Shown here piece by piece: positions 1-64,000 of a stretch of 64,000 bases of DNA. Positions within the stretch are counted from its first letter, which is position 1. Each line of letters starts with the position of its first letter. This stretch comes from Microtetraspora niveoalba (lineage in GTDB: Bacteria; Actinomycetota; Actinomycetes; Streptosporangiales; Streptosporangiaceae), in contig NZ_BBYM01000005.1 in the NCBI RefSeq assembly GCF_001570405.1, positions 186,001 through 250,000 on the forward strand, read 5' to 3'. Under the pieces are notes generated by a model. It searched no databases. It was given only the letters and a program-made list of their open reading frames with translations, and was not told where the DNA came from. The position numbers and the translations under genes are program-made.

Positions 1-283
1 AGGAAAGTCCGATGCGGGCATGCCGGCCGCCCAGCTCGGAGACGGCGAAGACGCCGTCGGTCTCGCGCAGCCGCAGGATCCGCGGCCGTCGTCCCCCGGT
101 GGAGCGGCCCGCGCCCTCCTCCAGGATGACGCCCTCGTCCAGCAGGCGCCGCACCAGCCCGGAGACCGTCGAGGGGGCGACCCGCAACGCCTCGACGAGG
201 TCGGCGCGGGAGGTGGCCTCGCCGCTGGCCAGCAGGCTGAGGGTCTGCTCACGCAAGCTGGCGGAGATCGACGGGTCCGACAT
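1..283 (-). CDS. ROK-family transcriptional repressor, N-terminal part (cut by window edge)
   Basis: Reading the minus strand from the ATG at 283 gives a protein that begins MSDPSISASLREQ and runs off the left edge after 94 codons. Residues 8-60 form a winged helix-turn-helix of the MarR-like kind (recognition region around VAPSTVSGLVRRLL), followed by a Gly/Arg-rich wing ending in GGRRPRILRL. This is the usual head of ROK (NagC/XylR/CebR-type) regulators, whose missing C-terminal part binds a sugar. A GAGAGG ribosome site lies just upstream. It is divergent from an importer operon and shares about 300 bp of upstream DNA with it, so it probably represses that importer until a sugar or oligosaccharide inducer is present. 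The sugar-binding domain is not visible, so the ROK call rests on the HTH and wing style only. Confidence 0.72.
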   Translation of the reverse strand, partial: MSDPSISASLREQTLSLLASGEATSRADLVEALRVAPSTVSGLVRRLLDEGVILEEGAGRSTGGRRPRILRLRETDGVFAVSELGGRHARIGLS

Positions 284-587
284 ACCTCTCCTTCTCGTGG
301 CCGGTCTTCCGGCGCTGCCCACCGCAGGGCCGCCGCGGTCCCCAATCATGGACCAGGCGTACGGGCATCGAAAGAACTTCGGCAACTTCCATCGTGACCG
401 AAACAAACAAGCGAAACAAGTCCACTTATTTTCGTTGACTGCCCACATTCTACGTAATACATTCTGCGAACCATCGCTCCAAGCGCCCAGCGGCGGGACA
501 TCACTTCCCAGCCCCCCGACGCTCGCGACAGCCGAGCGAGGCATCCCCCGGCGTGCCCGGTCACGTGCACATCATTCGAGGAGACCC
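284..587. promoter_or_regulatory. Divergent control region between ROK regulator and ABC importer
   Basis: This 304-bp stretch holds no gene and is AT-richer than its flanks between about 385 and 475. An imperfect inverted repeat AACAAGT-CC-ACTTATT (415-430, six of seven positions pair) is a candidate operator. It sits directly upstream of TTGACT (435-440), a possible -35 box, with TACATT (458-463) 17 bp further on as a weak -10 box reading toward the importer. Related CGAAACAA words occur at 399-406 and 412-419. The promoter assignment is by eye; the operator role is inferred from the neighbouring repressor. Confidence 0.4.
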
Positions 588-2393
588 ATGAGGAGTAGAT
601 TCCACTGGCGCGCGCTCCGCGGCACCGCGGTCACCGCCGGCGCGATCGCCGTCGGGCTCGGCCTGGCCGCCTGCGGCGGCGCAGGTTCACCGAAGGGCGC
701 TCAGAGTGGGGGCCAGGGCAAGGACGCGGTGACCGTCGCCTTTCGCACTCCCAACTGGATCCTGCCCATCTCGGCGCCCGGCTTCACCCAGGGTGAGAAC
801 GCCATCTTCAGCATGGCGCAGTACCGCCACCTGTACGAGTACCGGCTGGACGGCTCGGCGAAGTACAACATCGACAACGAGCGCTCGATGGCCGAGCCGC
901 CCGAGGTGAGCGACGGCGGCAAGACTCTGACGATCACGCTGAAGGACAACACGTGGTCGGACGGCAAGCCGATCACCACCCGTGACGTGCGCTTCTGGTA
1001 CGACCTCGTCAGCGCGAACAAGGACAAGTGGGCGTCCTACCGGGCCGGCGGCTTCCCCGACAACATCGCCGAGTTCACGGTCAAGGACGAGAAGACCTTC
1101 TCGCTGACGACGACGAAGGTCTACAACACCGCCTGGTTCGTGGGGAACCAGCTCAACCGCATCGTGCCCCTTCCGCAGCACGCCTGGGACAAGGACTCCG
1201 CGACGGCGAGCGTGGGCGAACTCGCCGGTACCGAGGCCGGCGCGCGCAAGGTCTTCGACTTCCTCACCGCGGCGTCCAAGGATCCGAAGACCTACGCGTC
1301 CAACGAGCTGTGGAAGGTGAACAGCGGCGCGTGGAAGCTCGAGAAGTACGTGCCGAACGGCGAGGTCGTCCTCAGCGCGCAGAAGAACTACTCCGGCGTC
1401 GACAAGCCGAAGCTGTCCAAGGTGGTGCTGCGGCCCTTCACGAGTGACGACTCGGAGTTCAACGTGCTGCGCGCCGGCGAGATCGACTACGGGTACGTCC
1501 CCCCGGGCAACCTGTCGCAGCAGAAGTACCTCGAGTCCAAGGGCTACACGATCTCGCCCTGGTACGGGTGGTCCATCACCTATCTGCAGCTGAACTACAA
1601 CAACCCCGAGTCGGGGCCGCTGTTCAAGCAGCCGTACCTGCGCCAGGCGATGCAGATGCTCATCGACCAGCCGACGATCAGCAAGGTCATCTGGTCCGGC
1701 ATGGCGGCGCCGACGTGCGGTCCCGTGCCGCCCAAGCCGGGCGCCGGCGGGGCCGGCGAGGGATGTGTCTACGCGTTCGACCCGGCGAAGGCCGAGCAAC
1801 TGCTGGAGAGCCACGGCTGGAAGGTGGTCCCGGACGGGGAGACCACGTGCCAGAAGCCCGGCACCGGCGCCGACCAGTGCGGGGAGGGCATCGCCGCCGG
1901 CACTCCGCTGCGCCTGACGGTCACCAGCCAGACCGGCTTCACCGCGACGACGAAGATGTTCGCCGAGATCAAGTCGCAGATGGCCAAGGTCGGCATCCGG
2001 CTGACCATCAAGGAGGTGCCCGACTCGGTCGCGGTGACTCCGGCGTGCAAGCCGTCGGAGGCGAGCTGCACGTGGGACATGTCCTTCTTCGGCTCCCAGG
2101 GCAGCTGGTACTACCCGGCCTTCGCCAGCGGCGAGCGGCTCTTCGCCACCGACGCGCCGGTCAACCTCGGCAACTACAGCGACCCCGAGGCCGACAAGCT
2201 CATCGAGGCGACGCAGTTCTCCGGCGACGAGAGCACGCTCAAGGCCTACAACGACTACCTGGCCGAGGACCTTCCGGTGCTGTGGATGCCGAACCCCGTC
2301 TACCAGATCTCGGCGTACAGGTCGGACCTGCAGGGGGTCGTGCAGGACCCGCTGAACAACATGTTCTTCCAGGACTGGTCCTGGAAGAGCTGA
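588..2393 (+). CDS. ABC importer substrate-binding lipoprotein (SBP family 5, DppA/OppA-like)
   Basis: A 601-residue extracellular solute-binding protein. It starts with a twin-Arg-containing signal (MRSRFHWRALRG), a hydrophobic stretch and the lipobox LAAC, with Cys near residue 28, so it should be a membrane-anchored lipoprotein. The body has features of the SBP_bac_5 family: a TITLKDNTWSDGKPIT-type motif near the start of the mature domain, YLQLNYNN in the middle and a C-terminal region ending in an aromatic-rich tail (FQDWSWKS). These proteins bind peptides, nickel chelates or oligosaccharides. ATG 588 was chosen because it follows GAGGAG and begins the signal peptide; the open frame continues upstream without protein-like sequence. 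It heads an operon with two permeases and a double ATPase. The opposing ROK regulator favours a sugar ligand over a peptide, but this is inference. Confidence 0.88.
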   Translation: MRSRFHWRALRGTAVTAGAIAVGLGLAACGGAGSPKGAQSGGQGKDAVTVAFRTPNWILPISAPGFTQGENAIFSMAQYRHLYEYRLDGSAKYNIDNERSMAEPPEVSDGGKTLTITLKDNTWSDGKPITTRDVRFWYDLVSANKDKWASYRAGGFPDNIAEFTVKDEKTFSLTTTKVYNTAWFVGNQLNRIVPLPQHAWDKDSATASVGELAGTEAGARKVFDFLTAASKDPKTYASNELWKVNSGAWKLEKYVPNGEVVLSAQKNYSGVDKPKLSKVVLRPFTSDDSEFNVLRAGEIDYGYVPPGNLSQQKYLESKGYTISPWYGWSITYLQLNYNNPESGPLFKQPYLRQAMQMLIDQPTISKVIWSGMAAPTCGPVPPKPGAGGAGEGCVYAFDPAKAEQLLESHGWKVVPDGETTCQKPGTGADQCGEGIAAGTPLRLTVTSQTGFTATTKMFAEIKSQMAKVGIRLTIKEVPDSVAVTPACKPSEASCTWDMSFFGSQGSWYYPAFASGERLFATDAPVNLGNYSDPEADKLIEATQFSGDESTLKAYNDYLAEDLPVLWMPNPVYQISAYRSDLQGVVQDPLNNMFFQDWSWKS

Positions 2394-2462
2394 GACACCG
2401 ACCGGCGGGCTCCGGCGGCCCCCTGACGACTCCGCCGGAGCCCCTCGAAAAGGAGGGGCCAC

Positions 2463-3422
2463 GTGGCCCGGTACCTCATCGTCCGCCTGGGCCAAGCCCT
2501 GGTCATCGTGGTGCTCGTCACGATCATCACGTTCGTCATCCTGCACCTGCTGCCGGGGGGCGCGGCCCGGGCCACCCTGGGCAAGGAGGCGACGCTTGAG
2601 CAACTGGCGGCCTTCGACCACGAGATGGGCTACGACCGCCCCTGGATCCAGCAGTACGTGATGTATGTGCGGCGCCTGCTGCACGGCGACCTCGGCTACT
2701 CGTTCCAGCTCAACCAGTCCGTCACCGAAGCCATCGGCCAGCGGCTGCCCAAGACCATGGCGCTGTCGCTGCTGTCGACGCTGCTGGCCGTCGTCGCGGC
2801 CGTCCCGCTCGGGGTCGTCCAGGCGACGCGTCGCAACCGGTGGCCCGACTACACCATCACCTCCCTGTCGCTGCTGGCCTACGCCACGCCGATCTTCTTC
2901 CTTGGCCTGATGATGATCATCCTTTTCTCGCAGGTCTGGCCGATCCTGCCGCCGGAGGCGCCGCAGGGGTTCACCCTCGGGGAGGTGCTCGCCGACCCGG
3001 CCGGCCTCGTCCTGCCCACCGTCACGCTCGCCGTCGTGACCGTCGCCGTCTACTCGCGGTACGTACGCTCGTCCATGGTCGACAACCTCAACGAGAACTA
3101 CGTGCGAACCGCGCGCAGCAAGGGTCTGTCGGAGCGACGCGTCGTCGTCCTGCACACCCTGCGCAACGGCTTGTTCCCCGTCATCACGCTGCTCGGGATG
3201 TACCTGCCCGCGCTGTTCAGCGGCGCCCTGGTCGTGGAGTCGTTGTTCAACTTCCCCGGCATGGGCCAGTTGTTCTGGCAGGCCGCACTGAAGCGCGACT
3301 TCCCGATCCTGCTCGGGGTCACCCTGATCATCTCGGTCGCGACCGTGCTCGGCGCGCTCCTGGCCGACATCCTCTACGCCGCCGTCGACCCCAGGGTCCG
3401 CCTCCGAGGGAGCGCGTCGTGA
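2463..3422 (+). CDS. ABC importer permease, DppB-like
   Basis: A 319-residue inner-membrane permease starting at GTG 2463 behind AGGAGGGG. It has the classic DppB/OppB order: first transmembrane helix at residues 10-30, a large periplasmic loop containing GYDRPWIQQY and GDLGYS, then five further helices. The cytoplasmic coupling loop (EAA motif) is visible around YVRTARSKGLSERRVV, near residues 215-235, where it contacts the ATPase. The gene lies 69 nt after the binding-protein gene, and its stop overlaps the next start (GTGA at 3419-3422), so translation of the two permeases is coupled. It should form half of the membrane channel with the following gene. The substrate cannot be deduced from the permease. 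Confidence 0.9.
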   Translation: MARYLIVRLGQALVIVVLVTIITFVILHLLPGGAARATLGKEATLEQLAAFDHEMGYDRPWIQQYVMYVRRLLHGDLGYSFQLNQSVTEAIGQRLPKTMALSLLSTLLAVVAAVPLGVVQATRRNRWPDYTITSLSLLAYATPIFFLGLMMIILFSQVWPILPPEAPQGFTLGEVLADPAGLVLPTVTLAVVTVAVYSRYVRSSMVDNLNENYVRTARSKGLSERRVVVLHTLRNGLFPVITLLGMYLPALFSGALVVESLFNFPGMGQLFWQAALKRDFPILLGVTLIISVATVLGALLADILYAAVDPRVRLRGSAS

Positions 3423-4345
3423 CCACACCGGCCGAGACGACCGGCATGTCCGAAGGAACGTCGCCGGGGCCGGGCGACGCGGACGACACCCCCGTCCGGG
3501 GCCTGTGGCGCCAAGGTGTGGAGGTCTTCTGCGAGAACCGGCTGGCCCTGGTGGGCCTGGCCATGTTCGTGCTCCTCGCCGCGGTCTGCTTCCTCGGGCC
3601 GCTCTTCTACCACACCGACCAGGTGCACACCGATCTCGCCGCCGTGCACCTTCCCCCCGGCACGGACGGACACCCGCTGGGGACGGACGGGGTCGGCTAC
3701 GACCAGTTGGGCCGTCTCATGCTCGGCGGGCAGACGTCCATCATCGTCGGGCTCGCGGCGGGCATCCTCGCCACCGTCGTGGGAACGGTGTGGGGCGCTG
3801 TCGCCGGTTTCGCCGGCGGATGGGTGGACGCGGCGATGATGCGGCTCGTCGACGCGATGATGTCGATCCCGTCGCTGTTCCTTTTCATGCTCCTGGCCGC
3901 CATCGTCACGCCGAGCGTGTCGATGCTCATCCTCATCATCGGAGCCTTCGCCTGGCTCGGGCCGGCCCGGCTGGTCCGGGGCGAGGCGCTGTCGCTGCGC
4001 TCCCGCGAGTACATCCAGGCCATGCGTTCGATGGGCGGGACCGGTGGACGCGCGGTGCGACGGCACATCATCCCCAACGCCATCGGGACGGTGATCGTCA
4101 ACGCGACCTTCCAGGTCGCCGACGCGATCCTCTACGTCGCGTACCTGTCGTTCCTCGGCCTCGGCGTCCCCCCGCCGGCGGCCAACTGGGGCGGGATGCT
4201 CTCCGACGGTCTCGCCGACACGTTCAGCGGCCACTGGTGGCTGCTCTATCCCCCCGGAATCGCCATCATCCTCATCGTCCTCGCCTTCAATTTCATCGGC
4301 GACGGGCTGAGGGACGCCTTCGAGGTCCGCCTCCGGCGACGCTAG
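3419..4345 (+). CDS. ABC importer permease, DppC-like
   Basis: A 308-residue permease beginning at the GTG that overlaps the upstream stop codon. A polar N-terminal segment of about 30 residues precedes the OppC-type start (GLWRQGVEVFCENRLALVGL) and the first membrane helix. A periplasmic loop carries HPLGTDGVGYDQLGRLMLGG, the conserved DppC-family signature. Five more helices follow, with an EAA coupling loop around YIQAMRSMGGTGGRAV and RHIIPNAIG. It ends FIGDGLRDAFEVRLRRR, typical of the family (consensus GDxLRDxLDPR). With the previous gene it forms the heterodimeric channel. The next gene, encoding the ATPase, follows 14 nt later. Confidence 0.9.
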   Translation: MTTPAETTGMSEGTSPGPGDADDTPVRGLWRQGVEVFCENRLALVGLAMFVLLAAVCFLGPLFYHTDQVHTDLAAVHLPPGTDGHPLGTDGVGYDQLGRLMLGGQTSIIVGLAAGILATVVGTVWGAVAGFAGGWVDAAMMRLVDAMMSIPSLFLFMLLAAIVTPSVSMLILIIGAFAWLGPARLVRGEALSLRSREYIQAMRSMGGTGGRAVRRHIIPNAIGTVIVNATFQVADAILYVAYLSFLGLGVPPPAANWGGMLSDGLADTFSGHWWLLYPPGIAIILIVLAFNFIGDGLRDAFEVRLRRR

Positions 4346-4359
4346 CAGGAGCAGGATTA

Positions 4360-6477
4360 ATGAGCGCACCGATCGATACGGCCCCGCACGACGACGACGT
4401 GTCCGGCGACGGCGGAGAGGGCCGGCCGCTGCTGCGGCTGCGTCACCTCAGCACCGACATCGCGCTGCGTCGCGGCACCGTCCACGCCCTCGACGACGTC
4501 AACCTGGAGGTCCGGCCGGGAGAGACCCTCGGCATCGTGGGCGAGTCCGGCAGCGGCAAGACGATGACCGCGCTGTCGGTCATGGGCCTGCTGCCCTCCG
4601 GCGGCAGCGTGGTCGGCGGGCAGATCCTCTTCGAGGGCCGCGACCTGCGGTCACTGCCGCCGGACGAGGTGCGCCGGATCCGCGGCGTCCGCATGGGCAT
4701 GGTGTTCCAGGACCCGCTCACCTCGCTCAATCCGACGATGCGGATCGGGACCCAGGTCGCCGAGCCGCTGCGCGTACACGAGGGCGTCGGTAAGGCGGAG
4801 GCCCGTGAACGGGCCATCGAGATGCTGCGCCGGGTCGGGATGCCGCGCGCGGACAAGATCGTCGACGACTATCCGCACCGGCTTTCCGGTGGGATGCGCC
4901 AGCGGGCGGTCATCGCCATGGCGCTCATCTGCTCCCCGCGCCTGCTCATCGCCGACGAGCCGACGACCGCGCTCGACGTGACCACGCAGCGCCAGATCCT
5001 CGAGCTCATCGACGACCTGCGTGAAGAGTTCGGGATGGCCGTCATCCTCGTCACCCACGATCTCGGAGTGATCGCCGGTCGCGCCGAGCGTGTCGCGGTC
5101 ATGTACGCCGGCCGCGTGGTGGAGACCGCCCCGACCGCGCGGCTCTTCCGCTCCCCCCGGCACCGCTACACCGAGGCGCTCATGGAGTCGCTTCCCGAGT
5201 CGGCGACCCGCGAGAGTGGCGCGCGCGAGCGCCTCTACAGCATTCCCGGCCTGCCGCCGGACCTGTCCCGGCCCCTGAACGGGTGCCGGTTCGCCCCCCG
5301 CTGCCGGTTCGCCGCACCGGAGTGCCGTACCACCGAGGTGACCCTGTCGGCCGGCGAGCACGGGTACGCGTGCCTGCACCCGGTCACCGCGACGACCGCC
5401 GCCGCGTCCGTCCGGACCGTCGCGGCGCGCCCGTCCGCACCCGAGGCGGCCTCGGAGACGGGCTCGGAGACGGACTCGGAGGCGATCCTGTCGGTCCGTG
5501 ATCTGGTCAAGGACTACGGGGCGACGACCGGCGGGCTGCTCCGGCGGACGTCCGGGCGGGTGAGCGCCGTCGCGGGGGTCTCGTTCGAGGTCCGCCCGGG
5601 CGAGACCTTCGGGCTCGTGGGCGAGTCCGGCTGCGGCAAGTCCACCGTGGGTCGCCTGGCGGTCGGCCTGGAGAGCCCGACCGGCGGGCGGATCGTCCTC
5701 GACGGGACCGACATCGCCACCCTGGACCGGCGCGAACGCCGGCGGATGCGCCGGCAGGTCCAGCTGATGTTCCAGGACAGCTACGCGGCCATGAACCCGC
5801 GGATGCGGGTCGACGCCATCCTCGCCGAACCGCTGGAGATCCAGCAGGTGGGTGACGCGTCCGCGCGCCGGGCCCGCGTCACGGCGCTGCTCGACCAGGT
5901 GGGCCTGTCGCGACGGGTTCTGGAGCGCTATCCCCACGAGTTCTCCGGCGGCCAGTTGCAACGGCTCGGGCTGGCCCGGGCGCTGGCCCTGCGGCCCCGG
6001 CTGATCGTCGGCGACGAGCCGGTGAGCGCGCTCGACGTGTCGATCCAGGCGCAGGTGCTCAACCTCATGCGCGACCTGCAGCGGGAACTCGGCCTGGCGT
6101 ACGTCTTCATCAGCCACGACCTGTCCGTCGTGGACTACATGTCGGACCGGATCGGCGTCATGTACCTCGGCAAGCTCGTCGAGGTCGGCCCGGCCCACGA
6201 CGTGGTCAGGGCCGCCCGGCACCCCTACACCCAGGCGCTCATCGACGCCGTGCCCTCCGCCGACCCCGGACTCGCGGCGTCGCGCGAGAGCGTCACCATC
6301 CGCGGCGAACTGCCCAGCGCGCTGAACCCGCCCACCGGGTGCCGGTTCCGGACGCGGTGTCCCATCGCCGAGGGGATCTGCGAGACGGAGCCGCCGCTGG
6401 CGGGCGACCTGCACCAGGTCGCCTGTCACTTCCCGCTGCGTCCGGAGTCGAGGACGGCGGCCGCTCCGACAGGGTGA
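4360..6477 (+). CDS. Double ABC ATPase (DppD-DppF fusion) of the importer
   Basis: A 705-residue cytoplasmic protein with two complete nucleotide-binding domains. Domain 1 (about residues 25-285) shows Walker A GESGSGKT, signature LSGGMRQR and Walker [14 protein letters not shown]. It is followed by the Cys-rich oligopeptide-transporter tail ([15 protein letters not shown]). Domain 2 (about 375-700) shows [16 protein letters not shown] and [13 protein letters not shown], again ending in a Cys-rich tail ([15 protein letters not shown]). The Cys-rich tails are characteristic of DppD/OppD/F ATPases and may hold an iron-sulfur cluster in some members. The linker (residues 345-370) is acidic, with a repeated [10 protein letters not shown] pattern. 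In many bacteria the two ATPases are separate genes; the fusion gives fixed one-to-one stoichiometry. ATG 4360 has AGGAGCAGGA upstream. Confidence 0.93.
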
Positions 6478-6547
6478 TCGGCTGAGCCCGTCTCCCAGGT
6501 CGCCCCGGCGCAGATCGCCTGTGCCCGGAATTTCGCGACAGGGGATG

Positions 6548-7153
6548 TCAGAGCCAGCCCGCCTCGGCGGCGATACGGACCGCGTCCAGCCGGGTGCGGG
6601 CGTTCAGCTTGGTCACGGCGGAGGCGAGGTAGTTGCGTACGGTGCCGTAGCTGAGGTGCAGGTCCCTGGCGATCTCCCGGGGCGCGGCGCCGGCGCCGGT
6701 CAGGCGCAGGACGTCGGCCTCACGATCGGTCAACGGGTTCACGGGAAGGGCGAGCGCGGCGTAGGCGAGCTTCTGGTCGATGACCCGGCCGCCGGCCGCG
6801 ATGTCGCGGATGGCGTTCACCAGGTCCTCCGGCCGGGAGTCCTTGAGCATGAAGCCGGACACGTGCGCCTCGACCCCGCGCCGCAGGTTGCCCGGCCTGC
6901 CCAGCGCGGTGAGGATCAGCACGCGGCATTCCGGCAGCCGTACGCGCAGGTCCGCGGCGGCGGCCAGACCGTCGAGCACGGGCAGGTCGATGTCGATGAC
7001 GGCGACGTCCGGCCGGTGGACCAGCGCCGCGGGCACGATCGCGTCGCCCGCCTCCACCTCGGCCACGACGTCGATGCCCTCCTCGTATCCGAGCAGGGCG
7101 ACCAGCGCCTCACGGAGTATCCGGACATCCTCCGCTATGAGCACACGAATCAC
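6548..7153 (-). CDS. LuxR/NarL-family response regulator, DesR-like
   Basis: A 201-residue two-component response regulator starting at GTG 7153. The receiver domain (1-120) has the acidic pair in IAED, the phosphoacceptor Asp54 in VIDIDLP, a Thr at LILTA and the Lys of FMLKD. The output domain (135-198) is a LuxR-type helix-turn-helix (LTDREADVLRLTGAG, YGTVRNYLASAVTKL), which binds DNA as a dimer after phosphorylation. It is divergent from the sensor kinase gene, with only 31 bp between start codons, so the two promoters must overlap or sit inside the coding regions. DesR-type regulators often control membrane lipid or exporter genes; the target here is unknown. Confidence 0.92.
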   Translation of the reverse strand: MIRVLIAEDVRILREALVALLGYEEGIDVVAEVEAGDAIVPAALVHRPDVAVIDIDLPVLDGLAAAADLRVRLPECRVLILTALGRPGNLRRGVEAHVSGFMLKDSRPEDLVNAIRDIAAGGRVIDQKLAYAALALPVNPLTDREADVLRLTGAGAAPREIARDLHLSYGTVRNYLASAVTKLNARTRLDAVRIAAEAGWL

Positions 7154-7184
7154 TTGCGCATATTAAGCGTGATAAACAACGCGG

Positions 7185-8996
7185 GTGACGGAAGAAGGGG
7201 ACGGATGGCCACGGCTCAGCCCGTCCATCGGCTGGGCCTTGGTGCTCGGCCACATCGCCCTGCTCGTCCCGGCTCGATTCTCGATCATCGTCATCATGGC
7301 GAAGGCCCGAGGACAGTCCTCTCCCGCCACCCTCGCGATCTGCCTGGGCCTCGTCCTCGCCGTCGTCGGCCTCTTCACGCTCGTCGCACGGGATCGGCGC
7401 CGCGCCGTTCCCGTGCTCGGGGTAGCGACCTTCGGCCCCTACCTGCCCTTTCCCATGTTGTGGGGGCCCATCGCGGGGCCGCTGGCCGCCGCGATGCCGC
7501 TGAGCGTCGCGGGTCCGGCGGGGTGGCTGCTGTTCGGGGCGGTGCTGCTGGCCGACACCTCGGTGGCGGCCGTGCTGCACGGCCCCGACCTCGCCACGAT
7601 CCTCGGCTTCACGATCATCGACATGAACATGGGGCTCACGCTGTTCGCCCTGGTACGGCTGGCCGTGTTGCTCAGCGAGACCCAGGCGGCCAACCGGCGG
7701 CTCGCCGAGCTGGAGGCGGCGAACGAGCGCCTGCGCGCCACCGGTGACCTGCACAGGGCCATCGGCGTCCGGCTCGCCCACATCCTGGGCGCGTCCCGCC
7801 GGACTCCTCCCACTCCCGACACGCTCGCCCGCATCGCGGACATCTCACGCGAGGCCGCCGCGGAGGCCAGAACGGTCGCCGCCACCCCCGGCGAATCGCC
7901 GTCCACGGCCCGGATCGACCCGCCGGACGAATCGTCGCGGCTCTCGCGATGGGCCCTCACCGCGATGACCGTCAACGTGTCCGTCGTCGTGCTCAACAAC
8001 GTCGCCCAGGAAGGCACCGCGGATCCGCGCCACTGGGCCGTCGCCGCCGTGGTCGCGCTCCTGGCCGTCGCGTTCCAGCTCTACCACGGTGTCCCCCGGG
8101 CTTCGGCTCCCTCCGCCTGGCGGCTGACGCTCCCGCTGCACATCCTCATCGTCGGCGCCGCCGCCCTCTACGTGGGGAACGGCAGCATGTCGGCGCTGGT
8201 CGGCATGGCCGTGGCCAACACCCTGCTGTGGCTGCCCGCGCGCTGGTCGGTGCCGATCGTCGCGGTCGCCGCCGTCGCCATCGGCTTTCTGCTGCGGCTC
8301 TATCCGGAGGTGGGCGGATATGAGCTCTACCAGGTCGCGTCGATGATCACGATGGCCATCGGGGTGTTCGGGTTCAACCGGTTCCCGGAGGCGGCCGCGC
8401 GCCTGCGCGGATTGCGCGCGCAGGTCGCCAGGAGCGCCGTGGTCGCCGAGCGGCTCCGGATGGCGAGGGACGTGCACGACCTGCTCGGCATCACCCTGTC
8501 GGCGATCACTCTCAAGGCCGAGCTGGCCCTCCGTGTGATCGGCCATGACCCCGGCAAGGCGGCGCTCCTGCTGGAGGAGGTGGGGCCGCTGGCGGTGCGC
8601 GGCCTCGCGGACGTACGCTCCGTCACCACCGGCGGCGCGGTGCTGAGCCTGCCCGAGGAGATCGAGTCCGCCCGCTCGCTGCTCGACTCCGCCGGCGTCG
8701 AGATCCGGGTGGACGCCGCCGGCCTGGCGAACTCTCCGGTGCTGGCCGCGGTCGTGCGCGAAGCCGTCACCAACGTCGTCCGGCACTCGGCCGCCCGGCA
8801 GTGCACGATCGCGGTGGAGACCGACCCGAAGGCGGTACGGCTGCGCGTCACCAATGACGGTGTGGCGCGGGCCGCGCGGGGACCCGGCCGCGGGCTGGCG
8901 AGCCTGGCGGCCAGGGTCGAGTCCGCGGGCGGCACGTTCACGGCCGGCGACCAGGGCGACGGCACGTTCGCCCTGGTCGCGTCGCTGCCCCGCTGA
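7185..8996 (+). CDS. Membrane sensor histidine kinase (HisKA_3 type) with a duplicated membrane/helix module
   Basis: A 603-residue kinase and the probable partner of the divergent response regulator. Residues 15-165 form a first membrane domain, followed by a helical segment containing DLHRAIGVRL (His190). Residues 250-395 form a second membrane domain, followed by the true dimerisation and phosphotransfer helix with RMARDVHDLLGITL (His431). The ATPase domain has the N-box REAVTNVVRHSAA (about residue 525) and a glycine-rich GPGRGLASLAARVESAGG. The first helical segment looks like a degenerate copy of the second, so the protein appears to arise from an internal duplication with loss of the first ATPase domain. 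GTG 7185 is the only plausible start, and its ribosome site is weak. The signal sensed is unknown. Confidence 0.88.
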   Translation: MTEEGDGWPRLSPSIGWALVLGHIALLVPARFSIIVIMAKARGQSSPATLAICLGLVLAVVGLFTLVARDRRRAVPVLGVATFGPYLPFPMLWGPIAGPLAAAMPLSVAGPAGWLLFGAVLLADTSVAAVLHGPDLATILGFTIIDMNMGLTLFALVRLAVLLSETQAANRRLAELEAANERLRATGDLHRAIGVRLAHILGASRRTPPTPDTLARIADISREAAAEARTVAATPGESPSTARIDPPDESSRLSRWALTAMTVNVSVVVLNNVAQEGTADPRHWAVAAVVALLAVAFQLYHGVPRASAPSAWRLTLPLHILIVGAAALYVGNGSMSALVGMAVANTLLWLPARWSVPIVAVAAVAIGFLLRLYPEVGGYELYQVASMITMAIGVFGFNRFPEAAARLRGLRAQVARSAVVAERLRMARDVHDLLGITLSAITLKAELALRVIGHDPGKAALLLEEVGPLAVRGLADVRSVTTGGAVLSLPEEIESARSLLDSAGVEIRVDAAGLANSPVLAAVVREAVTNVVRHSAARQCTIAVETDPKAVRLRVTNDGVARAARGPGRGLASLAARVESAGGTFTAGDQGDGTFALVASLPR

Positions 8997-9007
8997 CCGG
9001 GCCGCCG

Positions 9008-10093
9008 CTACCCCTGGAGGAGACCCGCGAAGAACGCGCGCACGTCGTCCGCGTAGACGCCGGATGCGAGGTGGGCCGCGTAGTGCCCGCCGGTGTCGTA
9101 CGAGTGCCACTGCGCGATGTTCTTGTGGTCGCGCTCGGCGAAGCGCCGGATGGACTGGAAGTCGCCCTTGGCCGAGGCGAGCCCGATCGGCGTCGTGGTG
9201 GGTTCGGCCGGCGGCGGCGCGGCCTTGGCGTTCTCGTAGTACATGCGGATCGAGGAGCCGGCGGTGCCCGTGAGCCAGTAGAGCGCGACGTTGGTGAGCA
9301 CGAAGTCGTCGTCGAGGTCGTGCTCGAAGAGCTGGGCGTTCCAGCCCAGCAACCCGATCGGCGAGTCGGCGAGCGCGTGGGCCAGCGTCTGCGGTTGTTG
9401 CGAGTGCAGGGTGTTGAAGGCGCCTATCTCCTCCCAGAACCACTGCAGCACCCCCATCGCGGCCTGCTCCTCCTCGGTCATGTCCACGAACTCGGCGGGG
9501 TCCCCGGAGGGGAAGGAGAAGATCTGCGTGACGTGCACGCCTACGACGTTGGAAGGGGCGAGACGGCCGATCTCCGGCGAGACCATCGAGCCGGCGTCGT
9601 TGCCGACCGCGCCGTAGCGGTCGTATCCGAGGCGTTCCATCAGCTCCGCCCAGGCCCGGGCGGTGCGTACGGTGCCCCAGCCGCTCTCCGTGGTGGGCCC
9701 GGAGAAGCCGAACCCGGGGAGCGACGGGATCACCAGGTGGAAGTCCTTCGACAGCGGCTCGATGACGTCGAGGAACTCCACGATCGATCCTGGCCAGCCG
9801 TGGGTGAGGATCAGCGGCAACGCGTCCTGCTGGGCGGAGCGCACGTGGAGGAAGTGGATCCGCTGCCCGTCGATGTCGGTGGTGAACTGCGGATGGGCGT
9901 TGAGCCGCGCCTCCCAGGCGCGCCAGTCGTACCCGTTCCGCCAGTACTCGGCCAACCTCCGCACCCGGCCGACGCTCACGCCGTACGCGTCGGGGACGTC
10001 GTCGGTGAAGCGGGCGAGGTCCAGCCGCGTCTGGAGGTCGTCCAAGGCCGCCTGGGGGATCTCGATACGGAAGGGAGTGATGTCTGAACTCAT
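9008..10093 (-). CDS. Epoxide hydrolase (EPHX1-like alpha/beta hydrolase)
   Basis: A 361-residue soluble enzyme. The N-terminal region (3-110) is the EHN domain typical of microsomal-type epoxide hydrolases (FRIEIPQAALDDLQTRLDLARF and a WRAWEARLN segment). The core fold follows, with the oxyanion-hole motif HGWPGS, the nucleophile elbow GNDAGS (catalytic Asp) and a C-terminal catalytic His in GGHYAAHL. The family opens epoxides to diols through an Asp ester intermediate. The frame stays open to 10192, but ATG 10093 was chosen because AGGA lies 8 nt upstream and homologues begin close to this Ile/Pro-rich segment; ATG 10102 is the alternative. It stands as a single gene, and its physiological substrate is unknown. 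Confidence 0.87.
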   Translation of the reverse strand: MSSDITPFRIEIPQAALDDLQTRLDLARFTDDVPDAYGVSVGRVRRLAEYWRNGYDWRAWEARLNAHPQFTTDIDGQRIHFLHVRSAQQDALPLILTHGWPGSIVEFLDVIEPLSKDFHLVIPSLPGFGFSGPTTESGWGTVRTARAWAELMERLGYDRYGAVGNDAGSMVSPEIGRLAPSNVVGVHVTQIFSFPSGDPAEFVDMTEEEQAAMGVLQWFWEEIGAFNTLHSQQPQTLAHALADSPIGLLGWNAQLFEHDLDDDFVLTNVALYWLTGTAGSSIRMYYENAKAAPPPAEPTTTPIGLASAKGDFQSIRRFAERDHKNIAQWHSYDTGGHYAAHLASGVYADDVRAFFAGLLQG

Positions 10094-10257
10094 GACCTTC
10101 ATCCTGGAGAAACGCCGTCTCCGCAGGTAGTTCACCGTGCACCGGCCGGTCATGCAGAATGCACGGCCCCGTACGGTCGCCGTACCGAGCACGGAGTGCG
10201 CCGGTGGCGCGGCGGATCAGGCGGGTCCGGCGGGAGAGGCCATGGGAAGCCCTCCGG

Positions 10258-10701
10258 TCAGGCGGCGGCGGGCCTGGTGGCGGGCTGAGCCTTGAAGGAG
10301 ATGGCCTCCATGAGGGCCCTGTGCTTGGTGTTCTGGAAGGCGGCGACCTTCCAGCCGCCGTCCGCCTGGCGGACCAGGGTGTAGGTCTGGATCTTGTGGA
10401 GCTTGCCGGGCCTGCCCTTGTGGACATCGCCGCGGGTGATGACCAGGGCGGTGTCTGGGCCGGTGAAGCGGATGTCGACGATCTCACCGGCGAGCCGGGT
10501 GCCCTTGAGGAAGCTGTCGAACAGGGCCTGGTGGGCGGTGCCGATCTCGACGCCGCCGACGTAGAGGGTGCCGACGTAGGTGATGTAGGTGGCGTCGGCG
10601 GTGAACTCGGCCCCGTAGGCCGCCCCGTCGCCCGCGTTCCAGGCGGCGGTGAGGCGGTCCAGGACGGCGATGACAGCGGCGGTGTCGGTGGTGGTGTTCA
10701 T
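10258..10701 (-). CDS. SgcJ/EcaC-type SnoaL-like (NTF2-fold) protein
   Basis: A 147-residue protein with a single cone-shaped NTF2-like domain. The N-terminal helix (IAVLDRLTAAWNAGDGAAYGAEF) and the following DATYITYVG strand are typical of SgcJ/EcaC and DUF4440 proteins, which occur beside polyketide genes but also alone. Most have no proven reaction; some bind or modify small hydrophobic ligands. The last 12 residues (QPATRPAAA) look disordered. No biosynthetic genes adjoin it, so a general stress or detoxification role is as likely as secondary metabolism. The inverted repeat at 10755-10774 lies 54 bp upstream and may control it. Confidence 0.78.
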   Translation of the reverse strand: MNTTTDTAAVIAVLDRLTAAWNAGDGAAYGAEFTADATYITYVGTLYVGGVEIGTAHQALFDSFLKGTRLAGEIVDIRFTGPDTALVITRGDVHKGRPGKLHKIQTYTLVRQADGGWKVAAFQNTKHRALMEAISFKAQPATRPAAA

Positions 10702-10740
10702 GGCTCATGCCCTCTCGATTTAGCTGCACTGAAGCAGTTA

Positions 10741-10774
10741 CTTCGTCGAAGATTTCTCTTCTCTAAGGAAGAGA
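10741..10774. promoter_or_regulatory. Inverted repeats upstream of the SnoaL-like gene
   Basis: Two adjacent dyads lie in the 273-bp gap between the SnoaL-like and DoxX-like genes. CTTCG-T-CGAAG (10741-10751) is an 11-bp perfect palindrome. TCTCTTC-TCTAAG-GAAGAGA (10755-10774) has seven-base perfect arms. Both are AT-richer than the surrounding DNA and sit 40-75 bp upstream of the minus-strand start at 10701, where a repressor could block transcription. No regulator gene is adjacent. The rest of the gap (10775-10915) shows nothing recognisable. Confidence 0.45.
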
Positions 10775-10918
10775 TTAGGGATGGGCGCGGGACGTGTCAA
10801 CACCCCCGAGACCGCGTCGCCGCGCCACCTCGACGCCACGAGGCCCCACGGCGCCGCGACACAGAGAGGGGCGCCAAGGGGGCATCGAGGGCGTCGCACC
10901 GAAGATCCGACTGAATTG

Positions 10919-10956
10919 GATAGCGCCACTATCTGAGATTGGATAGCGTAGCTATC
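10919..10956. promoter_or_regulatory. Tandem operator-like dyads upstream of the DoxX-like gene
   Basis: Two copies of the same motif lie 23 bp apart, each preceded by ATTG. The first is GATAG-CGCCA-CTATC (10919-10933). The second is GATAGC-GTA-GCTATC (10942-10956), a perfect dyad. The second ends 18 bp before the ATG at 10975. Such paired sites usually bind a TetR- or MarR-type dimer. A regulator encoded elsewhere is likely, since none is adjacent. Confidence 0.6.
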
Positions 10957-10974
10957 GAAAGGAGAGTCAGTCCT

Positions 10975-11523
10975 ATGACCGTGATCGTTCTTGTCGTGGC
11001 CACGCTGTGCTTCCGCCTGTCGGGCTCACTGCTCGGCCTGGTCCGTTTCGCCACCTTGCGGGTGAGCGCCGCGCACGGCTTGGCCGTCATGCTCGTGATG
11101 ACGGCCAGCGCCCACTTCGTCCCGTCAGACGTGACCTTCATGCCGAACCACGCCGACATGGTGGCCATGGTTCCGCCGTTCGTCCCGTTCCCCGCCTTCG
11201 TTGTCTACCTGACCGGCGTCCTGGAACTGGCCGGAGCGGTCGGCCTCGCGCTCCCGGCCACCCGGAAGGCGGCCGGGATCTGCCTGGCGCTGCTGTTCGC
11301 GCTCATGCTTCCGGCCAACGTCCACGCCGCGCTGGCCGACGTGACGCTCGCCGGAGAGGCGGCGACACCGCTGTGGCAGCGCATCCCCGAACAGATCCTC
11401 TACATCGGCGTATCACTCTGGGCGGCGGGCGTCCTCGCGGCGCGTTCAGCCCGTACGGCCCGCGCGGGCAGCGCGCTTCCCGCGGGCCCGAACACGACCG
11501 CGCCCGATGGCGGGTCTCACTGA
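10975..11523 (+). CDS. DoxX-like integral membrane protein
   Basis: A 182-residue membrane protein with four or five hydrophobic helices (about residues 2-20, 28-50, 65-90, 95-115 and 140-160). The central segment (MVPPFVPFPAFVVYLTGVLELAGAVG) matches the DoxX-family pattern seen in actinobacterial DoxX-like proteins, where a Tyr/Thr-Gly-x-x-Glu segment is conserved. The function of the family is poorly defined; some members take part in quinone or thiosulfate metabolism and oxidative stress. ATG 10975 is preferred over the in-frame TTG 10939, because GGAGAG lies at the right distance and the TTG sits inside the operator repeat. The C-terminal 25 residues are polar and probably cytoplasmic. 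Confidence 0.75.
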   Translation: MTVIVLVVATLCFRLSGSLLGLVRFATLRVSAAHGLAVMLVMTASAHFVPSDVTFMPNHADMVAMVPPFVPFPAFVVYLTGVLELAGAVGLALPATRKAAGICLALLFALMLPANVHAALADVTLAGEAATPLWQRIPEQILYIGVSLWAAGVLAARSARTARAGSALPAGPNTTAPDGGSH

Positions 11524-11645
11524 CGGCGGTGCCGGTAGTGGTACGGGAAGGCGCCCGGCCGCCTCTGGCCCGGGCGTCACGGGCGCCGCCGCGTGTCGAT
11601 CAGATCCGCCGGATATACCCGCTATTAAGCTGTTTTCAGGGATAA

Positions 11646-11999
11646 ATGAAAAAGGGAGACGGGGAAGGCGGAGTGAGGGCAGGAGACGACCCGGTCGTGC
11701 TCGATGGCGGCGATCGCCGCTGCGTGCGGTTGCTGATCGAACTACGCCGGCTGGTGGAAGGTCTCGAACCGGGCCGCGTGGTGCATCTGATCGCATCCGA
11801 CCCGGCGGCCGCGATCGACCTGCCCGCCTGGTGTCATCTGACGGGGCACGACTACCTCGGCCCCGTCCCGGGCGGAGCCGGATCGCCCCCTTCACGCCCC
11901 ATCTACGCCCTGCGCGTGCAGGCCCACACCCGCCTGACACATGAGGACGCCCCCTGGCGGCTCACCGGGACGGCCGACGGGCCGGCGCGGCCGGAATAG
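11646..11999 (+). CDS. TusA/SirA-like sulfurtransferase-family protein
   Basis: A 117-residue protein. The core (residues 18-100) contains LDGGDRRCVRLLIELRRLVEGLEPGRVVHLIASDPAA followed by DLPAWCHLTGHDYLG. This is the beta-alpha-beta-alpha-beta-beta plan of TusA proteins, with a Cys in the position where TusA carries its persulfide Cys, although the usual CPxP motif is replaced by RCVR. The second Cys in PAWCHLTGH may also matter. Sulfur relay is therefore possible but not assured. The start ATG 11646 has AGGGA six bases upstream. The gene stands alone between a DoxX-like gene and a DUF885 gene. Confidence 0.65.
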   Translation: MKKGDGEGGVRAGDDPVVLDGGDRRCVRLLIELRRLVEGLEPGRVVHLIASDPAAAIDLPAWCHLTGHDYLGPVPGGAGSPPSRPIYALRVQAHTRLTHEDAPWRLTGTADGPARPE

Positions 12000-12207
12000 T
12001 CGCCCGCCGGGTCCGCCCGCCGTCCCCGTTCTTTACGTGGCGTCCGCTCTTTACGGCGGCATCCGCAGGCCCCCTCGGGCACCTGACATCCGGCTGGAGG
12101 GACGCCGGGGAATCACGTTTTCGGACCTGTTTTCACGAGCCCGATCGTGGTGTCCGGCGCGGTTTTCCCGACGGCCGGGCGAGGGGCGCTTGGGTATCGT
12201 CCAGAGA

Positions 12208-13866
12208 ATGATCCCCCCAACTGTGCACCACATCTGCGACAGCTACGTCGACGACTACGCGCGGTTGAACCCGATCGCCGCCACCGAGTCCGGCATCGGC
12301 GGGCACGACGACCGGCTCCCCGACCTGTCCCCCGACGGCCACCGCGCCCGTGCGGAGCTGGCCAGGAGCGCGCTGGCCCGCGTCTCCGCCGCCCGCGCGA
12401 CCGACGAGGCCGAGCGCGTCGCGCGGGCGGTGTTCGCCGAGCGGATCGGCCTGCGAGTGGAGGAACACGAGGCCGGATCGCCGCAGGCCGAGCTCAACGT
12501 GATCACGAGTCCCGTCCAGAGCATCCGGTGGGTGTTCGACCTGATGCCCACGGCGACGGCCGAGGACTGGGCGGTCATCGCCAGGCGGCTCGGCGCGGTG
12601 CCGGACGCGCTGACCGGATACCGCGCGTCGTTGTCGGCGGCGGCCGGCGAGGGCCGGGTGGCGGCGGCCCGGCAGGTACGGCGGGCCGTCAGGCAGTGCG
12701 AGACCTGGTCCGCCCCCGACGGCTTCTTCGCCGCCTTCAGCCGATCGGCCGAGGTGGGGGACGCCCTGCGCGCCGAGTTGGACACGGCGGCGCGGGCGGC
12801 GGCCGGGGCCTACGCCGAGCTGGCCGCCTTCCTCCGCGACGAGCTCGGGCCCAGGTCCCGGAGCGAGGACGCGGTCGGCGCGGAGCTGTACGGACTGTCG
12901 TCGCGGTCGGCCCTCGGCGCGACGCTGGACCCGCGCGAGGCGTACGCGTGGGGCTGGGAGGAGTTCCACCGCATCGAGGCGGAGATGGCCCGGCTCGCCG
13001 ACCGGATCCGGCCCGGGGCCGGTCCCGCCGAGGCCGCGGCGGCGCTGGACGCCGATCCCCGCCATCGTGTGGTCGGTCAGGACGCGTTCCAGGCGTGGAT
13101 GCGGGAGTTGTCCGGCCGGGCGCTGGACGACCTTCGCGGCAGGCATTTCGACATCCCGGACGAGCTGATGCGGCTGGACTGCCGGATCGCGCCGCCGGGC
13201 GGCGGGACGGGCGCCTACTACACCAATCCCGCCGAGGACTTCAGCCGGCCCGGCACGATGTGGTGGTCGCTGCCGGAGGGCGAGGAGGAGTTCCCGGTCT
13301 GGCGCGAGGCCAGCACCGTCTACCACGAGGGCGTGCCCGGGCACCACCTGCAGATCGGCACGGCGGTGGCGACACCCGGGCTCAACCGGTTCCAACGGCT
13401 GCTGTGCTTCATCGACGGCCACGGCGAGGGATGGGCGCTCTACGCCGAGCGGCTGATGCGCGAGCTCGGCCATCTCGACGACGCTCCGCTGCTCGGCATG
13501 CTGAACAAGAGCCTGTTCCGGGCCGCCCGCGTGGTGCTCGACATCGGCCTGCATCTGAAGCTGGCGATCCCGGCGGGCGCCGGCTTCCACGAAGAGGAGC
13601 GGTGGACGCCCGAGCTGGGGGTGGAGTTCCTGACCACCAGGACGCTGACGGATCGGGCGCGGGCGGCGGACGAGATCGACCGCTATCTCGGCTGGCCGGG
13701 GCAGGCGTCCGCGTACAAGCTCGGCGAGCGGCTCTGGCTCGACCTGCGCGAGGAGGTCAGGGCCGGACGGGGCGCGGCGTTCGACCTGAAGGACTTCCAC
13801 ACCCGGGCGCTGCGCAGCGGCCCGGCCGGGCTTGACACCATGCGGGAGCTTCTCGTCGATCTCTGA
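12208..13866 (+). CDS. DUF885-family putative metallopeptidase
   Basis: A 552-residue mostly helical protein of the DUF885 family. The C-terminal half holds the family hallmark YHEGVPGHHLQIG (an HExxxxHH-like metal motif), followed by GHGEGWALYAERLM, which together resemble the zinc site of gluzincin-like peptidases. The N-terminal segment SYVDDYARLNPIAATESGIGGHDDRLPDLSPDG is also characteristic. Members are thought to be cytoplasmic or lipoprotein peptidases, but biochemical proof is scarce. No signal peptide is seen when starting at ATG 12208; the frame is open further upstream but is not protein-like there. The gap before it (12000-12207) holds no recognisable gene. Confidence 0.82.
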   Translation: MIPPTVHHICDSYVDDYARLNPIAATESGIGGHDDRLPDLSPDGHRARAELARSALARVSAARATDEAERVARAVFAERIGLRVEEHEAGSPQAELNVITSPVQSIRWVFDLMPTATAEDWAVIARRLGAVPDALTGYRASLSAAAGEGRVAAARQVRRAVRQCETWSAPDGFFAAFSRSAEVGDALRAELDTAARAAAGAYAELAAFLRDELGPRSRSEDAVGAELYGLSSRSALGATLDPREAYAWGWEEFHRIEAEMARLADRIRPGAGPAEAAAALDADPRHRVVGQDAFQAWMRELSGRALDDLRGRHFDIPDELMRLDCRIAPPGGGTGAYYTNPAEDFSRPGTMWWSLPEGEEEFPVWREASTVYHEGVPGHHLQIGTAVATPGLNRFQRLLCFIDGHGEGWALYAERLMRELGHLDDAPLLGMLNKSLFRAARVVLDIGLHLKLAIPAGAGFHEEERWTPELGVEFLTTRTLTDRARAADEIDRYLGWPGQASAYKLGERLWLDLREEVRAGRGAAFDLKDFHTRALRSGPAGLDTMRELLVDL

Positions 13867-13915
13867 TATCGGGAACCGCACCTTTTCGGGGCTCATCCGA
13901 ATATCCCTCGCCGCC

Positions 13916-13942
13916 CCGCCGTCTCATGATCCGAGACGGCGG
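13916..13942 (+). terminator. GC-rich hairpin after the DUF885 gene
   Basis: A ten-base perfect stem CCGCCGTCTC / GAGACGGCGG encloses the seven-base loop ATGATCC, 50 bp after the stop codon. There is no U-tract, as is common for actinobacterial terminators. It probably isolates the DUF885 gene from the biosynthetic operon that follows. Confidence 0.7.
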
Positions 13943-14420
13943 CGGGCCCCGCGTGACCAGCGGATCCGGTTTCGGTCGTGAATATACGCGAGTTCTATTC
14001 GCCCCCGGATAATGGTGCGAGCCGAATCCGATAAGCGATTTCCTCCCTTGCGGGGGGCCGAACCCGTCGTTACAGTTGTCAACTGGTTCAGGAAGTCAGT
14101 CAATGTCAATTGTCGAGTCTCCGGGGTGGGGAGAACGGCTCGGCAACCGATCGGGGGAATGACAATCGACTTGTAGCGGACATCGACCTGCTCACATCGA
14201 GACTTCCCGTCGTCCGTTCTTCTCCAGGTCATCGACCTCGTCTCCACGTCGGCGGGCACACCGGAAAACGTCACACCGCGATTCATGAAATCGCGGCGAA
14301 CCGTCGTGCGCGCTTCCTGCCGCACCGCCGAATTCAGGCGGTTGAATTCAAGAACGGCTCTCCAGGATTCGCGCGGCGGTTCGCGATTCAGTCACGCCCA
14401 TTCCCGTGAAGGGGTTCACT
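13943..14420. promoter_or_regulatory. Gene-free leader of the NRPS operon
   Basis: About 480 bp with clearly lower GC than the flanking genes and no convincing reading frame; a minus-strand frame across it is rich in Arg/Thr and lacks codon bias. A 13-bp palindrome CAGTTG-T-CAACTG lies at 14073-14085, followed by a related CAATTG centre near 14108-14118. These are the best candidates for an operator. The promoter of the operon starting at 14421 must lie in this stretch; no clear -35/-10 pair was found. No pathway-specific regulator gene is adjacent. Confidence 0.4.
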
Positions 14421-15932
14421 GTGCGAAAAGAAGGTGTAAGCAAGACAGAACGACCGACTCAGGCCGACGTCGTCATCGTCGGCAACGGCGCTCTCGGCCT
14501 GTTCCTGGCCGACGAACTGGTCGAGCGCCGGATCGGCTCCGTCGTCGTGGTCGGCCCGAGCGACCGCGAGGCCGGTGCGAGCCAGGCCGCCGGCGCCATG
14601 CTCGGCTGCTTCGGCGAGACCACCACGGAGTCGCTGCGCACCGACGCCTCCCGCACCCGGTTCGAACTCGGCGTCGCGGCCCACGACCGCTGGCCCGACG
14701 TGCTCGACCGGCTGGAGGCGTACTCCCCGACCGGCTCCCCGCTGATGGTCACCCCCGAGACCCACGTGGTGCTCAACTCGATCGGCGCCGACCTGGACAC
14801 GGTCAACTTCGCCGCGATGATCGAGGCTCTCGACGAGTACGGCAAGCCGTGGGAGGAGATCGACCCCCGGGAGATCCCCGGCTTCCGGCCCCGGCTGGAC
14901 ACCCGCGCGCTGCGCGCCGTCCACCTGCCCGCCGAAGGCGCCGTGGACGCGCGCGGCGTGCTGGCCGCGCTGGACGCCCGGCTGCGCGCCACCGGCGCGA
15001 TCATGGTCGACCAGACCGTGCGCACGCTGCTCAGGAACGACGGGGAGATAACCGGCGTCGAGCTGGACGACGGCCACGTCATCGCGGCCGGCACCGTGGT
15101 CGTCGCGGTGGGCGCGCGCAGCGATGCGCTCGTGCGGACCGCGCTGGACGACATCGACATGGTGCCGACCTTCCCCGGGCTGGGCTTCGCCATGTTGGCC
15201 CGCCGTACGGGAGGGGAGCCGTTCCGCAGCGTGGTCCGCACGCCCAACCGCGGCTTCGCCTGCGGGCTGCACGTCGTGCCGGGCCCCGGCGACCTGGAGT
15301 ACTACGGCGCCACGAACCGCCTGGTGGACCACGTCTCCAGCGTGACCTGGATGGCCGACGTCCGCTTCCTCGCGCAGTACTCGATGCAGCAGCTCGACGA
15401 GCGGGTCGCCTCGCACGAGGTCACCCGATGGCTGGCCGGGAACCGCCCGGTGACGCTCGACGGCTTCCCGCTGATCGGGTGGCTGCCGCTGGCCGGCCTG
15501 TACCTGCTGACCGGGACCTACCGTGACGGTTTCCACTGCGCTCCGCTGCTGGCCGAGCACGTCGCCAACGAGCTGCAGGGCAAGCCGGGGACCATCGACC
15601 CGATGTTCAAGCCGACCCGGCGGCCGATCGAGACCCGCACGATCGAGTGGTCGATCAACGAGTACGTCGAGCACAACCTCGCCGCCTGGTTCGAGACCGG
15701 CGCGGAGGCCGCGCCGCAGATGACCACGGCGCAGATCGCCGACTACTACCGGGTCATGGCCACGAAGTTCTACGACACGATGGGCATCGACTACGCGCTC
15801 GGCCCCGACATCCTCTGGTACGCCCAGGGCAGCCTGCTCGGGGCGCGGCGGGTCGCGCGCTACTTCCACCGGCTGGCCGGAGGGAACGGCTCGCAGCCGG
15901 CGGGCACGGCGTCGAGGGAGGCGCGGCGATGA
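14421..15932 (+). CDS. FAD-dependent amine/amino-acid oxidase (DAO family) of the NRPS operon
   Basis: A 503-residue flavoenzyme. A Rossmann motif VVIVGNGALGLFLADEL lies at about residues 17-33, and a second FAD-contact segment GTVVVAVGARSD near residue 230. A DAO-type C-terminal motif LTGTYRDGFHCAPLLAEHVA (about residue 365) resembles that of glycine and sarcosine oxidases. About 125 residues follow the DAO fold (YVEHNLAAWFETG, DYYRVMATKFYDTMGIDY), an extension that is not usual in the family. GTG 14421 was chosen for its AAGGGG six bases upstream; GTG 14406 is the alternative. Its stop overlaps the start of the carrier protein gene (ATGA), suggesting that it acts on a carrier-bound amino acid or on a free precursor. 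The substrate is unknown. Confidence 0.8.
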   Translation: MRKEGVSKTERPTQADVVIVGNGALGLFLADELVERRIGSVVVVGPSDREAGASQAAGAMLGCFGETTTESLRTDASRTRFELGVAAHDRWPDVLDRLEAYSPTGSPLMVTPETHVVLNSIGADLDTVNFAAMIEALDEYGKPWEEIDPREIPGFRPRLDTRALRAVHLPAEGAVDARGVLAALDARLRATGAIMVDQTVRTLLRNDGEITGVELDDGHVIAAGTVVVAVGARSDALVRTALDDIDMVPTFPGLGFAMLARRTGGEPFRSVVRTPNRGFACGLHVVPGPGDLEYYGATNRLVDHVSSVTWMADVRFLAQYSMQQLDERVASHEVTRWLAGNRPVTLDGFPLIGWLPLAGLYLLTGTYRDGFHCAPLLAEHVANELQGKPGTIDPMFKPTRRPIETRTIEWSINEYVEHNLAAWFETGAEAAPQMTTAQIADYYRVMATKFYDTMGIDYALGPDILWYAQGSLLGARRVARYFHRLAGGNGSQPAGTASREARR

Positions 15933-16204
15933 CCGTCTCCCAGGAGCCGGTGGCGGAGACCGTCCGGCTGATCGTGGACAAGCAGCTCAACCTGTCCGCC
16001 CACGGATACGAGTTCGGCGCGGACGACGACCTGTGGGCGCTGGGCATGACGTCGCTGACCTGCATGGGGCTCATGCTCGCCGTCGAGGACACCTTCCGCA
16101 TCGAGCTGCCGGAGGAGGCGCTGAAGGAGGGCACCTTCCGCACCGTCGGCACGATCACCGCGGCCGTCGAGGCGGCGCGGCCCGCGTCCGGGACGAAGGT
16201 GTAA
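15929..16204 (+). CDS. Free-standing acyl/peptidyl carrier protein
   Basis: A 91-residue carrier protein. The phosphopantetheine attachment motif is LGMTSL with Ser42, where the usual Asp before Ser is replaced by Thr. The surrounding helix (CMGLMLAVEDTFRIELPEEAL) is typical of ACP helix II-III. It overlaps the oxidase stop by 4 nt and precedes the NRPS by 6 nt. The natural partner for loading it is the stand-alone adenylation domain at 20225-21709, since the NRPS has its own carrier domain. An oxidase, a free carrier and a free A domain together suggest oxidation or holding of an aminoacyl thioester before condensation; this is inference. Confidence 0.88.
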   Translation: MTVSQEPVAETVRLIVDKQLNLSAHGYEFGADDDLWALGMTSLTCMGLMLAVEDTFRIELPEEALKEGTFRTVGTITAAVEAARPASGTKV

Positions 16205-16210
16205 AGGGAG

Positions 16211-19200
16211 ATGCCGAGGTTCGAGCCGCGCCCGACGAATCCGTTCCCGTTGCTCACCGACCGCGCGGACGGCGAGCGGGCGGCGCGCGACTTCCCGCTG
16301 TCGGCGGGGCAGGAGCGCCTGTGGTGGCTGCGCCAACTGGATTCGTCGCACGACCAGTACCACATCACCGGGGGCTGGCGGTTCCCCGCGGGGCTCGATC
16401 CCTCGGCGATCGCCACGGCGCTCGCCGGTCTGGCACGTCGCCACGACATCCTGCGCACCCGGTTCGTCCTGCGGCCCGACGGGACGACCGCGCAGGAGGT
16501 CGCGGCGGAAGTGGAGATCCCCGTCGTCCGGGCGGGGCGCGAGTGGCGGGCGGCCGTCGAGCGGGCCGCGTCCGAGCCCTTCGACCTGTCGCGGCCGCCC
16601 CTGCTGCGGGTGGTCGCGGCGGAGACGGAGGACGGGCCCGGCCTGTTCGTGGCGCTCCACCACATCGTCACCGACCGGTGGTCGATGGACGTCCTGGCCC
16701 GCGACCTGTTCGAGCTGTACGACGCGGCGACGGCCGGGCGGGCGCCGCGTCTGCCCGAGCTGGCGGTGCAGTACGGCGACTACGCCCGCTGGCAGCAGCG
16801 CCTGCTGGACTCCGACCTGCTCCGGCCGGGCCTGGAGCACTGGCGGCGGACGCTGGCGGGCTGCGAGCGGCTGGAGCTGCCGACCGACCGGCCGCGTACG
16901 GCGGCGGCCGACGGGGCGGGCGCGAGCGTGGTGGTCGAGCTGCCGGAGGAGGCCACGGCGGCGATGACGGCGGTCGCCTGGCGGGCCAGGGCGAGTCCCG
17001 GCGTGGTGGTGACGGCCGCGCTGGTCGCGGCGCTGAGCGCCTTCACCGGTCAGGACGACGTCGTCATCGGGGCGATCGTCTCCGATCGTCCCCGCCCTGA
17101 GCTGCAGGATCTGATCGGCTTCTTCGTCAACACCGTGGTTCTGCGCGTGGACGCGTCCGGCCGGGAACTGACCTTCCGCGACGTGGTGGCCCGTACCCGT
17201 GACGTGTGGATGGCGGCCGACGCGCACCAGGACGTGCCCTTCGAGCGGATCGTGGGGGCGGTGGGGGCGGGGGCGGAACAGCAGCGGAACCCGATCTTCG
17301 ACGTCGTGGTCAACCACGCGGGGGACCGCACCGCGCTGGCGGAGGCTCCCGGCGCGCCGACGTGGTGGTATCCGGAGCTGCCGGTGACCGCCCGGTTCGA
17401 CCTGTCGCTCACCACGCAGCTCGTGGACGGCCGGTTGCGCGCCACGTTCGTCTACCGGCCCGCCCTGTTCGACGAGACGACGATCGCCGCGCTGGCGGAC
17501 CGCTACATCCGTTTGCTGGCACACGGGGCCGCGGCGCCCGATCGGCCGCTGCACGAGCTGGGCCCGGCCGGGGAGTCCGGAATGCCGCTCGGCGGCGAGG
17601 ATCCGGCGCCGCGGGCCACCGTCGTCGAGCTGGTCGAGGCACGGGCGGCCCTCCACCCGGACGACGTCGCGGTCACCGGCGCGGGAGGCGAGCTCTCGTA
17701 CGGCGAGCTGAACCGGCGGGCGAACCGGCTGGCCCGGCACCTGATGGAGCGCGGCGTGGGACGCGGGCGGGTGGTGGGCGTCTGCCTGGACCAGACCGTC
17801 GAGCGGTTCGTCGTCCTGCTCGCCATCGTCAAGTGCGGCGCCGCCTACTTCCCGCTGGATCCGGATTTTCCGCCCGACAGGCTCCGATTCATGCTGTCGG
17901 ACGCCGGGGCGGTGCTCACGATCGTCAGCCCGTCGCTCGCTCACCGGCTCCCCGCGGACGCCACGCCGCTGCTGGTGCTCGGCGAGCCCGACCTGACCGG
18001 CTACGACGCCGGGAACCCGCCCCTGGCCGCGCGGCCCGGCGACCTGGCCTACCTGATCTCCACCTCGGGCTCGACCGGCGCCCCCAAGTCGGTCGCCGTC
18101 CCGCACCAGGCGCTCAGCAGGCTCGTCGCCGGCGCCCCGCGGTACCTCGACATCGGCCCCGGCGCGACGTTCCTGCAGGCGGGACCGCTCACCTTCGACG
18201 TGTCGGTGCTGGAGTGGACCCCGCTCGCGCACGGTGGGCGCGTGGTGGTGACCGGCACCGGCGCCCTCCTTGAGGACCTGGAAGCCGTCGTGCGCGACCA
18301 CGGCGTGACCACGCTCAAGCTGGTCTCCCCGCAGCTCGACCTCCTCGTCGAGCGGGGCCTGTCGGCGCTGTCCGGCCTGCGTCAGCTCGTCGTCGGCGGC
18401 GACGTGGTCAACCCGAGGAGCTTCCGGACCGCGCGGGAGCTGCTCCCCGGCTGCCGGGTCACGGCCTCGTACGGGCCCACCGAGTGCACCGTGCTCGCCA
18501 CCGTCTTCGACGGGGACTCGTGGAGCGGGCGTGTGCCCATCGGCCACGCCATCCCGCACACCCGCGCGTACGTCCTGGACCGCGACCTCAACCCGGCCCC
18601 GGTCGGCATGCGGGGCGAGATCCACCTCGCCGGCGACGGCCTGGCGCGCGGCTACCACGGCCGTCCGGGGTTGACCGCGCAGGCGTTCGTCCCCGACCCG
18701 TACGGCCCGCCGGGGTCGCGCATGTACCGCACCGGCGACGTGGGCCGCCTCCTGCCCGGCGGCGCGATCGACTTCCTCGGCCGGGCCGACCGCCAGGTGA
18801 AGGTCCGCGGCTACCGTATCGAGACGAGCGAGATCGAGCACGCCCTGCTGCGGCACGGCGCCACCTCGGCCGTCGTGCTCCGCGCCGAGCTGGACACCGG
18901 CCCCGCGCTGGTCGCCTACGTCGTCGCCGACGAGTCCGTGGACGTCCCGGCGCTGCGCGGCCGGTTGCGCGCCACGCTGCCCGCGTACATGATCCCCGAC
19001 CATCTCGTCCGGATCCCGCGCGTCCCGCTGACCGCCAACAACAAGGTGGACCGTACGGCGCTGCCGCCGGTCACGCCGGCGCGGTCCGCCGCGGCCGCGC
19101 CGGCGGAGAGCGGACTGGAGGCGCGCGTCGCGGAGGCGTGGTCGGAGGTGCTGGGCCGGGTCCTTGCGGCCGGCGAGGACTTCTTCGACCACGGCGGCCA

Positions 19201-20050
19201 CTCCCTGCTGGTGCCGCGGGCGACCGCGGCGGTCAGGCGGCTGCTCGGCCGGGAGGTGCCGCTCCGGCTCATGATGCGGCACCGCACACCCGCCGCCTAC
19301 GCCGCCGCCCTGCTGGCGGGGAGCCTGCCCGGCCTCGGCGCGGACTCCCGCCTGGAACGGCTGACCTGGCACAGCCGGACGCTGGGTGGCGAGCGGCGGG
19401 TGGACCTGTTCGTCCCGGCCGGAGCGTCCGGCGGGACGCGGCTCCTGGTGGTACTCGACGGCTCGGAGTTCGTGGACGTCATGCGCCTGCCCGCCATCGT
19501 GGACCGGCTCGTCCGCGATCGCGGCGTCCCCCCGACCGCGGCCGTGTTCATCAGCCCCGCCGACTGGTCGTCCCGCAGGCGGGAGCTGCTCGACGAGGCG
19601 TACGCGGACGTACTCGCCCACGAGCTGATCCCCCAGGCGCGGACCTGGCTGGGAGAACGGTGCCGGTCGGGCAGGGCGACCGCCGTCGGCGCGAGCCTCG
19701 GCGCGGTCGCGGCCCTGCGCGCCGCGTTGCGCCGTCCGGACTCCTTCGAGGGGGCGGTCGCGCTGTCCGGCCCGCTGAGCGAGCACCGGCTCGGCCCGGC
19801 GGACGCCTCCCCCGTCTCCCCGGCCCGGCTGTTCCTGTCCGCGAGCCGGGAGGAGGCCGACATCGTGCTCGACGACGGCCTCAACCTGGTCGAGGCGGTC
19901 AAGCGCACCGGGGAGGAGCTGGCCGGCCGGGGCCACGAGGTGCGGTGCGCGTACGGCGACGGCGGCCACACCTACGCCGCCTGGGAGTCGATGCTCCCGC
20001 ACGCCATCTCATGGGTGTTGAGAGAGGACCGAGCGCGAGATGTTCGATGA
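16211..20050 (+). CDS. Nonribosomal peptide synthetase, C-A-PCP with C-terminal Fes-like esterase
   Basis: A 1279-residue single-module NRPS. The condensation domain (about 25-445) has HHIVTDRWS (His150-151). The adenylation domain (465-930) shows [12 protein letters not shown] near 617, [17 protein letters not shown] and [10 protein letters not shown]. The carrier domain (950-1020) has FDHGGHSL with Ser998. Residues 1045-1279 form an alpha/beta hydrolase of the enterochelin-esterase (Fes/EsteraseD) type, with nucleophile GASLG (Ser1162) and His1253 in DGGHTYAAW, in place of a normal thioesterase. This domain may release the product or hydrolyse an ester. Reading the A-domain pocket by alignment gave no match to a code I know, so the amino acid is not predicted. 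The ATG follows AAAGGGAG, and the 3' end overlaps the MbtH gene by 11 nt. Confidence 0.92.
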
Positions 20051-20228
20051 CGGCGAGTTCCACGTCGTGATGAACGACGAGGAGCAGTACTCGATCTGGC
20101 CGGTCGGCCGGGACATTCCGTTGGGCTGGCGGGTCGCCGGCCCCACCGGGCCGAAGTCGGAGTGCCTGGCCCACATCGACGCGGCCTGGACCGACATGCG
20201 GCCGCGGAGCCTGCGGGAGGAGGCGTGA
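20040..20228 (+). CDS. MbtH-like protein
   Basis: A 62-residue MbtH-family chaperone that binds and activates adenylation domains. The conserved pattern is complete: [10 protein letters not shown], an IPLGWRVAG segment, the SECLAHI stretch and the closing [10 protein letters not shown]. It starts inside the 3' end of the NRPS gene and its stop overlaps the start of the stand-alone A-domain gene. It could therefore serve either or both adenylation domains. Confidence 0.97.
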
Positions 20229-21709
20229 CGCCGACCGTATGCGAGCTGTTCGAGCGGCAGGTGCGGGACCGGCCGGACGCGGTGGCGGTCAGGACCGCCG
20301 ACCGGTCGTGGACGTACGCGGAGTTCGGCGACCTCACGGCCCGGCTGGCGGTCCGGTTGAGGCGCGGCGGCGCCGGTCCCGGGAGCGTCGTCGGGCTGAT
20401 CGCGCCCCGCGGGCCGCAGGCGCTGACCGGCATCGTGGCCGTCCTGCGCTCCGGCGCCGCCTGCCTGCCGCTGGATCCCGCCGACCCGCCGCTGCGCAAC
20501 CGGGAGATCCTCGACGACACCGGATGCGACCAGGTGCTCGTCGCCTCCCCCGCCGAGTGGCTGCCCGGCGCCCAGCTCATCGACGACCCCACGCTGGCGG
20601 ACGAGGAGACGGGGCCGCTGGGCGCGCCGAGCCCGCTCGACCTGGCCTACGCGATCACCACCTCGGGCTCGACCGGACGTCCCAAGGTCGTGGGCGTGCC
20701 GCACGAGGGCATCGCCAACCTGATGAGGGCCTCGATCGAGGACCTCGACCTGATCAGGCCGGACGACGTCATGTTGTGGACGCTCCCGGTCACCGTGGAC
20801 AGCACGATGCACGACGTGCTGATGCCGCTCTGCTGCGGCGGCTGCGTCGCCGTTCCCGACGGCGGCGAGCTGCCCGCCACCCGGATGTTGCACGCCGTAC
20901 GGGCCCTGGGCGCGACCGCGCTGGAGATCCCGGCGGCCGTGCTCGGGCCGTACGGCCGGTCCCTGCTGCCGCGGCTGGCCGAGGCCGGGGTGCGGCTCGT
21001 GATCACCGGCGGTTCCCAGCTCGACGGCCCCGGTCTCGCCGACGCGGACCCGCTGGTGGTCTACAACGGGTACGGCCCCACCGAGACCTCGGTCGCGCCC
21101 CTGTGGCACAGGTGCGACAAGTCCACGCCCCGCTGGGCGCCGATCGGCCGGCCGATCCGCGGCACCCGGGCCTACGTCCTCGACGAGGAGCTGAACCCCG
21201 TCCCCGACGGCGCGGACGGCCAGCTCTACATCGCCGGGGCCGGCCTGGCCAGGGGCTACCTCGGATTGCCGGGCCGTACGGCGGCGGTGTTCCTGCCCGA
21301 TCCGTTCGGCGGCGCCCCCGGCGGGCGCATGTACGCCACGGGAGACCGCGTACGGCGGGGGGCCGACGGCGAGTACGTCTTCCTCGGCCGCGTCGACGAC
21401 CAGATCAAGATCAGCGGGTTCCGCGTCGAGATCGGGGAGGTCGAGCACGCCCTGCGCGAGTGCCCGGGAGTGGTCGACGCCGCGGTGCTGCCGCGCCAGG
21501 ACGCGCCGGGCGGCGCCGCCATCGTCGCCTTCCTGGCCGGCACGCCGTGCTCCGACGACGAGATCGCCGGCCACCTGCGCGACCGGCTGCCGCACCACAT
21601 GGTGCCGCGTTTCTACGTCTGGCTGGACCGCCTTCCCCTCAACCGTCCGGGGAAGATCGACCGCGCGGCGCTCGCGACGATCCCGTTCGTGAACGCGCCG
21701 GCCACCTGA
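20225..21709 (+). CDS. Stand-alone amino acid adenylation domain
   Basis: A 494-residue A domain without a carrier domain. Core motifs are present: [11 protein letters not shown] (A3), [10 protein letters not shown] (A5), [12 protein letters not shown] (A7), [20 protein letters not shown] (A8) and a terminal [12 protein letters not shown] (A10 with the catalytic Lys). The A4 region reads TVDSTMHD instead of the common FDxSxxE, so the binding pocket is unusual and no substrate is predicted. GTG 20225 has a strong GGGAGGAGG site and overlaps the MbtH stop. It should load an amino acid onto the free carrier protein at 15929-16204, making a two-amino-acid system with the NRPS. Confidence 0.92.
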
Positions 21710-21722
21710 GGGAGGATCGACG

Positions 21723-22991
21723 ATGTCGCGTGAATCCACGCACGCCGCACCCCGGCCGACGGGGCGGCCCACGATAGCCGTGGTCGGCGGCAAGCCCAAG
21801 CTCGTGCGCAAGGCCCACGAGCTGGGCATGGGCGTTGTCTACATCCAGCACCCCGACCAGTACGACCGGGCGCACTGGCCGTACGTCGACCGGGCGCTGC
21901 TCGTCGACTACACCGACACGGAACGGCTGCTGCCGCTGGTGCGGGCGCTCCACCAGGTTCATCCGTTCGACGGCGTGGTGTCGCTGTACGAGCTCGGCGT
22001 CCAGCCGGCGGCGCTGATCGACCGGATGCTCGGGCTGGGCGGCTACTCGGTGGAGACGGTGGACCTGCTGCTGGACAAGTGGCGGATGAGACAGCGGCTC
22101 AACGCGCTCGGCATCAGCCCGGTCGCCGCCGCCGTCGGCGCGACCGAGCGGGACCTGCGGGACTTCGCCGCCGCCCACGGGCTGCCGTTCTTCGTGAAAC
22201 CGATCTGCGAGGCGGGCAGCATCGGCGTGTTCGCCGTACGCGACGAGGCGGACCTGGTCGCGATCCCGGGGCGCTTCCGCGAGCTCGAAGCGCGGTTCGA
22301 CCCGGCGGACCTGGTCGGCCCCCTCGACCGCTTCCTCATGGAGGAGTTCCTGGACGGGCCCGAGATCAGCGTGGAGACGTTGAGCTTCGACGGACGCCAC
22401 GTCCTCGTCGGGGTGACGGACAAGGTGCTCGGCGGGCCGGGCTTCGTGGAGGTCGGCCACTCCTCTCCGAGCCGTCACCCGGCGGCGCTGCTGCGCGAGG
22501 TCGAGCGGCTGGTCGTGACCTTCCTCGACGCGGTCGGCCTGCGGCACGGCCCCGGGCACACCGAGGTCAAGCTGACCGGCCGCGGCCCCCGGATCGTCGA
22601 GTCGCACACCCGCATCGGCGGCGACCGCATCAACGAGCTGACCGAGATCGCGTACGGAGTCGACATGGACCGGTACGCGCTCGGCGCGCGGCTCGGGATG
22701 GTCGAGCCGCTGGCCCGCCCGCCCCTGCCTCAGGCCGGGGCCGCGATCCGCTTCCTCACCCCTCCCCCGGGAAAGGTGGTCGAGGTGACCGGCGCCGACG
22801 CGGTCCGGGCCGATCCCGCGCTGGTCGAGCTGGAGATCTCGGTCGAGCCCGGGGACGAGGTGCCCCGGCTCACCTGGAGTGAGGAACGGGTCGGGCACGT
22901 CCTCGCGCGGGGGGAGACGGTGGAGGAGGCCGTCGCCAACTGCGAGCGGCTGGCGGCCGCGGTACGCATCCGCACCGAGGCCGCTTCGTGA
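21723..22991 (+). CDS. ATP-grasp carboxylate-amine ligase
   Basis: A 422-residue ATP-grasp enzyme. The N-terminal Rossmann-like part (15-115) starts IAVVGGKPKLVRKAHELG. The ATP-grasp core follows, with DKWRMRQRLNALGI, the Lys of LPFFVKPICEAGSIGV, MEEFLDGPEISVETL and the metal-binding end EVKLTGRGPRIVESHTRIGGDR. The domain order fits the L-amino acid ligase/BL00235-like group, which joins two amino acids through an acyl phosphate. In this operon it could add a further residue to a free acid made by the oxidase or the NRPS, or supply a dipeptide substrate. A GGGAGG site lies 8 nt before the ATG. The 3' end overlaps the exporter gene. Confidence 0.9.
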   Translation: MSRESTHAAPRPTGRPTIAVVGGKPKLVRKAHELGMGVVYIQHPDQYDRAHWPYVDRALLVDYTDTERLLPLVRALHQVHPFDGVVSLYELGVQPAALIDRMLGLGGYSVETVDLLLDKWRMRQRLNALGISPVAAAVGATERDLRDFAAAHGLPFFVKPICEAGSIGVFAVRDEADLVAIPGRFRELEARFDPADLVGPLDRFLMEEFLDGPEISVETLSFDGRHVLVGVTDKVLGGPGFVEVGHSSPSRHPAALLREVERLVVTFLDAVGLRHGPGHTEVKLTGRGPRIVESHTRIGGDRINELTEIAYGVDMDRYALGARLGMVEPLARPPLPQAGAAIRFLTPPPGKVVEVTGADAVRADPALVELEISVEPGDEVPRLTWSEERVGHVLARGETVEEAVANCERLAAAVRIRTEAAS

Positions 22992-24217
22992 GCGTCGACG
23001 CGCCGCCGGAGGACGAGAGCCGGCCACGTTTCCGCGATACCGTACGGCGACTGCCCGCGACGGTGTGGATCGTCAGCTTCGGCATCCTGGTCGTCCGGAT
23101 CGGCAACTTCCTGCCGATCTTCATGGTCCTCTACCTGACCAGCCGCCACATCCCGCCCGCGGCCGCCGGGCTGGTGCTCGGCGCGGCGGGGCTGGGCAAC
23201 GTCCTCGGCAACACGATCGGCGGCTACCTCGCCGACCGGATCGGACGCCGCTGGACCATCACGCTGTCCATGGTGGCGACGGCGGGGCCGACCGCCGTCA
23301 TCCCGCTGTTCGACTCGCTGCCCGTGCTCGTCCCGCTGGCCTTCCTGACGGGGACGGCCGCCCAGATCTACCGCCCCGCGTCGGCCGCGCTGCTGGTGGA
23401 CAGCACGACGACCGACCAGCAGCGGCTGGCCGCCTTCGCCGTGCACCGGTTCGCGATGAACATCGGCGCCGCGGTCGGCGGGGTGCTCGGCGGCTTCCTG
23501 GCCACGGTCTCCTACATGGCGCTGTTCCTCGGCAACGCCGTCGCCTGCCTGCTGTTCGCCGCGATCGCGGCCGTCATGCTGCGGAACGTGACCCTCGCCC
23601 GCGGCGGCAGGGATTCGGGCCCGGCCGCCGACGGGCCGCAGCCGAGCTATCGTCAGGCGCTCGCCGACCGCCGCCTGCGGCGCTTCCTGATCATGACGTT
23701 GATCGCGGAGTTCGTGTACATCCAGTCCACCGTCGGCCTGCCGCTGCACGTAGACGCCCACCAGCTGTCCCCGGCCGACTTCGGCCTCCTGATGGGCCTC
23801 AACGGGGTGCTGGTCCTGCTGCTCGAACTGCCGATCACCGGCATGGTCTCCCGCCGCTCCCCCGGGCCCGTCCTCGCCCTGGGCAACGTCCTGACCGGCG
23901 CCGGCCTGGCCATGACCGGCCTCTTCGGCGACATGCGGTGGCTGGCCGCCACCGTCCTGCTGTGGACCCTCGGCGAGATGCTGTACGCCTCGATGGCCAG
24001 CGCCTACCTGGGCGGCCTGGCCCCGCCCTCCATGGGCGGCCGCTACCAGGGTCTGTACGGCGCGGCGATCACGGCGGGCACCGGCGTCGGCCCCGTGGTG
24101 GGCGGCGCGGTCTACGCCCTCGGCGAGTGGGCCCTGTGGGCCGTCTGCGCGATCGGCGGCCTGGTCTCCGCCTGGCTCTGCCTGCCGAGCAGGAAAGCCG
24201 CGCATGATCTGACGTGA
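22988..24217 (+). CDS. MFS transporter, probable product exporter
   Basis: A 409-residue major-facilitator protein with twelve predicted membrane helices. The helix 2-3 loop has the family motif GGYLADRIGRRWTI, a variant of GxLaDrxGrk. The central cytoplasmic loop (about residues 200-220) separates the two six-helix halves. It begins at GTG 22988, overlapping the ATP-grasp stop, and is the last gene of the coupled series. Position and type point to export of, or self-protection against, the peptide made by this operon. Confidence 0.9.
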   Translation: MSVDAPPEDESRPRFRDTVRRLPATVWIVSFGILVVRIGNFLPIFMVLYLTSRHIPPAAAGLVLGAAGLGNVLGNTIGGYLADRIGRRWTITLSMVATAGPTAVIPLFDSLPVLVPLAFLTGTAAQIYRPASAALLVDSTTTDQQRLAAFAVHRFAMNIGAAVGGVLGGFLATVSYMALFLGNAVACLLFAAIAAVMLRNVTLARGGRDSGPAADGPQPSYRQALADRRLRRFLIMTLIAEFVYIQSTVGLPLHVDAHQLSPADFGLLMGLNGVLVLLLELPITGMVSRRSPGPVLALGNVLTGAGLAMTGLFGDMRWLAATVLLWTLGEMLYASMASAYLGGLAPPSMGGRYQGLYGAAITAGTGVGPVVGGAVYALGEWALWAVCAIGGLVSAWLCLPSRKAAHDLT

Positions 24218-24249
24218 AGTCCGGGAAGTCGCTCCCGAGATGTACGCCG

Positions 24250-24335
24250 ACCACACCGGCTTCCCCCGGCGGTGCCGGCCACACCGCCTTCCCCGGCGGT
24301 GCTGACCGCCCGCCTTCCCCGGCGGTGCCGACCGG
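24250..24335. repeat. Three imperfect ~28-bp direct repeats after the exporter gene
   Basis: Three imperfect copies share the core CTTCCCCGGCGGTGC (first copy CTTCCCCCGGCGGTGC). They begin near 24250, 24279 and 24307. Each core can fold on itself through CCGGCGG/CCGCC-type pairing, so the array may act as a terminator for the biosynthetic operon. No gene is seen in 24218-24403. Confidence 0.5.
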
Positions 24336-24403
24336 CCTGCCGCCGGGTCCCCGGCCGCCCGTGGGAACGGGGCTGGTACGGGGACCGCCGGGGTGCTTCG
24401 CTG

Positions 24404-24568
24404 GTGACCGTGATGACGGTCCGGCGCCCCACCGGGCGCGCCCTGGTGGCACTGGTCGTGATGACGCTCGTGCTCGGCGCCGTGCTGGGAGTGGGCGTGT
24501 GGTGGCTGCTCGCCATGACGTGGAACGCGGTGTGGTCGGGACTCCTCTCGGCCGGTCCCGGCGGGTAA
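24404..24568 (+). CDS. Small single-span membrane protein (hypothetical)
   Basis: A possible 54-residue product from GTG 24404 (51 residues from ATG 24413). A short basic head (VRRPTGRAL) precedes one strong hydrophobic segment (LVALVVMTLVLGAVLGVGVWWLL), and a short tail ends AGPGG. It looks like a genuine one-helix membrane protein, but there is no recognised family and no strong ribosome site. The longer in-frame extension upstream is proline/arginine-rich repeat DNA and was excluded. Confidence 0.35.
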   Translation: MTVMTVRRPTGRALVALVVMTLVLGAVLGVGVWWLLAMTWNAVWSGLLSAGPGG

Positions 24569-24596
24569 CCGGCGGCCTCGGCGGGGCGGGAGCCGG

Positions 24597-26561
24597 TCAG
24601 GTCCGGTCGCGCCGGAAGACGCCGACGAGGACCCGCAGCACCAGGATGGCGCTGATGACGAGCAGGTTGAACCCGATCAGCTCGTACAGGCTGACGACCC
24701 CGGGCATCACCTGGGGGCCGCCGTCCGTGCCGAGCAGGACGACGCCCATGATCCCCGCCGTGGCTCCCAGCACCGTCAGGAGCACCTGGTGCAGCAGCCC
24801 GGTGACGAACCGCCGGTCCCGCTCGTCGGCCAGCAGCCGTACGTTCATCGTGAACCGCCCGTGTTCGACGGCGCTGGCGATGCGCTCGACCCGCCGGGGC
24901 AGCCGCCGCAACATCGGCAGCAACGTGGCGATCTCGTGGGAGACCTCGTCCTTCAGCGACCTCGTGTCGAGCTGTTCCACCAGGTGGCGCGCGGCGAAGG
25001 CGCGGGCCTCGTCGATGAGGTCGAACCCGGGCGCGAGGGTGACGAGGGTGCCTTCGAGCGTGGCGAGCGCCCTGAAGACGGCCGCGACCTCGGGCGGGAC
25101 GGCCAGGCCGTACGCCGTCACGATCTTGAAAAGGTCGGTGAACATCTGCACGCTCGCCGTGCCGGGCGCGAGGTGCCTGGCCATGAACTGGCCCATCGCC
25201 CGTTCCAGAGCCGCTTCGTCGATCTCCTCCGGTCTGGGGACGACCTCCAGGAGCGCGTCCGTGACGCCGAGCGGGTCCTGACGGTTCATCGCGATCAGGA
25301 ACCGGCGCAGGGCGGCGCGTACGGAGCCGTCCAGGCGTCCGACCGAGCCGAAGTCGAGCAGGCCGAGCCCGCCGTCGCCAAGCAGCATGATGTTCCCGGG
25401 ATGCGGGTCGGCATGGAAGACGCCCTCGACCAGGATCTGCCGCAGGAGGCAGTCGAGCAACGTCCGGGCCAGCTCGTGGCCCCGCTCGTGGCCGCCGTCA
25501 CGGATGGCGCCCGACAACGGGTCGCCGGTCAGGCGCTGCATGACGAGGACACGTTCCGTGCACAGCCCCGTGTGCGGGGACGGGTAGGTGACGGCGCCGC
25601 CGCCCGACGCCGCGACCGCGGCCATGTTCCCGGCCTCGATCCTGAAGTCGAGCTCCTCCCGCATCGCGGCCGCGAACCCGTCGGCCAGGGTGCGCAGCCC
25701 GAGGGCGCGCCCCCACCGCGTCCCCGTCTCCAGGGTGTCGGCGAGCCTGGCGACGATGTCGAGGTCGCGGGCGACGACGGCCCGGATCGCGGGACGCTGC
25801 ACCTTGACCACCACGTCCTCGCCGCTGTGCAGCCGCGCGGCGTACGCCTGGGCGATGGAGGCGGAGGCCAGCGGGCGGCGCGCGAACTCGGCGAAGACCT
25901 CGTCGACCGGGCCGCCGAGCTCGGCCACGAGGACGGGCTCGATCTGCTCCCACGGCGCGGGGGCCGCGCCGTCCTGCAGCCTGCCCAGCTCGTCCACGAA
26001 CTCGCCGGGAAGCAGGTCGCGGCGGGTGGACAGGACCTGGCCGAGCTTCACGAACGTGACGCCGCCGTCGTCGAGGGCGGCCCGCAACGCTCGCGCCAGC
26101 CGTACCCTGCCGCCCCGGTCGTCCAGGCGGTCGCCGCGCCCCCGCAGGTACGGCCCGAGGCCGTGCCGGAACGCGATGCGGGTGATCTGCGAATAGCGGC
26201 GGGCCCGGGAGATCCGGCCGCGCAGCGACCGGGCGACCTCGATCGGCCCGGGAACGGATCCCGGTGGCACGAGCGCCTCGGCGATCACCAGGATGACCAT
26301 GGGGATGAGCACGACGCACATGACCAGGAGCACGATCAGCCACAGCGGCCCGAGGCCGGGCTCGCTTCGCGCGTCGGTGCTCGTGAACTGCGCCATGACC
26401 GGCGACAACATCGGCCCCGTGAGCGCGAACGCCAGCACGGCGGCCAGGGTCGTGCGGAAGACGCCGAACGTGACGCCCAGGAGCCGCCGAGCCGCGACGG
26501 CCAGCACGACGATCATCACGACGATGGCGAACGAGAGGCTCAGTGTGGTGGGGAAATCCAT
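24597..26561 (-). CDS. AarF/ABC1/UbiB-family kinase-like membrane protein
   Basis: A 654-residue protein. Two or three N-terminal membrane helices (5-25, 38-55, 70-100) come first. The ABC1 kinase-like domain runs from about 150 to 560. It carries the family KxGQ motif (FVKLGQVLSTRRDLLP), an Ala-rich loop (ASIAQAYAARL) in place of the P-loop, a VAI/VKVQRP Lys, the catalytic-loop FHADPHPGNIML and the metal motif LLDFGSVGRL. Two more helices close the C-terminus (around 595-650). UbiB/ADCK relatives support quinone biosynthesis by an ATPase-like activity. The actinobacterial targets are probably menaquinone or lipids, but are unproven. The gene is monocistronic, convergent with the NRPS operon. 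Confidence 0.88.
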   Translation of the reverse strand: MDFPTTLSLSFAIVVMIVVLAVAARRLLGVTFGVFRTTLAAVLAFALTGPMLSPVMAQFTSTDARSEPGLGPLWLIVLLVMCVVLIPMVILVIAEALVPPGSVPGPIEVARSLRGRISRARRYSQITRIAFRHGLGPYLRGRGDRLDDRGGRVRLARALRAALDDGGVTFVKLGQVLSTRRDLLPGEFVDELGRLQDGAAPAPWEQIEPVLVAELGGPVDEVFAEFARRPLASASIAQAYAARLHSGEDVVVKVQRPAIRAVVARDLDIVARLADTLETGTRWGRALGLRTLADGFAAAMREELDFRIEAGNMAAVAASGGGAVTYPSPHTGLCTERVLVMQRLTGDPLSGAIRDGGHERGHELARTLLDCLLRQILVEGVFHADPHPGNIMLLGDGGLGLLDFGSVGRLDGSVRAALRRFLIAMNRQDPLGVTDALLEVVPRPEEIDEAALERAMGQFMARHLAPGTASVQMFTDLFKIVTAYGLAVPPEVAAVFRALATLEGTLVTLAPGFDLIDEARAFAARHLVEQLDTRSLKDEVSHEIATLLPMLRRLPRRVERIASAVEHGRFTMNVRLLADERDRRFVTGLLHQVLLTVLGATAGIMGVVLLGTDGGPQVMPGVVSLYELIGFNLLVISAILVLRVLVGVFRRDRT

Positions 26562-26616
26562 GCCGATCTCGGAGGAAGGGGAAGCAGCGGTTGTGATCCT
26601 CCCACGCTTCCGCCAC

Positions 26617-26658
26617 GCCCTGCGGTTTCCGCCCTGCGGTTTCCGCCCTGCGGTTTCC
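26617..26658. repeat. Three perfect 14-bp tandem repeats
   Basis: GCCCTGCGGTTTCC occurs three times head to tail, 56-97 bp upstream of the UbiB-like gene. The array lies in the 487-bp non-coding gap 26562-27048. A role in spacing or transcription control is possible but not shown. Confidence 0.8.
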
Positions 26659-26716
26659 GCCCCGCACCGACCGCCTGCCCCCCCGGCTCCCCGCCGCCCC
26701 CTTCACCCGCCCCCGG

Positions 26717-26853
26717 CCTGTACGGCTGACGCCCGGCCGGTACGGCGCACGCGGGGCGTGCACGGCTGACGCCCGGCGAAGCCCCGGGCCCACCCGCCGT
26801 GCACGGCGGACGCCCGGCCTGTACGGCTGACGCCCGGTGAAGCCCTGGGCCCA
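26717..26853. repeat. Imperfect ~37-bp repeats in the same gap
   Basis: Copies of a TGTACGGCTGACGCCCGG-like unit occur at 26717-26736, 26757-26793, 26797-26817 and 26818-26853. The second and fourth carry the same extension, GAAGCCCYGGGCCCA. No reading frame with normal codon bias crosses them. The remaining DNA up to 27048 shows nothing recognisable. Confidence 0.65.
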
Positions 26854-27048
26854 ACCGGCGCGCGGCCGGGACCCCGCGACAGAGCCGTGCGACCGGCGGC
26901 ACGGGTCCGGACATTTGCTGGAATCCCTGCCTGCCTCCGCGTTACCGGCAGGCCTCCAGACCCTTACTTGTTGTGATAGTCATGTCACGGCGTGCGATCG
27001 GCAATGCGTCGGCGCCTTCTCTTCGTCCGTCGGCAATGGGGGATGCTC

Positions 27049-27879
27049 ATGCTGGTCTGCGTACTCGCCGTGGCGTCGGCGATCGGCGTGGTGGCCCTGG
27101 CCGCCGTCCTCTTCCGGAAGCTCGGCCGGGGCGCCGACGACCGTGATCCCGGCGGCCCCTCCACCGGCCACGCGGGCGCGATGTTGTCCGCGCTGTTCCT
27201 GCTGGTGTTCGCCATCGCGATCATCGTGCCGTGGACGACCGCCGACGCCGCCAGGGAGAACACCTACGCCGAGGGCCAGGCGGCGGTGGAGACCTACTGG
27301 GCGTCGACGGCGCTGCCCGCCCCGGCCGCCGCCGAGGTGCAGGCGCGGCTGCGCGACTACGTCGGGTTCGTCGTGGACGACGAGTGGCCGCTCATGGCCG
27401 AGGGGCGGCTCAGCCCCGACGGCTCGGCGCTGCTCAACGGGCTGCGCGCGTACGCCACCGGCCTCAGCGTGACGGGGGACGAGGCTCAGGACGCCAGAAG
27501 CGCTGTCCTGGACGGCCTCTCCGACCTGTCCACGGCCCGCTACCAGAGGGCGGCCGACGCCAGGGCCACGCCGCCCTCGGGAGTCATGGTCCTGACGATC
27601 CTGACCGGGTTGGTGATCATCCTCTTCCCCTTCATGGCAGGGGCGCGGCCCCGGGGCATGGCGATCGTGCCGCTGGTGACCATGGCCGCGCTGCTCGGGC
27701 TCGGCACGTACCAGGCCTGGGACATCTCGCACGTCTTCAGCGGCGGTCTGGCGGTGAAGCCGGACGCGCTCAGGGCGGCCGCCCAGGAGCTCCAACGGAT
27801 CCCCCAGACACCGCCGAGCGTGCGGATGACGGAGATCCCGTCCGCTCCCCGGGCTTCTCAGACCCCTCTGGGCCGATGA
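27049..27879 (+). CDS. Bestrophin-like (DUF4239-type) membrane protein
   Basis: A roughly 276-residue membrane protein. Helices are predicted near residues 2-20 and 45-65, then 185-205 and 215-235, with a soluble helical segment between (AEVQARLRDYVGFVVDDEWPLMAEG). This order of two helices, a conserved YVGFVVDDEWP-type segment and two more helices is the pattern of DUF4239, annotated as bestrophin-like. An ion channel function is proposed for the family but not established. The frame opens at GTG 26992; ATG 27049 was preferred because GGGGG lies six bases before it and the first helix then starts at once. The start is uncertain. The stop overlaps the next gene (ATGA). Confidence 0.65.
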   Translation: MLVCVLAVASAIGVVALAAVLFRKLGRGADDRDPGGPSTGHAGAMLSALFLLVFAIAIIVPWTTADAARENTYAEGQAAVETYWASTALPAPAAAEVQARLRDYVGFVVDDEWPLMAEGRLSPDGSALLNGLRAYATGLSVTGDEAQDARSAVLDGLSDLSTARYQRAADARATPPSGVMVLTILTGLVIILFPFMAGARPRGMAIVPLVTMAALLGLGTYQAWDISHVFSGGLAVKPDALRAAAQELQRIPQTPPSVRMTEIPSAPRASQTPLGR

Positions 27880-28784
27880 AGCCGGCCACGCCGCACCCGG
27901 CCGCCCCGCACGCGCTGACGGCCTCGATCGTGACGGCTTCCGTGCTCGCGGGCTGCGTGCTGATCGGCGGCGTGTTCGCTGCACCGGCGGACGCGGCGCG
28001 AGCGCGCGGTACGGCGGTCGCGCACGTCATGATCCCGACGCCGACCGACCCACTGGCCGCGCCCGGCACGGACCCGGTGACGGGTGGACCCGTCCCGGCG
28101 CCCTCCGAACCTCTGGCGATCCACGAACCTTTGCGGGCCCCCGCACCTCTGGCACCTGCACCGGCACTTGCACCTCTGGCGGCACCTGCACCTTTGGCGG
28201 CACCTGCACCTCTGCCAGCACCTGCACCTCTGGCGGCACCTGCACCTCTGCCAGCACCTGCACCTCTGCCAGCACCTGCACCTCTGCCAGCACCTGCACC
28301 TCTGCCAGCACCTGCACCTCTGCCAGCACCTGCACCTCTGGCGGCACCCGCCGACGCGGAGGACCCCGCCGGACGGGCGCCGCTGGTCGATGTGGAGCTG
28401 GGCATCTGCGTCGAACTGCACACGGTGGTCGATCTGGGCCTGGGCATCGGGATCGGGACGCGGCCCTGTGGCTGCGCCCCCCGATGCTTGCCGTCCCCGC
28501 CGCCCGAGCCGCCGGTCGTACAGCTCTCGCCGCCCCCCGCTCCGAATCCCTCGCCCCGCGTTCGCACCACACCGCGTCCGGCGGAGCCGGCACGACCGGT
28601 GCGGCGAGTTGTGGAGCACCTCCCCTCACCCTCGCCGTCCGCGACGGTCGGCCGGGGACGGGTCCGCCGCCCGGCCGATCGTCCGGTCCGCCGCCGGAAC
28701 CCGCTCGCCACGGTCCTCGTCATGGTCGTGCTCACCACGGTGATCGCCTCCGCGGCGGGGCTGGCCTTCGCGAGGGCCCGCTAG
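27876..28784 (+). CDS. Pro/Ala-repeat surface protein with two membrane anchors (hypothetical)
   Basis: A 302-residue protein of no recognised family. A hydrophobic segment at 14-36 ends in AAPADAARA, a plausible signal-peptide cleavage region. Residues 97-156 consist almost wholly of APAPLP/APAPLA repeats, encoded by ten 18-bp units. A Cys-containing region follows (LGICVELHT, RPCGCAPRC), then a proline-rich and Arg-rich stretch, and a final helix (LATVLVMVVLTTVIASAAGLA) before FARAR. The final helix and basic tail resemble a sorting or anchoring end, but no LPxTG motif is present. The repeat could span the cell wall. It is coupled to the bestrophin-like gene by a 4-nt overlap. Confidence 0.6.
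   Translation: MKPATPHPAAPHALTASIVTASVLAGCVLIGGVFAAPADAARARGTAVAHVMIPTPTDPLAAPGTDPVTGGPVPAPSEPLAIHEPLRAPAPLAPAPALAPLAAPAPLAAPAPLPAPAPLAAPAPLPAPAPLPAPAPLPAPAPLPAPAPLPAPAPLAAPADAEDPAGRAPLVDVELGICVELHTVVDLGLGIGIGTRPCGCAPRCLPSPPPEPPVVQLSPPPAPNPSPRVRTTPRPAEPARPVRRVVEHLPSPSPSATVGRGRVRRPADRPVRRRNPLATVLVMVVLTTVIASAAGLAFARAR
28165..28344 (+). repeat. Ten 18-bp tandem repeats coding APAPLP/APAPLA
   Basis: Ten head-to-tail units of CACCTGCACCTCTGCCAG or its CTCTGGCGG variant fill 28165-28344 without a break. Six copies are identical. The units use CCA, GCA and CCT codons, which the rest of the gene avoids, so the array seems to have spread recently by slippage and its length probably differs between strains. 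The period keeps the frame. Confidence 0.9.
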
Positions 28785-28856
28785 CCACCGGACGTGACCG
28801 GGGTCCTTCCCTGGGCCGCGAGCCCGCGTCGTGAATGACCCGGTCACGCTCGTGTG

Positions 28857-29060
28857 AGGGGGCCGCATGCGTTCCCTCCGACCGGTCAGTCAGCGCATGA
28901 CAGGGCCGCATGCATTCCCGCCGACCGGTCAGTCAGCCCGCATGACGGGACCGCAGACATTCCCTGCCGACCGGTCAGTCAGGGTCGCGTGACGGGGCCG
29001 AAAGCGTCCCCACCTGCCGGTCAGTCACCGCATGTGACGGGGCCGAAAGCGTGCCCGCAG
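28857..29060. repeat. Four to five ~45-bp tandem repeats upstream of murJ
   Basis: The core CCGGTCAGTC recurs at 28882, 28925, 28971 and 29017 (spacing 43, 46 and 46 bp). Each is preceded by a GGGCCGCATGCATTCC-like segment and followed by GCATGACGGG-like DNA; a fifth partial unit ends near 29060. The unit contains the palindrome GACCGGTC in the first three copies. It lies within the 561-bp gap 28785-29345, which shows no other gene. Confidence 0.75.
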
Positions 29061-29345
29061 GTCGGCGGCTCTCCCCGCACCGGCTCGAAGGGCGGGTCGA
29101 TCAGGCAAGCGGCCGTCAGCGGTGATCGCCTACACTCGGACCACGTCACCGGGCAGCGGAATATGGGTCGAAAGCAGTCGATGCGGGCCCATCCGAGGGA
29201 CGGCGGGTTCCTGGCGGATCCGTCCCACCGGGCAGAGGCCGAGGTCGGCGTCGAGAACCTCGGCGTGTCTGACACCGCACGATCCACCTCCTCGCCCCGA
29301 CGCCGCGCCGACCCGGACGGCGGGACCGCGTACGAAGGGGAGCCG

Positions 29346-30941
29346 ATGGACGGACCGCAGGACCCGCACCAGCACCCGCAGCCGCGACTGGCGAAGGCCG
29401 GCCGGGCGATGGCCCTGGCCACGCTCGTCTCCCGGGTGACCGGGTTCGGCCGTACTCTCGCCCTGGTCGCGGCGCTCGGGCTCGGGTCGCGCCTGCTCGA
29501 CGCGCACACCGCGGCCAACACGCTGCCCAACTCCATCTACGACCTGGTGCTGGGCGGGGCGCTGGCCGGCGTCCTGGTCCCCCTCCTCGTACGGCACGAC
29601 GACGAGGCCTTCGCCCAGCGGCTGCTCTCGCTGATCGTCTATGCCCTGGCCGCCGCCGTCGTGGTCACGATGGTGTTCGCCCCGCAGATCGTGGACCTGT
29701 GCGCGCCCGGCTTCACCCCCGAGCAGCGGCGGCTGACGATCACCTTCACCCGGTTCTTCCTGCCCCAGGTGCTCTTCTACGGCGTGGGCACGGCCCTGGC
29801 CGCCGTCCTCAACACCCGGGGCCGCATGGCCGCCCCGATGTGGGCGCCGGTGGCCAACAACCTCGTGGTCATCGCCACCGCCGTCGCGTACCTCGCGATC
29901 GGAGGCGGCCACCGCATGGAGGAGCTGACCCGGGCGCAGACGTTGCTACTGTCCGTCGGCACCACCGCGGGCGTCGCCGTACAGATGCTCCTGCTCATGT
30001 CCGCCGGACGGCGGGCCGGGTTCCGGCCCCGGCTGCGCGGCGACCTGCGCGGCGTCGGACTGCGCCGTCTCGTCGGCATGGCCGGCTGGGCGGTCGTCGC
30101 CGTCGTCGCGAGCCAGGCGGCTCTGCTGGTCGCCAACCGGCTCGCCTCGACCGCCGGCGCCGGAGCGGTCGGCGTCTACGCCAACGCGTACACGCTGTTC
30201 CAACTGCCGTACGCGATCATCACGGTCTCCCTCATCACCGGTGTGCTGCCCAGGATGAGCCGAGCCGCGGCGCGGCGCGACCTCGCCCAGGTCACCGCCG
30301 AGCTGTCCCAGAGCCTGCGTCTGTCCGGTGTCGCGCTGCTCCCGGTCGCGGCGCTGCTGATCGCTCTCGGCCCGCACATCACCGCCGTGCTGTTCGCGCA
30401 CGGGAACGCGTCGCCGTCGGCCGTCGCGCTGACCGGATCCGTCCTGTCGGCGTACGGGCTCGCGCTCGTGCCCTTCTGCGGCTACCAGATCCTGATCCGC
30501 GGCTTCTACGCCCTGGGGGACACCCGCACCCCGGCGCTGATCGGCGTCCTCGTGTCCGCCGTCACCGCGGTGGCCGCCTGGGCGGCCTCGGCCCTCGTCC
30601 CCGGCCCCGCCGTGCTCGTCGGCCTCGCCGCCGGGTACGCCATGGCCAGTACCGTCGGCCTCGTCGTCGCGGCGCTCGTCCTGCGGGCGCGCCTCGGACG
30701 GGTCGACGGCCACCGGCTCCTCTCCACCCACACCCGGACGGCGATCGCCGCGGTGGGCACCGGTGTCGCCGCGCTGGCCGTCACCCGCACCGTCTCCCCT
30801 GCCATCGGGGCCGGCTGGAGCGGGTCCCTCGTCGTCCTGCTCGCCGCCGGGGCCGTCGCGGCCGTCCTCTACCCCGTCGCCGGCCGGCTCCTGCGGATCA
30901 CCGAGCTCCGCGTCCTCTTCTCCGCCCTCCGCCCCGCCTGA
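29346..30941 (+). CDS. murJ: MurJ/MviN-type lipid II flippase
   Basis: A 531-residue polytopic membrane protein, the usual length for MurJ, with about fourteen helices. It starts LAKAGRAMALATLVSRVTGFGRTLALVAALG, the characteristic first helix and loop. It also contains TLPNSIYDLVLGGALAGVLVPLLVR and FFLPQVLFYGVGTALAAVLNTRGRM, conserved in MviN proteins, and GYQILIRGFYALGDTRTP, the typical helix 11-12 segment. The enzyme flips lipid II across the membrane for peptidoglycan synthesis. ATG 29346 follows GGGGAG by 5 nt. The frame stays open upstream but is repeat DNA. No C-terminal kinase-like extension of the mycobacterial kind is present. It is not beside a cell-division cluster, so it may be a second MurJ-like paralogue rather than the essential one. 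Confidence 0.88.
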   Translation: MDGPQDPHQHPQPRLAKAGRAMALATLVSRVTGFGRTLALVAALGLGSRLLDAHTAANTLPNSIYDLVLGGALAGVLVPLLVRHDDEAFAQRLLSLIVYALAAAVVVTMVFAPQIVDLCAPGFTPEQRRLTITFTRFFLPQVLFYGVGTALAAVLNTRGRMAAPMWAPVANNLVVIATAVAYLAIGGGHRMEELTRAQTLLLSVGTTAGVAVQMLLLMSAGRRAGFRPRLRGDLRGVGLRRLVGMAGWAVVAVVASQAALLVANRLASTAGAGAVGVYANAYTLFQLPYAIITVSLITGVLPRMSRAAARRDLAQVTAELSQSLRLSGVALLPVAALLIALGPHITAVLFAHGNASPSAVALTGSVLSAYGLALVPFCGYQILIRGFYALGDTRTPALIGVLVSAVTAVAAWAASALVPGPAVLVGLAAGYAMASTVGLVVAALVLRARLGRVDGHRLLSTHTRTAIAAVGTGVAALAVTRTVSPAIGAGWSGSLVVLLAAGAVAAVLYPVAGRLLRITELRVLFSALRPA

Positions 30942-30985
30942 CCTCCGCATTTACCGGGAGCGACTGCCCGCCGGCGTCTCCGGCG

Positions 30986-31579
30986 CTATCGGCCGGGGAC
31001 GCATTCGTGCACCTCGCCGTAACGCTTCTGCGCGATCCGCATCAGCGCGATCAAATCCTTGATCGCGTCCCGCCCCTTCGCGACCTGGTCCAAACGAAGC
31101 GTGAGCAGCTGCTCCTTGCCGTCACAACGGAACTTCGCGGTCACCTGATACGGCTGCTGCGTCACGGAGCCATAGTCCGGCACATACGCGGCCATGCCCG
31201 TTCCGAGCTCCTCCGGCAGCTTGACCCCGCCATGCCTGGCGTACACCCCCAGCCGATCACGAAGAAGGTAGTCGATATCCTCTCGCGCCGTTCCCCCCTG
31301 TTCACTTATCCAGTCAACCGCCAATGGGTAAGGGGGCGCGCTCTGCGCCGAGCAGCTGCTGTTGCTCTTGCTACCGTCCCGTTTTTCGGTGAAGCTTCCG
31401 GTGATCCCACTGACCAGAAGAAAGGCTCTCTGAGGAACGAGATCGCACAGATAGGGTGCCGAGTCCGCGACAGGCCGATCGCTGGCCGCGCCAGGCGGCG
31501 GAACGGCGTGATCGGATGTACAAGCCGCGAGAAGACAAACGGCGGACGACAGCGCGACGAGCAGGTGTGTCGTCCTCAC
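30986..31579 (-). CDS. Secreted lipoprotein of unknown function (DUF3558-like)
   Basis: A 197-residue lipoprotein starting at GTG 31579. The signal peptide has a clear lipobox, LLAAC with Cys20. The mature domain contains YLCDLVPQRAFLLVSG near residue 43, two further Cys (SSCSAQS, FRCDGKE) that could form a disulfide, and a C-terminal helix. The CDL opening resembles DUF3558 lipoproteins of actinobacteria, but the match is weak. It overlaps the preceding large gene by 4 nt (GTGA) and closes the ESX-like operon, so it may help the secreted proteins at the outer membrane face. Confidence 0.7.
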   Translation of the reverse strand: MRTTHLLVALSSAVCLLAACTSDHAVPPPGAASDRPVADSAPYLCDLVPQRAFLLVSGITGSFTEKRDGSKSNSSCSAQSAPPYPLAVDWISEQGGTAREDIDYLLRDRLGVYARHGGVKLPEELGTGMAAYVPDYGSVTQQPYQVTAKFRCDGKEQLLTLRLDQVAKGRDAIKDLIALMRIAQKRYGEVHECVPGR

Positions 31580-33774
31580 TTGCCACCTCCTGGCGACGCC
31601 GGAATCTGAAGGCTGAGATAGTCGTCCACTTCCGTGGTGTCACGAAACGTACGCTGAAATCGGTCCAGCAGATCGTTGCTTCCGCCGTTCCAACGGGTCC
31701 AATTCAGAAAAGAGATGTACTGTTCCGGACTCATCTCGGCGAATGGTTTGATTCGCGGCGGACTCCCTGTGGTGAAAGTCCGATCCTTCAAGGCCACCCG
31801 ATCGAGCATGCCTTTTTTGAGCATGGTGGTGGCGATCATCTGCTCGGTCAGGCGTTCGACGGCGAGGCGGTTGTCGGCCAGGGCCGCGTGGGTCGCGTCG
31901 AGGCTGCGTCCCTCCGTCGCCATGACCTGGGCGACCTGCTTGGAGACCTCGTCGTACGCCGATCCGGTGAGCTTGTCGTACTGGCTGGTGAGCAGCTTCC
32001 CGAACGCTCCGCTTGCCAGCTCACCGACCTGTTTGGCGCCCGGGACGGGGAACAGTCCGATGGCGTCGCGGACCATCGCGCGCAGCGCCTCGTCCGCCTT
32101 CTGGTCATACTGCCCCTCGGCGATCAGCGCCTGGCGGCGGATCTCCACGAGGTGGCCGAAGGGCCGCGCCTCCGCCACCGTACGGTCCACCAGGAACTGG
32201 TGGACGTCGGCCTTGCCGACCCGGCCGTCCTCGTCGAAGTCGTACAGCTTGAGATCGGCCTCGGTGAAGCCGAAGCGCTTGAGGTTCGATCGGTCGAGGC
32301 CGACCGGGGGCACGGTGTCGAGCGCCGCCCTCATGTGCTCGGTCTGCGCGCGGATCAGCGCCTCGAACCCCACCTCGTCCGTGGTCGCCAGCGCCAGCGC
32401 GTACGACATGTCCTGGGCGGCGACCTTTCCGAACGTGTCGTGATGGAGCAGCAGCCGGGACAACTGGTCGATGTTGGCCGCGACGGCGCGGGCGAGGGGG
32501 TAGCGCAGAGGTGCGAGGCGGTCGAGCGCCTCCTTGTCGGCGATCTCCAGGTTGCCGTCTCCCGCCTTGCCGAACGCTCCGCGCACCTCGTCGGCGAGGA
32601 TCCCGGTCATCTCGGCGGCCAGCTTCCGCGAGGTCGGATCCTGACCGGTGGTCCCGGCCAGCAGCACACGTTCGAGGGCGGCGAACTCGCCGCTGAAGTG
32701 GAAGGCGTCCAGCCGCGTCGTCAGCAGGTGCGCGAGCACCGACTGCTTCCATCCGGGCGGGGTGTGGTCGAGCAGGGCGTGCGCCGCGTCCTTGTCCGAT
32801 CCCGCCACGCGCAGCAGGCCGTCCATGACGGACGCCTTGTCCTTGGCGACCACTCGCGCGCCCGGTTTCAGCAGCCCGCCCAGGCCGAGCGCGGCGGACA
32901 GGTCGTACAGCGGGACCTTGCCGAGCCCGACGCCCTCGCCGAACGACCACCTTTCCTTGTACTGCTCCTGCTCGTAGACGACGGCGTCGCGTCCCACGAC
33001 CTCCATGAATCTCCGCGAGAACGGCGGCTTGCCCTCGTGGGCGGCCCAGATCAACGCCTGCGCCTGGTAGCCCGCGTAGCTTTCGACGTCGCCCGACGTG
33101 TGCCGCGCACGGCCCTGTTCGGCGAGATCCTTGAGGAACCGGTCGCCCATGTACGCCGGATTCTTCGGATCCGTCGCCCGGGCCAGGATGTCGCTCAGCA
33201 TACGCAGCGTCTTCCTCCCCTGGGCGGACAGCCCGGCCAGCGCCTCGGTTTCGCCGTTCAGGCGGGCGGCGCGCAACGCGGCGGCGAGGGAGCCGGGCAG
33301 CTCGGTGACGCCCTTCGCACCGAGCTGCCGCAGAAACGCGGTGACGAAGTCGCCGTTCCCGGCCTTCGACGTGTATTTCTCCAGCTCGGCGAGGGCGGCG
33401 GTGTCGCCGCTCGCGACGCTCGCCGCCGCGCGGCCCGCCAGAGTGCCGTCCATGAAACCCCGCGCGGAGTCGAGGGCGTCGGGCATCCCGAAGAGCGTGC
33501 CATCGGGCGTGCACACGCCGAACGCGACCTGCTGCCGCTCCATCTCGTGGACCATCGCCTGGCGTCGTCGCAGGTCCTCGGCCTGCGTGCCGACGCGCCT
33601 GGCCAGGTCGCGCAGGCGCAGCGCCGGTCCGGTGTCCAGCCCGGCCCCTTGGAGCTCGCCGTACAGCGCCTGCGCCAGCCGGTCGAGCTGCCCGGCGGCG
33701 CGGGTGTGCCCGGCCGTCATCGTGTCGAAATCAGGCTGTTTGACGCCGGTGAACCCCTGGCTCTGGCTCGTCAT
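31576..33774 (-). CDS. Large WXG100-linked helical protein with an EF-hand-like loop
   Basis: A 732-residue, mainly helical protein with no signal peptide. The N-terminal 90 residues (FDTMTAGHTRAAGQLDRLAQALYGELQ) look like a WXG100/PPE-style helical hairpin. Near residue 510 there is a calcium-loop motif DFDEDGRVGKAD, with Asp at positions 1, 3, 5 and 12 and Gly at 6. I do not recognise a named family with confidence. Size and context fit the large partner proteins that actinomycetes encode next to small WXG100 genes and probably export by the type VII system. Start and stop overlap the neighbours by 4 nt on both sides, so the three genes are co-translated. Confidence 0.65.
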   Translation of the reverse strand: MTSQSQGFTGVKQPDFDTMTAGHTRAAGQLDRLAQALYGELQGAGLDTGPALRLRDLARRVGTQAEDLRRRQAMVHEMERQQVAFGVCTPDGTLFGMPDALDSARGFMDGTLAGRAAASVASGDTAALAELEKYTSKAGNGDFVTAFLRQLGAKGVTELPGSLAAALRAARLNGETEALAGLSAQGRKTLRMLSDILARATDPKNPAYMGDRFLKDLAEQGRARHTSGDVESYAGYQAQALIWAAHEGKPPFSRRFMEVVGRDAVVYEQEQYKERWSFGEGVGLGKVPLYDLSAALGLGGLLKPGARVVAKDKASVMDGLLRVAGSDKDAAHALLDHTPPGWKQSVLAHLLTTRLDAFHFSGEFAALERVLLAGTTGQDPTSRKLAAEMTGILADEVRGAFGKAGDGNLEIADKEALDRLAPLRYPLARAVAANIDQLSRLLLHHDTFGKVAAQDMSYALALATTDEVGFEALIRAQTEHMRAALDTVPPVGLDRSNLKRFGFTEADLKLYDFDEDGRVGKADVHQFLVDRTVAEARPFGHLVEIRRQALIAEGQYDQKADEALRAMVRDAIGLFPVPGAKQVGELASGAFGKLLTSQYDKLTGSAYDEVSKQVAQVMATEGRSLDATHAALADNRLAVERLTEQMIATTMLKKGMLDRVALKDRTFTTGSPPRIKPFAEMSPEQYISFLNWTRWNGGSNDLLDRFQRTFRDTTEVDDYLSLQIPASPGGGK

Positions 33775-34013
33775 GCCGGGTCCGGCGGCGCGGCCAGCTT
33801 CTCGCGGGCGCTGCGCGACGCGGCGGTGAGCAGGTCCTGCAGTTCGCGCTGCGCGGCGCGCACCTCGGCGCAGAACTTCTCACCCGCGGGCCCCACCCAT
33901 GCGCCGTTCTCCATCGACCTGCAGGAGGGGGTGAGCGCCGACCAGTGCTCGTCCGACAGCCGCTGGATCCGCGCGGCCGCCGCCCGCATGGCCTCACGAT
34001 CGAGGTTGGCCAA
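33771..34013 (-). CDS. WXG100-like small secreted protein
   Basis: An 80-residue helical protein. Two helices flank the central turn NGAWVGPAGEKF, which contains a W-V-G variant of the WXG motif; the C-terminal helix is AEVRAAQRELQDLLTAAS. ESAT-6/CFP-10-type proteins are exported as dimers by type VII secretion. TTG 34013 was chosen because GAGGA lies 7 nt upstream. The upstream in-frame GTG 34043 has no ribosome site and would place this site inside the gene. It is co-translated with the large protein that follows. Confidence 0.7.
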   Translation of the reverse strand: MANLDREAMRAAAARIQRLSDEHWSALTPSCRSMENGAWVGPAGEKFCAEVRAAQRELQDLLTAASRSAREKLAAPPDPA

Positions 34014-34344
34014 GACGATCTCCTCGCATGAATCGCTGCGCACAACAGGGGTGAAGGGGCGGCGTCCTTCACGCCGATCACGCTAATCAATAATGACCTG
34101 TCGAACAACGCCGCGCGTCATATCCGATTTTCGGTTTTCAACAACCCTCTATTTAGCTAATTACCAAACCAAATCGGGTCGTTCCGGCCGCATGACACGG
34201 AATTCCGCCGGTCACGATGACCGGGCTCTCGGTGGGAGTACGTCGCCGAGATGACCGGGCGGCGGAAGAGAGAGCACCGGTCCCCGGCGAGCACAGCGTC
34301 CCGGCCGCCCCCTCGCCGGGAATCGCCGGTCGGATTCGCGACGG
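34014..34344. promoter_or_regulatory. Low-GC gap before the WXG100 operon
   Basis: About 330 bp without a gene. The part 34080-34175 is the most AT-rich in the region and should hold the minus-strand promoter for the WXG100-like operon. A weak candidate is TTGTTG followed after 16 bp by TATGAC (reading leftward from about 34145 to 34118). Nothing else is recognised. Confidence 0.35.
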
Positions 34345-35508
34345 TCAGGGCATGCCGGGGCGGGTGAAACCGACCCGGGGAGTCGAATAGGCGGCGTAGC
34401 TCTCGATCCGGACCACCGAGCGCGAGTTCGGCGCGTGGATCATCGTGTGCTTCTCCGGGTCGAGCACGATGCCCACGTGGTCCGGGCTGCCGTCCCCGTT
34501 GTTGTCGAAGAAGATGAGGTCGCCCGCCTGCTCGCTGCCGTCCGGGATGCGCGGACCCTGGGACCACTGGGCGGCGGCCACCCTGGGGACGGTGATCCCC
34601 GCCGCCTGGTACGCGCGCAGGGTCAGGCCCGAGCAGTCGAAGGAGTCCGGCCCGGTCGCCCCCCAGACGTACCGGTCGCCGAGCTGCTTGAGGGCGTAGT
34701 CGATCACGGACTGGGCCCGGGGGTTCTTGGCCAGGCTGCGGGCGTTGGGGGGCGGCGTGACCGACCCGTACCCGCTGTACCCGCCGGATCCGCCCGAGCC
34801 CCCCGAGCCGCTCCCGCCGCCGGAGCCGTTCCCCGCGCCCTGCCCGCCGGGCTGGGAACCGGGGTCCGCCCCTGGCGGCGCGCCGTCGTAGCTCGCGACC
34901 TGGGTGGCTCCCACGGGCTGGAAGGCCGGGTCGGGCAGCCAGCGCATGTTGGGTTTGTTGCCGGGGACGAAATCTTGGTCTGTCGGCAGGCCGATGGCCG
35001 AGAAGAACGCGACCCCCGCGGTCTCGTTGAGCTTGGCGGTCACCTGCTTGAGCGTGTTGACGGCCTGCTGCTTCGAGGCCTCGGCGCGGGTCACGCCGTC
35101 GTCCACCTGGATCCTGAGGTACGTCATCGAGATCGTGCTCGAGTTCTGGCGCTGCTCGTCGATCCACGCGCGTTTCTCGTCGTAGATCACCTTCGCTTCC
35201 GCCCTGCTCGTGTTCAGCGCGGTCCGGGCGCTCTCGAGCTGGGTGGCGCAGCTCGTCAGCGCGGCGCTCAGGTTGGCCGCCGCATTGGGATATTTCGCCA
35301 TGAATTCCGCGAAACGGTCGGCGGCTTCTCCGTTCCATGCGTTGTTCACCGTGCCCACGGCGCGGTTCAGCGTGTCGGTGTACGTGACGACGTCGTCGGC
35401 CGCGTTCCTGAGGCGCGCGGTGATCGCGGAGATCCCGGCCTCGTCCACGATCAGCGTGTCGATGACCCGCTGGATGGGCTGGAGATAGATGTCCCATTGG
35501 TCGGCCAC
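34345..35508 (-). CDS. WXG100-NlpC/P60 peptidoglycan hydrolase (type VII candidate substrate)
   Basis: A 387-residue two-domain protein. Residues 1-110 are a WXG100-like helical hairpin with AWNGEAADRF (Trp58-Asn-Gly60). A helical region and a Gly/Ser-rich linker (about 220-250) follow. The C-terminal 125 residues are an NlpC/P60 domain with Cys292 in DSFDCSGL, His344 in DHVGIVL and a third polar residue at MIHAPN. These enzymes cut D-Glu-diaminopimelate or related bonds in peptidoglycan stems. No Sec or Tat signal is present, so export would depend on the WXG100 head. It starts 3 nt after the upstream WXG-like gene. Confidence 0.9.
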   Translation of the reverse strand: MADQWDIYLQPIQRVIDTLIVDEAGISAITARLRNAADDVVTYTDTLNRAVGTVNNAWNGEAADRFAEFMAKYPNAAANLSAALTSCATQLESARTALNTSRAEAKVIYDEKRAWIDEQRQNSSTISMTYLRIQVDDGVTRAEASKQQAVNTLKQVTAKLNETAGVAFFSAIGLPTDQDFVPGNKPNMRWLPDPAFQPVGATQVASYDGAPPGADPGSQPGGQGAGNGSGGGSGSGGSGGSGGYSGYGSVTPPPNARSLAKNPRAQSVIDYALKQLGDRYVWGATGPDSFDCSGLTLRAYQAAGITVPRVAAAQWSQGPRIPDGSEQAGDLIFFDNNGDGSPDHVGIVLDPEKHTMIHAPNSRSVVRIESYAAYSTPRVGFTRPGMP

Positions 35509-35510
35509 GG

Positions 35511-35825
35511 CTACACCTCCCGGGAGTCGCGAGAGTCGCCGGTTTCGACCTTGTTGGCATTCGCGACGTTGTCGGCCACTTGGTGCAGGGCCGACTCGAC
35601 GTTGACCAGGCTGTTCTCGGCGTATCCGATCTCGGCGCCGAGATGCTTCAGAAGCTCGCCGACGGCCTTGGCGAGGTTGGCGGACGCGTCATCGATCACC
35701 CCGAAATAGGCGTTGCCCACGTACGGCAGCCCCTCGTCGGCCTCGCTCTTGAACTGGTGGGAGACGGCCAGGGCCGTGCCCGCGCAGTCTCGCAGCGTGT
35801 TGACGTAGATCTCGAACCCCGCCAT
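35511..35825 (-). CDS. Small WXG100/PE-like helical protein
   Basis: A 104-residue helical protein starting at ATG 35825 with GAGG close upstream. A longer form from ATG 35903 (130 residues) is possible, but its extra segment is AT-rich and lacks normal codon bias. Helices with the turn YVGNAYFG (residues 36-43) suggest an ESX-like hairpin without the exact WXG triplet. It pairs with the following WXG100-NlpC gene (2-nt gap), as WXG100 partners usually do. Confidence 0.65.
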   Translation of the reverse strand: MAGFEIYVNTLRDCAGTALAVSHQFKSEADEGLPYVGNAYFGVIDDASANLAKAVGELLKHLGAEIGYAENSLVNVESALHQVADNVANANKVETGDSRDSREV

Positions 35826-36146
35826 GAACCTCGCCCCAGACGTCGGTCGCTTCTCCGGTTTTACCACTTTTGGTGATCGATTTTCCTGATCGCCGAAAGT
35901 CATGGGAAGACGCCTCGGATTCGTCACGCGCGGACGGCGGCATCGAGCGCCGGGGAGCGCCGCACCCGCGCCGCCGCGACGATCAGGGCGGCGACCAGCA
36001 GGTCGTAGAGCTGCCAGAGGACCGACCGGCGGCTGGGGGGACGCGAGGAATCCGCGCATACCCTCGCGGATGCGCTCGGCGGGGACTATTTCCGCCCGCG
36101 GGGATGCTGACCGGGAGAGACCGTCGCCGAACAGCGAGGAGGCACC

Positions 36147-36476
36147 ATGTCCGAGGGCCACCGCATCACCATCGAGCAGGGCGGCCGGCACGTACGCGTC
36201 GAGCGCGACGGCGTGCTCCTCGCCGAGAGCCGCCGCCCGCTCCTCCTTCACGAGACGGGTCTGCCCGTCCGCTACTACCTTCCGCCGGAGGACGTGCGCA
36301 CCGACCTGCTGACGCCGTCCGAGACCCACACGCAGTGCCCCTTCAAGGGCACGGCGTCCTATTGGTCGCGTCCGGACGCGAAGGACCTGGTGTGGGCATA
36401 TCCGGACCCCAAGCCCGAGGTCGCCCAGATCAAGGGCCACTTCTGCTTCTACGACGTCGAGGTCCTCGACGACTGA
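36147..36476 (+). CDS. DUF427-family protein
   Basis: A 109-residue protein covering a complete DUF427 domain. Hallmarks are HVRVERDGVLLAESRRPLLLHETGLPVRYYLPPEDV, the CPFKGTASYW motif and the closing GHFCFYDVEV. The fold is a small beta-sandwich and no reaction is established. GAGGAGG lies 6 nt before the ATG. It stands alone between convergent or divergent neighbours. The preceding gap 35826-36146 shows no gene. Confidence 0.92.
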   Translation: MSEGHRITIEQGGRHVRVERDGVLLAESRRPLLLHETGLPVRYYLPPEDVRTDLLTPSETHTQCPFKGTASYWSRPDAKDLVWAYPDPKPEVAQIKGHFCFYDVEVLDD

Positions 36477-36532
36477 GCACCGGCACGGCGTCGGGCCCGG
36501 CCGGGAAGCCGGGCCCGAGGCGTGCGGCGAGG

Positions 36533-37285
36533 TCAGGCGAAGGAGCGGCTGAGCCAGGACTGCCAGGCCTCGTCGAGCCGCTCCCCGGCCACGCTTCCGG
36601 AGAAGTCGTGCTGTTCGGCGACGACGCTGCCCTCGTGGCCGTGGATCAGCATGTAGATGCCGTCGCCGCTCCGGAACCCGAGGAAGCTGGGATACCGGGC
36701 GAACTCGACGACCCCCTCGACCGGCGGCAGGCCCTCGATGGAAAGCCGCACCGGGTCGCCCTCGTCGATCTTCTTGCCGCTCAGGCCGAGGGCGTCCCCG
36801 AACACCTCCCAGACCCGGTCCGCGTCCGGCACCCGCGGCCCGACGGCGAACACGTTGTGCGCCGAGTGGCGGCCGGCGAAGTGGCGAAGGTAGAGGGCGA
36901 GCTTCCGCAGGTACATACGGTCGCCCACCTTGAGGGCGTCGTACTCGGCCTCCCAGTCGTCGCCGAGGAAGCCGTTGTGGACGAAGCGCAGCACGGTGCT
37001 GCCTCCGTCGCGGCCCTCGATGAGGTACTCGAAGGCCATGAACGTGCCGTCGGGGTTGTCGTCGGACCGGATCGCGTACTTCTTCCCGGGTTCCCAGGCG
37101 GTGACGGTGGCGTAGGAGGTGAAGCCCATCATCTCCTGGCTGGTCCGGCCGCCTTCGCGGGGCTCGATCTCGTTGCGGCCCATGAACCAGGAGTCGACTC
37201 CCGGGCCGGTGGCGATCGCCTCCCACACCTGCTCGGGCGTGGCGTCCAGGACGATCTCCTCGCGTACCTCGAACTCGTGCGGCAT
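36533..37285 (-). CDS. SRPBCC (AHSA1/START-like) domain protein
   Basis: A 250-residue protein. The first 150 residues are a SRPBCC lipid-pocket domain (FEVREEIVLDATPEQVWEAIATGPGVDSWFMG, then ITEWEPGKKY-like and FEYLIEGRDGGSTVLRFVHNGFLG segments). The C-terminal 100 residues (FLGFRSGDGIYMLIHGHEGSVVAEQHDFSG) resemble a second, shortened helix-grip half. These proteins bind hydrophobic ligands; AHSA1 members in ArsR pairs are often of unknown function. It starts 1 nt after the ArsR stop, so the two are co-expressed. Confidence 0.85.
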   Translation of the reverse strand: MPHEFEVREEIVLDATPEQVWEAIATGPGVDSWFMGRNEIEPREGGRTSQEMMGFTSYATVTAWEPGKKYAIRSDDNPDGTFMAFEYLIEGRDGGSTVLRFVHNGFLGDDWEAEYDALKVGDRMYLRKLALYLRHFAGRHSAHNVFAVGPRVPDADRVWEVFGDALGLSGKKIDEGDPVRLSIEGLPPVEGVVEFARYPSFLGFRSGDGIYMLIHGHEGSVVAEQHDFSGSVAGERLDEAWQSWLSRSFA

Positions 37286-37286
37286 A

Positions 37287-37901
37287 TCAGGACTCCTCAG
37301 TCTGTGTCGTGTTCTGGGGTACGGCTTTCACGCTCGGATGCACGGCGACGATCAACCGGTGATCGCGCCCGCCCTCGGCCGTCTCGTCGTGGTATTTCGA
37401 GACCAGCGCGGTGACCGCGGCCGTCAGCTCCTCCGCGAACGCGGCCCGGTCGGCCGCCGAGGCGAACCGCACCTCGCCGTCGAGCGCGTACGTCGCGACC
37501 CGCTTGCGCGCCCGTGTCGCGCCCGTGATGAGGGCCCCGATGTCGCCGACCAGCCGGGCGGCCAGGGCGAGCAGCCAGCGCGCCGACAACCGGTCGGGAG
37601 AGCGCGCCGGGTCGGGCTGCACGGTCGCGAGCGCCACCGGCGAGATCACGTACGACGCCGCGGTGGCGCGCAGCACCCGCTCGGTGACGTTGCCCTTCCT
37701 GCGCTCCTCCACGAGCTCGACGAGTCCGTGCCTCTCCAGGGCCTTGAGGTGGTAGTTCACCTTCTGGCGCGGCAGGCCGACCCGGGCGGCCAGCATCGTG
37801 GCCGAGCGGGGCTCGGCCAGCTCCGCCAGCAGCCGGGCGCGCACCGGATCCAGTGAGACCTCGGCCGCGGCCGGGTCCTCGATCACCGCCACTTCCAACA
37901 T
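37287..37901 (-). CDS. ArsR-family transcriptional repressor
   Basis: A 204-residue regulator starting at ATG 37901. Its winged helix-turn-helix (residues 10-80) reads LDPVRARLLAELAEPRSATMLAARVGLPRQKVNYHLKALERHGLVELVEER, the ArsR/HTH_20 pattern. The C-terminal half (100-200) is helical and probably a ligand or dimer domain. No metal-binding Cys cluster is seen, so it probably senses an organic ligand. It precedes an SRPBCC gene, a common regulator-effector pair. A strong inverted repeat lies 17-54 bp upstream. Confidence 0.88.
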   Translation of the reverse strand: MLEVAVIEDPAAAEVSLDPVRARLLAELAEPRSATMLAARVGLPRQKVNYHLKALERHGLVELVEERRKGNVTERVLRATAASYVISPVALATVQPDPARSPDRLSARWLLALAARLVGDIGALITGATRARKRVATYALDGEVRFASAADRAAFAEELTAAVTALVSKYHDETAEGGRDHRLIVAVHPSVKAVPQNTTQTEES

Positions 37902-37917
37902 GCGACCCACCGTCCCA

Positions 37918-37955
37918 CCGACAACTTTTTTTGTCAAGAACATCAGAGTTGTCGG
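37918..37955. promoter_or_regulatory. Perfect 9-bp inverted repeat around the ArsR promoter
   Basis: CCGACAACT (37918-37926) and AGTTGTCGG (37947-37955) are exact inverted copies 20 bp apart. A perfect TTGACA -35 box reading leftward (37937-37932) lies between them. A regulator bound to the arms would cover the promoter, fitting autorepression by the ArsR protein. No good -10 box was seen. Confidence 0.6.
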
Positions 37956-38048
37956 GACTCGAATCGCACGGAACCGCGCCCGGGGGAAGAGGGTGCGCCG
38001 CGGTCGGCGCCTTCCTCGGCGAGCCCGAGGAAAGACGCGCAACGGCTC

Positions 38049-39791
38049 CTACGGCCGGGGGATGTTGCGGAGGTTGGCGCGGGCCATCTGGACCATCCGC
38101 CCGACGCCGCCGTTCAGCACCATCTTCCCGGCGGAGAGCGCGAACCCCGCGATCTGCTCCCCGGTGATGCGCGGCGGCAGGGAGAGCGCGTTCGGATCGG
38201 TGACCAGATCGACGAGCGCGGGGCCGTCGTGCGCGAACGCCTCGCGCAGCGCGTCCCTGACCCGTCTCGGGTCCTCCACGCGCAGGCCGTACGCCCCGGC
38301 GGCGCGGGCGATGGCGGCGTAGTCGGTGTGCGGGTACGTCGTGCCGTGCGGCCGCAGGCCGGCGACCATCATCTCCAGGTCGACCATGCCGAGCGAGGAG
38401 TTGTCGAACAGCACCACCTTCACCGGCAGCCCGTACTGGACCAGCGACAGGAAGTCGCCCATCAGCATGGAGAACCCGCCGTCACCCGACAGCGAGACGA
38501 CCTGGCGGCCCCGGCACGCGAGCTGGGCGCCGAACGCCTGGGGCAGCGCGTTGGCCATCGAACCGTGGCTGAACGACCCGATCACCCGGCGGCGGCCGTT
38601 CGGCGTGAGATAGCGCGCCGCCCAGACGTTGCACATGCCGGTGTCCACGGTGAAGACGGCGTCGTCGTCGGCCTCCTCGTCGAGGACCGACGCGACGTAC
38701 TCCGGATGGATCGGCACATGCCCCTCCACGTCGCGCGTGTACGCGTCCACGACGCCGGTCAGGGCGTCCGCGTGCTTGCGGAGCATCCGGTCCAGGAACC
38801 TGCGGTCGGCCTTCTCCGCGACCCGCGGGGTCAGCGCCCGCAGCGTCTCGCGGGCGTCGCCCCACACCGCCAGGTCCAGCTTGGACCGGCGGCCCAGGTG
38901 CTCGGGCCGCACGTCCACCTGCACGATCCGCACGTCGTCCGGCAGAAAGGCGTTGTACGGAAAATCCGTGCCGAGGAGCATCAGCAGGTCCGCCTCGTGC
39001 ATCGCCTCATATGCCGCGCCGTAGCCGAGCAGCCCCGACATGCCCACGTCGTACGGGTTGTCGTACTGGATCCACTCCTTGCCGCGGAGCGCGTGGCCGA
39101 CCGGCGCCTTCACCCGTTCCGCGAAGGCCATGACCTCGTCGTGTGCCCCCGCGGTCCCGCTGCCGCAGAAGAGCGTCACGCGGCGGGCGTCGTCCACCAT
39201 CCGGGCGAGCGCGTCGATCTCCTCGTCGGCCGGGCGGATGGTGGGGCGGCGGGTGACCAGCGCCAGCTCGGCGGCCCGCTGGGGCGCCTCGCGGGCGGCG
39301 ATGTCACCGGGCAGGCTGACCACCGAGACCCCCGACCGGCCCACCGCGTGCTGGATCGCGGTCTGCAGCACCCTGGGCATCTGGGAGGGATGGGAGATCA
39401 ACTCCGAATAGTGGCTGCACTCGGCGAACAGCCGGTCGGGATGCGTCTCCTGGAAGTAGCCGGTGCCGATCTCGCTGCTCGGGATCTGCGCGGCCAGTGC
39501 CACCACCGGCGCCATGCTGCGGTGCGCGTCGTACAGGCCGTTGATCAGGTGCAGGTTCCCCGGCCCGCAACTGCCGGCGCACGCGGCCAGGGTGCCGGTG
39601 AGCTGCGCCTCCGCGCCCGCCGCGAAGGCGGCGCTCTCCTCGTGCCGGACCTGCACCCACTCCATCCCGGGGGCGCGGCGGATGGCGTCGATGATCGGGT
39701 TGAGGCTGTCCCCGACGACGCCGTAGATCCGCCGGACGCCGGCCTGGCCGAGGATGTCGACGAACTGCTCGGCGATGGTCTGCCTGGCCAT
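38049..39791 (-). CDS. Thiamine-diphosphate enzyme, pyruvate dehydrogenase (quinone)-like
   Basis: A 580-residue enzyme of the PoxB/acetolactate synthase superfamily. The N-terminal PYR domain has the catalytic Glu in VRHEESAAFAAGAEAQLTG. The central domain covers about 190-340. The C-terminal PP domain has the ThDP motif GDGGFSMLMGDFLSLVQYGLPVKVVLFDNSSLG. PoxB-type enzymes oxidise pyruvate to acetate and CO2 with transfer of electrons to quinone. ATG 39791 follows GAGAGGGGA, and the 30 upstream in-frame residues are Gly/Arg-rich and were excluded. It lies 108 nt after a membrane protein gene on the same strand. Confidence 0.85.
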   Translation of the reverse strand: MARQTIAEQFVDILGQAGVRRIYGVVGDSLNPIIDAIRRAPGMEWVQVRHEESAAFAAGAEAQLTGTLAACAGSCGPGNLHLINGLYDAHRSMAPVVALAAQIPSSEIGTGYFQETHPDRLFAECSHYSELISHPSQMPRVLQTAIQHAVGRSGVSVVSLPGDIAAREAPQRAAELALVTRRPTIRPADEEIDALARMVDDARRVTLFCGSGTAGAHDEVMAFAERVKAPVGHALRGKEWIQYDNPYDVGMSGLLGYGAAYEAMHEADLLMLLGTDFPYNAFLPDDVRIVQVDVRPEHLGRRSKLDLAVWGDARETLRALTPRVAEKADRRFLDRMLRKHADALTGVVDAYTRDVEGHVPIHPEYVASVLDEEADDDAVFTVDTGMCNVWAARYLTPNGRRRVIGSFSHGSMANALPQAFGAQLACRGRQVVSLSGDGGFSMLMGDFLSLVQYGLPVKVVLFDNSSLGMVDLEMMVAGLRPHGTTYPHTDYAAIARAAGAYGLRVEDPRRVRDALREAFAHDGPALVDLVTDPNALSLPPRITGEQIAGFALSAGKMVLNGGVGRMVQMARANLRNIPRP

Positions 39792-39899
39792 GGGGTCCCC
39801 TCTCGCCGGCCCGCCGGCCGGCTCGCCTCCGCGCTGCTCCTGACCGCCCCTCTGCCCCGCGTCGCCCGTCGCATTACTCATGGCAGGACGGGGTGCCGC

Positions 39900-40532
39900 T
39901 CAGGCGCGGCGGGCGCGCCACAGCTCCACGGCCGCCCACAGGCCGCCGATCGCGATCAGCGCGCCGTGGGCCATCCGGAACGCGGGCGGGGTGAAGAACT
40001 GCGGGAGGAAGAGGACGAACCCGGCGGCCAGCGGCACGCCGCTCCACCGCGCGAGCACACCGGAGCGCCAGACGGCGACGGCGGCGAGGACCACGCCGAC
40101 GCCGAGCAGCACGAGCCCGGTCCCGAACATCGTGACCGCCGCCGGGCCGTACCGGAACTCGTCGGCGAGCACCAGCAGCGACGCGTCCTGATCCTGGAGC
40201 GCACGCCCGGCGATGACGTTGAGCCCGAAGACCTCGGCCCCGTAGTACGGGAGCGTCAACCCCACCCCGATCCACGTCAGCACGACGGCGGGCAGGGTCG
40301 GCCGCCGGTCGAGGACGAGGTGCAGCGCCAGCACTCCCAGCGTGAGGAGCACGAATCCGACCGCCGCGAACAGGTGCGCCGCCATCCAGGCCGAGGAGGC
40401 CATCGCGCTCGCCCCGGCCAGGGTCGTCTCGTCCGAGTACGGCCGGACCAGCGGATACAGGAGGAACAGCACGGCGGCGGCGGCCAGGGAACCGGCTCCC
40501 AGGCGGGCACGGGAAGAGCCGAGGGTGGTCAT
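39900..40532 (-). CDS. Six-helix membrane protein (hypothetical)
   Basis: A 210-residue protein with six or seven hydrophobic helices and short loops. It opens SRARLGAGSLAAAAVLFLLYPLVRPYSDETTLAGASAMASSAWMAAH, which resembles hypothetical actinobacterial membrane proteins of unknown role. ATG 40532 follows GGAGAGG. The frame continues upstream, but through the operator DNA. An exact palindrome lies 37 bp upstream, so the gene is probably controlled by an unlinked repressor. Confidence 0.72.
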   Translation of the reverse strand: MTTLGSSRARLGAGSLAAAAVLFLLYPLVRPYSDETTLAGASAMASSAWMAAHLFAAVGFVLLTLGVLALHLVLDRRPTLPAVVLTWIGVGLTLPYYGAEVFGLNVIAGRALQDQDASLLVLADEFRYGPAAVTMFGTGLVLLGVGVVLAAVAVWRSGVLARWSGVPLAAGFVLFLPQFFTPPAFRMAHGALIAIGGLWAAVELWRARRA

Positions 40533-40568
40533 GGACCTCTCCAATCGGAAAGCACGTCGCTCTATTTC

Positions 40569-40583
40569 GAGAGCAATGCTCTC
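40569..40583. promoter_or_regulatory. 15-bp palindromic operator
   Basis: GAGAGCA-A-TGCTCTC is a perfect dyad 37 bp upstream of the minus-strand membrane-protein gene. A neighbouring half site, GCTCT...AGAGC, overlaps its left part (40560-40575). AT-rich TCTATTAAGAA follows and could be promoter DNA. No regulator gene is adjacent. Confidence 0.55.
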
Positions 40584-40706
40584 TATTAAGAACGGCGGTG
40601 TCAAGTGAGTTCTATGCTCTGGCGTCGGCGGGACGACGCGGGCCGGCCGTCGAGACACCGGCAGACCGTGATCCCCTTCGCCCGCGGCGGCGCCTATCCT
40701 GCGCAC

Positions 40707-41510
40707 ATGCCGATCACCGACCAAGAGCTGGCCCTCACCGCGGCGCGAGCGGGCGCCGCCGTCGTCCGCCGCATGTACGGCGCATCCTTGACGCGCGTCC
40801 AGAAGTCGGCGGGTGACTTCGCCACCGCCGCCGACATCGAGGCCGAGCGCGCCATCCTGGACGTCATCCGTGCCGCGCGCCCGGACGACGCCGTGACGGG
40901 CGAGGAGAGCGGACGCACGGGCTCGGGCGACGCGGAGCGCATGTGGCTGGTCGATCCCCTGTGCGGCACGCTCAACTACGCCGCGCGGACGATGCTGGTC
41001 GCGGTGAACGTCGCCCTGCGCGCGGGCTCGGACATCACGGCGGCGGTGTCAGCCGACCCGTTCGCCGACGAGGTGTTCTGGACGGACGGCGACCACGCGT
41101 ACGTCCGCCGCGACGACGTGGACGAGAAGCTCACCCCGTCGCCCGACTCGCGGTTGGTGGACGTCAACCTCGATCCGCCGTTCCCGAACGCACCGGGCTT
41201 CCGGGCCGTCCGGCTGCTCGCCGACGAACGTTTCGCCGAGCGGTTCCGCCCGCGCGTCGTCTCCACCACCCTGGCGGTGGCCTGGGTCGCCGCCGGCCGG
41301 CGCGCCGCGTACGTCACCGACGGACACCTGCGGGACAGCGTGCACTTCGCCGCCGGGATCGCGTTGTGCCGGGCCGCCGGCTGCGTGGTGACCGGCATCC
41401 ACGGTCAACCGCCGTACACCGGGGCGGGCGGGCTGGTCGTGGCGGCCGACCGGGAGACCCACGCCGCCTTGCTGGACGTCATCGGCGACCGGTCGCCGTC
41501 CGGCCGGTGA
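40707..41510 (+). CDS. Inositol monophosphatase-like protein with altered metal site
   Basis: A 267-residue member of the FIG/IMPase superfamily. The first metal-binding motif GEESG is intact. The second, normally WxxDPxDGTxNF, reads WLVDPLCGTLNY with Cys for the second Asp. The last, normally WDxAAG, reads SVHFAAG with His for Asp. Two of the usual metal ligands are therefore changed, so the protein may use other ligands, have weak activity, or have a different role. ATG 40707 was chosen as the start of the conserved helix (ITDQELALTAARAGAAVV); upstream frame is not protein-like. It may be co-transcribed with the esterase gene 70 nt downstream. Confidence 0.82.
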   Translation: MPITDQELALTAARAGAAVVRRMYGASLTRVQKSAGDFATAADIEAERAILDVIRAARPDDAVTGEESGRTGSGDAERMWLVDPLCGTLNYAARTMLVAVNVALRAGSDITAAVSADPFADEVFWTDGDHAYVRRDDVDEKLTPSPDSRLVDVNLDPPFPNAPGFRAVRLLADERFAERFRPRVVSTTLAVAWVAAGRRAAYVTDGHLRDSVHFAAGIALCRAAGCVVTGIHGQPPYTGAGGLVVAADRETHAALLDVIGDRSPSGR

Positions 41511-41580
41511 CCCCGCCGCCCGCGAGTCCGTACGGCCGACGCGAGGGCCGGCCGCCCGAGCCGGAAGGAGCGTCACCCGC

Positions 41581-42408
41581 GTGACCGTTCCCGATCTGTC
41601 CGAGCTGCGCGAGGGAGCACGGCGGCGAATGGAGACCCGTCCCCGAGGCCCCGAGCTGGCCCGGGTGGAAGATCTCCGCGGGCCGGGCGGGTTGCCGTTG
41701 CGCCGCTATCGTCCCTCCGACGAGGAACGGCCCCTGATGGTGTTCGCGCACGGCGGCGCTTTCGTGATGGGCGATCTGGACACTCACGACCGGACCTGCC
41801 GGCGCATCGCCGACGCCTGTGACGTGGAGGTCCTGGCCGTGGACTACCGGCTGGCGCCGGAGCATCCCTGTCCCACCGCCATCGACGACGTGGCGGCCGT
41901 GGTGCGCTGGGCCCGGCCGACGGCCGTGGCGGGCGACAGCGCGGGCGGCTACCTGGCGACCATGGCCTGCCTGCGGCTGCGGGACTCGGGCGAGCCGCTG
42001 CCCGCCGCGCAGATCCTCATCTGCCCCAACACGGACCTGACCCTGGCACAGCCCAGCATCGTCGAGAAGGGGTCCGGCCACGGGCTGGACGCCGACTTCC
42101 TCGCCTGGGCCGTCGCGCATTGGACACCCGATCCCTCCGTACGCGTGCGGGCGAGCCCGCTGCTGGAACCGGACCTGCGCGGCATGCCGGACGCCCTCAT
42201 CGTGACGGCCGAGCACGACGCGCTACGGGACGAAGGCGACGCCTACGCCGCGCGACTGGCCGAGGCGGGTGCGCGCGTGGTGCACAGGCGGGAGGCCGGA
42301 CTGACGCACGGGTTCATCCAGAACATGGACCTGGTCTCCCCGGAGGCGGCCGCCGCCCACGACCGGTTGTTCGACGACATCGCGGCGCTGGTCCACTCCG
42401 CCCGTTGA
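41581..42408 (+). CDS. Alpha/beta hydrolase, hormone-sensitive-lipase-type esterase
   Basis: A 275-residue esterase of the HSL family (bacterial family IV). The oxyanion motif HGGAFVMGD, nucleophile GDSAGG, catalytic Asp in TAEHDALRDEG and His in LTHGFIQ are all present. DYRLAPEHPCP is another family hallmark. The substrates are short-chain esters or amides. GTG 41581 follows GGAAGGAG. It is a plausible second gene of a short operon with the phosphatase-like gene. Confidence 0.92.
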   Translation: MTVPDLSELREGARRRMETRPRGPELARVEDLRGPGGLPLRRYRPSDEERPLMVFAHGGAFVMGDLDTHDRTCRRIADACDVEVLAVDYRLAPEHPCPTAIDDVAAVVRWARPTAVAGDSAGGYLATMACLRLRDSGEPLPAAQILICPNTDLTLAQPSIVEKGSGHGLDADFLAWAVAHWTPDPSVRVRASPLLEPDLRGMPDALIVTAEHDALRDEGDAYAARLAEAGARVVHRREAGLTHGFIQNMDLVSPEAAAAHDRLFDDIAALVHSAR

Positions 42409-42488
42409 CGGTCGGCGGCCCACGCGCAGCCCAGCCACTGCCGGAAAAGCGGATGAACGGCGGCACACCGCCACGGAAGGATGAGCGC

Positions 42489-43406
42489 GTGACCGTCACA
42501 GCCGACCTGACCATGCGCCCGTACGCCGACCGGGACCTGCCGCTCCTCCGACGGACCGTCGCGGAATGGATCACCGAAGCCGGCCGCTGCGCGTACGACC
42601 ACATCGGCGAGCTGCCGCACCGCATCTACGAGAACCTCCGCGGCCGCCGCCCGGTCGGCGAACTGGTCCACGTCTGGGAGGACCGGGGCGCGGTCGCCGG
42701 CGTCGCCGTCAACCTGCGCTTCGGCGCGGCGTTCGACGTGTTCACCGCGCCGTCGCTGCGCGGCACGGCGGCCGAGCTGCGGATGCTCCGCACCGCGTAC
42801 GAGACCACGGGCCGCCTCATGGGCGCGGACGAGCCGTTCGTGCTGACCGACCTCTTCGACTGCGACACCACGAGAGCCGACCTGCTCACCCGGCTCGGGT
42901 TCGCCCGTTTCCGCGTCTGGGACCACGTCAACGAGCGCGAGCTGGACGGCGGCCTCCCCGAGCCCTCGCTTCCCCCCGGTTTCGTCCTGCGCGGCGCCCG
43001 CCTCGACGACGCCGGGCAACTGGCCGAGGCGCGCAACCACTCCTTCGAGGAGAGCTGGACGGGAGATCTGTACCGCTCGGCGGTCATGGAGAAGCCCGGC
43101 TACGACCCCGCGCGCGAGATCGTCGTCGAGTCACCCGAGGGACGGATCGCCGCGTTCACCGTCTACTGGACGGACGAGCGCAACAGGATCGGCCACTTCG
43201 AGCCGGTCGGAACCCACCGCGACTTCCAGCGCCGCGGCCTCGCCCGCGCCGCCATGCTGTACGCGATGCGGCGCATGGCGGACGACGGCATGACCGCCGT
43301 CACCGTGAACCACAACGCGGAGAACCTGGCCGCCGCGCGGCTGTACGCGTCCCTGGGGTTCGTCCGGCGGCACGAGACGTACGGCTTCCGCCGCGCCCGG
43401 CCGTAG
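42489..43406 (+). CDS. GNAT-family N-acetyltransferase (double domain)
   Basis: A 305-residue protein with two GNAT folds. The N-terminal copy (5-150) is degenerate and has no clear acetyl-CoA loop. The C-terminal copy (160-300) has the pantetheine-binding segment HRDFQRRGLARAAMLYAMRRM and the closing AENLAAARLYASLGFVRR. The substrate is unknown. GTG 42489 follows GGAAGGA by 7 nt. It is 80 nt after the esterase gene. Confidence 0.85.
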   Translation: MTVTADLTMRPYADRDLPLLRRTVAEWITEAGRCAYDHIGELPHRIYENLRGRRPVGELVHVWEDRGAVAGVAVNLRFGAAFDVFTAPSLRGTAAELRMLRTAYETTGRLMGADEPFVLTDLFDCDTTRADLLTRLGFARFRVWDHVNERELDGGLPEPSLPPGFVLRGARLDDAGQLAEARNHSFEESWTGDLYRSAVMEKPGYDPAREIVVESPEGRIAAFTVYWTDERNRIGHFEPVGTHRDFQRRGLARAAMLYAMRRMADDGMTAVTVNHNAENLAAARLYASLGFVRRHETYGFRRARP

Positions 43407-43504
43407 CGGCCCCCTCGGCCTCGACGCCCTCCGTGACCCGCTTCGCGGGCGGGCCCGCCGGGCCGAAGGCCGGGGCACCGCCGACGTGCCCGGTAGCGGA
43501 ACCG

Positions 43505-44116
43505 TCAGGCGGGGACGTCCGGCGAAGGCGCCCGGCCGGGCTCCGCGTGGATCCGGCCGAGGTGGTGGTCGAGGACCGCGGCCGCCTCCTCGACGGCCAG
43601 CTCCCCGACCAGCACGCCGTCGGCGAGGCCGCGGGCGAGGCCGAGCAGCGCGTGGGCCTCCGCGCCGGGGTCGACGCCGGGAGCCGGACCGGCGGCCGCC
43701 ACGAGCGCGGCGATGTCACGATGGACCGCGTCACCGCCCGTGCGGTACAGGTCGCGCACCTCGGGGTCGGCGACCGTCCTGGCCAGGAACGCGTGCCCGG
43801 CGAGCAGGAGCACGGGGGCGTGCGCGCCCAGCTCGACGATGGCGAGCAACACGAGCCGCAGCGTTTCCCGCGGGCCGTCGGCGTCCCGGACGGCCTCGCT
43901 TACGTGCCGGGCGATCTCCTCCCGGAGGACGTGGGCGCTGGCGCGCAGCAGGTCGGCCTTCCCGGCGAAATAGTGCTGCACGAGCCCCTTGGACACGCCG
44001 GCCTCCTGGGCGACCTGCCCGATGCTCACCCCGGCCAGGCCGTCTCGCGCGCACAGCCTGAGCGCCGCGCGGGCGATCTCGGCCCGTCGCGCCGCGTGGT
44101 CCACCTGCTTGGGCAC
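43505..44116 (-). CDS. TetR-family transcriptional repressor
   Basis: A 203-residue repressor starting at GTG 44116. The helix-turn-helix is IARAALRLCARDGLAGVSIGQVAQEAGVSKGLVQHYFAGKADLL (residues 10-55), close to BetI-like TetR proteins. The C-terminal ligand domain is helical. It is divergent from the alpha/beta hydrolase at 44200, with two matching dyads between them, so it most likely represses both genes until a ligand, perhaps the hydrolase substrate, binds. Confidence 0.93.
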   Translation of the reverse strand: MPKQVDHAARRAEIARAALRLCARDGLAGVSIGQVAQEAGVSKGLVQHYFAGKADLLRASAHVLREEIARHVSEAVRDADGPRETLRLVLLAIVELGAHAPVLLLAGHAFLARTVADPEVRDLYRTGGDAVHRDIAALVAAAGPAPGVDPGAEAHALLGLARGLADGVLVGELAVEEAAAVLDHHLGRIHAEPGRAPSPDVPA

Positions 44117-44135
44117 GGCCCGCCCCGCCTTTCGC

Positions 44136-44177
44136 AATACGAATGTATCGTGATATCTAAACAATACGATCGTATCG
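44136..44177. promoter_or_regulatory. Two TetR-type operators between repressor and hydrolase
   Basis: AATACGAATGTATCG (44136-44150) and AATACGATCGTATCG (44163-44177) are two copies of the same motif 27 bp apart. The second core, ATACGATCGTAT, is a perfect palindrome; the first has a mismatch in the centre. They fill the 83-bp gap between divergent starts and should bind the TetR protein encoded at 43505-44116. Confidence 0.78.
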
Positions 44178-44199
44178 CCAAAAACGGAGGATCTCGCAC

Positions 44200-45153
44200 G
44201 TGGACGACATGGTGCGGCCCAACATCGGTGCCGCGTACCGCCGGAGGCGCCTCGGCCACTTCCCCGACCCGTCGGCCCACGCGCGCTACCGGCGCGCCTA
44301 CGACCGGGCCATGGCCGACCTTCCGGCGCCCGACGAGATCCGGGACGCACCGACCGGATTCGGGACCATACGCGCCTACCGGTTCGGTGGCGGCGACGGC
44401 ACGCCGCTGCTCCTGCTGCCGGGACGGGCCGCCGCCACCCCGATGTGGGCGGCGAACCTCAGCGGCCTCATCGGGGCCGGCCGCCCCGTCTACACCATCG
44501 ACCTGCTGGGCGAGCCCGGCCTGTCGGTGCAGACCAGGCCGTTCACGAGCGCGGCCGACCAGGCCGTCTGGCTCGCGGAGCTCCTGACCGGGCTCGGCCT
44601 CGACCGGACGCACCTCCTCGGAGTGTCGATCGGCGGCTGGACCGCCTTCCGGCTCGCCATGGACGCCCCGGAGAAGGTCGCCTCCGCGAGCCTGCTCGAC
44701 CCGGCCTCCCTCTTCGGCCGGATCACCGGGAAGGCGGTCGTCGTCTCCCTCGGCTCGGTCGTGCCGTTCTTCCCTGAGCGGTGGCGACAGGCATTGCTGA
44801 GCTGGATCTCCGGCGGAGCCGACCTCTCCGGCGACGAGCCCGTCGCGGACCTGATCTCGGCCGGGATGCGGGACTTCACCGCCTTCCTGCCCCCGCCGGC
44901 GTACCCCGCGGACGACCAGGTGGCCGCGGTCGACGTGCCGGTGCTCGCGCTGATCGCCGGGCGCAGCATCATCCACGATCCGGACAAGGCCGCCCGGCGC
45001 GCCCGCCGGCTGCTCGCCCACGGCGTCGTCGAGTTGTGGCCGGACGCCTCCCACGCCATCAACGGCGAGTTCCCCGACCGCGTCAACGCCCGGGTCCTCG
45101 CCTTCATCGACCAGGTCGACGCCGCGGACGAGCGCGCCGCACCGCCCCGCTAG
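44200..45153 (+). CDS. Alpha/beta hydrolase controlled by the divergent TetR
   Basis: A 317-residue alpha/beta hydrolase. The body shows PLLLLPGRAAATPMWAANL (oxyanion region), the nucleophile elbow GVSIGG, a late catalytic-Asp segment VLALIAGRSIIHDP and a His in DASHAINGEFP. The fold resembles carboxylesterases or lactonases of the RsbQ/proline iminopeptidase superfamily. GTG 44200 follows GGAGGA. The substrate is unknown; the TetR partner suggests an inducible detoxification role. Confidence 0.88.
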   Translation: MDDMVRPNIGAAYRRRRLGHFPDPSAHARYRRAYDRAMADLPAPDEIRDAPTGFGTIRAYRFGGGDGTPLLLLPGRAAATPMWAANLSGLIGAGRPVYTIDLLGEPGLSVQTRPFTSAADQAVWLAELLTGLGLDRTHLLGVSIGGWTAFRLAMDAPEKVASASLLDPASLFGRITGKAVVVSLGSVVPFFPERWRQALLSWISGGADLSGDEPVADLISAGMRDFTAFLPPPAYPADDQVAAVDVPVLALIAGRSIIHDPDKAARRARRLLAHGVVELWPDASHAINGEFPDRVNARVLAFIDQVDAADERAAPPR

Positions 45154-45330
45154 CCGGGACGGCGCGGTCGGGCCATCAACGGAGACATGCCGTCCCCGTC
45201 CGCTCACCCGAGCCTTGGGCCGCCCACCGACCGAGGAAGTCACCGATCCCGGTATGGCCTTCTGCCATGTTTTGCCGGAAACTGGGCCTGCCGCGCGGGG
45301 ACGGTGATCGGCTATCGGCGCGTACGGCAT

Positions 45331-45470
45331 TCGAGCAGGTCCGTGCATATTCGAGCGGGCTCGGGCGGCGTACGAGCAGCTCATGCGCTTTTGAGCGGTC
45401 CAGGCGATCTGCGAGCGGTTCGGGTGGCGTTCGAGCGCGTCTGACCGTTTCTGACCGTGTCTGACCGTGT
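45331..45470. repeat. Degenerate 20-bp-period array plus 10-bp repeats before the acyltransferase gene
   Basis: A CGAGC-type word recurs at exactly 20-bp steps: TCGAGCAGGT (45331), TCGAGCGGGC (45351), TACGAGCAGC (45371), TTGAGCGGTC (45391), GCGAGCGGTT (45411) and TCGAGCGCGT (45431). Near-identical 10-bp units CTGACCGTTT, CTGACCGTGT and CTGACCGTGT follow at 45441, 45451 and 45461. The 20-bp step is not a multiple of three, so it is not coding. It places each motif on the same face of the helix, two turns apart. It ends 37 bp before the acyltransferase start. The rest of 45154-45330 shows nothing recognisable. Confidence 0.8.
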
Positions 45471-45507
45471 TAGCGGCATTCGGCGATGTCCCGGCTGTGG
45501 AGGCAGG

Positions 45508-46749
45508 ATGACGGCGGCCCACCTCGATCCACCTCCCGCGATCCGGCCGGAGCGGCGCCCCGAGCTGGACGCCATCCGCGCGCTGGTGGTGGTCGGGCTG
45601 GTGTTCTTCCACGCGGCGCTGGTGTTCGAAACGCGTGACGACTTCTACGTCAAGAACGCCGAGACCACCGAGGCGACCACCGTCGTGGCGGGCTTCGCCG
45701 TGGTGTGGGCGATGCCGATGCTCTTCCTCATCGCCGGCCTCGGCTCGTGGCACTCCCTCCGCCGTCGCGGACCCGGCGGCTTCGCCGTCGAGCGGCTGCT
45801 GCGGCTGGGCGTGCCGCTGCTCTTCGCGACGCTCACGATCCTTCCGGTGCCGCAGTGGCTCCGGCTGCGGGCCGACCCCGGCTACCACGAGTCGTACCTG
45901 CGGTTCCTGCCGCGCTTCTTCGACGTACACCTGGACCTGACCGAGTTCCCCTTCATCGTGCGAGGGGAGCACTTCGAGTCCGGACACCTGTGGTTCGTGG
46001 TGATGCTGCTCGCGTACGCGCTCCTGCTCGCCCCGCTCGCCCGCTGGTTGCCGCGCGAGCGCGGCCGCCGGATGCGCGAACCGGCCGCCGCGGCCGTACG
46101 GTGGCGCGGCGCGATCCTCGCACTGCCCGCGGTCCCGGTCGCGCCGATCACCGCCCTCGCCGGGATGGAGGAGTCGTTCGCCGGGTGGAGCCGCTGGGCG
46201 TACCTGCTGTTCTTCCTGTACGGCTTCGTGCTCGCCTCCGACGAGCGGTTCCGCACCGCGATGCGGCGCGACGCCCTCCTCGCCGTCGCCGTCGCCCTGC
46301 TTCTGCTGGCGATCGGCATGCCGGGGTTCCTGATCGCGGGCGACGCCCCGGGCGCGAACCCCTTCACGGACATGACCGCGCTCGCGATCGGGGTCCGCAC
46401 CTTGTACGGCGCGGCGGGGTGGTGCTGCCTCGTCGCCATCCTCGGCCTGCTCGACCGCCGCCGCTCCGCCCTGACAGCGGCGCGGGACGCGGCCGCCTCG
46501 GACCGGTCCCGGCGCGAGGGCCCCGGCAGGCGGCTGTACGGCTACCTGGCCGCCGCCGTCCTGCCGCTGTACATCCTCCACCAGCCGGTCCTCGTCGCGG
46601 TCGCGTACGGCGTGGTCCGCTGGGACGCCCCGATGCCGGTCAAGTACGTCGCGATCGTGGCGGCCTCGCTCGCCCTGACGCTCGCGGCGTACGAGCTGCT
46701 GGTGCGTCGCACACCGCCGACCCGCTTCCTGTTCGGGATGCGCCGCTGA
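45508..46749 (+). CDS. Acyltransferase-3 family membrane protein (OafA/OpgC-like)
   Basis: A 413-residue integral membrane acyltransferase with about ten helices. The family opening ELDAIRALVVVGLVFFHAALVF lies at residues 16-40 and carries the catalytic-type Arg and His. A second conserved segment, ESGHLWFVVMLLAYALLLAPL, lies at about 165-185. Such proteins acetylate or succinylate sugars, peptidoglycan, lipids or antibiotics, moving the acyl group across the membrane. ATG 45508 follows GGAGG closely. An unusual repeat array precedes the gene and may control it. Confidence 0.88.
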   Translation: MTAAHLDPPPAIRPERRPELDAIRALVVVGLVFFHAALVFETRDDFYVKNAETTEATTVVAGFAVVWAMPMLFLIAGLGSWHSLRRRGPGGFAVERLLRLGVPLLFATLTILPVPQWLRLRADPGYHESYLRFLPRFFDVHLDLTEFPFIVRGEHFESGHLWFVVMLLAYALLLAPLARWLPRERGRRMREPAAAAVRWRGAILALPAVPVAPITALAGMEESFAGWSRWAYLLFFLYGFVLASDERFRTAMRRDALLAVAVALLLLAIGMPGFLIAGDAPGANPFTDMTALAIGVRTLYGAAGWCCLVAILGLLDRRRSALTAARDAAASDRSRREGPGRRLYGYLAAAVLPLYILHQPVLVAVAYGVVRWDAPMPVKYVAIVAASLALTLAAYELLVRRTPPTRFLFGMRR

Positions 46750-46915
46750 CCGTTCCCGCCGCGCCTCCCGTACGCGTGCCTCGCGGCACTCGGATCTCCG
46801 CCGAAGAGGACCCGGTACGGGTCACCGTCCGCTCTTTCACAAGGATCTTCCATCCACGGACCGATGTCCCGCGCGAAACATCCCTTCCGCCCAGGGGCAG
46901 CGGTCGTGGGGCCTG

Positions 46916-48247
46916 TCATGCACACCCGGGAAACCGCACCTCCCGCAGGTCTTCCGGGACCTGAACGGGCAGGGGCTCGGCCTCCCCGGTCTCGACATCG
47001 ACGCGGTAGTAGTGACTGGGCCCGTAGCCGTCGGCTTCGATCACGAAGGTGTCCGCACCGGCCCAGCACTGGACCCTCCGGGGCCTCGCCGTCGCGGGCA
47101 CGCGCATGCTACGCCGACCGGTGCGCAGGCCATATCGGATGAAGTGGTTCTCGTCCTCGTCGAGCGCGATCCACGTCTTCCCATCGGGGGACAGGGCACG
47201 AAAATTCTGGTCCTCCGTACGGAATACAACCCTGCCCCGGAAATCGACCGCCAGGACCCCCTCTAAGTCATCGACCAACAGGGCATGCCCGCTCGCCAGC
47301 CAGCCCCTCAGTATCGACTCCGAATCGAACCCGGGAACACGCCGCCGCTTGCCGTCCCAGACATACAGCTTGCCCCTGAAAGTGAACGCCAGGCGGCGGC
47401 CGTCAGGCGAGAAGTACAGCGAGTAGTCCGAGCCATTGGCTTTCGACACCTTACGGACCTTCCCCGACGGAAGGTCATACACGACGACCTCGTTCTCTCT
47501 CCGGCTGTGATAGGCCACCCTGCGGCCGTCCGGGCTGATCTCGAGGTCGTTCGGCGTGGCGTCCTCGACCGACAGTCGCTGGTTCCCCCATGTGACCACG
47601 ACCCAGTAGCTCCCGTCGATGAGCACCGTTCCCGGCGCATCAACGCGGTAGGCGTACCGGATCACGGCCTGCGTGGGACCGCGCAACGACTCCCGCCCCG
47701 AAAAGGCGAGGGGGACGACGGGGCGGCTCGTGCGCCCTTCGAGCGAAGCACCTGAGGCCGAGCAATAACCCATGACGAGGACGAAGGCCGCGAGGCAGGC
47801 GATGAAGAGACCCCATCCGGTTCCGGGCCGCCCGGGCTTGCGCTCGGCGGGCGCGGGAAGGTGCTCCGTCATGGCCCGCAGCTCGGCGACGAGAACGGCG
47901 GGAGAAACGGCAGCGACGCCGTCGGCGCCCAGAACGCGGACCGCCCTCTCGCCCGCCCGTCGCACAGCTCCCCTACTTCGCCCGCACAACCAAGCGGTTT
48001 CCTCCTCGGTCCAGCCGTCATGGTGTACGGCGACCAGGACGGCACGCTGCAAATTGGACAGCCCCTTCCCCCAGCCCGGATCGGGCCAGAAGCGGAAGCG
48101 GCTGAGATAGGACCGATAGAGCGTGAAGAAGGCGTCCTTCGTTCCGTTCCGGTCACGCAGCGCCTTCTCCGCCATGCGCTCGGCATACGGCGTGCGCCCG
48201 CCCAACAGCGACGCCGTCCGGCGGACCGGCTCGTGCCACTCCGACAT
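46916..48247 (-). CDS. Sigma-factor-like HTH protein fused to a membrane helix and beta-propeller
   Basis: A 443-residue protein with an unusual build. Residues 6-30 (VRRTASLLGGRTPYAERMAEKAL) recall region 2 of SigE-type sigma factors in shortened form. Residues 63-107 (LSNLQRAVLVAVHHDGWTEEETAWLCGRSRGAVRRAGERA) match sigma region 4 well. A single membrane helix lies at 144-161, and a Cys follows. Residues 190-440 are a WD40/TolB-like propeller with SPDGRRVAYHS, SPDGRRLAFTF and SPDGKTWIALDE blades. The HTH would be inside the cell and the propeller outside. It overlaps the stop of the upstream propeller gene (TGATG). The start ATG 48247 has GGAAAGG upstream. Confidence 0.8.
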   Translation of the reverse strand: MSEWHEPVRRTASLLGGRTPYAERMAEKALRDRNGTKDAFFTLYRSYLSRFRFWPDPGWGKGLSNLQRAVLVAVHHDGWTEEETAWLCGRSRGAVRRAGERAVRVLGADGVAAVSPAVLVAELRAMTEHLPAPAERKPGRPGTGWGLFIACLAAFVLVMGYCSASGASLEGRTSRPVVPLAFSGRESLRGPTQAVIRYAYRVDAPGTVLIDGSYWVVVTWGNQRLSVEDATPNDLEISPDGRRVAYHSRRENEVVVYDLPSGKVRKVSKANGSDYSLYFSPDGRRLAFTFRGKLYVWDGKRRRVPGFDSESILRGWLASGHALLVDDLEGVLAVDFRGRVVFRTEDQNFRALSPDGKTWIALDEDENHFIRYGLRTGRRSMRVPATARPRRVQCWAGADTFVIEADGYGPSHYYRVDVETGEAEPLPVQVPEDLREVRFPGCA

Positions 48248-49185
48248 CAGCGGACCTTTCCGAAGACGATCGAGCCGGTGTACGGGATGCCTGTCGAGAC
48301 GCGCTCGCCTGTTCCGGCGTCGATGGCGATGTATTCGTCCTTGTCCCGGAAAGCCTCGTTTCGCGCGACCACGGTGTCGGCACCCGCCCACTGCAATTCG
48401 GTGAGCCCCGAGGGCAGGGACCGCACCGGCTGTCCCGTGGCGGTGTCGTAGATCGAAGCCGGCTCCCCGAAGTCGATGTACCACCGAAGGTCCGCGGACA
48501 TATCGCGGGGAAGCTCCTCCTCCGACCGGAAGCGAGTCGCCGTTCCGTCGAAGCGAATGGCGTCGATCGAGACGTCGACACCGTCACAGCCCGCACTGCC
48601 CATCAGCGCGTCGGCGGTCAGCCCGTAGGCCCAGCACACGTTGTCGAGCGTCCTCGTCCGCCCCGTCTCGAAGTCGGTGACGAACGTCCGGCGGTCCTCA
48701 CTGGTGGACACGGCGAAGTGGCGGCTGTCGGCGGAGCTGGCCACCGAGGTGATTCCGATGATCTCCTCAGCCGTCAGGCGCGGGGTGAGCGGGCGGATGG
48801 AACCGGAACGGAGATCCTCGGCGAGGTAGCGGAGCTCCCGCACGTCGAAGTAGGCGACGCGGTGCCCGTCCGGGGTGATCTCGATGGGAATGCGGCCGGT
48901 GTCGTACATCGACGACGAGCGGACATGGCTGACGGCCGTCCTGAGCCGGACGTCCATGCCAAATGGCACGTGCAGCGTCCACCCGACGCAATCAATCACG
49001 ATTCCGCCCGCGGGCGTGGGCTCGAAGAAGTCGCTGGGGCACGGTGCGGGCTCGCCGTACGTGACCGCCTGCATATTGCGCCCGAACGCCCCCTGACAGG
49101 CGACCAGCCCCACGCACAACGCGGCGATGCCCGTCCACCTGCGGATGCGTCGCCGACGCGCGAGTCTCGCCCACGGATGTGTCAC
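48247..49185 (-). CDS. Secreted beta-propeller lipoprotein (hypothetical)
   Basis: A 312-residue protein starting at GTG 49185. An Arg-rich head and hydrophobic segment (WTGIAALCVGLVAC) give a lipobox-like VGLVAC with Cys near residue 30. The mature part repeats propeller-like strands (ITPDGHRVAYFD, SADSRHFAVSTS, LQWAGADTVVARNEA) similar to the C-terminal part of the next gene, including the shared WAGADT block. The two genes seem to be related by duplication, only the second having gained, or kept, the sigma-like head. The ribosome site is weak, so the start is uncertain. Confidence 0.65.
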   Translation of the reverse strand: MTHPWARLARRRRIRRWTGIAALCVGLVACQGAFGRNMQAVTYGEPAPCPSDFFEPTPAGGIVIDCVGWTLHVPFGMDVRLRTAVSHVRSSSMYDTGRIPIEITPDGHRVAYFDVRELRYLAEDLRSGSIRPLTPRLTAEEIIGITSVASSADSRHFAVSTSEDRRTFVTDFETGRTRTLDNVCWAYGLTADALMGSAGCDGVDVSIDAIRFDGTATRFRSEEELPRDMSADLRWYIDFGEPASIYDTATGQPVRSLPSGLTELQWAGADTVVARNEAFRDKDEYIAIDAGTGERVSTGIPYTGSIVFGKVR

Positions 49186-49374
49186 GAAGGACAGTGCTAC
49201 AGAACATCGATCACAAACGAGTCAATGTCCGTCCGCCCTGTTCTGGCACTCCTTCGCGCCGTCGAGGCGTCTGAACGACGGTACGCCTGACCTGTCCTTC
49301 TCTCCTGACGGCCGTCGGCTCGCCCCGAGGCGGATTACCCGGCACGTCGCGTGACTCGCTAGCCTGGCAGCGCA

Positions 49375-50526
49375 ATGAACCGTTTGACGACGTCGAGGGG
49401 TGACTTCGACCTCGCCCGCTTCCCCGAGGATCCTCGCGACCCGTTTCGCGCCTGGGACGCGGCGGACGAGTACCTGCTGCGGCACCTCGACGGGATCGAC
49501 GGCGAGCGGCCGATCGACCTGTCCGGCCGCGTGGTCGTCCTCGGCGACCGGTGGGGCGCGCTGGTCACCGCGATGGCCGATCATCGGCCCGTACAGATCA
49601 CCGACTCCTTCCTCAGCAGGGAGGCGACCCGGGCGAATCTGACGCGCAACGGTGCCGACGTGGACACGTCGCGACTCCTGACCACCCGGGACACTCCCCC
49701 GGACCGGATCGACGTGCTGCTGATCCGGGTCCCCAAGAGCCTCGCGCTCCTGGAGGACCAGCTTCACCGCCTCGCCCCCCACGTGCACGCCGACACCGTC
49801 GTCGTCGGCGCGGGCATGGTCACCGAGATCCACACCTCGACCCTCAGGCTCTTCGAGCGGATCCTCGGGCCGACCAGGACGTCGCTGGCGGCGAAGAAAG
49901 CCCGGCTCATCTTCTGCTCCCCGGACCCTCGGCTCTCCCCGGGCCCCAGCCCGTGGCCGCGGCGCTACGCCCTGCCGGATGGTGTGGGAGCGGCCTCGGG
50001 CCGGACCGTCACCAACCACGCGGGCATCTTCTGCGCCGATCGCCTCGACATCGGCACCCGCCTCTTCCTGCGAAACCTTCCTCGCCGCCCCGGCCGTACG
50101 CGGATCGTCGACCTGGGCTGCGGCAACGGTGTGCTCGGAATGGCCATGGCGGTGGCCGACAACGAAGCCGAGGTGCTCTTCATCGACGAGTCCTACCAGG
50201 CGCTGGCTTCGGCCGAGGCGACATGTTCGGCCAACGTCGATTCCCCGGTGGAGTTCCTGGCGGCCGACGGCATGTCGGGCGTGCCGGCCGGGACGGTCGA
50301 CCTCGTACTGAACAATCCGCCGTTCCACACGCACCGGGCGACGACCGACGCGACGGCCTGGCGCATGTTCCACGGTTCACGGGCCGCGCTCCGCCGGGGC
50401 GGGGAGTTGTGGATCGTCGGCAACCGGCACCTCGGTTACCACGTGAAACTGCGCCGGCTCTTCGGCAACTGCGAGGTCGTCGCCAGCGACCCGAAGTTCG
50501 TCGTGTTGCGGGCCGTCAAACGCTGA
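49375..50526 (+). CDS. Class I SAM methyltransferase, RlmG/RsmC-like
   Basis: A 383-residue two-part methyltransferase. The N-terminal half (1-190) is a Rossmann-like domain without the SAM motif, as in RlmG/RsmC. The C-terminal half has the SAM motif RIVDLGCGNGVLGMAMA (about residue 242) and the catalytic NPPFH (about 307) used for guanine N2 methylation of rRNA. It most likely methylates 23S or 16S rRNA. The gene is monocistronic; ATG 49375 has no strong ribosome site and may be leaderless. The gap 49186-49374 shows no gene. Confidence 0.88.
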   Translation: MNRLTTSRGDFDLARFPEDPRDPFRAWDAADEYLLRHLDGIDGERPIDLSGRVVVLGDRWGALVTAMADHRPVQITDSFLSREATRANLTRNGADVDTSRLLTTRDTPPDRIDVLLIRVPKSLALLEDQLHRLAPHVHADTVVVGAGMVTEIHTSTLRLFERILGPTRTSLAAKKARLIFCSPDPRLSPGPSPWPRRYALPDGVGAASGRTVTNHAGIFCADRLDIGTRLFLRNLPRRPGRTRIVDLGCGNGVLGMAMAVADNEAEVLFIDESYQALASAEATCSANVDSPVEFLAADGMSGVPAGTVDLVLNNPPFHTHRATTDATAWRMFHGSRAALRRGGELWIVGNRHLGYHVKLRRLFGNCEVVASDPKFVVLRAVKR

Positions 50527-50552
50527 CCGCGCGGCGGCTCGGGGCCCCGGTG

Positions 50553-50918
50553 TCAGGCCGGGACCTTGTCGAGGAAGCCGTACACGTTCCGGATCCGGCC
50601 GTCTTCGGACAGCACGGCGACGTCGAAGCCGACCACGACCGGCTCCGTCGCCCCTTCGGGTCCGAGGTGCCAGGTGAACCGCATCGTGTCATGGTGGCCG
50701 TCCACGGCGCCCCCCAGCGTGAACACCAAGCCGGGGAACATCTGCTGAGCCCCGGCGATCACCGCGGCGATGCCCTCGTGGCCGGTGACCGCGGCCAACG
50801 GGTCGGTGTAGCCGCCGTCCTCGGTCCACAGCTCGGCGACCGCTTTCGCCCTCGCGTCGGCGTCCGTCTCGTTCCACGCGGCGATGTACCTCTCGGCCGT
50901 TGCGGCGAAATCACTCAT
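50553..50918 (-). CDS. SnoaL-like/NTF2-fold protein paired with an XRE regulator
   Basis: A 121-residue single-domain NTF2-like protein (YIAAWNETDADARAKAVAELWTEDGGYTDPLAAVTGHEGIAAVI). It carries the WTEDGGYTDPL block typical of SnoaL-like isomerases and related proteins of unknown function. It is divergent from an XRE regulator, with a strong inverted repeat between. This suggests that the protein is controlled by that regulator. The ligand is unknown. Confidence 0.85.
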   Translation of the reverse strand: MSDFAATAERYIAAWNETDADARAKAVAELWTEDGGYTDPLAAVTGHEGIAAVIAGAQQMFPGLVFTLGGAVDGHHDTMRFTWHLGPEGATEPVVVGFDVAVLSEDGRIRNVYGFLDKVPA

Positions 50919-50978
50919 CTCGACTCCTTCGGTCCGTCTCGTTCAGCGATGTCCGAACGGTGTCACGGGACCCGGAAC

Positions 50979-51009
50979 CCAGGCGATTACGTGCCGGGTA
51001 ATCGCCTGG
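50979..51009. promoter_or_regulatory. 31-bp operator: perfect 12-bp inverted repeat
   Basis: CCAGGCGATTAC (50979-50990) and GTAATCGCCTGG (50998-51009) are exact inverted copies around the centre GTGCCGG. It lies in the 119-bp gap between the SnoaL-like and XRE genes, 61 bp and 28 bp from their starts. It is the probable site of the XRE regulator. Confidence 0.82.
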
Positions 51010-51037
51010 CGTCCCGGACGCCGGATAGCGTCGGGGG

Positions 51038-51841
51038 GTGACGGCAGCCCAGCTCTACCAGCGGCCCTTCGGCGAGTTGCTCAGGCAATGGCGCGAGCAC
51101 CGGCGGATGAGCCAGCTCGATCTCTCGCTCCAGGCGGAGATCTCGACCCGGCATCTCAGCTTCCTGGAGACCGGCCGGTCCAAGCCGAGCCGGGACATGG
51201 TGCTCCACCTCGCCGAGCACCTCGATCTCCCCCTTCGGGAACGCAACCACCTGCTGCTGGCCGGCGGGTACGCCCCGATCTACACCGCGTCACCCCTCGA
51301 CTCACCGCAGATGGCGGCCGTGTGCGACGCGATCCGCCGGCTGCTGACGGCCCACGCCCCCTTCCCGGCCGTGGTGGTGGACCGGAACTGGGACCTGGTC
51401 GACGCCAACGCCGGGATCGGGGTGCTCAGCGAGGGCATCGATCCCGATCTGCTGACCAACGTGCTGCGGGCGAGCCTCCACCCCGAGGGGCTCGCCCCGC
51501 ACATCGTCAATCTCGGGGAGTGGCGCGCGCACCTGCTCGGCCGGCTCAAGCGGCAGATTTCGGTCACGGCCGACCCTCAGCTCGGCGAACTGTACGCGGA
51601 GCTGCGCGACTACCCCTGTGACCAGCCGGAGCCCGAGGTGGACATGCCCGGCCCCGGCGACATCTTCGTCCCGCTGCGGGTCCTGCGGGCGGGGCGGGAG
51701 TTGTCGTTCTTCAGCATCGTGGCGACCTTCGGCACCCCGCTCGACATCACGGTCTCGGAGCTGGCCATCGAATCGTTCTACCCCGCCGACCCCGCGACCG
51801 CCGCCTTCCTGCGCGACAGTGAGAAGCCCGCCCTGAGCTGA
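51038..51841 (+). CDS. XRE-family regulator with MmyB-like ligand domain
   Basis: A 267-residue regulator. Residues 10-65 are a Cro/C1-type helix-turn-helix (LLRQWREHRRMSQLDLSLQAEISTRHLSFLETGRSKPSRDMV). The C-terminal 180 residues are a PAS-like MmyB domain (PFPAVVVDRNWDLVDANAGIG), which binds fatty acids in some members. GTG 51038 has GGGGG directly upstream. It should control the divergent SnoaL-like gene through the inverted repeat between them. Confidence 0.92.
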   Translation: MTAAQLYQRPFGELLRQWREHRRMSQLDLSLQAEISTRHLSFLETGRSKPSRDMVLHLAEHLDLPLRERNHLLLAGGYAPIYTASPLDSPQMAAVCDAIRRLLTAHAPFPAVVVDRNWDLVDANAGIGVLSEGIDPDLLTNVLRASLHPEGLAPHIVNLGEWRAHLLGRLKRQISVTADPQLGELYAELRDYPCDQPEPEVDMPGPGDIFVPLRVLRAGRELSFFSIVATFGTPLDITVSELAIESFYPADPATAAFLRDSEKPALS

Positions 51842-51908
51842 ACTCCCGGCTGGAGGCGCAGGAGGCGGCCGCCTCTGCCGGCCCTGCGCTCGTTCGGGCT
51901 TGCTCCGG

Positions 51909-52154
51909 CTACCCGTCGCGGTCGTCGAGGGTCATCTCCGCGCTGTAGCTGTCGCCGCCGAAGTGCGCCAGCGCCGTCCGTAGCCGCTGGATCATCGCGG
52001 TGCGCTCGGCGTCGCGCACCGAGATCTTCGCCAGGACGTAGCCGTACTTCTCGCCGGCGACCGCGTGCTTCGCGGCCCAGTCCTTCTCGGGTTCCGCACC
52101 GTCGTTGAACCTCACAACGACGAGGTGGGACTTGCCGGACGGCTCGGCGATCAC
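51909..52154 (-). CDS. Small hypothetical protein or gene fragment
   Basis: An 81-residue frame from GTG 52154 with normal codon bias (SHLVVVRFNDGAEPEKDWAAKHAVAGEKYGYVLAKISVRDAERTAMI). No family was recognised. The reading frame continues upstream with protein-like sequence (WPRIDRLRRVG) into a kinase remnant, so it may be the tail of a longer broken gene. It lies in a patch of gene remnants between the XRE gene and the PKS locus. Confidence 0.4.
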   Translation of the reverse strand: MIAEPSGKSHLVVVRFNDGAEPEKDWAAKHAVAGEKYGYVLAKISVRDAERTAMIQRLRTALAHFGGDSYSAEMTLDDRDG

Positions 52155-52170
52155 TCCGACGCGACGCAGA

Positions 52171-52269
52171 CGGTCGATCCTTGGCCAGGCAACGTCCCAC
52201 CAGGTCCACCAGCGGCGCGGGCACCCCGGACAGGTCCGGCTCGGCGTGGACGACCCGGTAGATCAAGGC
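52171..52269 (-). pseudogene. Remnant of a Ser/Thr protein kinase gene
   Basis: One minus-strand frame encodes ALIYRVVHAEPDLSG followed by VPAPLVDLVGRCLAKDRP. This matches the last conserved block of PknB-type Ser/Thr kinases (subdomain XI, ending RCLAKDPxxRP). The rest of the kinase is missing: upstream sequence is a different gene remnant. It is therefore a fragment without function. Confidence 0.6.
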
Positions 52270-52275
52270 ACCAGG

Positions 52276-52485
52276 TTGGAGTACATCTCCGTCGCCGAGC
52301 CCTTCCGGCGACGAGCCGTGGGGAGCGCACTCGTCCAGCACGCCCTCACTGACGCGCGCCGTCACGGCCGCCGCTGGGTCTACATCAGCACCGGCTACGA
52401 GAACAAAGCGGCGCATGCCCTGTTTTTGAGGAACTCCTTCGCAGAGAGCGTGATATCCGCCATGTATTTCCTCGACCGTACATAG
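52276..52485 (+). pseudogene. Truncated GNAT acetyltransferase remnant
   Basis: The plus-strand frame from about 52276 to the TAG at 52483-52485 gives YISVAEPFRRRAVGSALVQHALTDARRHG, then GYENKAAHALFLRNSFAESV. This is the C-terminal half of a GNAT domain, including the acetyl-CoA loop RRRAVGSAL. Its N-terminal half is missing and replaced by the kinase remnant only 6 bp away. The join looks like an old recombination scar at the left border of the PKS locus. Confidence 0.6.
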
Positions 52486-52686
52486 TCGCGCTTTTCCCCA
52501 TTACTTCACATAACATCCTTCTCTTGGGCAAATACAGACAGTATCTAGGCATATACCAAGAGTTGTGATGACATGGTGGTCGCTCCGCCTAGCCCTGCGC
52601 CAGGCGCGCTAGGTGGACCCTGGCCGAGACAGCAAGCCGACCGGCGAAGTGCCGAGTCGTGGTGGACCTGAGCAGGAAGGGCGACA
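52486..52686 (+). promoter_or_regulatory. AT-rich promoter region of the PKS gene
   Basis: About 200 bp with no gene. The first 80 bp (52490-52570) are among the most AT-rich of the window and likely carry the promoter, though no clear -35/-10 pair could be fixed. The PKS start TTG 52687 is preceded by AGGAAGGG with 6 nt spacing. No regulator gene adjoins. Confidence 0.45.
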
Positions 52687-55600
52687 TTGAGCGCGGACGA
52701 CCCGACAGCAGAGCAGGCATGGCCGGAGCACGCGGCGGCGGTGGTGGGCGTGGGATGCCGCCTGCCCGGTGGGATCGTGAACCTGGACGGGCTCTGGCAG
52801 GCGTTGCGGCAGGGCGCCGATCTCGTCGGCGAGATCCCGCCGACCAGGTTCGAGGCCGATCGGTTCGTGGACGACACCATGCCGAGGCTGAACAGGAGTT
52901 ACACCCGGGCCGGAGGCTTCCTCGACGAGGACATCACCGCCTTCGACGCCGCCTACTTCGGCATCTCCCCCAAAGAGGCCGCCTCGATGGACCCGCAGCA
53001 GCGGTTGCTCCTGGAGATGGCGGTCGAGGCCCTGGACGACGCGGGCATCGATCCGGCGGCGCTGGCAGGCACGGACACCGGAGTGTTCGTCGGCATCTCG
53101 GATCCCGCGTACGGCACGATGCAGGCGTTGGAGCCGGGCGGCATGGGCCCGTACTCGATGTCGGGGGGGACCCTGTCCATCGCGGCCAACCGGCTGTCGC
53201 ACTTCTTCGACCTGCGCGGGCCGAGCATGAGCATCGACACCGCGTGCTCCTCGTCGTTGACGGCCGTGGAGCGGGCCTGGCGGTCCCTCGCGGAGGGATC
53301 CAGCCGGGTGGTGCTGGCCGGCGGGGTCAACCTGCTGATCAGCCCGGGCCCCTTCATCGGTTTCAGCCAGGCGTCGATGTTGTCGCCGACCGGCCGGTGC
53401 CGGGCGTTCTCCGCCGACGCCGACGGGTTCGTACGCGCGGAGGGCGGCGGTGTGGTGGTGCTCAAGCGCCTGGCCGACGCGATCGCCGACGGGGACCGCA
53501 TCCACGGCGTCATCGTCGGCGCCGCCGCCAACAACGACGGCCACACCATGGGGCTGGCGTTGCCGAACGCCGAAGCGCAGGAAGCCCTGTTACGGCAGGT
53601 GTACACCACGGCGGGCATCAGCCCCGACGAGATCGTGTACGTGGAGGCGCACGGCACCGGCACCCAGGCCGGGGATCCGGCCGAATGCCAGGCGCTGGGG
53701 CGGGCGCTGGGCAGCCGGCGCACGCGCGGAGTCCTGCCCATCGGCTCGGTGAAGTCCAACGTGGGGCACCTGGAGCCGGCCTCCGGCATGCCGGGACTGT
53801 TCAAGGCCCTGCTGGTACTCCGGCACCGGATGATCCCGCCCTCGTTGCACGCCGCCACGCTCAACCCCCGGATCGACTTCGACGCCCTGGGGCTGAGCGT
53901 CACCAGCGAGCCGCGACCGCTCGACGACGCGGGAGAGCGGCCCGTGGCCGGAGTCAACTCCTTCGGGTTCGGGGGTGCCAACGCCCATGTGGCGCTGACC
54001 CCACCGCCCGCCCCCAGGGCGGCCGGGAACGAGGCGGCGGCACCCCCCGCAGGAGCGCTGCCCGTCGTCGTGTCCGCGCGCAACAGGTCCGCGCTGCGGG
54101 AAGCCGTGGAACGGACCGCCGCGCACCTGGCGTCACTCGACGAACGGGATTTCTACGACGTGGCCTACACCGCGACCCGGCGGCGCGGCGGCCACCGGCA
54201 TCGAGCCGTGGTGCTGGCCGATACCGCCGCCGCGGCGGCGCGGGCGCTGGCGAGTCTCGCGGACACGCCGGAGCCGACCGGCCCCGCCGGCGAGTCCGAT
54301 GCGGGCGGACGGCTCGGAGCCGGGGACGCGGCGGTGGCGGAGTCGGAGACGGTGGAGCACGGGCGGGTGGCGTTCGTGTTCTCCGGAAACGGTTCGCAGT
54401 GGGCCGGGATGGGCGCCGATCTGCTGTCCGACGAGACCTTCCGCTCGGCCGTGGAAGCGGTCGACGCCGAACTGTCCGACCGGCTCGGCTGGTCGGTCCT
54501 CAAGGAACTGTCCCTGCCCGCCGACCAGTCGCGGCTCTCGGCGACCGAAGTGGCGCAGCCGTTGTTGTTCGCCGTCCAGGTCGGCCTGGTGGAGATGTTG
54601 AAGGCGGCGGGCGTACGGCCGGGAGCGGTGCTCGGCCACAGCGTGGGCGAGGTCGCCGCCGCGTACACCGCCGGCGCTCTGTCACTGGCCCAGGCGGCGC
54701 AGGTGATCTCCGAGCGCGGCACGGCGCAGTCGGTCACCCGGGGGCGGGGCCGGATGGCCGCGCTCGGGCTGGCCGAGACCGCGGCCAGGCAGATCCTGGC
54801 CGACTACCCGGGGCTGGAGGTCGCGGCGGTCAATTCCGACCGCGACGTCACGATCGCCGGACCGGCCGAATCGTTGAAGTCACTGGGTGAGGACCTCTCC
54901 TCGCGCGAGATCTTCTTCCGCGAGCTGGACCTGGACTACGCCTTCCACAGCGGCGCCATGGATCCGGTGCGGCAACCCCTGGCCGAGGGACTCGCCGGGC
55001 TGCGGCCCCGCCCGGCGCACATCCCCCTGCTGTCCACGGTGACGGGCGACCTGGTCCGGGGACCGGAGCTGGACGCGTCGTACTGGTGGCGGAACGTCCG
55101 AGAGCCGGTGCGGTTCGCCGCGGCGGTCGAGCGGGTGCTCGGCGACGGCTTCGACGTGCTGCTGGAGATCGGCCCGCATCCGGTGCTGCGCTCGTACCTG
55201 CGCCGCGTGAGCGGCACCGCGAGGGTACGCGCGGCCGTCGTGACCACCTTGCGCCGGGACGAGCCGGGCCCGGCGCGCGTCCGCTCCGCGGTCGCCGAGC
55301 TCGTCGCCGCCGGTGCGCGGCTCGACTGGGATCGGTACTTCCCCCGCCCCGGCGCGGTGCGATCGCTGCCGGCCTACCCCTGGCAGCGCGAACGGCACTG
55401 GATCGGGGGCCCGCACACCTGGGTGCAGACCGACATCGACACGACGATCCGGCATCCGCTGCTGGGACAGCGGATGCCGGTGCTGGACCCCACCTGGCAG
55501 GGCGAGATCGACCGCGTACGGGTGCCCTGGGTGGCCGACCACCGGGCCGGCGGCGCCGCCGTCATGCCGGCCACCGGATACGTGGAGATGGCCATCGCCG

Positions 55601-58600
55601 CCGCCCGGCTGACCGTACCGGACGCCGTCGAGGCGGTGGAGGTGGACAGGGTCGACATCAGCCGGGCCATGGTGGTGCCGTCACAGACCGCCGCCGATCC
55701 GGTGTACGTGCAGACGTCGCTCTGCGCCGAGACCGGGGTGGTCACCGTGGCCAGTGCCGGCCGGCAGGCGGAGCAGCCCCGCGAGCACTTCCGGGCCCGG
55801 GTACGGCCGCTGCTGCGCCGGACCCCGCCGCCGCTGGACGTGGTCGCGCTGCGCGCTCGCATCGGCACGCGCGTGGACGTGCCCGGCTACTACGCACGGG
55901 CCGCCGAAGGACACATGGTGTGGGGGCCGGAGTTCCAGGTCCTGACCGAGCTGTGGACGGGCGATCGGGAGGTGCTCGGCGCCTACTCGTGTCCGGAGCA
56001 GGCGCAGGGGCGCTACCAGATGCATCCGGTGGTGCTGGACAGCGCGCTGCAGGCCGGCGTGCTGTGGCTGGTGGAGTCGCTGCGATCGGGCCGCGGCTAC
56101 ATGCCCGCCGCGATCGGCTCCGTCCGCCTGTGGGGAACGCCCGCGGCACAGGGACTGGTGCACGTACGGGAACGTTCCAGCAGTGCCGAGGAGGTCTGCT
56201 GGGACATCGTGGTCGCCGACGACGACGGCCGGATCGCCGCCGAAGTGGAGGGCTGCCGGCTGCGCCGGATGCCCGGCGTCCACATCACCCCGGTCACCCG
56301 TTACGAGATGGCGCTGCGGGCCGCGCCCCGGGCCGGCACGCCCGCCGAGCCGTGGCCGGCCCCCCGCCCCGGGCAGATCCTGTCCGGCGCGGTCGAGCAG
56401 ATCGACCGGCTGCGCTCGGCCTGGCACGAGCTGGACTATCCGCGGTACGCGGCACGGCTCGAAGAGGTCTTCGCCCACACGCTGGCCGGCGCGCTCGGCG
56501 AGCTGGCCGCCGAGCGGTCGATCGGCGTCGAGGAACTGATCGAGGCGTGCCCGGGGGCGCACCACCGGCGGATGATCCATGCGGCCCTGCCGCTGCTGGA
56601 ACGGCACGGACTGCTGGAGCGGCCGGTCGGGGGCGGCCCCCGCCTGACGCCGATGGATGCGGACCCGCGCGAGCTGCACCGTGAGCTCCTCATCCGGGGA
56701 GCCGCCTTCACCGCCCAGAGCGCCCTGACCGTACGGGTCGGCCGGTGGCTGCCCGAACTGCTCGCGGGCCGGCGTGCCGGCTCCGACGTCCTTGGCTCCG
56801 GTGGCGGTCATGAGCTGTTGCGGCAGTTCCACGACATAGGGCCGGTCAACCTGTTCACCAACCGGATCGCCCGGGCGCTCGTCGAGCAGATCGTCCGGCG
56901 ATGGCCGTCCGACCGGCCGCTGCGCGTCCTGGAAGTCGGTGCGGGGGCGGGCGGCACCACCGCCATGCTGCTGCCCGTCCTTCCCGCCGACCGCACCCGC
57001 TACCTGGTCACCGACGGCGCCGAGGCGGCGCTGACCCGGCTGCGGCATCGCTTCGCCGGCTTCGACTTCGTCGATTACGCCGTCCTCGACATGGACGCCG
57101 GTCCGGCCGAGCGGGGACCGAACGCGGGCGGATTCGACTTCCTCGATTACGCCGTCCTCGACATGGACGCCGACCCGGTCGAGCAGGGACTCGCCGCGGG
57201 CGGATTCGATCTCGTGGTCGCGGCGAACAGCCTGCACCTGGCCCGTGACCTGCCCGCCGCGCTGCGCCACCTGTCCACCCTCCTCGTTCCCGGCGGCCAG
57301 TTGCTCATCACCGAACCGCACCGGGTGGGGACCCTGCTGCCGATCCTCGGCATGCAGGAGGAGTTCTGGGACTTCACCGACCGGCACCTGCGCCCGCGCT
57401 CGCCGCTGCTGCCCCGGGAAAGATGGCCGGAGGTGCTGGCGGAGGCCGGGTACACCGAGGTCGTCCAGACCGGCGACGACGACGAGCTCACGGCCGGCGA
57501 CTTCTCGGTGATGCTGGCCACCGCCGGGGGCGCTCCGGCCACCGCGCACCCCGTACCGGAGCCCGTACCGGACGCCACCGGCACGTGGATCCTCGCCGGT
57601 GAGGACGGCACCGACGCGCTGACCGCCGAGCTGCGGGCGCTGCTCCGGACCCGTGGCGGCGACGTGATCCACTCGCCGCTCAGCGACGATCCCGACCACT
57701 GGACCGCGCACGTCCCGCCCACCGCCCAGACGGTCACCATCGCGGTCATCCTGGGCGGAGCGGAGGACACGGACCCGAAGGCGACCGTCGAGCGGATCAC
57801 CCGGCGGGCCGCGGCGCTGCGGGCCATCGCGCTGGCCTGCGAGCAACTGCCCGAGCACGTCGCGACCGCGGTGTGGCTGGTGGCCCGCCCCTGCGCCGCG
57901 CTGCCCGAACCCCGCCTCACCGACGTACGGCTCCACCCCGAGGACGCGGCGACCTGGGGGACGACGCGCTCGCTGAGCAACGAGCAGCCGGGGCTGGCGA
58001 TACGCCGGCTCTGCCTGCACCCCACCGGCGACGCCGCACAGGACGCCGGCCGCCTGGCGGCGGAACTGCTCGCCCCGGGAGAGGAGGACGAGATCCTGCT
58101 CACCCGCCGAGGACGTTTCGTGCCGCGGCTGCTGGAGTCAGGCGAGCACGCCCTGGGCCTGCCCGTCGGCTCGGGCGGCGCCTACCGGCTCAAGGTGTGC
58201 GACCCCGGGCTGTCGTACACGCTGGCCTGGGAGGAGTTCCCGATGCCGCGGCCAGAGCCCGACGAGGTCGTGGTCGAGGTACGGGCGATCGGGCTGAACT
58301 ACCGCGACGTGATGCGCGCGCTGAACCTGCTGCCCACCGAGGCCGTCGAAGCGGTCTTCGGCGGGCACGAACTGGGCCTGGAATGCGCCGGGATCGTCAC
58401 CGCCGTCGGCGCCGCCGTCACCGGGACGCGGCCCGGTGACCGGATCATGGCCGCGGGACCCGTCGGATTCGCCAGTCACGCGAGGATCAAGGCGTGGGCG
58501 GCCGTCCCCCTCCCCGAGGGGATGACCTTCACCGAAGCCGCCACCATGCCGATGGCGTTCTCCACCGCGCACCATTCGCTGGGGTACTGCGCGCGTGTCA

Positions 58601-60318
58601 AGGCGGGTGAGACGATCCTGGTCCACGGCGGCGCCGGCGGGGTCGGCCTGGCCGCGCTGCAGTACGCACGGCTCCACGGAGCCCGCGTGATCGCGACCGC
58701 CGGCACCGCCGCCAAACGCGACCTGCTGCTCGCGATGGGAGCCGACCACGTCCTGGACTCGCGCAGCCTGCACTTCGCCGAGCAGGTCAAGGAACTGACC
58801 GGCGGCCAGGGAGTGGACGTCGTGCTCAACTCGCTGGCCGGTGAGGCCGTCAACCGCGGTGTGGAATGTCTGCGGCACGGCGGCCGGTTCGTCGAGCTCG
58901 GCAAACGGGACATCTACCAGAACAGGTCCCTGCTGCTGCGCCCGTTCTCCGACAACATCGCGTTCTACGGCGTGGACGTGGGCACTCTCATGTGGAAGGC
59001 GCCCGAGCTGATGGCCGACAGCACGTCGCAGGCCGCGCCCCTCTACCGCTCCGGGCGGTTCCGGCCGCTGCCGCACACGGTGTATCCGGCCGCCCGCGTC
59101 GCCGACGCCTTCGCCACGATGCGCCATTCCCGGCACATCGGAAAACTCGTGGTGTCCTTCGACCCGCGCGACGAACCGGTCACCGTCCGGCCCCAGCAGA
59201 TGGCGCCGCGTCTGGACCCGGAGGGGACCTACCTGGTCACGGGCGGCCTGGGCGGGTTCGGTGCGGCGACGGCTCGCCGCCTCGCCCGTCGGGGTGCCCG
59301 CCACCTGGCCCTGGTCGGCCGCCGGGGCGCCGAGGCGCCCGAAGCTCCCGCTCTGCTGGAGGAACTGGAGAGATCGGGGGTGGAGGTCCGCGCGTACGCG
59401 GCCGACGTGGCCGACCCCGACGCCATGCGGGGGATCCTGCACGACCTGGACGCCTGCGGCCACCCGCTGCGCGGCGTCGTACACGCGGCCATGCACCTCG
59501 ACGACGGCCCGCTCGCCGACCTCGGCGACGACCGGATCCGAGCCGTCCTGCACCCCAAGGTCGCCGGCGCGATGGTGCTGGACGAACTGACCCGGGATCG
59601 CCCCCTCGACCTGTTCGTCATGTACTCCTCCCTCACCACCGTCGGCAACATCGGTCAGACGTCGTACGTCGCCGCGAACCTGTTCCTGGAGGCGCTGGCC
59701 CGGCGGCGGAGCCGGCAGGGCCTGCCCGGACTGACGGCCTGCCTGGGCGCGCTCGCGGAGACCGGGGTACTGACCCGAGGCAGGCAGGGAGAGGCGCTGG
59801 CCAAGGCCGGGATCCCGCCGATGTCTCCCGCCCGGGCGCTGGACGCCGTGGAGGCCATGCTCGGCGAGCACGCCGACGTCGCCATGGTGGGCCGCTGCGA
59901 CTGGGGCCGGTTGCGGCAGGTCCTGCCCAGCCTGCAGCGTCCGTGGTTGTCCCTGGTGCTGCCGCCCGGCACGGAGCAGCAGGGGCTCGACCAGCTGTCG
60001 CTGCTGGCGGAGATGAACCAGGAGCAGAAGTACGCGTACATCACCGAGCAGATCACCCGGTTGTTGTCCACCGTCCTGCTCATCCCGGCCGACCAGATCG
60101 CCGACGACCGGCGGCTGGACGAGTACGGACTGGACTCCCTGATGGCCACCGAACTGCTGACCTCCATCCGCAGCCAGTTCGGCATCGACATCCCGCCCAT
60201 GGAGCTGATGCGCGGCGGCGGCACCGTCGCCGACATCGCGCACAGCGTGCTCATCCGCCTCGGGCTGCGCGAACCGCAACCCGCCGGTGCGAGCCCCCGT
60301 ACCGGAGAGCCGGCCTGA
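52687..60318 (+). CDS. Reducing type I polyketide synthase, KS-AT-DH-MT-ER-KR-ACP
   Basis: A 2543-residue single-module PKS beginning at TTG 52687. The KS (about 15-440) has DTACSSSL (Cys187), HGTGT (His322) and NVGHL (His361). The AT (560-880) has GHSVGE (Ser652) and YAFHS (from Tyr751), closer to the HAFH of malonyl-specific domains than to YASH. The DH (915-1200) has DHRAGGAAVMP (His952) and DSALQAG. The MT (1330-1610) has LEVGAGAGGTT and an internal duplication. A KR structural part follows, then the ER (1830-2160, LVHGGAGGVGLAALQ), the KR (2170-2400, TGGLGGFG, YSSL, SYVAAN) and the ACP (DEYGLDSL, Ser2484). There is no thioesterase and no docking tail. The full reductive set with MT in one module resembles iterative highly reducing PKSs. 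The product is probably a methylated, fully or partly reduced chain, passed to the next gene. Confidence 0.95.
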   Translation: MSADDPTAEQAWPEHAAAVVGVGCRLPGGIVNLDGLWQALRQGADLVGEIPPTRFEADRFVDDTMPRLNRSYTRAGGFLDEDITAFDAAYFGISPKEAASMDPQQRLLLEMAVEALDDAGIDPAALAGTDTGVFVGISDPAYGTMQALEPGGMGPYSMSGGTLSIAANRLSHFFDLRGPSMSIDTACSSSLTAVERAWRSLAEGSSRVVLAGGVNLLISPGPFIGFSQASMLSPTGRCRAFSADADGFVRAEGGGVVVLKRLADAIADGDRIHGVIVGAAANNDGHTMGLALPNAEAQEALLRQVYTTAGISPDEIVYVEAHGTGTQAGDPAECQALGRALGSRRTRGVLPIGSVKSNVGHLEPASGMPGLFKALLVLRHRMIPPSLHAATLNPRIDFDALGLSVTSEPRPLDDAGERPVAGVNSFGFGGANAHVALTPPPAPRAAGNEAAAPPAGALPVVVSARNRSALREAVERTAAHLASLDERDFYDVAYTATRRRGGHRHRAVVLADTAAAAARALASLADTPEPTGPAGESDAGGRLGAGDAAVAESETVEHGRVAFVFSGNGSQWAGMGADLLSDETFRSAVEAVDAELSDRLGWSVLKELSLPADQSRLSATEVAQPLLFAVQVGLVEMLKAAGVRPGAVLGHSVGEVAAAYTAGALSLAQAAQVISERGTAQSVTRGRGRMAALGLAETAARQILADYPGLEVAAVNSDRDVTIAGPAESLKSLGEDLSSREIFFRELDLDYAFHSGAMDPVRQPLAEGLAGLRPRPAHIPLLSTVTGDLVRGPELDASYWWRNVREPVRFAAAVERVLGDGFDVLLEIGPHPVLRSYLRRVSGTARVRAAVVTTLRRDEPGPARVRSAVAELVAAGARLDWDRYFPRPGAVRSLPAYPWQRERHWIGGPHTWVQTDIDTTIRHPLLGQRMPVLDPTWQGEIDRVRVPWVADHRAGGAAVMPATGYVEMAIAAARLTVPDAVEAVEVDRVDISRAMVVPSQTAADPVYVQTSLCAETGVVTVASAGRQAEQPREHFRARVRPLLRRTPPPLDVVALRARIGTRVDVPGYYARAAEGHMVWGPEFQVLTELWTGDREVLGAYSCPEQAQGRYQMHPVVLDSALQAGVLWLVESLRSGRGYMPAAIGSVRLWGTPAAQGLVHVRERSSSAEEVCWDIVVADDDGRIAAEVEGCRLRRMPGVHITPVTRYEMALRAAPRAGTPAEPWPAPRPGQILSGAVEQIDRLRSAWHELDYPRYAARLEEVFAHTLAGALGELAAERSIGVEELIEACPGAHHRRMIHAALPLLERHGLLERPVGGGPRLTPMDADPRELHRELLIRGAAFTAQSALTVRVGRWLPELLAGRRAGSDVLGSGGGHELLRQFHDIGPVNLFTNRIARALVEQIVRRWPSDRPLRVLEVGAGAGGTTAMLLPVLPADRTRYLVTDGAEAALTRLRHRFAGFDFVDYAVLDMDAGPAERGPNAGGFDFLDYAVLDMDADPVEQGLAAGGFDLVVAANSLHLARDLPAALRHLSTLLVPGGQLLITEPHRVGTLLPILGMQEEFWDFTDRHLRPRSPLLPRERWPEVLAEAGYTEVVQTGDDDELTAGDFSVMLATAGGAPATAHPVPEPVPDATGTWILAGEDGTDALTAELRALLRTRGGDVIHSPLSDDPDHWTAHVPPTAQTVTIAVILGGAEDTDPKATVERITRRAAALRAIALACEQLPEHVATAVWLVARPCAALPEPRLTDVRLHPEDAATWGTTRSLSNEQPGLAIRRLCLHPTGDAAQDAGRLAAELLAPGEEDEILLTRRGRFVPRLLESGEHALGLPVGSGGAYRLKVCDPGLSYTLAWEEFPMPRPEPDEVVVEVRAIGLNYRDVMRALNLLPTEAVEAVFGGHELGLECAGIVTAVGAAVTGTRPGDRIMAAGPVGFASHARIKAWAAVPLPEGMTFTEAATMPMAFSTAHHSLGYCARVKAGETILVHGGAGGVGLAALQYARLHGARVIATAGTAAKRDLLLAMGADHVLDSRSLHFAEQVKELTGGQGVDVVLNSLAGEAVNRGVECLRHGGRFVELGKRDIYQNRSLLLRPFSDNIAFYGVDVGTLMWKAPELMADSTSQAAPLYRSGRFRPLPHTVYPAARVADAFATMRHSRHIGKLVVSFDPRDEPVTVRPQQMAPRLDPEGTYLVTGGLGGFGAATARRLARRGARHLALVGRRGAEAPEAPALLEELERSGVEVRAYAADVADPDAMRGILHDLDACGHPLRGVVHAAMHLDDGPLADLGDDRIRAVLHPKVAGAMVLDELTRDRPLDLFVMYSSLTTVGNIGQTSYVAANLFLEALARRRSRQGLPGLTACLGALAETGVLTRGRQGEALAKAGIPPMSPARALDAVEAMLGEHADVAMVGRCDWGRLRQVLPSLQRPWLSLVLPPGTEQQGLDQLSLLAEMNQEQKYAYITEQITRLLSTVLLIPADQIADDRRLDEYGLDSLMATELLTSIRSQFGIDIPPMELMRGGGTVADIAHSVLIRLGLREPQPAGASPRTGEPA
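57058..57201 (+). repeat. 24-residue tandem duplication inside the PKS methyltransferase domain
   Basis: Two 72-bp units (57058-57129 and 57130-57201) encode GFDFVDYAVLDMDAGPAERG with PNAG, and GFDFLDYAVLDMDADPVEQG with LAAG. A third GFD follows at 57202. Normal methyltransferases have this segment once, between the SAM motif and the acidic strand. The reading frame is kept. Confidence 0.9.
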
Positions 60319-60327
60319 ACCAGCGAC

Positions 60328-60344
60328 GGACGCGGCCCGCGTCC
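60328..60344 (+). other. Short GC hairpin after the PKS stop
   Basis: GGACGCG-GCC-CGCGTCC has seven perfect base pairs, 9 bp after the PKS stop. It lacks a U-tract and may only weaken transcription into the genes downstream. Confidence 0.4.
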
Positions 60345-60412
60345 GCGGCACCGTCCGCGGTCACGGGCCCCTTCCGTCCGCCCTCCCGACCGCCGGCCGT
60401 CCAGGCCCGGCG

Positions 60413-60540
60413 CAGAAGACCGGCCCAGAAGACCGGCCCAGAAGACCGGCCCAGAAGACCGGCCCAGAAGACCGGCCCAGAAGACCGGCCCAGAAGACCG
60501 GCCCAGAAGACCGGCCCAGAAGACCGGCACAGAAGAGAGG
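60413..60540 (+). repeat. Nine-copy 13-bp tandem repeat before the OleA-like gene
   Basis: The unit CAGAAGACCGGCC runs head to tail from 60413; eight copies are identical and the ninth ends in A. A tenth, partial copy, CAGAAGAGAGG (60530-60540), supplies the GAGAGG ribosome site of the gene starting at TTG 60547. The array lies in the 228-bp gap between PKS and OleA-like genes, the largest gap in the locus. Its 13-bp step does not keep a reading frame. Confidence 0.95.
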
Positions 60541-60546
60541 TCTGCG

Positions 60547-61566
60547 TTGACCCAGCTGCACGCGCGGATGACCGGGGTGGCCGCCCACCTGCCGGAGACC
60601 ACGCTGAGTACGGCTGAGCTGGAAGACCGGCTCGCCGACCGCAACCCCGCCCTGGACCTGCCCCGAGGGCTGATCCACGACCACAGCGGAGTCCGGCGAC
60701 GGCACATCGCCCTCCCCCACGAGAAACCGTCCGACCTGGCGGCGCACGCCGCCCGCCGGGTCCTGGAGGACAACGGCCTACAGGCCGCCGACCTCGATCT
60801 GCTCATCTACGCGGGAGTGTCGTCCGACACCGTGGAGCCGGCCACCGGACACGTCGTCGCCGCCAAGATCGGGGCCTGCTGTCCGGTGTTCGACGTACGC
60901 AACGCCTGCAACAGCGTGCTGAACGCCATCCAGGTGGCCGACGCGCTGATCTCCGGCGGCCGTCATCGGCGGGTCCTCATCTGCTGCGGAGAGTTGCCGA
61001 CCGCGGGCACACCGTGGACCGTGGCCAGCGCGGAGGAGTACATCACCGTCGCCGCGTCCTACACGGTCTCCGACGCCGGCGCCGCGTTGCTGCTGGAGGC
61101 CGGCACCGAACCGGGGGTGCTCGCCCACCGGTTCTCCGCGTACTCCGCGGGATGGCCGGCGGCGGTCTCCGCGGTGGACAACCTCACCACCGACCCGTGG
61201 GCGGGCCGGCCCACCATCGGGCCGCTCATCGTCGACTCCGCACAGTTGGTGCGCGGCATCGAGAACATCGACTACGCCGTCTTCCACAAACCCCTCGCCG
61301 ATCTCGGGCTGACCTGGGACGACTTCGCGGCCGTCTGCGTACACCAGGCATCGCTGGCGACGTTGTGGTGGTTCTGCGACCAGGTGCGCATACCGCAGGG
61401 CAAGGTCGTCGTCACCATCGCCCAGCACGGCAACCTCGTCGCGGCGACGCTGCTCGTGCAACTGGCGCGGGTGGTCGGCTCGGGACGGGTGCGGCGCGGC
61501 GACCTGATCGCCCTGGTCGGCCTGGCCAGCGGGGCCAGTGCCGGAATCGTCGTCGTGCGGTGGTGA
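60547..61566 (+). CDS. oleA-like: OleA-like thiolase-fold condensing enzyme (KAS III superfamily)
   Basis: A 339-residue condensing enzyme from TTG 60547. The triad is complete: Cys121 in DVRNACNSV, His266 in CVHQAS and Asn296 in QHGNLVAAT. It belongs with FabH/OleA proteins. OleA joins two fatty acyl-CoAs head to head to give a 2-alkyl-3-keto acid. FabH would instead extend a chain by malonyl-ACP. The OleA role is favoured by the following OleC-like and OleD-like genes, not by the sequence alone. The partner acyl group could come from the PKS carrier directly, because the PKS has no thioesterase. It ends 4 nt before the next start. Confidence 0.82.
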   Translation: MTQLHARMTGVAAHLPETTLSTAELEDRLADRNPALDLPRGLIHDHSGVRRRHIALPHEKPSDLAAHAARRVLEDNGLQAADLDLLIYAGVSSDTVEPATGHVVAAKIGACCPVFDVRNACNSVLNAIQVADALISGGRHRRVLICCGELPTAGTPWTVASAEEYITVAASYTVSDAGAALLLEAGTEPGVLAHRFSAYSAGWPAAVSAVDNLTTDPWAGRPTIGPLIVDSAQLVRGIENIDYAVFHKPLADLGLTWDDFAAVCVHQASLATLWWFCDQVRIPQGKVVVTIAQHGNLVAATLLVQLARVVGSGRVRRGDLIALVGLASGASAGIVVVRW

Positions 61567-61570
61567 TCCG

Positions 61571-63271
61571 GTGACCACACAGGAGACCCCTCCGAGCGAC
61601 TCCGGCCCGGCCGAGCCGGCCGCCGAGCTGATCCTCCGCGCCGAGCGCTGGTTTCGCGAGCAGCCCGACGTGATCGCCTGCCAGGTCGGTGGCCGCACCC
61701 CGTCGGCCACCACCTACGGGCAGATGTCGCGGGCGGTGGACCGTACCGTCGCGGCCCTCGCCAGGGCCGGGATCCGCCCGGGCATGCGTACCGGCCTGCT
61801 GGTACCGCCGGGTCCGGAACTGGGCGCGCTGGCCGTCGCCCTGGTACGGCTCCGCGCGGTGCCGGTGCTGGTCGATCCCGGGCTGCCGCTCGGCGCGATC
61901 AAGCGCTGTCTGCGCCAGGCGGCGCCCGAGGCCTTCATCGCGATTCCCGCCGTGCAGGTGGCCAGGAGGCTGCTGGGCTGGACCCCTGACGTCCGTGTGT
62001 CCATCACCGTCCCCTCGCGGCGACCCCTCGGCCCGACATGGCCGTCAGGCGGACCCGGACGCGGCCTTCCGCCCGGCGAGCCGGGCCGCGGCTTCGATCC
62101 CGGCGAGCCGGGACGGTGGCCCTCCGCCGGCCCCGACGACGTGGCGCTGATCGCCTACACCTCGGGATCCACCGGCCCGCCCAAGGGCGTGCCGCTGCGT
62201 CACCGGCACCTGGCCGCGCAGCTCAACCTGCTGGGCGCGCTGGGCACGGTGGAACCGGGAACGCCGGTGTTGTCGACGTTCGCGCCGTTCGCCCTGGGAG
62301 CGGCGGCGTTCGGGGCGACCGTGGTGATCCCGGACATGGACCCGCGGCATCCGGTGCGGACCGACCCGGCCGCCCTGGTCGCCGACATCCAGCGGTATCG
62401 CGTGGCCGGGATGTTCGCCGCTCCCGCGCTGCTGGACCGGCTCGCGCGTCACTGCGCCGCCCATGACCTGGTACTGGACACGCTGGGCGACGTGGTGTCC
62501 GCCGGGGCGCCGCTGCCGATGCCGGTGATGGACCGCCTGCGCGGCTGCCTGCGCGACGACGCGCGGGTGCTGTCGGTGTACGGAGCCACCGAATGCATGC
62601 CGGTGGCCGCGATCGAGAGCCGCCTGCTCGCCGAGCACGCCGCGGCCACCGCCGCCGGGGCGGGCACCTGCCTGGGTCCTCCGCTCCCGGGCGCCGAGGT
62701 GCGCGTCATCGCCCTCAGCGACGACCCCATCGAGCGGTGGAGCGAGGACCTGGTCGTGCCGGCCGGCACCATCGGGGAGATCACCGTGGCCGCCCCCACC
62801 GTCAGCGACCCCTACCTGGACGATCCGGAGGCCACCGCGCTGGCCCGGATCGGCGACGGGGACCGCGTCTGGCACCGGATGGGTGACGTCGGCCGGTTCG
62901 ACGAGCAGGGAAGGCTCTGGTTCGCCGGACGCAAATCAGAACGGGTCCGCACCGTCGGCGGTGACCTGTACACCGACCAGGTCGAACCCGTCTTCGCCAC
63001 CGTGCCGGGGGTCCGCCGCACCGCACTGGTCGGTGTCGGTCCCGCCGGCGCGCAGCGTGCGGTCCTGGTCGTGGAGTGCGAATCGGGATCCCGGGACAAC
63101 GCTCGCGTGAAGGCCGACATCCTGGACGTGGCGGCCCGCCATCCACACACCGCCGAGCTTCGGGAGGTGCTGTTCCACCCCGGGTTCCCGGTCGACGCCC
63201 GGCACAACAGCAAGATCCGCCGGCACGAGCTCGCCCTGTGGGCCTCGCGGCGCGTCCGGGCGGGCCGATGA
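61571..63271 (+). CDS. oleC-like: OleC-like beta-lactone synthetase (AMP-dependent ligase family)
   Basis: A 566-residue ANL-family enzyme. It has the P-loop IAYTSGSTGPPKGVPL (about residue 195), the A5-type motif VYGATECMPVAAIES (about 337, the OleC hallmark being YGATE-x-LPVA) and the A7/A8 segment WHRMGDVGRFDEQGRLWFAGRKSERV. The closing Lys is in ARHNSKIRRHEL. OleC adenylates 2-alkyl-3-hydroxy acids and closes them to beta-lactones. An inserted loop (residues 158-184) carries repeated GEPGR words. GTG 61571 lies 4 nt after the OleA-like stop, and the stop overlaps the OleD-like start (ATGA). Confidence 0.85.
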   Translation: MTTQETPPSDSGPAEPAAELILRAERWFREQPDVIACQVGGRTPSATTYGQMSRAVDRTVAALARAGIRPGMRTGLLVPPGPELGALAVALVRLRAVPVLVDPGLPLGAIKRCLRQAAPEAFIAIPAVQVARRLLGWTPDVRVSITVPSRRPLGPTWPSGGPGRGLPPGEPGRGFDPGEPGRWPSAGPDDVALIAYTSGSTGPPKGVPLRHRHLAAQLNLLGALGTVEPGTPVLSTFAPFALGAAAFGATVVIPDMDPRHPVRTDPAALVADIQRYRVAGMFAAPALLDRLARHCAAHDLVLDTLGDVVSAGAPLPMPVMDRLRGCLRDDARVLSVYGATECMPVAAIESRLLAEHAAATAAGAGTCLGPPLPGAEVRVIALSDDPIERWSEDLVVPAGTIGEITVAAPTVSDPYLDDPEATALARIGDGDRVWHRMGDVGRFDEQGRLWFAGRKSERVRTVGGDLYTDQVEPVFATVPGVRRTALVGVGPAGAQRAVLVVECESGSRDNARVKADILDVAARHPHTAELREVLFHPGFPVDARHNSKIRRHELALWASRRVRAGR

Positions 63272-64000
63272 CGAGGGTCCTGGTGACCGGGGGCGGCGGC
63301 TTCCTGGGAGAGGCCGTCTGCCGGCGGCTGGCCGCCCGCGGTGACACCGTGCACGCTCTTCAGCGCCGCCACAGCCCCGCGCTGGCGGCTCTCGGGGTCA
63401 CCCAGCACCTCGCCGACGTCCGCGACCGCGCGGCGGTGCTGGCCGCCGTCGCCGGATGCGGGGCGGTCGTGCACTGCGCCGCGAAGGCCGGCGTACACGG
63501 ACGGGACCGGGACTACGAGGAGATCAACGTGTCAGGAACGCGGAACGTGCTGGACGCCTGCGCGTACCACGGGGCACGCCTGGTCCACACGTCCTCGCCG
63601 AGCGTCGTCCACGACGGACGGGACCTGGAGGGAGTGGACGAGTCCGTGCCCTACGGCCGCCGTTTTCCCGCCGCCTATCCGCGGACCAAGGCCGAAGCGG
63701 AACGGCTCGTACTCGCCGGCGCCGCGGCCGGGCGGGTGACGGCGGTCGCGTTGCGTCCGCATCTCATCTGGGGGCCGGGAGATCCGCACTTCCTGCCCAG
63801 GCTGGTGGCCCACCGCCGCCTGCTGTGGCTGCTGGGCGAGACCGACAAGACCGTCGACACCGTCTACATCGACAACGCTGCCGACGCCCACCTGCTCGCT
63901 CTCGACCGGTTACGTCCCGGCTCACCGCCGGCCGGGCGGGCCTACTTCATCACCCAGGGCCAGCCCTGCGGTTTCGGGGAATGGCTCAACCTGCTGCTGC
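63268..64000 (+). CDS. oleD-like: OleD-like 2-alkyl-3-ketoacid reductase, 5' part (cut by window edge)
   Basis: 244 codons of an extended short-chain dehydrogenase are visible. It has the NAD(P) motif VTGGGGFLG at residues 6-14, the SSPSVVHDGRDLEGVDES segment, the Tyr-Lys pair in YPRTKAEAE and ALRPHLIWGPGDPHFLPRL. These blocks are very close to OleD, which reduces 2-alkyl-3-keto acids to the 3-hydroxy acids used by OleC. The C-terminal substrate part continues beyond 64000. Its start overlaps the OleC-like stop, so OleA, OleC and OleD-like genes form one coupled series. Confidence 0.88.
   Translation, partial: MTRVLVTGGGGFLGEAVCRRLAARGDTVHALQRRHSPALAALGVTQHLADVRDRAAVLAAVAGCGAVVHCAAKAGVHGRDRDYEEINVSGTRNVLDACAYHGARLVHTSSPSVVHDGRDLEGVDESVPYGRRFPAAYPRTKAEAERLVLAGAAAGRVTAVALRPHLIWGPGDPHFLPRLVAHRRLLWLLGETDKTVDTVYIDNAADAHLLALDRLRPGSPPAGRAYFITQGQPCGFGEWLNLLL

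Follow-up and report, generated by a model that had tools for sequence, protein, structure and literature searches.

The closest described relative of the locus analysed here is the Pfa-OleABCD system for the 31:9 polyunsaturated hydrocarbon of Shewanella and Geobacter, in which a type I iterative synthase feeds a KAS III enzyme, followed by OleD, OleC and OleB. According to the available part of a Shewanella co-expression study, OleA links the Pfa synthase to the hydrocarbon in vivo and a 31:8 ketone is formed with OleA alone; action of OleA on the Pfa ACPs is the authors' proposal (PMC6463001). An older survey, in the part available, reports co-occurrence of pfa-like and ole genes in 44 out of 80 genomes (PMC3098273). 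The oleACD clusters of lipstatin and nocardiolactone, compared here by description, likewise include KAS III, OleC-like and OleD-like enzymes. In the open-access literature, we found no description of a methylating, non-Pfa polyketide synthase (PKS) joined to ole genes.

Such genes are found together in Microtetraspora niveoalba (genome of 8.47 Mb in 98 contigs), as a five-gene unit on the + strand with the order PKS-oleA-oleC-oleD-oleB. The unit crosses the end of the window, that is, of the whole stretch of 64,000 nucleotides analysed (G000:C5:186001-250000), and the contig extends 20 kb beyond that end. The features of the unit are:

52490..52686, + strand: upstream conserved stretch, defined by DNA match to G102 and five other loci
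52687..60318, + strand: type I PKS, KS-AT-DH-MT-ER-KR-ACP, 2543 aa, without TE (Pfam)
57057..57209, + strand: tandem duplication of 72 bp (24 aa) within the PKS, in its MT region
60407..60536, + strand: 13-bp x 10 tandem repeat in the PKS/KAS III intergenic region
60547..61566, + strand: OleA-like KAS III, 339 aa, with E97-P98, C121, H266 and N296
61571..63271 (alternative start 61538), + strand: OleC-like beta-lactone synthetase (NCBIfam, tree, motifs)
63268..64000, + strand: OleD-like 2-alkyl-3-oxoalkanoate reductase; the gene continues past the window to window-equivalent 64260
window-equivalent 64257-65189 (L009:14257-15189; G000:C5:250257-251189), + strand: OleB-like beta-lactone decarboxylase, wholly past the window

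Pfam and NCBIfam confirm the gene content described by the sequence-only reading, namely, a one-module KS-AT-DH-MT-ER-KR-ACP synthase without a thioesterase followed by OleA-, OleC- and OleD-like genes. The 4-nt gap it gave after the OleA stop, which ends at 61566, is correct if OleC starts at GTG 61571 (start 61538 would overlap with OleA), and so is the ATGA overlap of the OleD start (ATG 63268) with the OleC stop. OleB had been reported as not seen, which holds within the window to 64000, but the gene begins with a GTG 257 nt beyond the window end, in a GTGA overlap with oleD; its absence was thus an edge effect of where the window stops. A search of 54 kb around the unit (L009, L010 and L011) gave no second match to PKS, KAS III, OleC, OleD or OleB. 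The unit differs from the lipstatin and nocardiolactone clusters in having oleB, an adjoining PKS and, in the searched stretches of the contig, a single KAS III match in place of the lipstatin pair.

On balance, we consider it probable that the five genes form a dedicated polyketide-to-olefin unit, in which a PKS chain is released by a non-decarboxylative KAS III reaction and converted by OleD, OleC and OleB into an internal olefin. This reading is based on observed gene content, gene order, conservation, catalytic motifs, selection and tree placement. The single-module PKS would work iteratively, with malonyl extension, methylation and reduction, and the methyl-branched acyl chain would remain on its ACP. 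KAS III would take the chain on Cys121, with Glu97 as the base, and condense it with a second acyl thioester in a non-decarboxylative Claisen reaction, which would be the release step. OleD would then reduce the beta-keto acid, OleC would close the beta-lactone and OleB would remove CO2, yielding the internal olefin. Because, among other points, a thioesterase is absent, this route from the ACP-bound polyketide through Claisen release to OleD, OleC and OleB is the simplest reading. Iteration, extender unit, chain length, second substrate, direct hand-over from the ACP and product are what we infer, the likely product being an unusual branched hydrocarbon.

The PKS reading frame has a TTG start, and its Pfam domains follow in the order KS, AT, DH, methyltransferase, zinc ER, KR and PP-binding, with no thioesterase domain among the Pfam matches. 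This is the single-module architecture of iterative highly reducing PKSs, and the lone module suggests iterative use. Catalytic motif residues of KS, AT, DH, MT, ER, KR and ACP are kept in all 12 aligned PKS proteins, an alignment from which G191, G006 and Nonomuraea were left out. The AT motif is YAFH, YPFH or HPFH among the aligned proteins, which we take to fit malonyl rather than methylmalonyl use, and the KR has LDD. The nearest PDB chain is mycocerosic acid synthase (961 bits; LovB, 603 bits), also a stand-alone module. The methyl branches made by mycocerosic acid synthase come from methylmalonyl-CoA; unlike that enzyme, the M. niveoalba PKS has an extra C-methyltransferase and is accompanied by Ole genes. 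Nor is it a Pfa-type synthase, scoring 319 bits against the PfaA model TIGR02813 (cut-off 1010.1). The 24-aa duplication in the MT region is found only in M. niveoalba, being absent in all 11 relatives in the alignment; it may or may not harm methylation, and we count it against the proposed pathway. A downstream modular PKS for which these genes would only make a starter, a possibility raised by the sequence-only reading, did not appear: tblastn (E<=1e-3) gave no further match to this PKS either downstream, in the 20 kb by which the contig continues beyond the window, or upstream, in 20 kb of L011.

KAS III is the divergent member of the set, with 27% identity to OleA of Xanthomonas/Stenotrophomonas (loci L070, L072, L079 and L128), as against 45-50% for OleB, OleC and OleD. 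Its Glu97 (residue numbers were counted by hand) aligns with Glu117 of Xanthomonas OleA, and the available part of a published survey gives Glu117-Pro for all but two of its OleA proteins (PMC7064751). The OleA catalytic set, E97-P98, C121, H266 and N296, is present in 20 out of 20 rows of the KAS III lineage, including the 14 that belong to the PKS unit, and Glu-Pro, Cys, His and Asn in all 35 canonical OleA rows; the catalytic Glu occurs in none of 17 FabH-group rows. KAS III as FabH was rejected, since it scores 110.6 bits against the FabH model TIGR00747 (cut-off 292.1) and the genome has a separate FabH (338.4 bits) on contig C25.

In phylogenetic analysis, the KAS III lineage forms a clade (100/99) apart from both canonical OleA and FabH, placed beside FabH with support of 87/84 in the first tree and 98/81 in the second. 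The first tree had 65 rows: 13 of the 75 collected were left out (11 judged fragments or other thiolase-type proteins and two OleA lacking the N-terminus) and three Lst-type rows were added. For the second tree, of 73 rows, five of these 65 were dropped (two Lst-type rows without Cys and three long or odd rows) and 13 of 25 gathered FabH sequences were used. The AU test rejected neither the joining of the lineage to canonical OleA (p 0.14 in the first tree, 0.448 in the second) nor that of OleA with FabH (p 0.559, scoring slightly above the best tree found). A profile of the lineage alone gives two FabH structures 180 and 175 bits and OleA 157; one mixing in canonical OleA rows favours OleA by construction and was not used as evidence. 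The deep position of the lineage leans weakly to the FabH side, and this lean, in profile scores and in the 98/81 support, is counted against the proposed pathway. The phylogenetic check proposed in the sequence-only reading thus has a mixed outcome: KAS III is not FabH, but the trees do not make it an orthologue of canonical OleA either. By comparison, the KAS III proteins of two Geobacteraceae loci (L071 and L076) lie inside the canonical OleA clade. What is new relative to the Pfa-Ole precedent is a methylating PKS of non-Pfa type together with a divergent KAS III. We regard it as possible, and put forward tentatively, that KAS III represents an independent third OleA-type line in which Glu was gained (or kept) on a FabH-like background, off-loading a methylating iterative PKS, so that methyl-branched polyketide olefins of a class not yet described would be made across one actinomycete family. 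The divergent KAS III makes repeated evolution of the OleA glutamate a testable question.

A sister lineage of this KAS III (41-45% identity) is found in three family genomes (L194 9580-14954, L195 and L196) beside a ligase and an SDR, with no OleB match, and these are candidate beta-lactone type sets. In L194, the only one searched for domains, genes for a glycosyltransferase and a P450 are interspersed. The available part of PMC7064751 describes OleA, a glycosyltransferase, OleC, P450 and OleD, without oleB, in Actinoplanes atraurantiacus, whose OleA is active on a p-nitrophenyl ester and has 29% identity to Xanthomonas OleA. Going by that description, L194 has the same domain kinds, with a sister-lineage KAS III (42%); both it and A. 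atraurantiacus differ from the five-gene unit in the absence of oleB, for L194 within its stretch.

OleC, OleD and OleB are closer to their canonical counterparts. The best NCBIfam model for OleC is olefin beta-lactone synthetase (554 bits, below the equivalog cut-off of 900), its score against PRK09274 is 531 bits (over the cut-off of 478), and in the tree (90 of 93 rows, quick search without bootstrap) it groups with Ole loci of other phyla, apart from lipstatin-like sets; these three lines assign it to the OleC of the OleABCD olefin pathway. Within the stretches fetched, 42 of the 61 Ole loci of other phyla have an OleB match. OleD best matches NF042422 (362 bits, cut-off 580) and has the SDR motifs of a reductase. 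That OleC and OleD score below curated equivalog cut-offs is counted against the proposed pathway. OleB is a 310-aa alpha/beta hydrolase with HGNPSW, HDWGG and AGHYLLED, and has both the nucleophile Asp (in HDWGG) and the His. The motifs HDWGG, HGNPS/TW and AGH are present in all 14 unit members, and the catalytic letters in most of the 37 other OleB rows aligned. In the tree (all 59 rows, collected with length limits; quick search without bootstrap), unit members lie beside Lysobacteraceae/Xanthomonas OleB, inside the OleB clade. The NCBIfam matches of OleB include no OleB model; haloalkane dehalogenase families rank first among them, with scores under their cut-offs. OleB is akin to haloalkane dehalogenases; their rank as its best families is counted against the proposed pathway.

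The order PKS-A-C-D-B is found in 13 family genomes, M. niveoalba and 12 others (G031, G090, G094, G102, G106, G109, G121, G142, G154, G161, G191 and G216; in G102 and G191 the PKS spans two fetched stretches), and because it recurs in those 12 the arrangement is not due to chance. Among the named-genome matches listed, Nonomuraea sp. SBT364 has the same order on a contig that ends within the PKS; its KAS III falls inside the clade of the family's KAS III. G006 has KAS III and the PKS N-terminus on one contig and the PKS C-terminus with B-D-C on another, and the genes are presumably adjacent there too. An OleC match at E<=1e-50 was obtained in 23 out of 200 family genomes, including M. niveoalba, at E<=1e-90 in none of a phylum-wide sample of 197 other genomes, and at E<=1e-30 in none of three same-genus genomes; the last result is counted against the proposed pathway. 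OleB (E<=1e-60) is found in 16 of the 200 genomes, the same as the OleC E<=1e-158 set except G220; of the 17 genomes with this OleC lineage, as delimited by a cut drawn after the scores were seen, 16 thus have oleB.

Two genomes depart from this pattern and are likewise counted against the proposed pathway. G220 (L059) has an OleC inside the lineage with neither OleB nor OleD beside it, and in G179 the genes A, C, D and B stand next to a KS of FabF type, this PKS being absent from ~20 kb on either side; a KS-AT match of 38% is found some 8 kb downstream. Among the matches listed, Allokutzneria sp. A3M-2-11 (L067 5938-21671) has the same Ole lineage beside a PfaA-type synthase (1226 bits, cut-off 1010). 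Judged from these gene neighbourhoods, Allokutzneria and G179 are consistent with an exchangeable acyl-supplying synthase. Stand-alone KS genes also occur beside OleC-OleD-OleB in L060 5734-13090, L058 and L023 (genus g4), the KS being FabF-type by NCBIfam in L060 and by similarity in the other two; L023 further has two genes that, judged by eye, are ACP-like and MMPL-like. In Streptomyces morookaense (L104 3055-9757), among the matches listed, a related PKS end (52%) is found with OleC, OleD and two OleB-like genes.

All five genes look to be under purifying selection, with dN/dS of 0.19-0.39 in all 15 gene comparisons with three relatives (Nei-Gojobori); OleB has the lowest value of the five in two of three pairs, and the lowest or second-lowest overall. 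DNA common with G102 (93.7-95.2%) runs from 52496 to 65193, that is, from 191 nt upstream of the PKS to 4 nt past the oleB stop codon. No further match was found in the stretches compared, and the five genes thus behave as one unit. In genomes of genus g86 (G090, G121, G142, G161 and G216), some further downstream DNA is also common, so block sharing is no proof of recent transfer. The G102 match begins with 93.7% identity, those of five other loci begin at 52489-52503, and no match was found farther upstream in the stretches fetched; a promoter probably lies within 52490..52686.

The sequence-only reading had favoured a beta-lactone as the end product, which would now imply that OleB is inactive or slow and that a polyketide beta-lactone accumulates. 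OleC and OleD are indeed present, and, as stated in the available part of PMC7064751, beta-lactones are the products of actinobacterial oleACD sets that lack oleB. However, this view does not sit well with an oleB that directly follows and overlaps oleD, has intact motifs and low dN/dS, and is kept with the OleC lineage in nearly all genomes. The lipstatin-like sets of the same family, L062 7190-12203 and L063 7156-12128, each comprise a tandem KAS III pair (the second without catalytic Cys), OleC and OleD with no close OleB, and fall outside the OleC clade, although the OleB-less OleC of G220 does fall inside; we consider a beta-lactone end product quite unlikely. The same can be said of KAS III as a starter enzyme that primes the PKS as FabH does, with OleC, OleD and OleB acting on something else: its profile scores and tree position lean to FabH, but it has the OleA-type Glu-Pro lacking Glu counterparts in the FabH group, it scores below the FabH cut-off in a genome with its own FabH, and the unit has no other KAS III to feed OleD.

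It is also unlikely that ordinary fatty acyl-CoAs are what the Ole enzymes condense, their genes merely co-travelling with a PKS whose product is separate. Xanthomonas OleA does use fatty acyl-CoA, according to the available part of PMC7064751, and the Ole set of G179 lacks this PKS nearby; against this stand the adjacency in 13 family genomes, a common DNA block that ends at oleB, a PKS without a thioesterase, and a KAS III that is divergent while OleB, OleC and OleD stay close to canonical. A linked PKS/Ole unit with KAS III as the likely release catalyst, as first suggested from the window, is upheld by the conserved order, the OleA-type Glu-Pro and the missing thioesterase. If the polyketide-to-olefin pathway is correct, head-to-head hydrocarbon biosynthesis would draw not only on fatty acids and Pfa chains but also on a methylating PKS. 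The unit would then provide a thioesterase-free PKS release mechanism and, in a compact set of five genes, a source of branched hydrocarbons.

Several neighbouring elements were rejected as parts of the unit: a downstream acyl-ACP desaturase is present at one of 16 loci, downstream two-component genes (response regulator and kinase, 31-53% identity) at two of 16, and the upstream XRE regulator and RlmG gene at none of 16. A consensus terminator scan found no terminator after oleB and did not uphold a terminator-like hairpin seen there by eye. Between the PKS and KAS III genes, the 13-bp repeat has 10 copies with 98% match, and the gap is 228 nt in M. niveoalba. Among 13 relatives, it measures 280 nt in G216 and 12-140 nt in the other 12 (tblastn ends).
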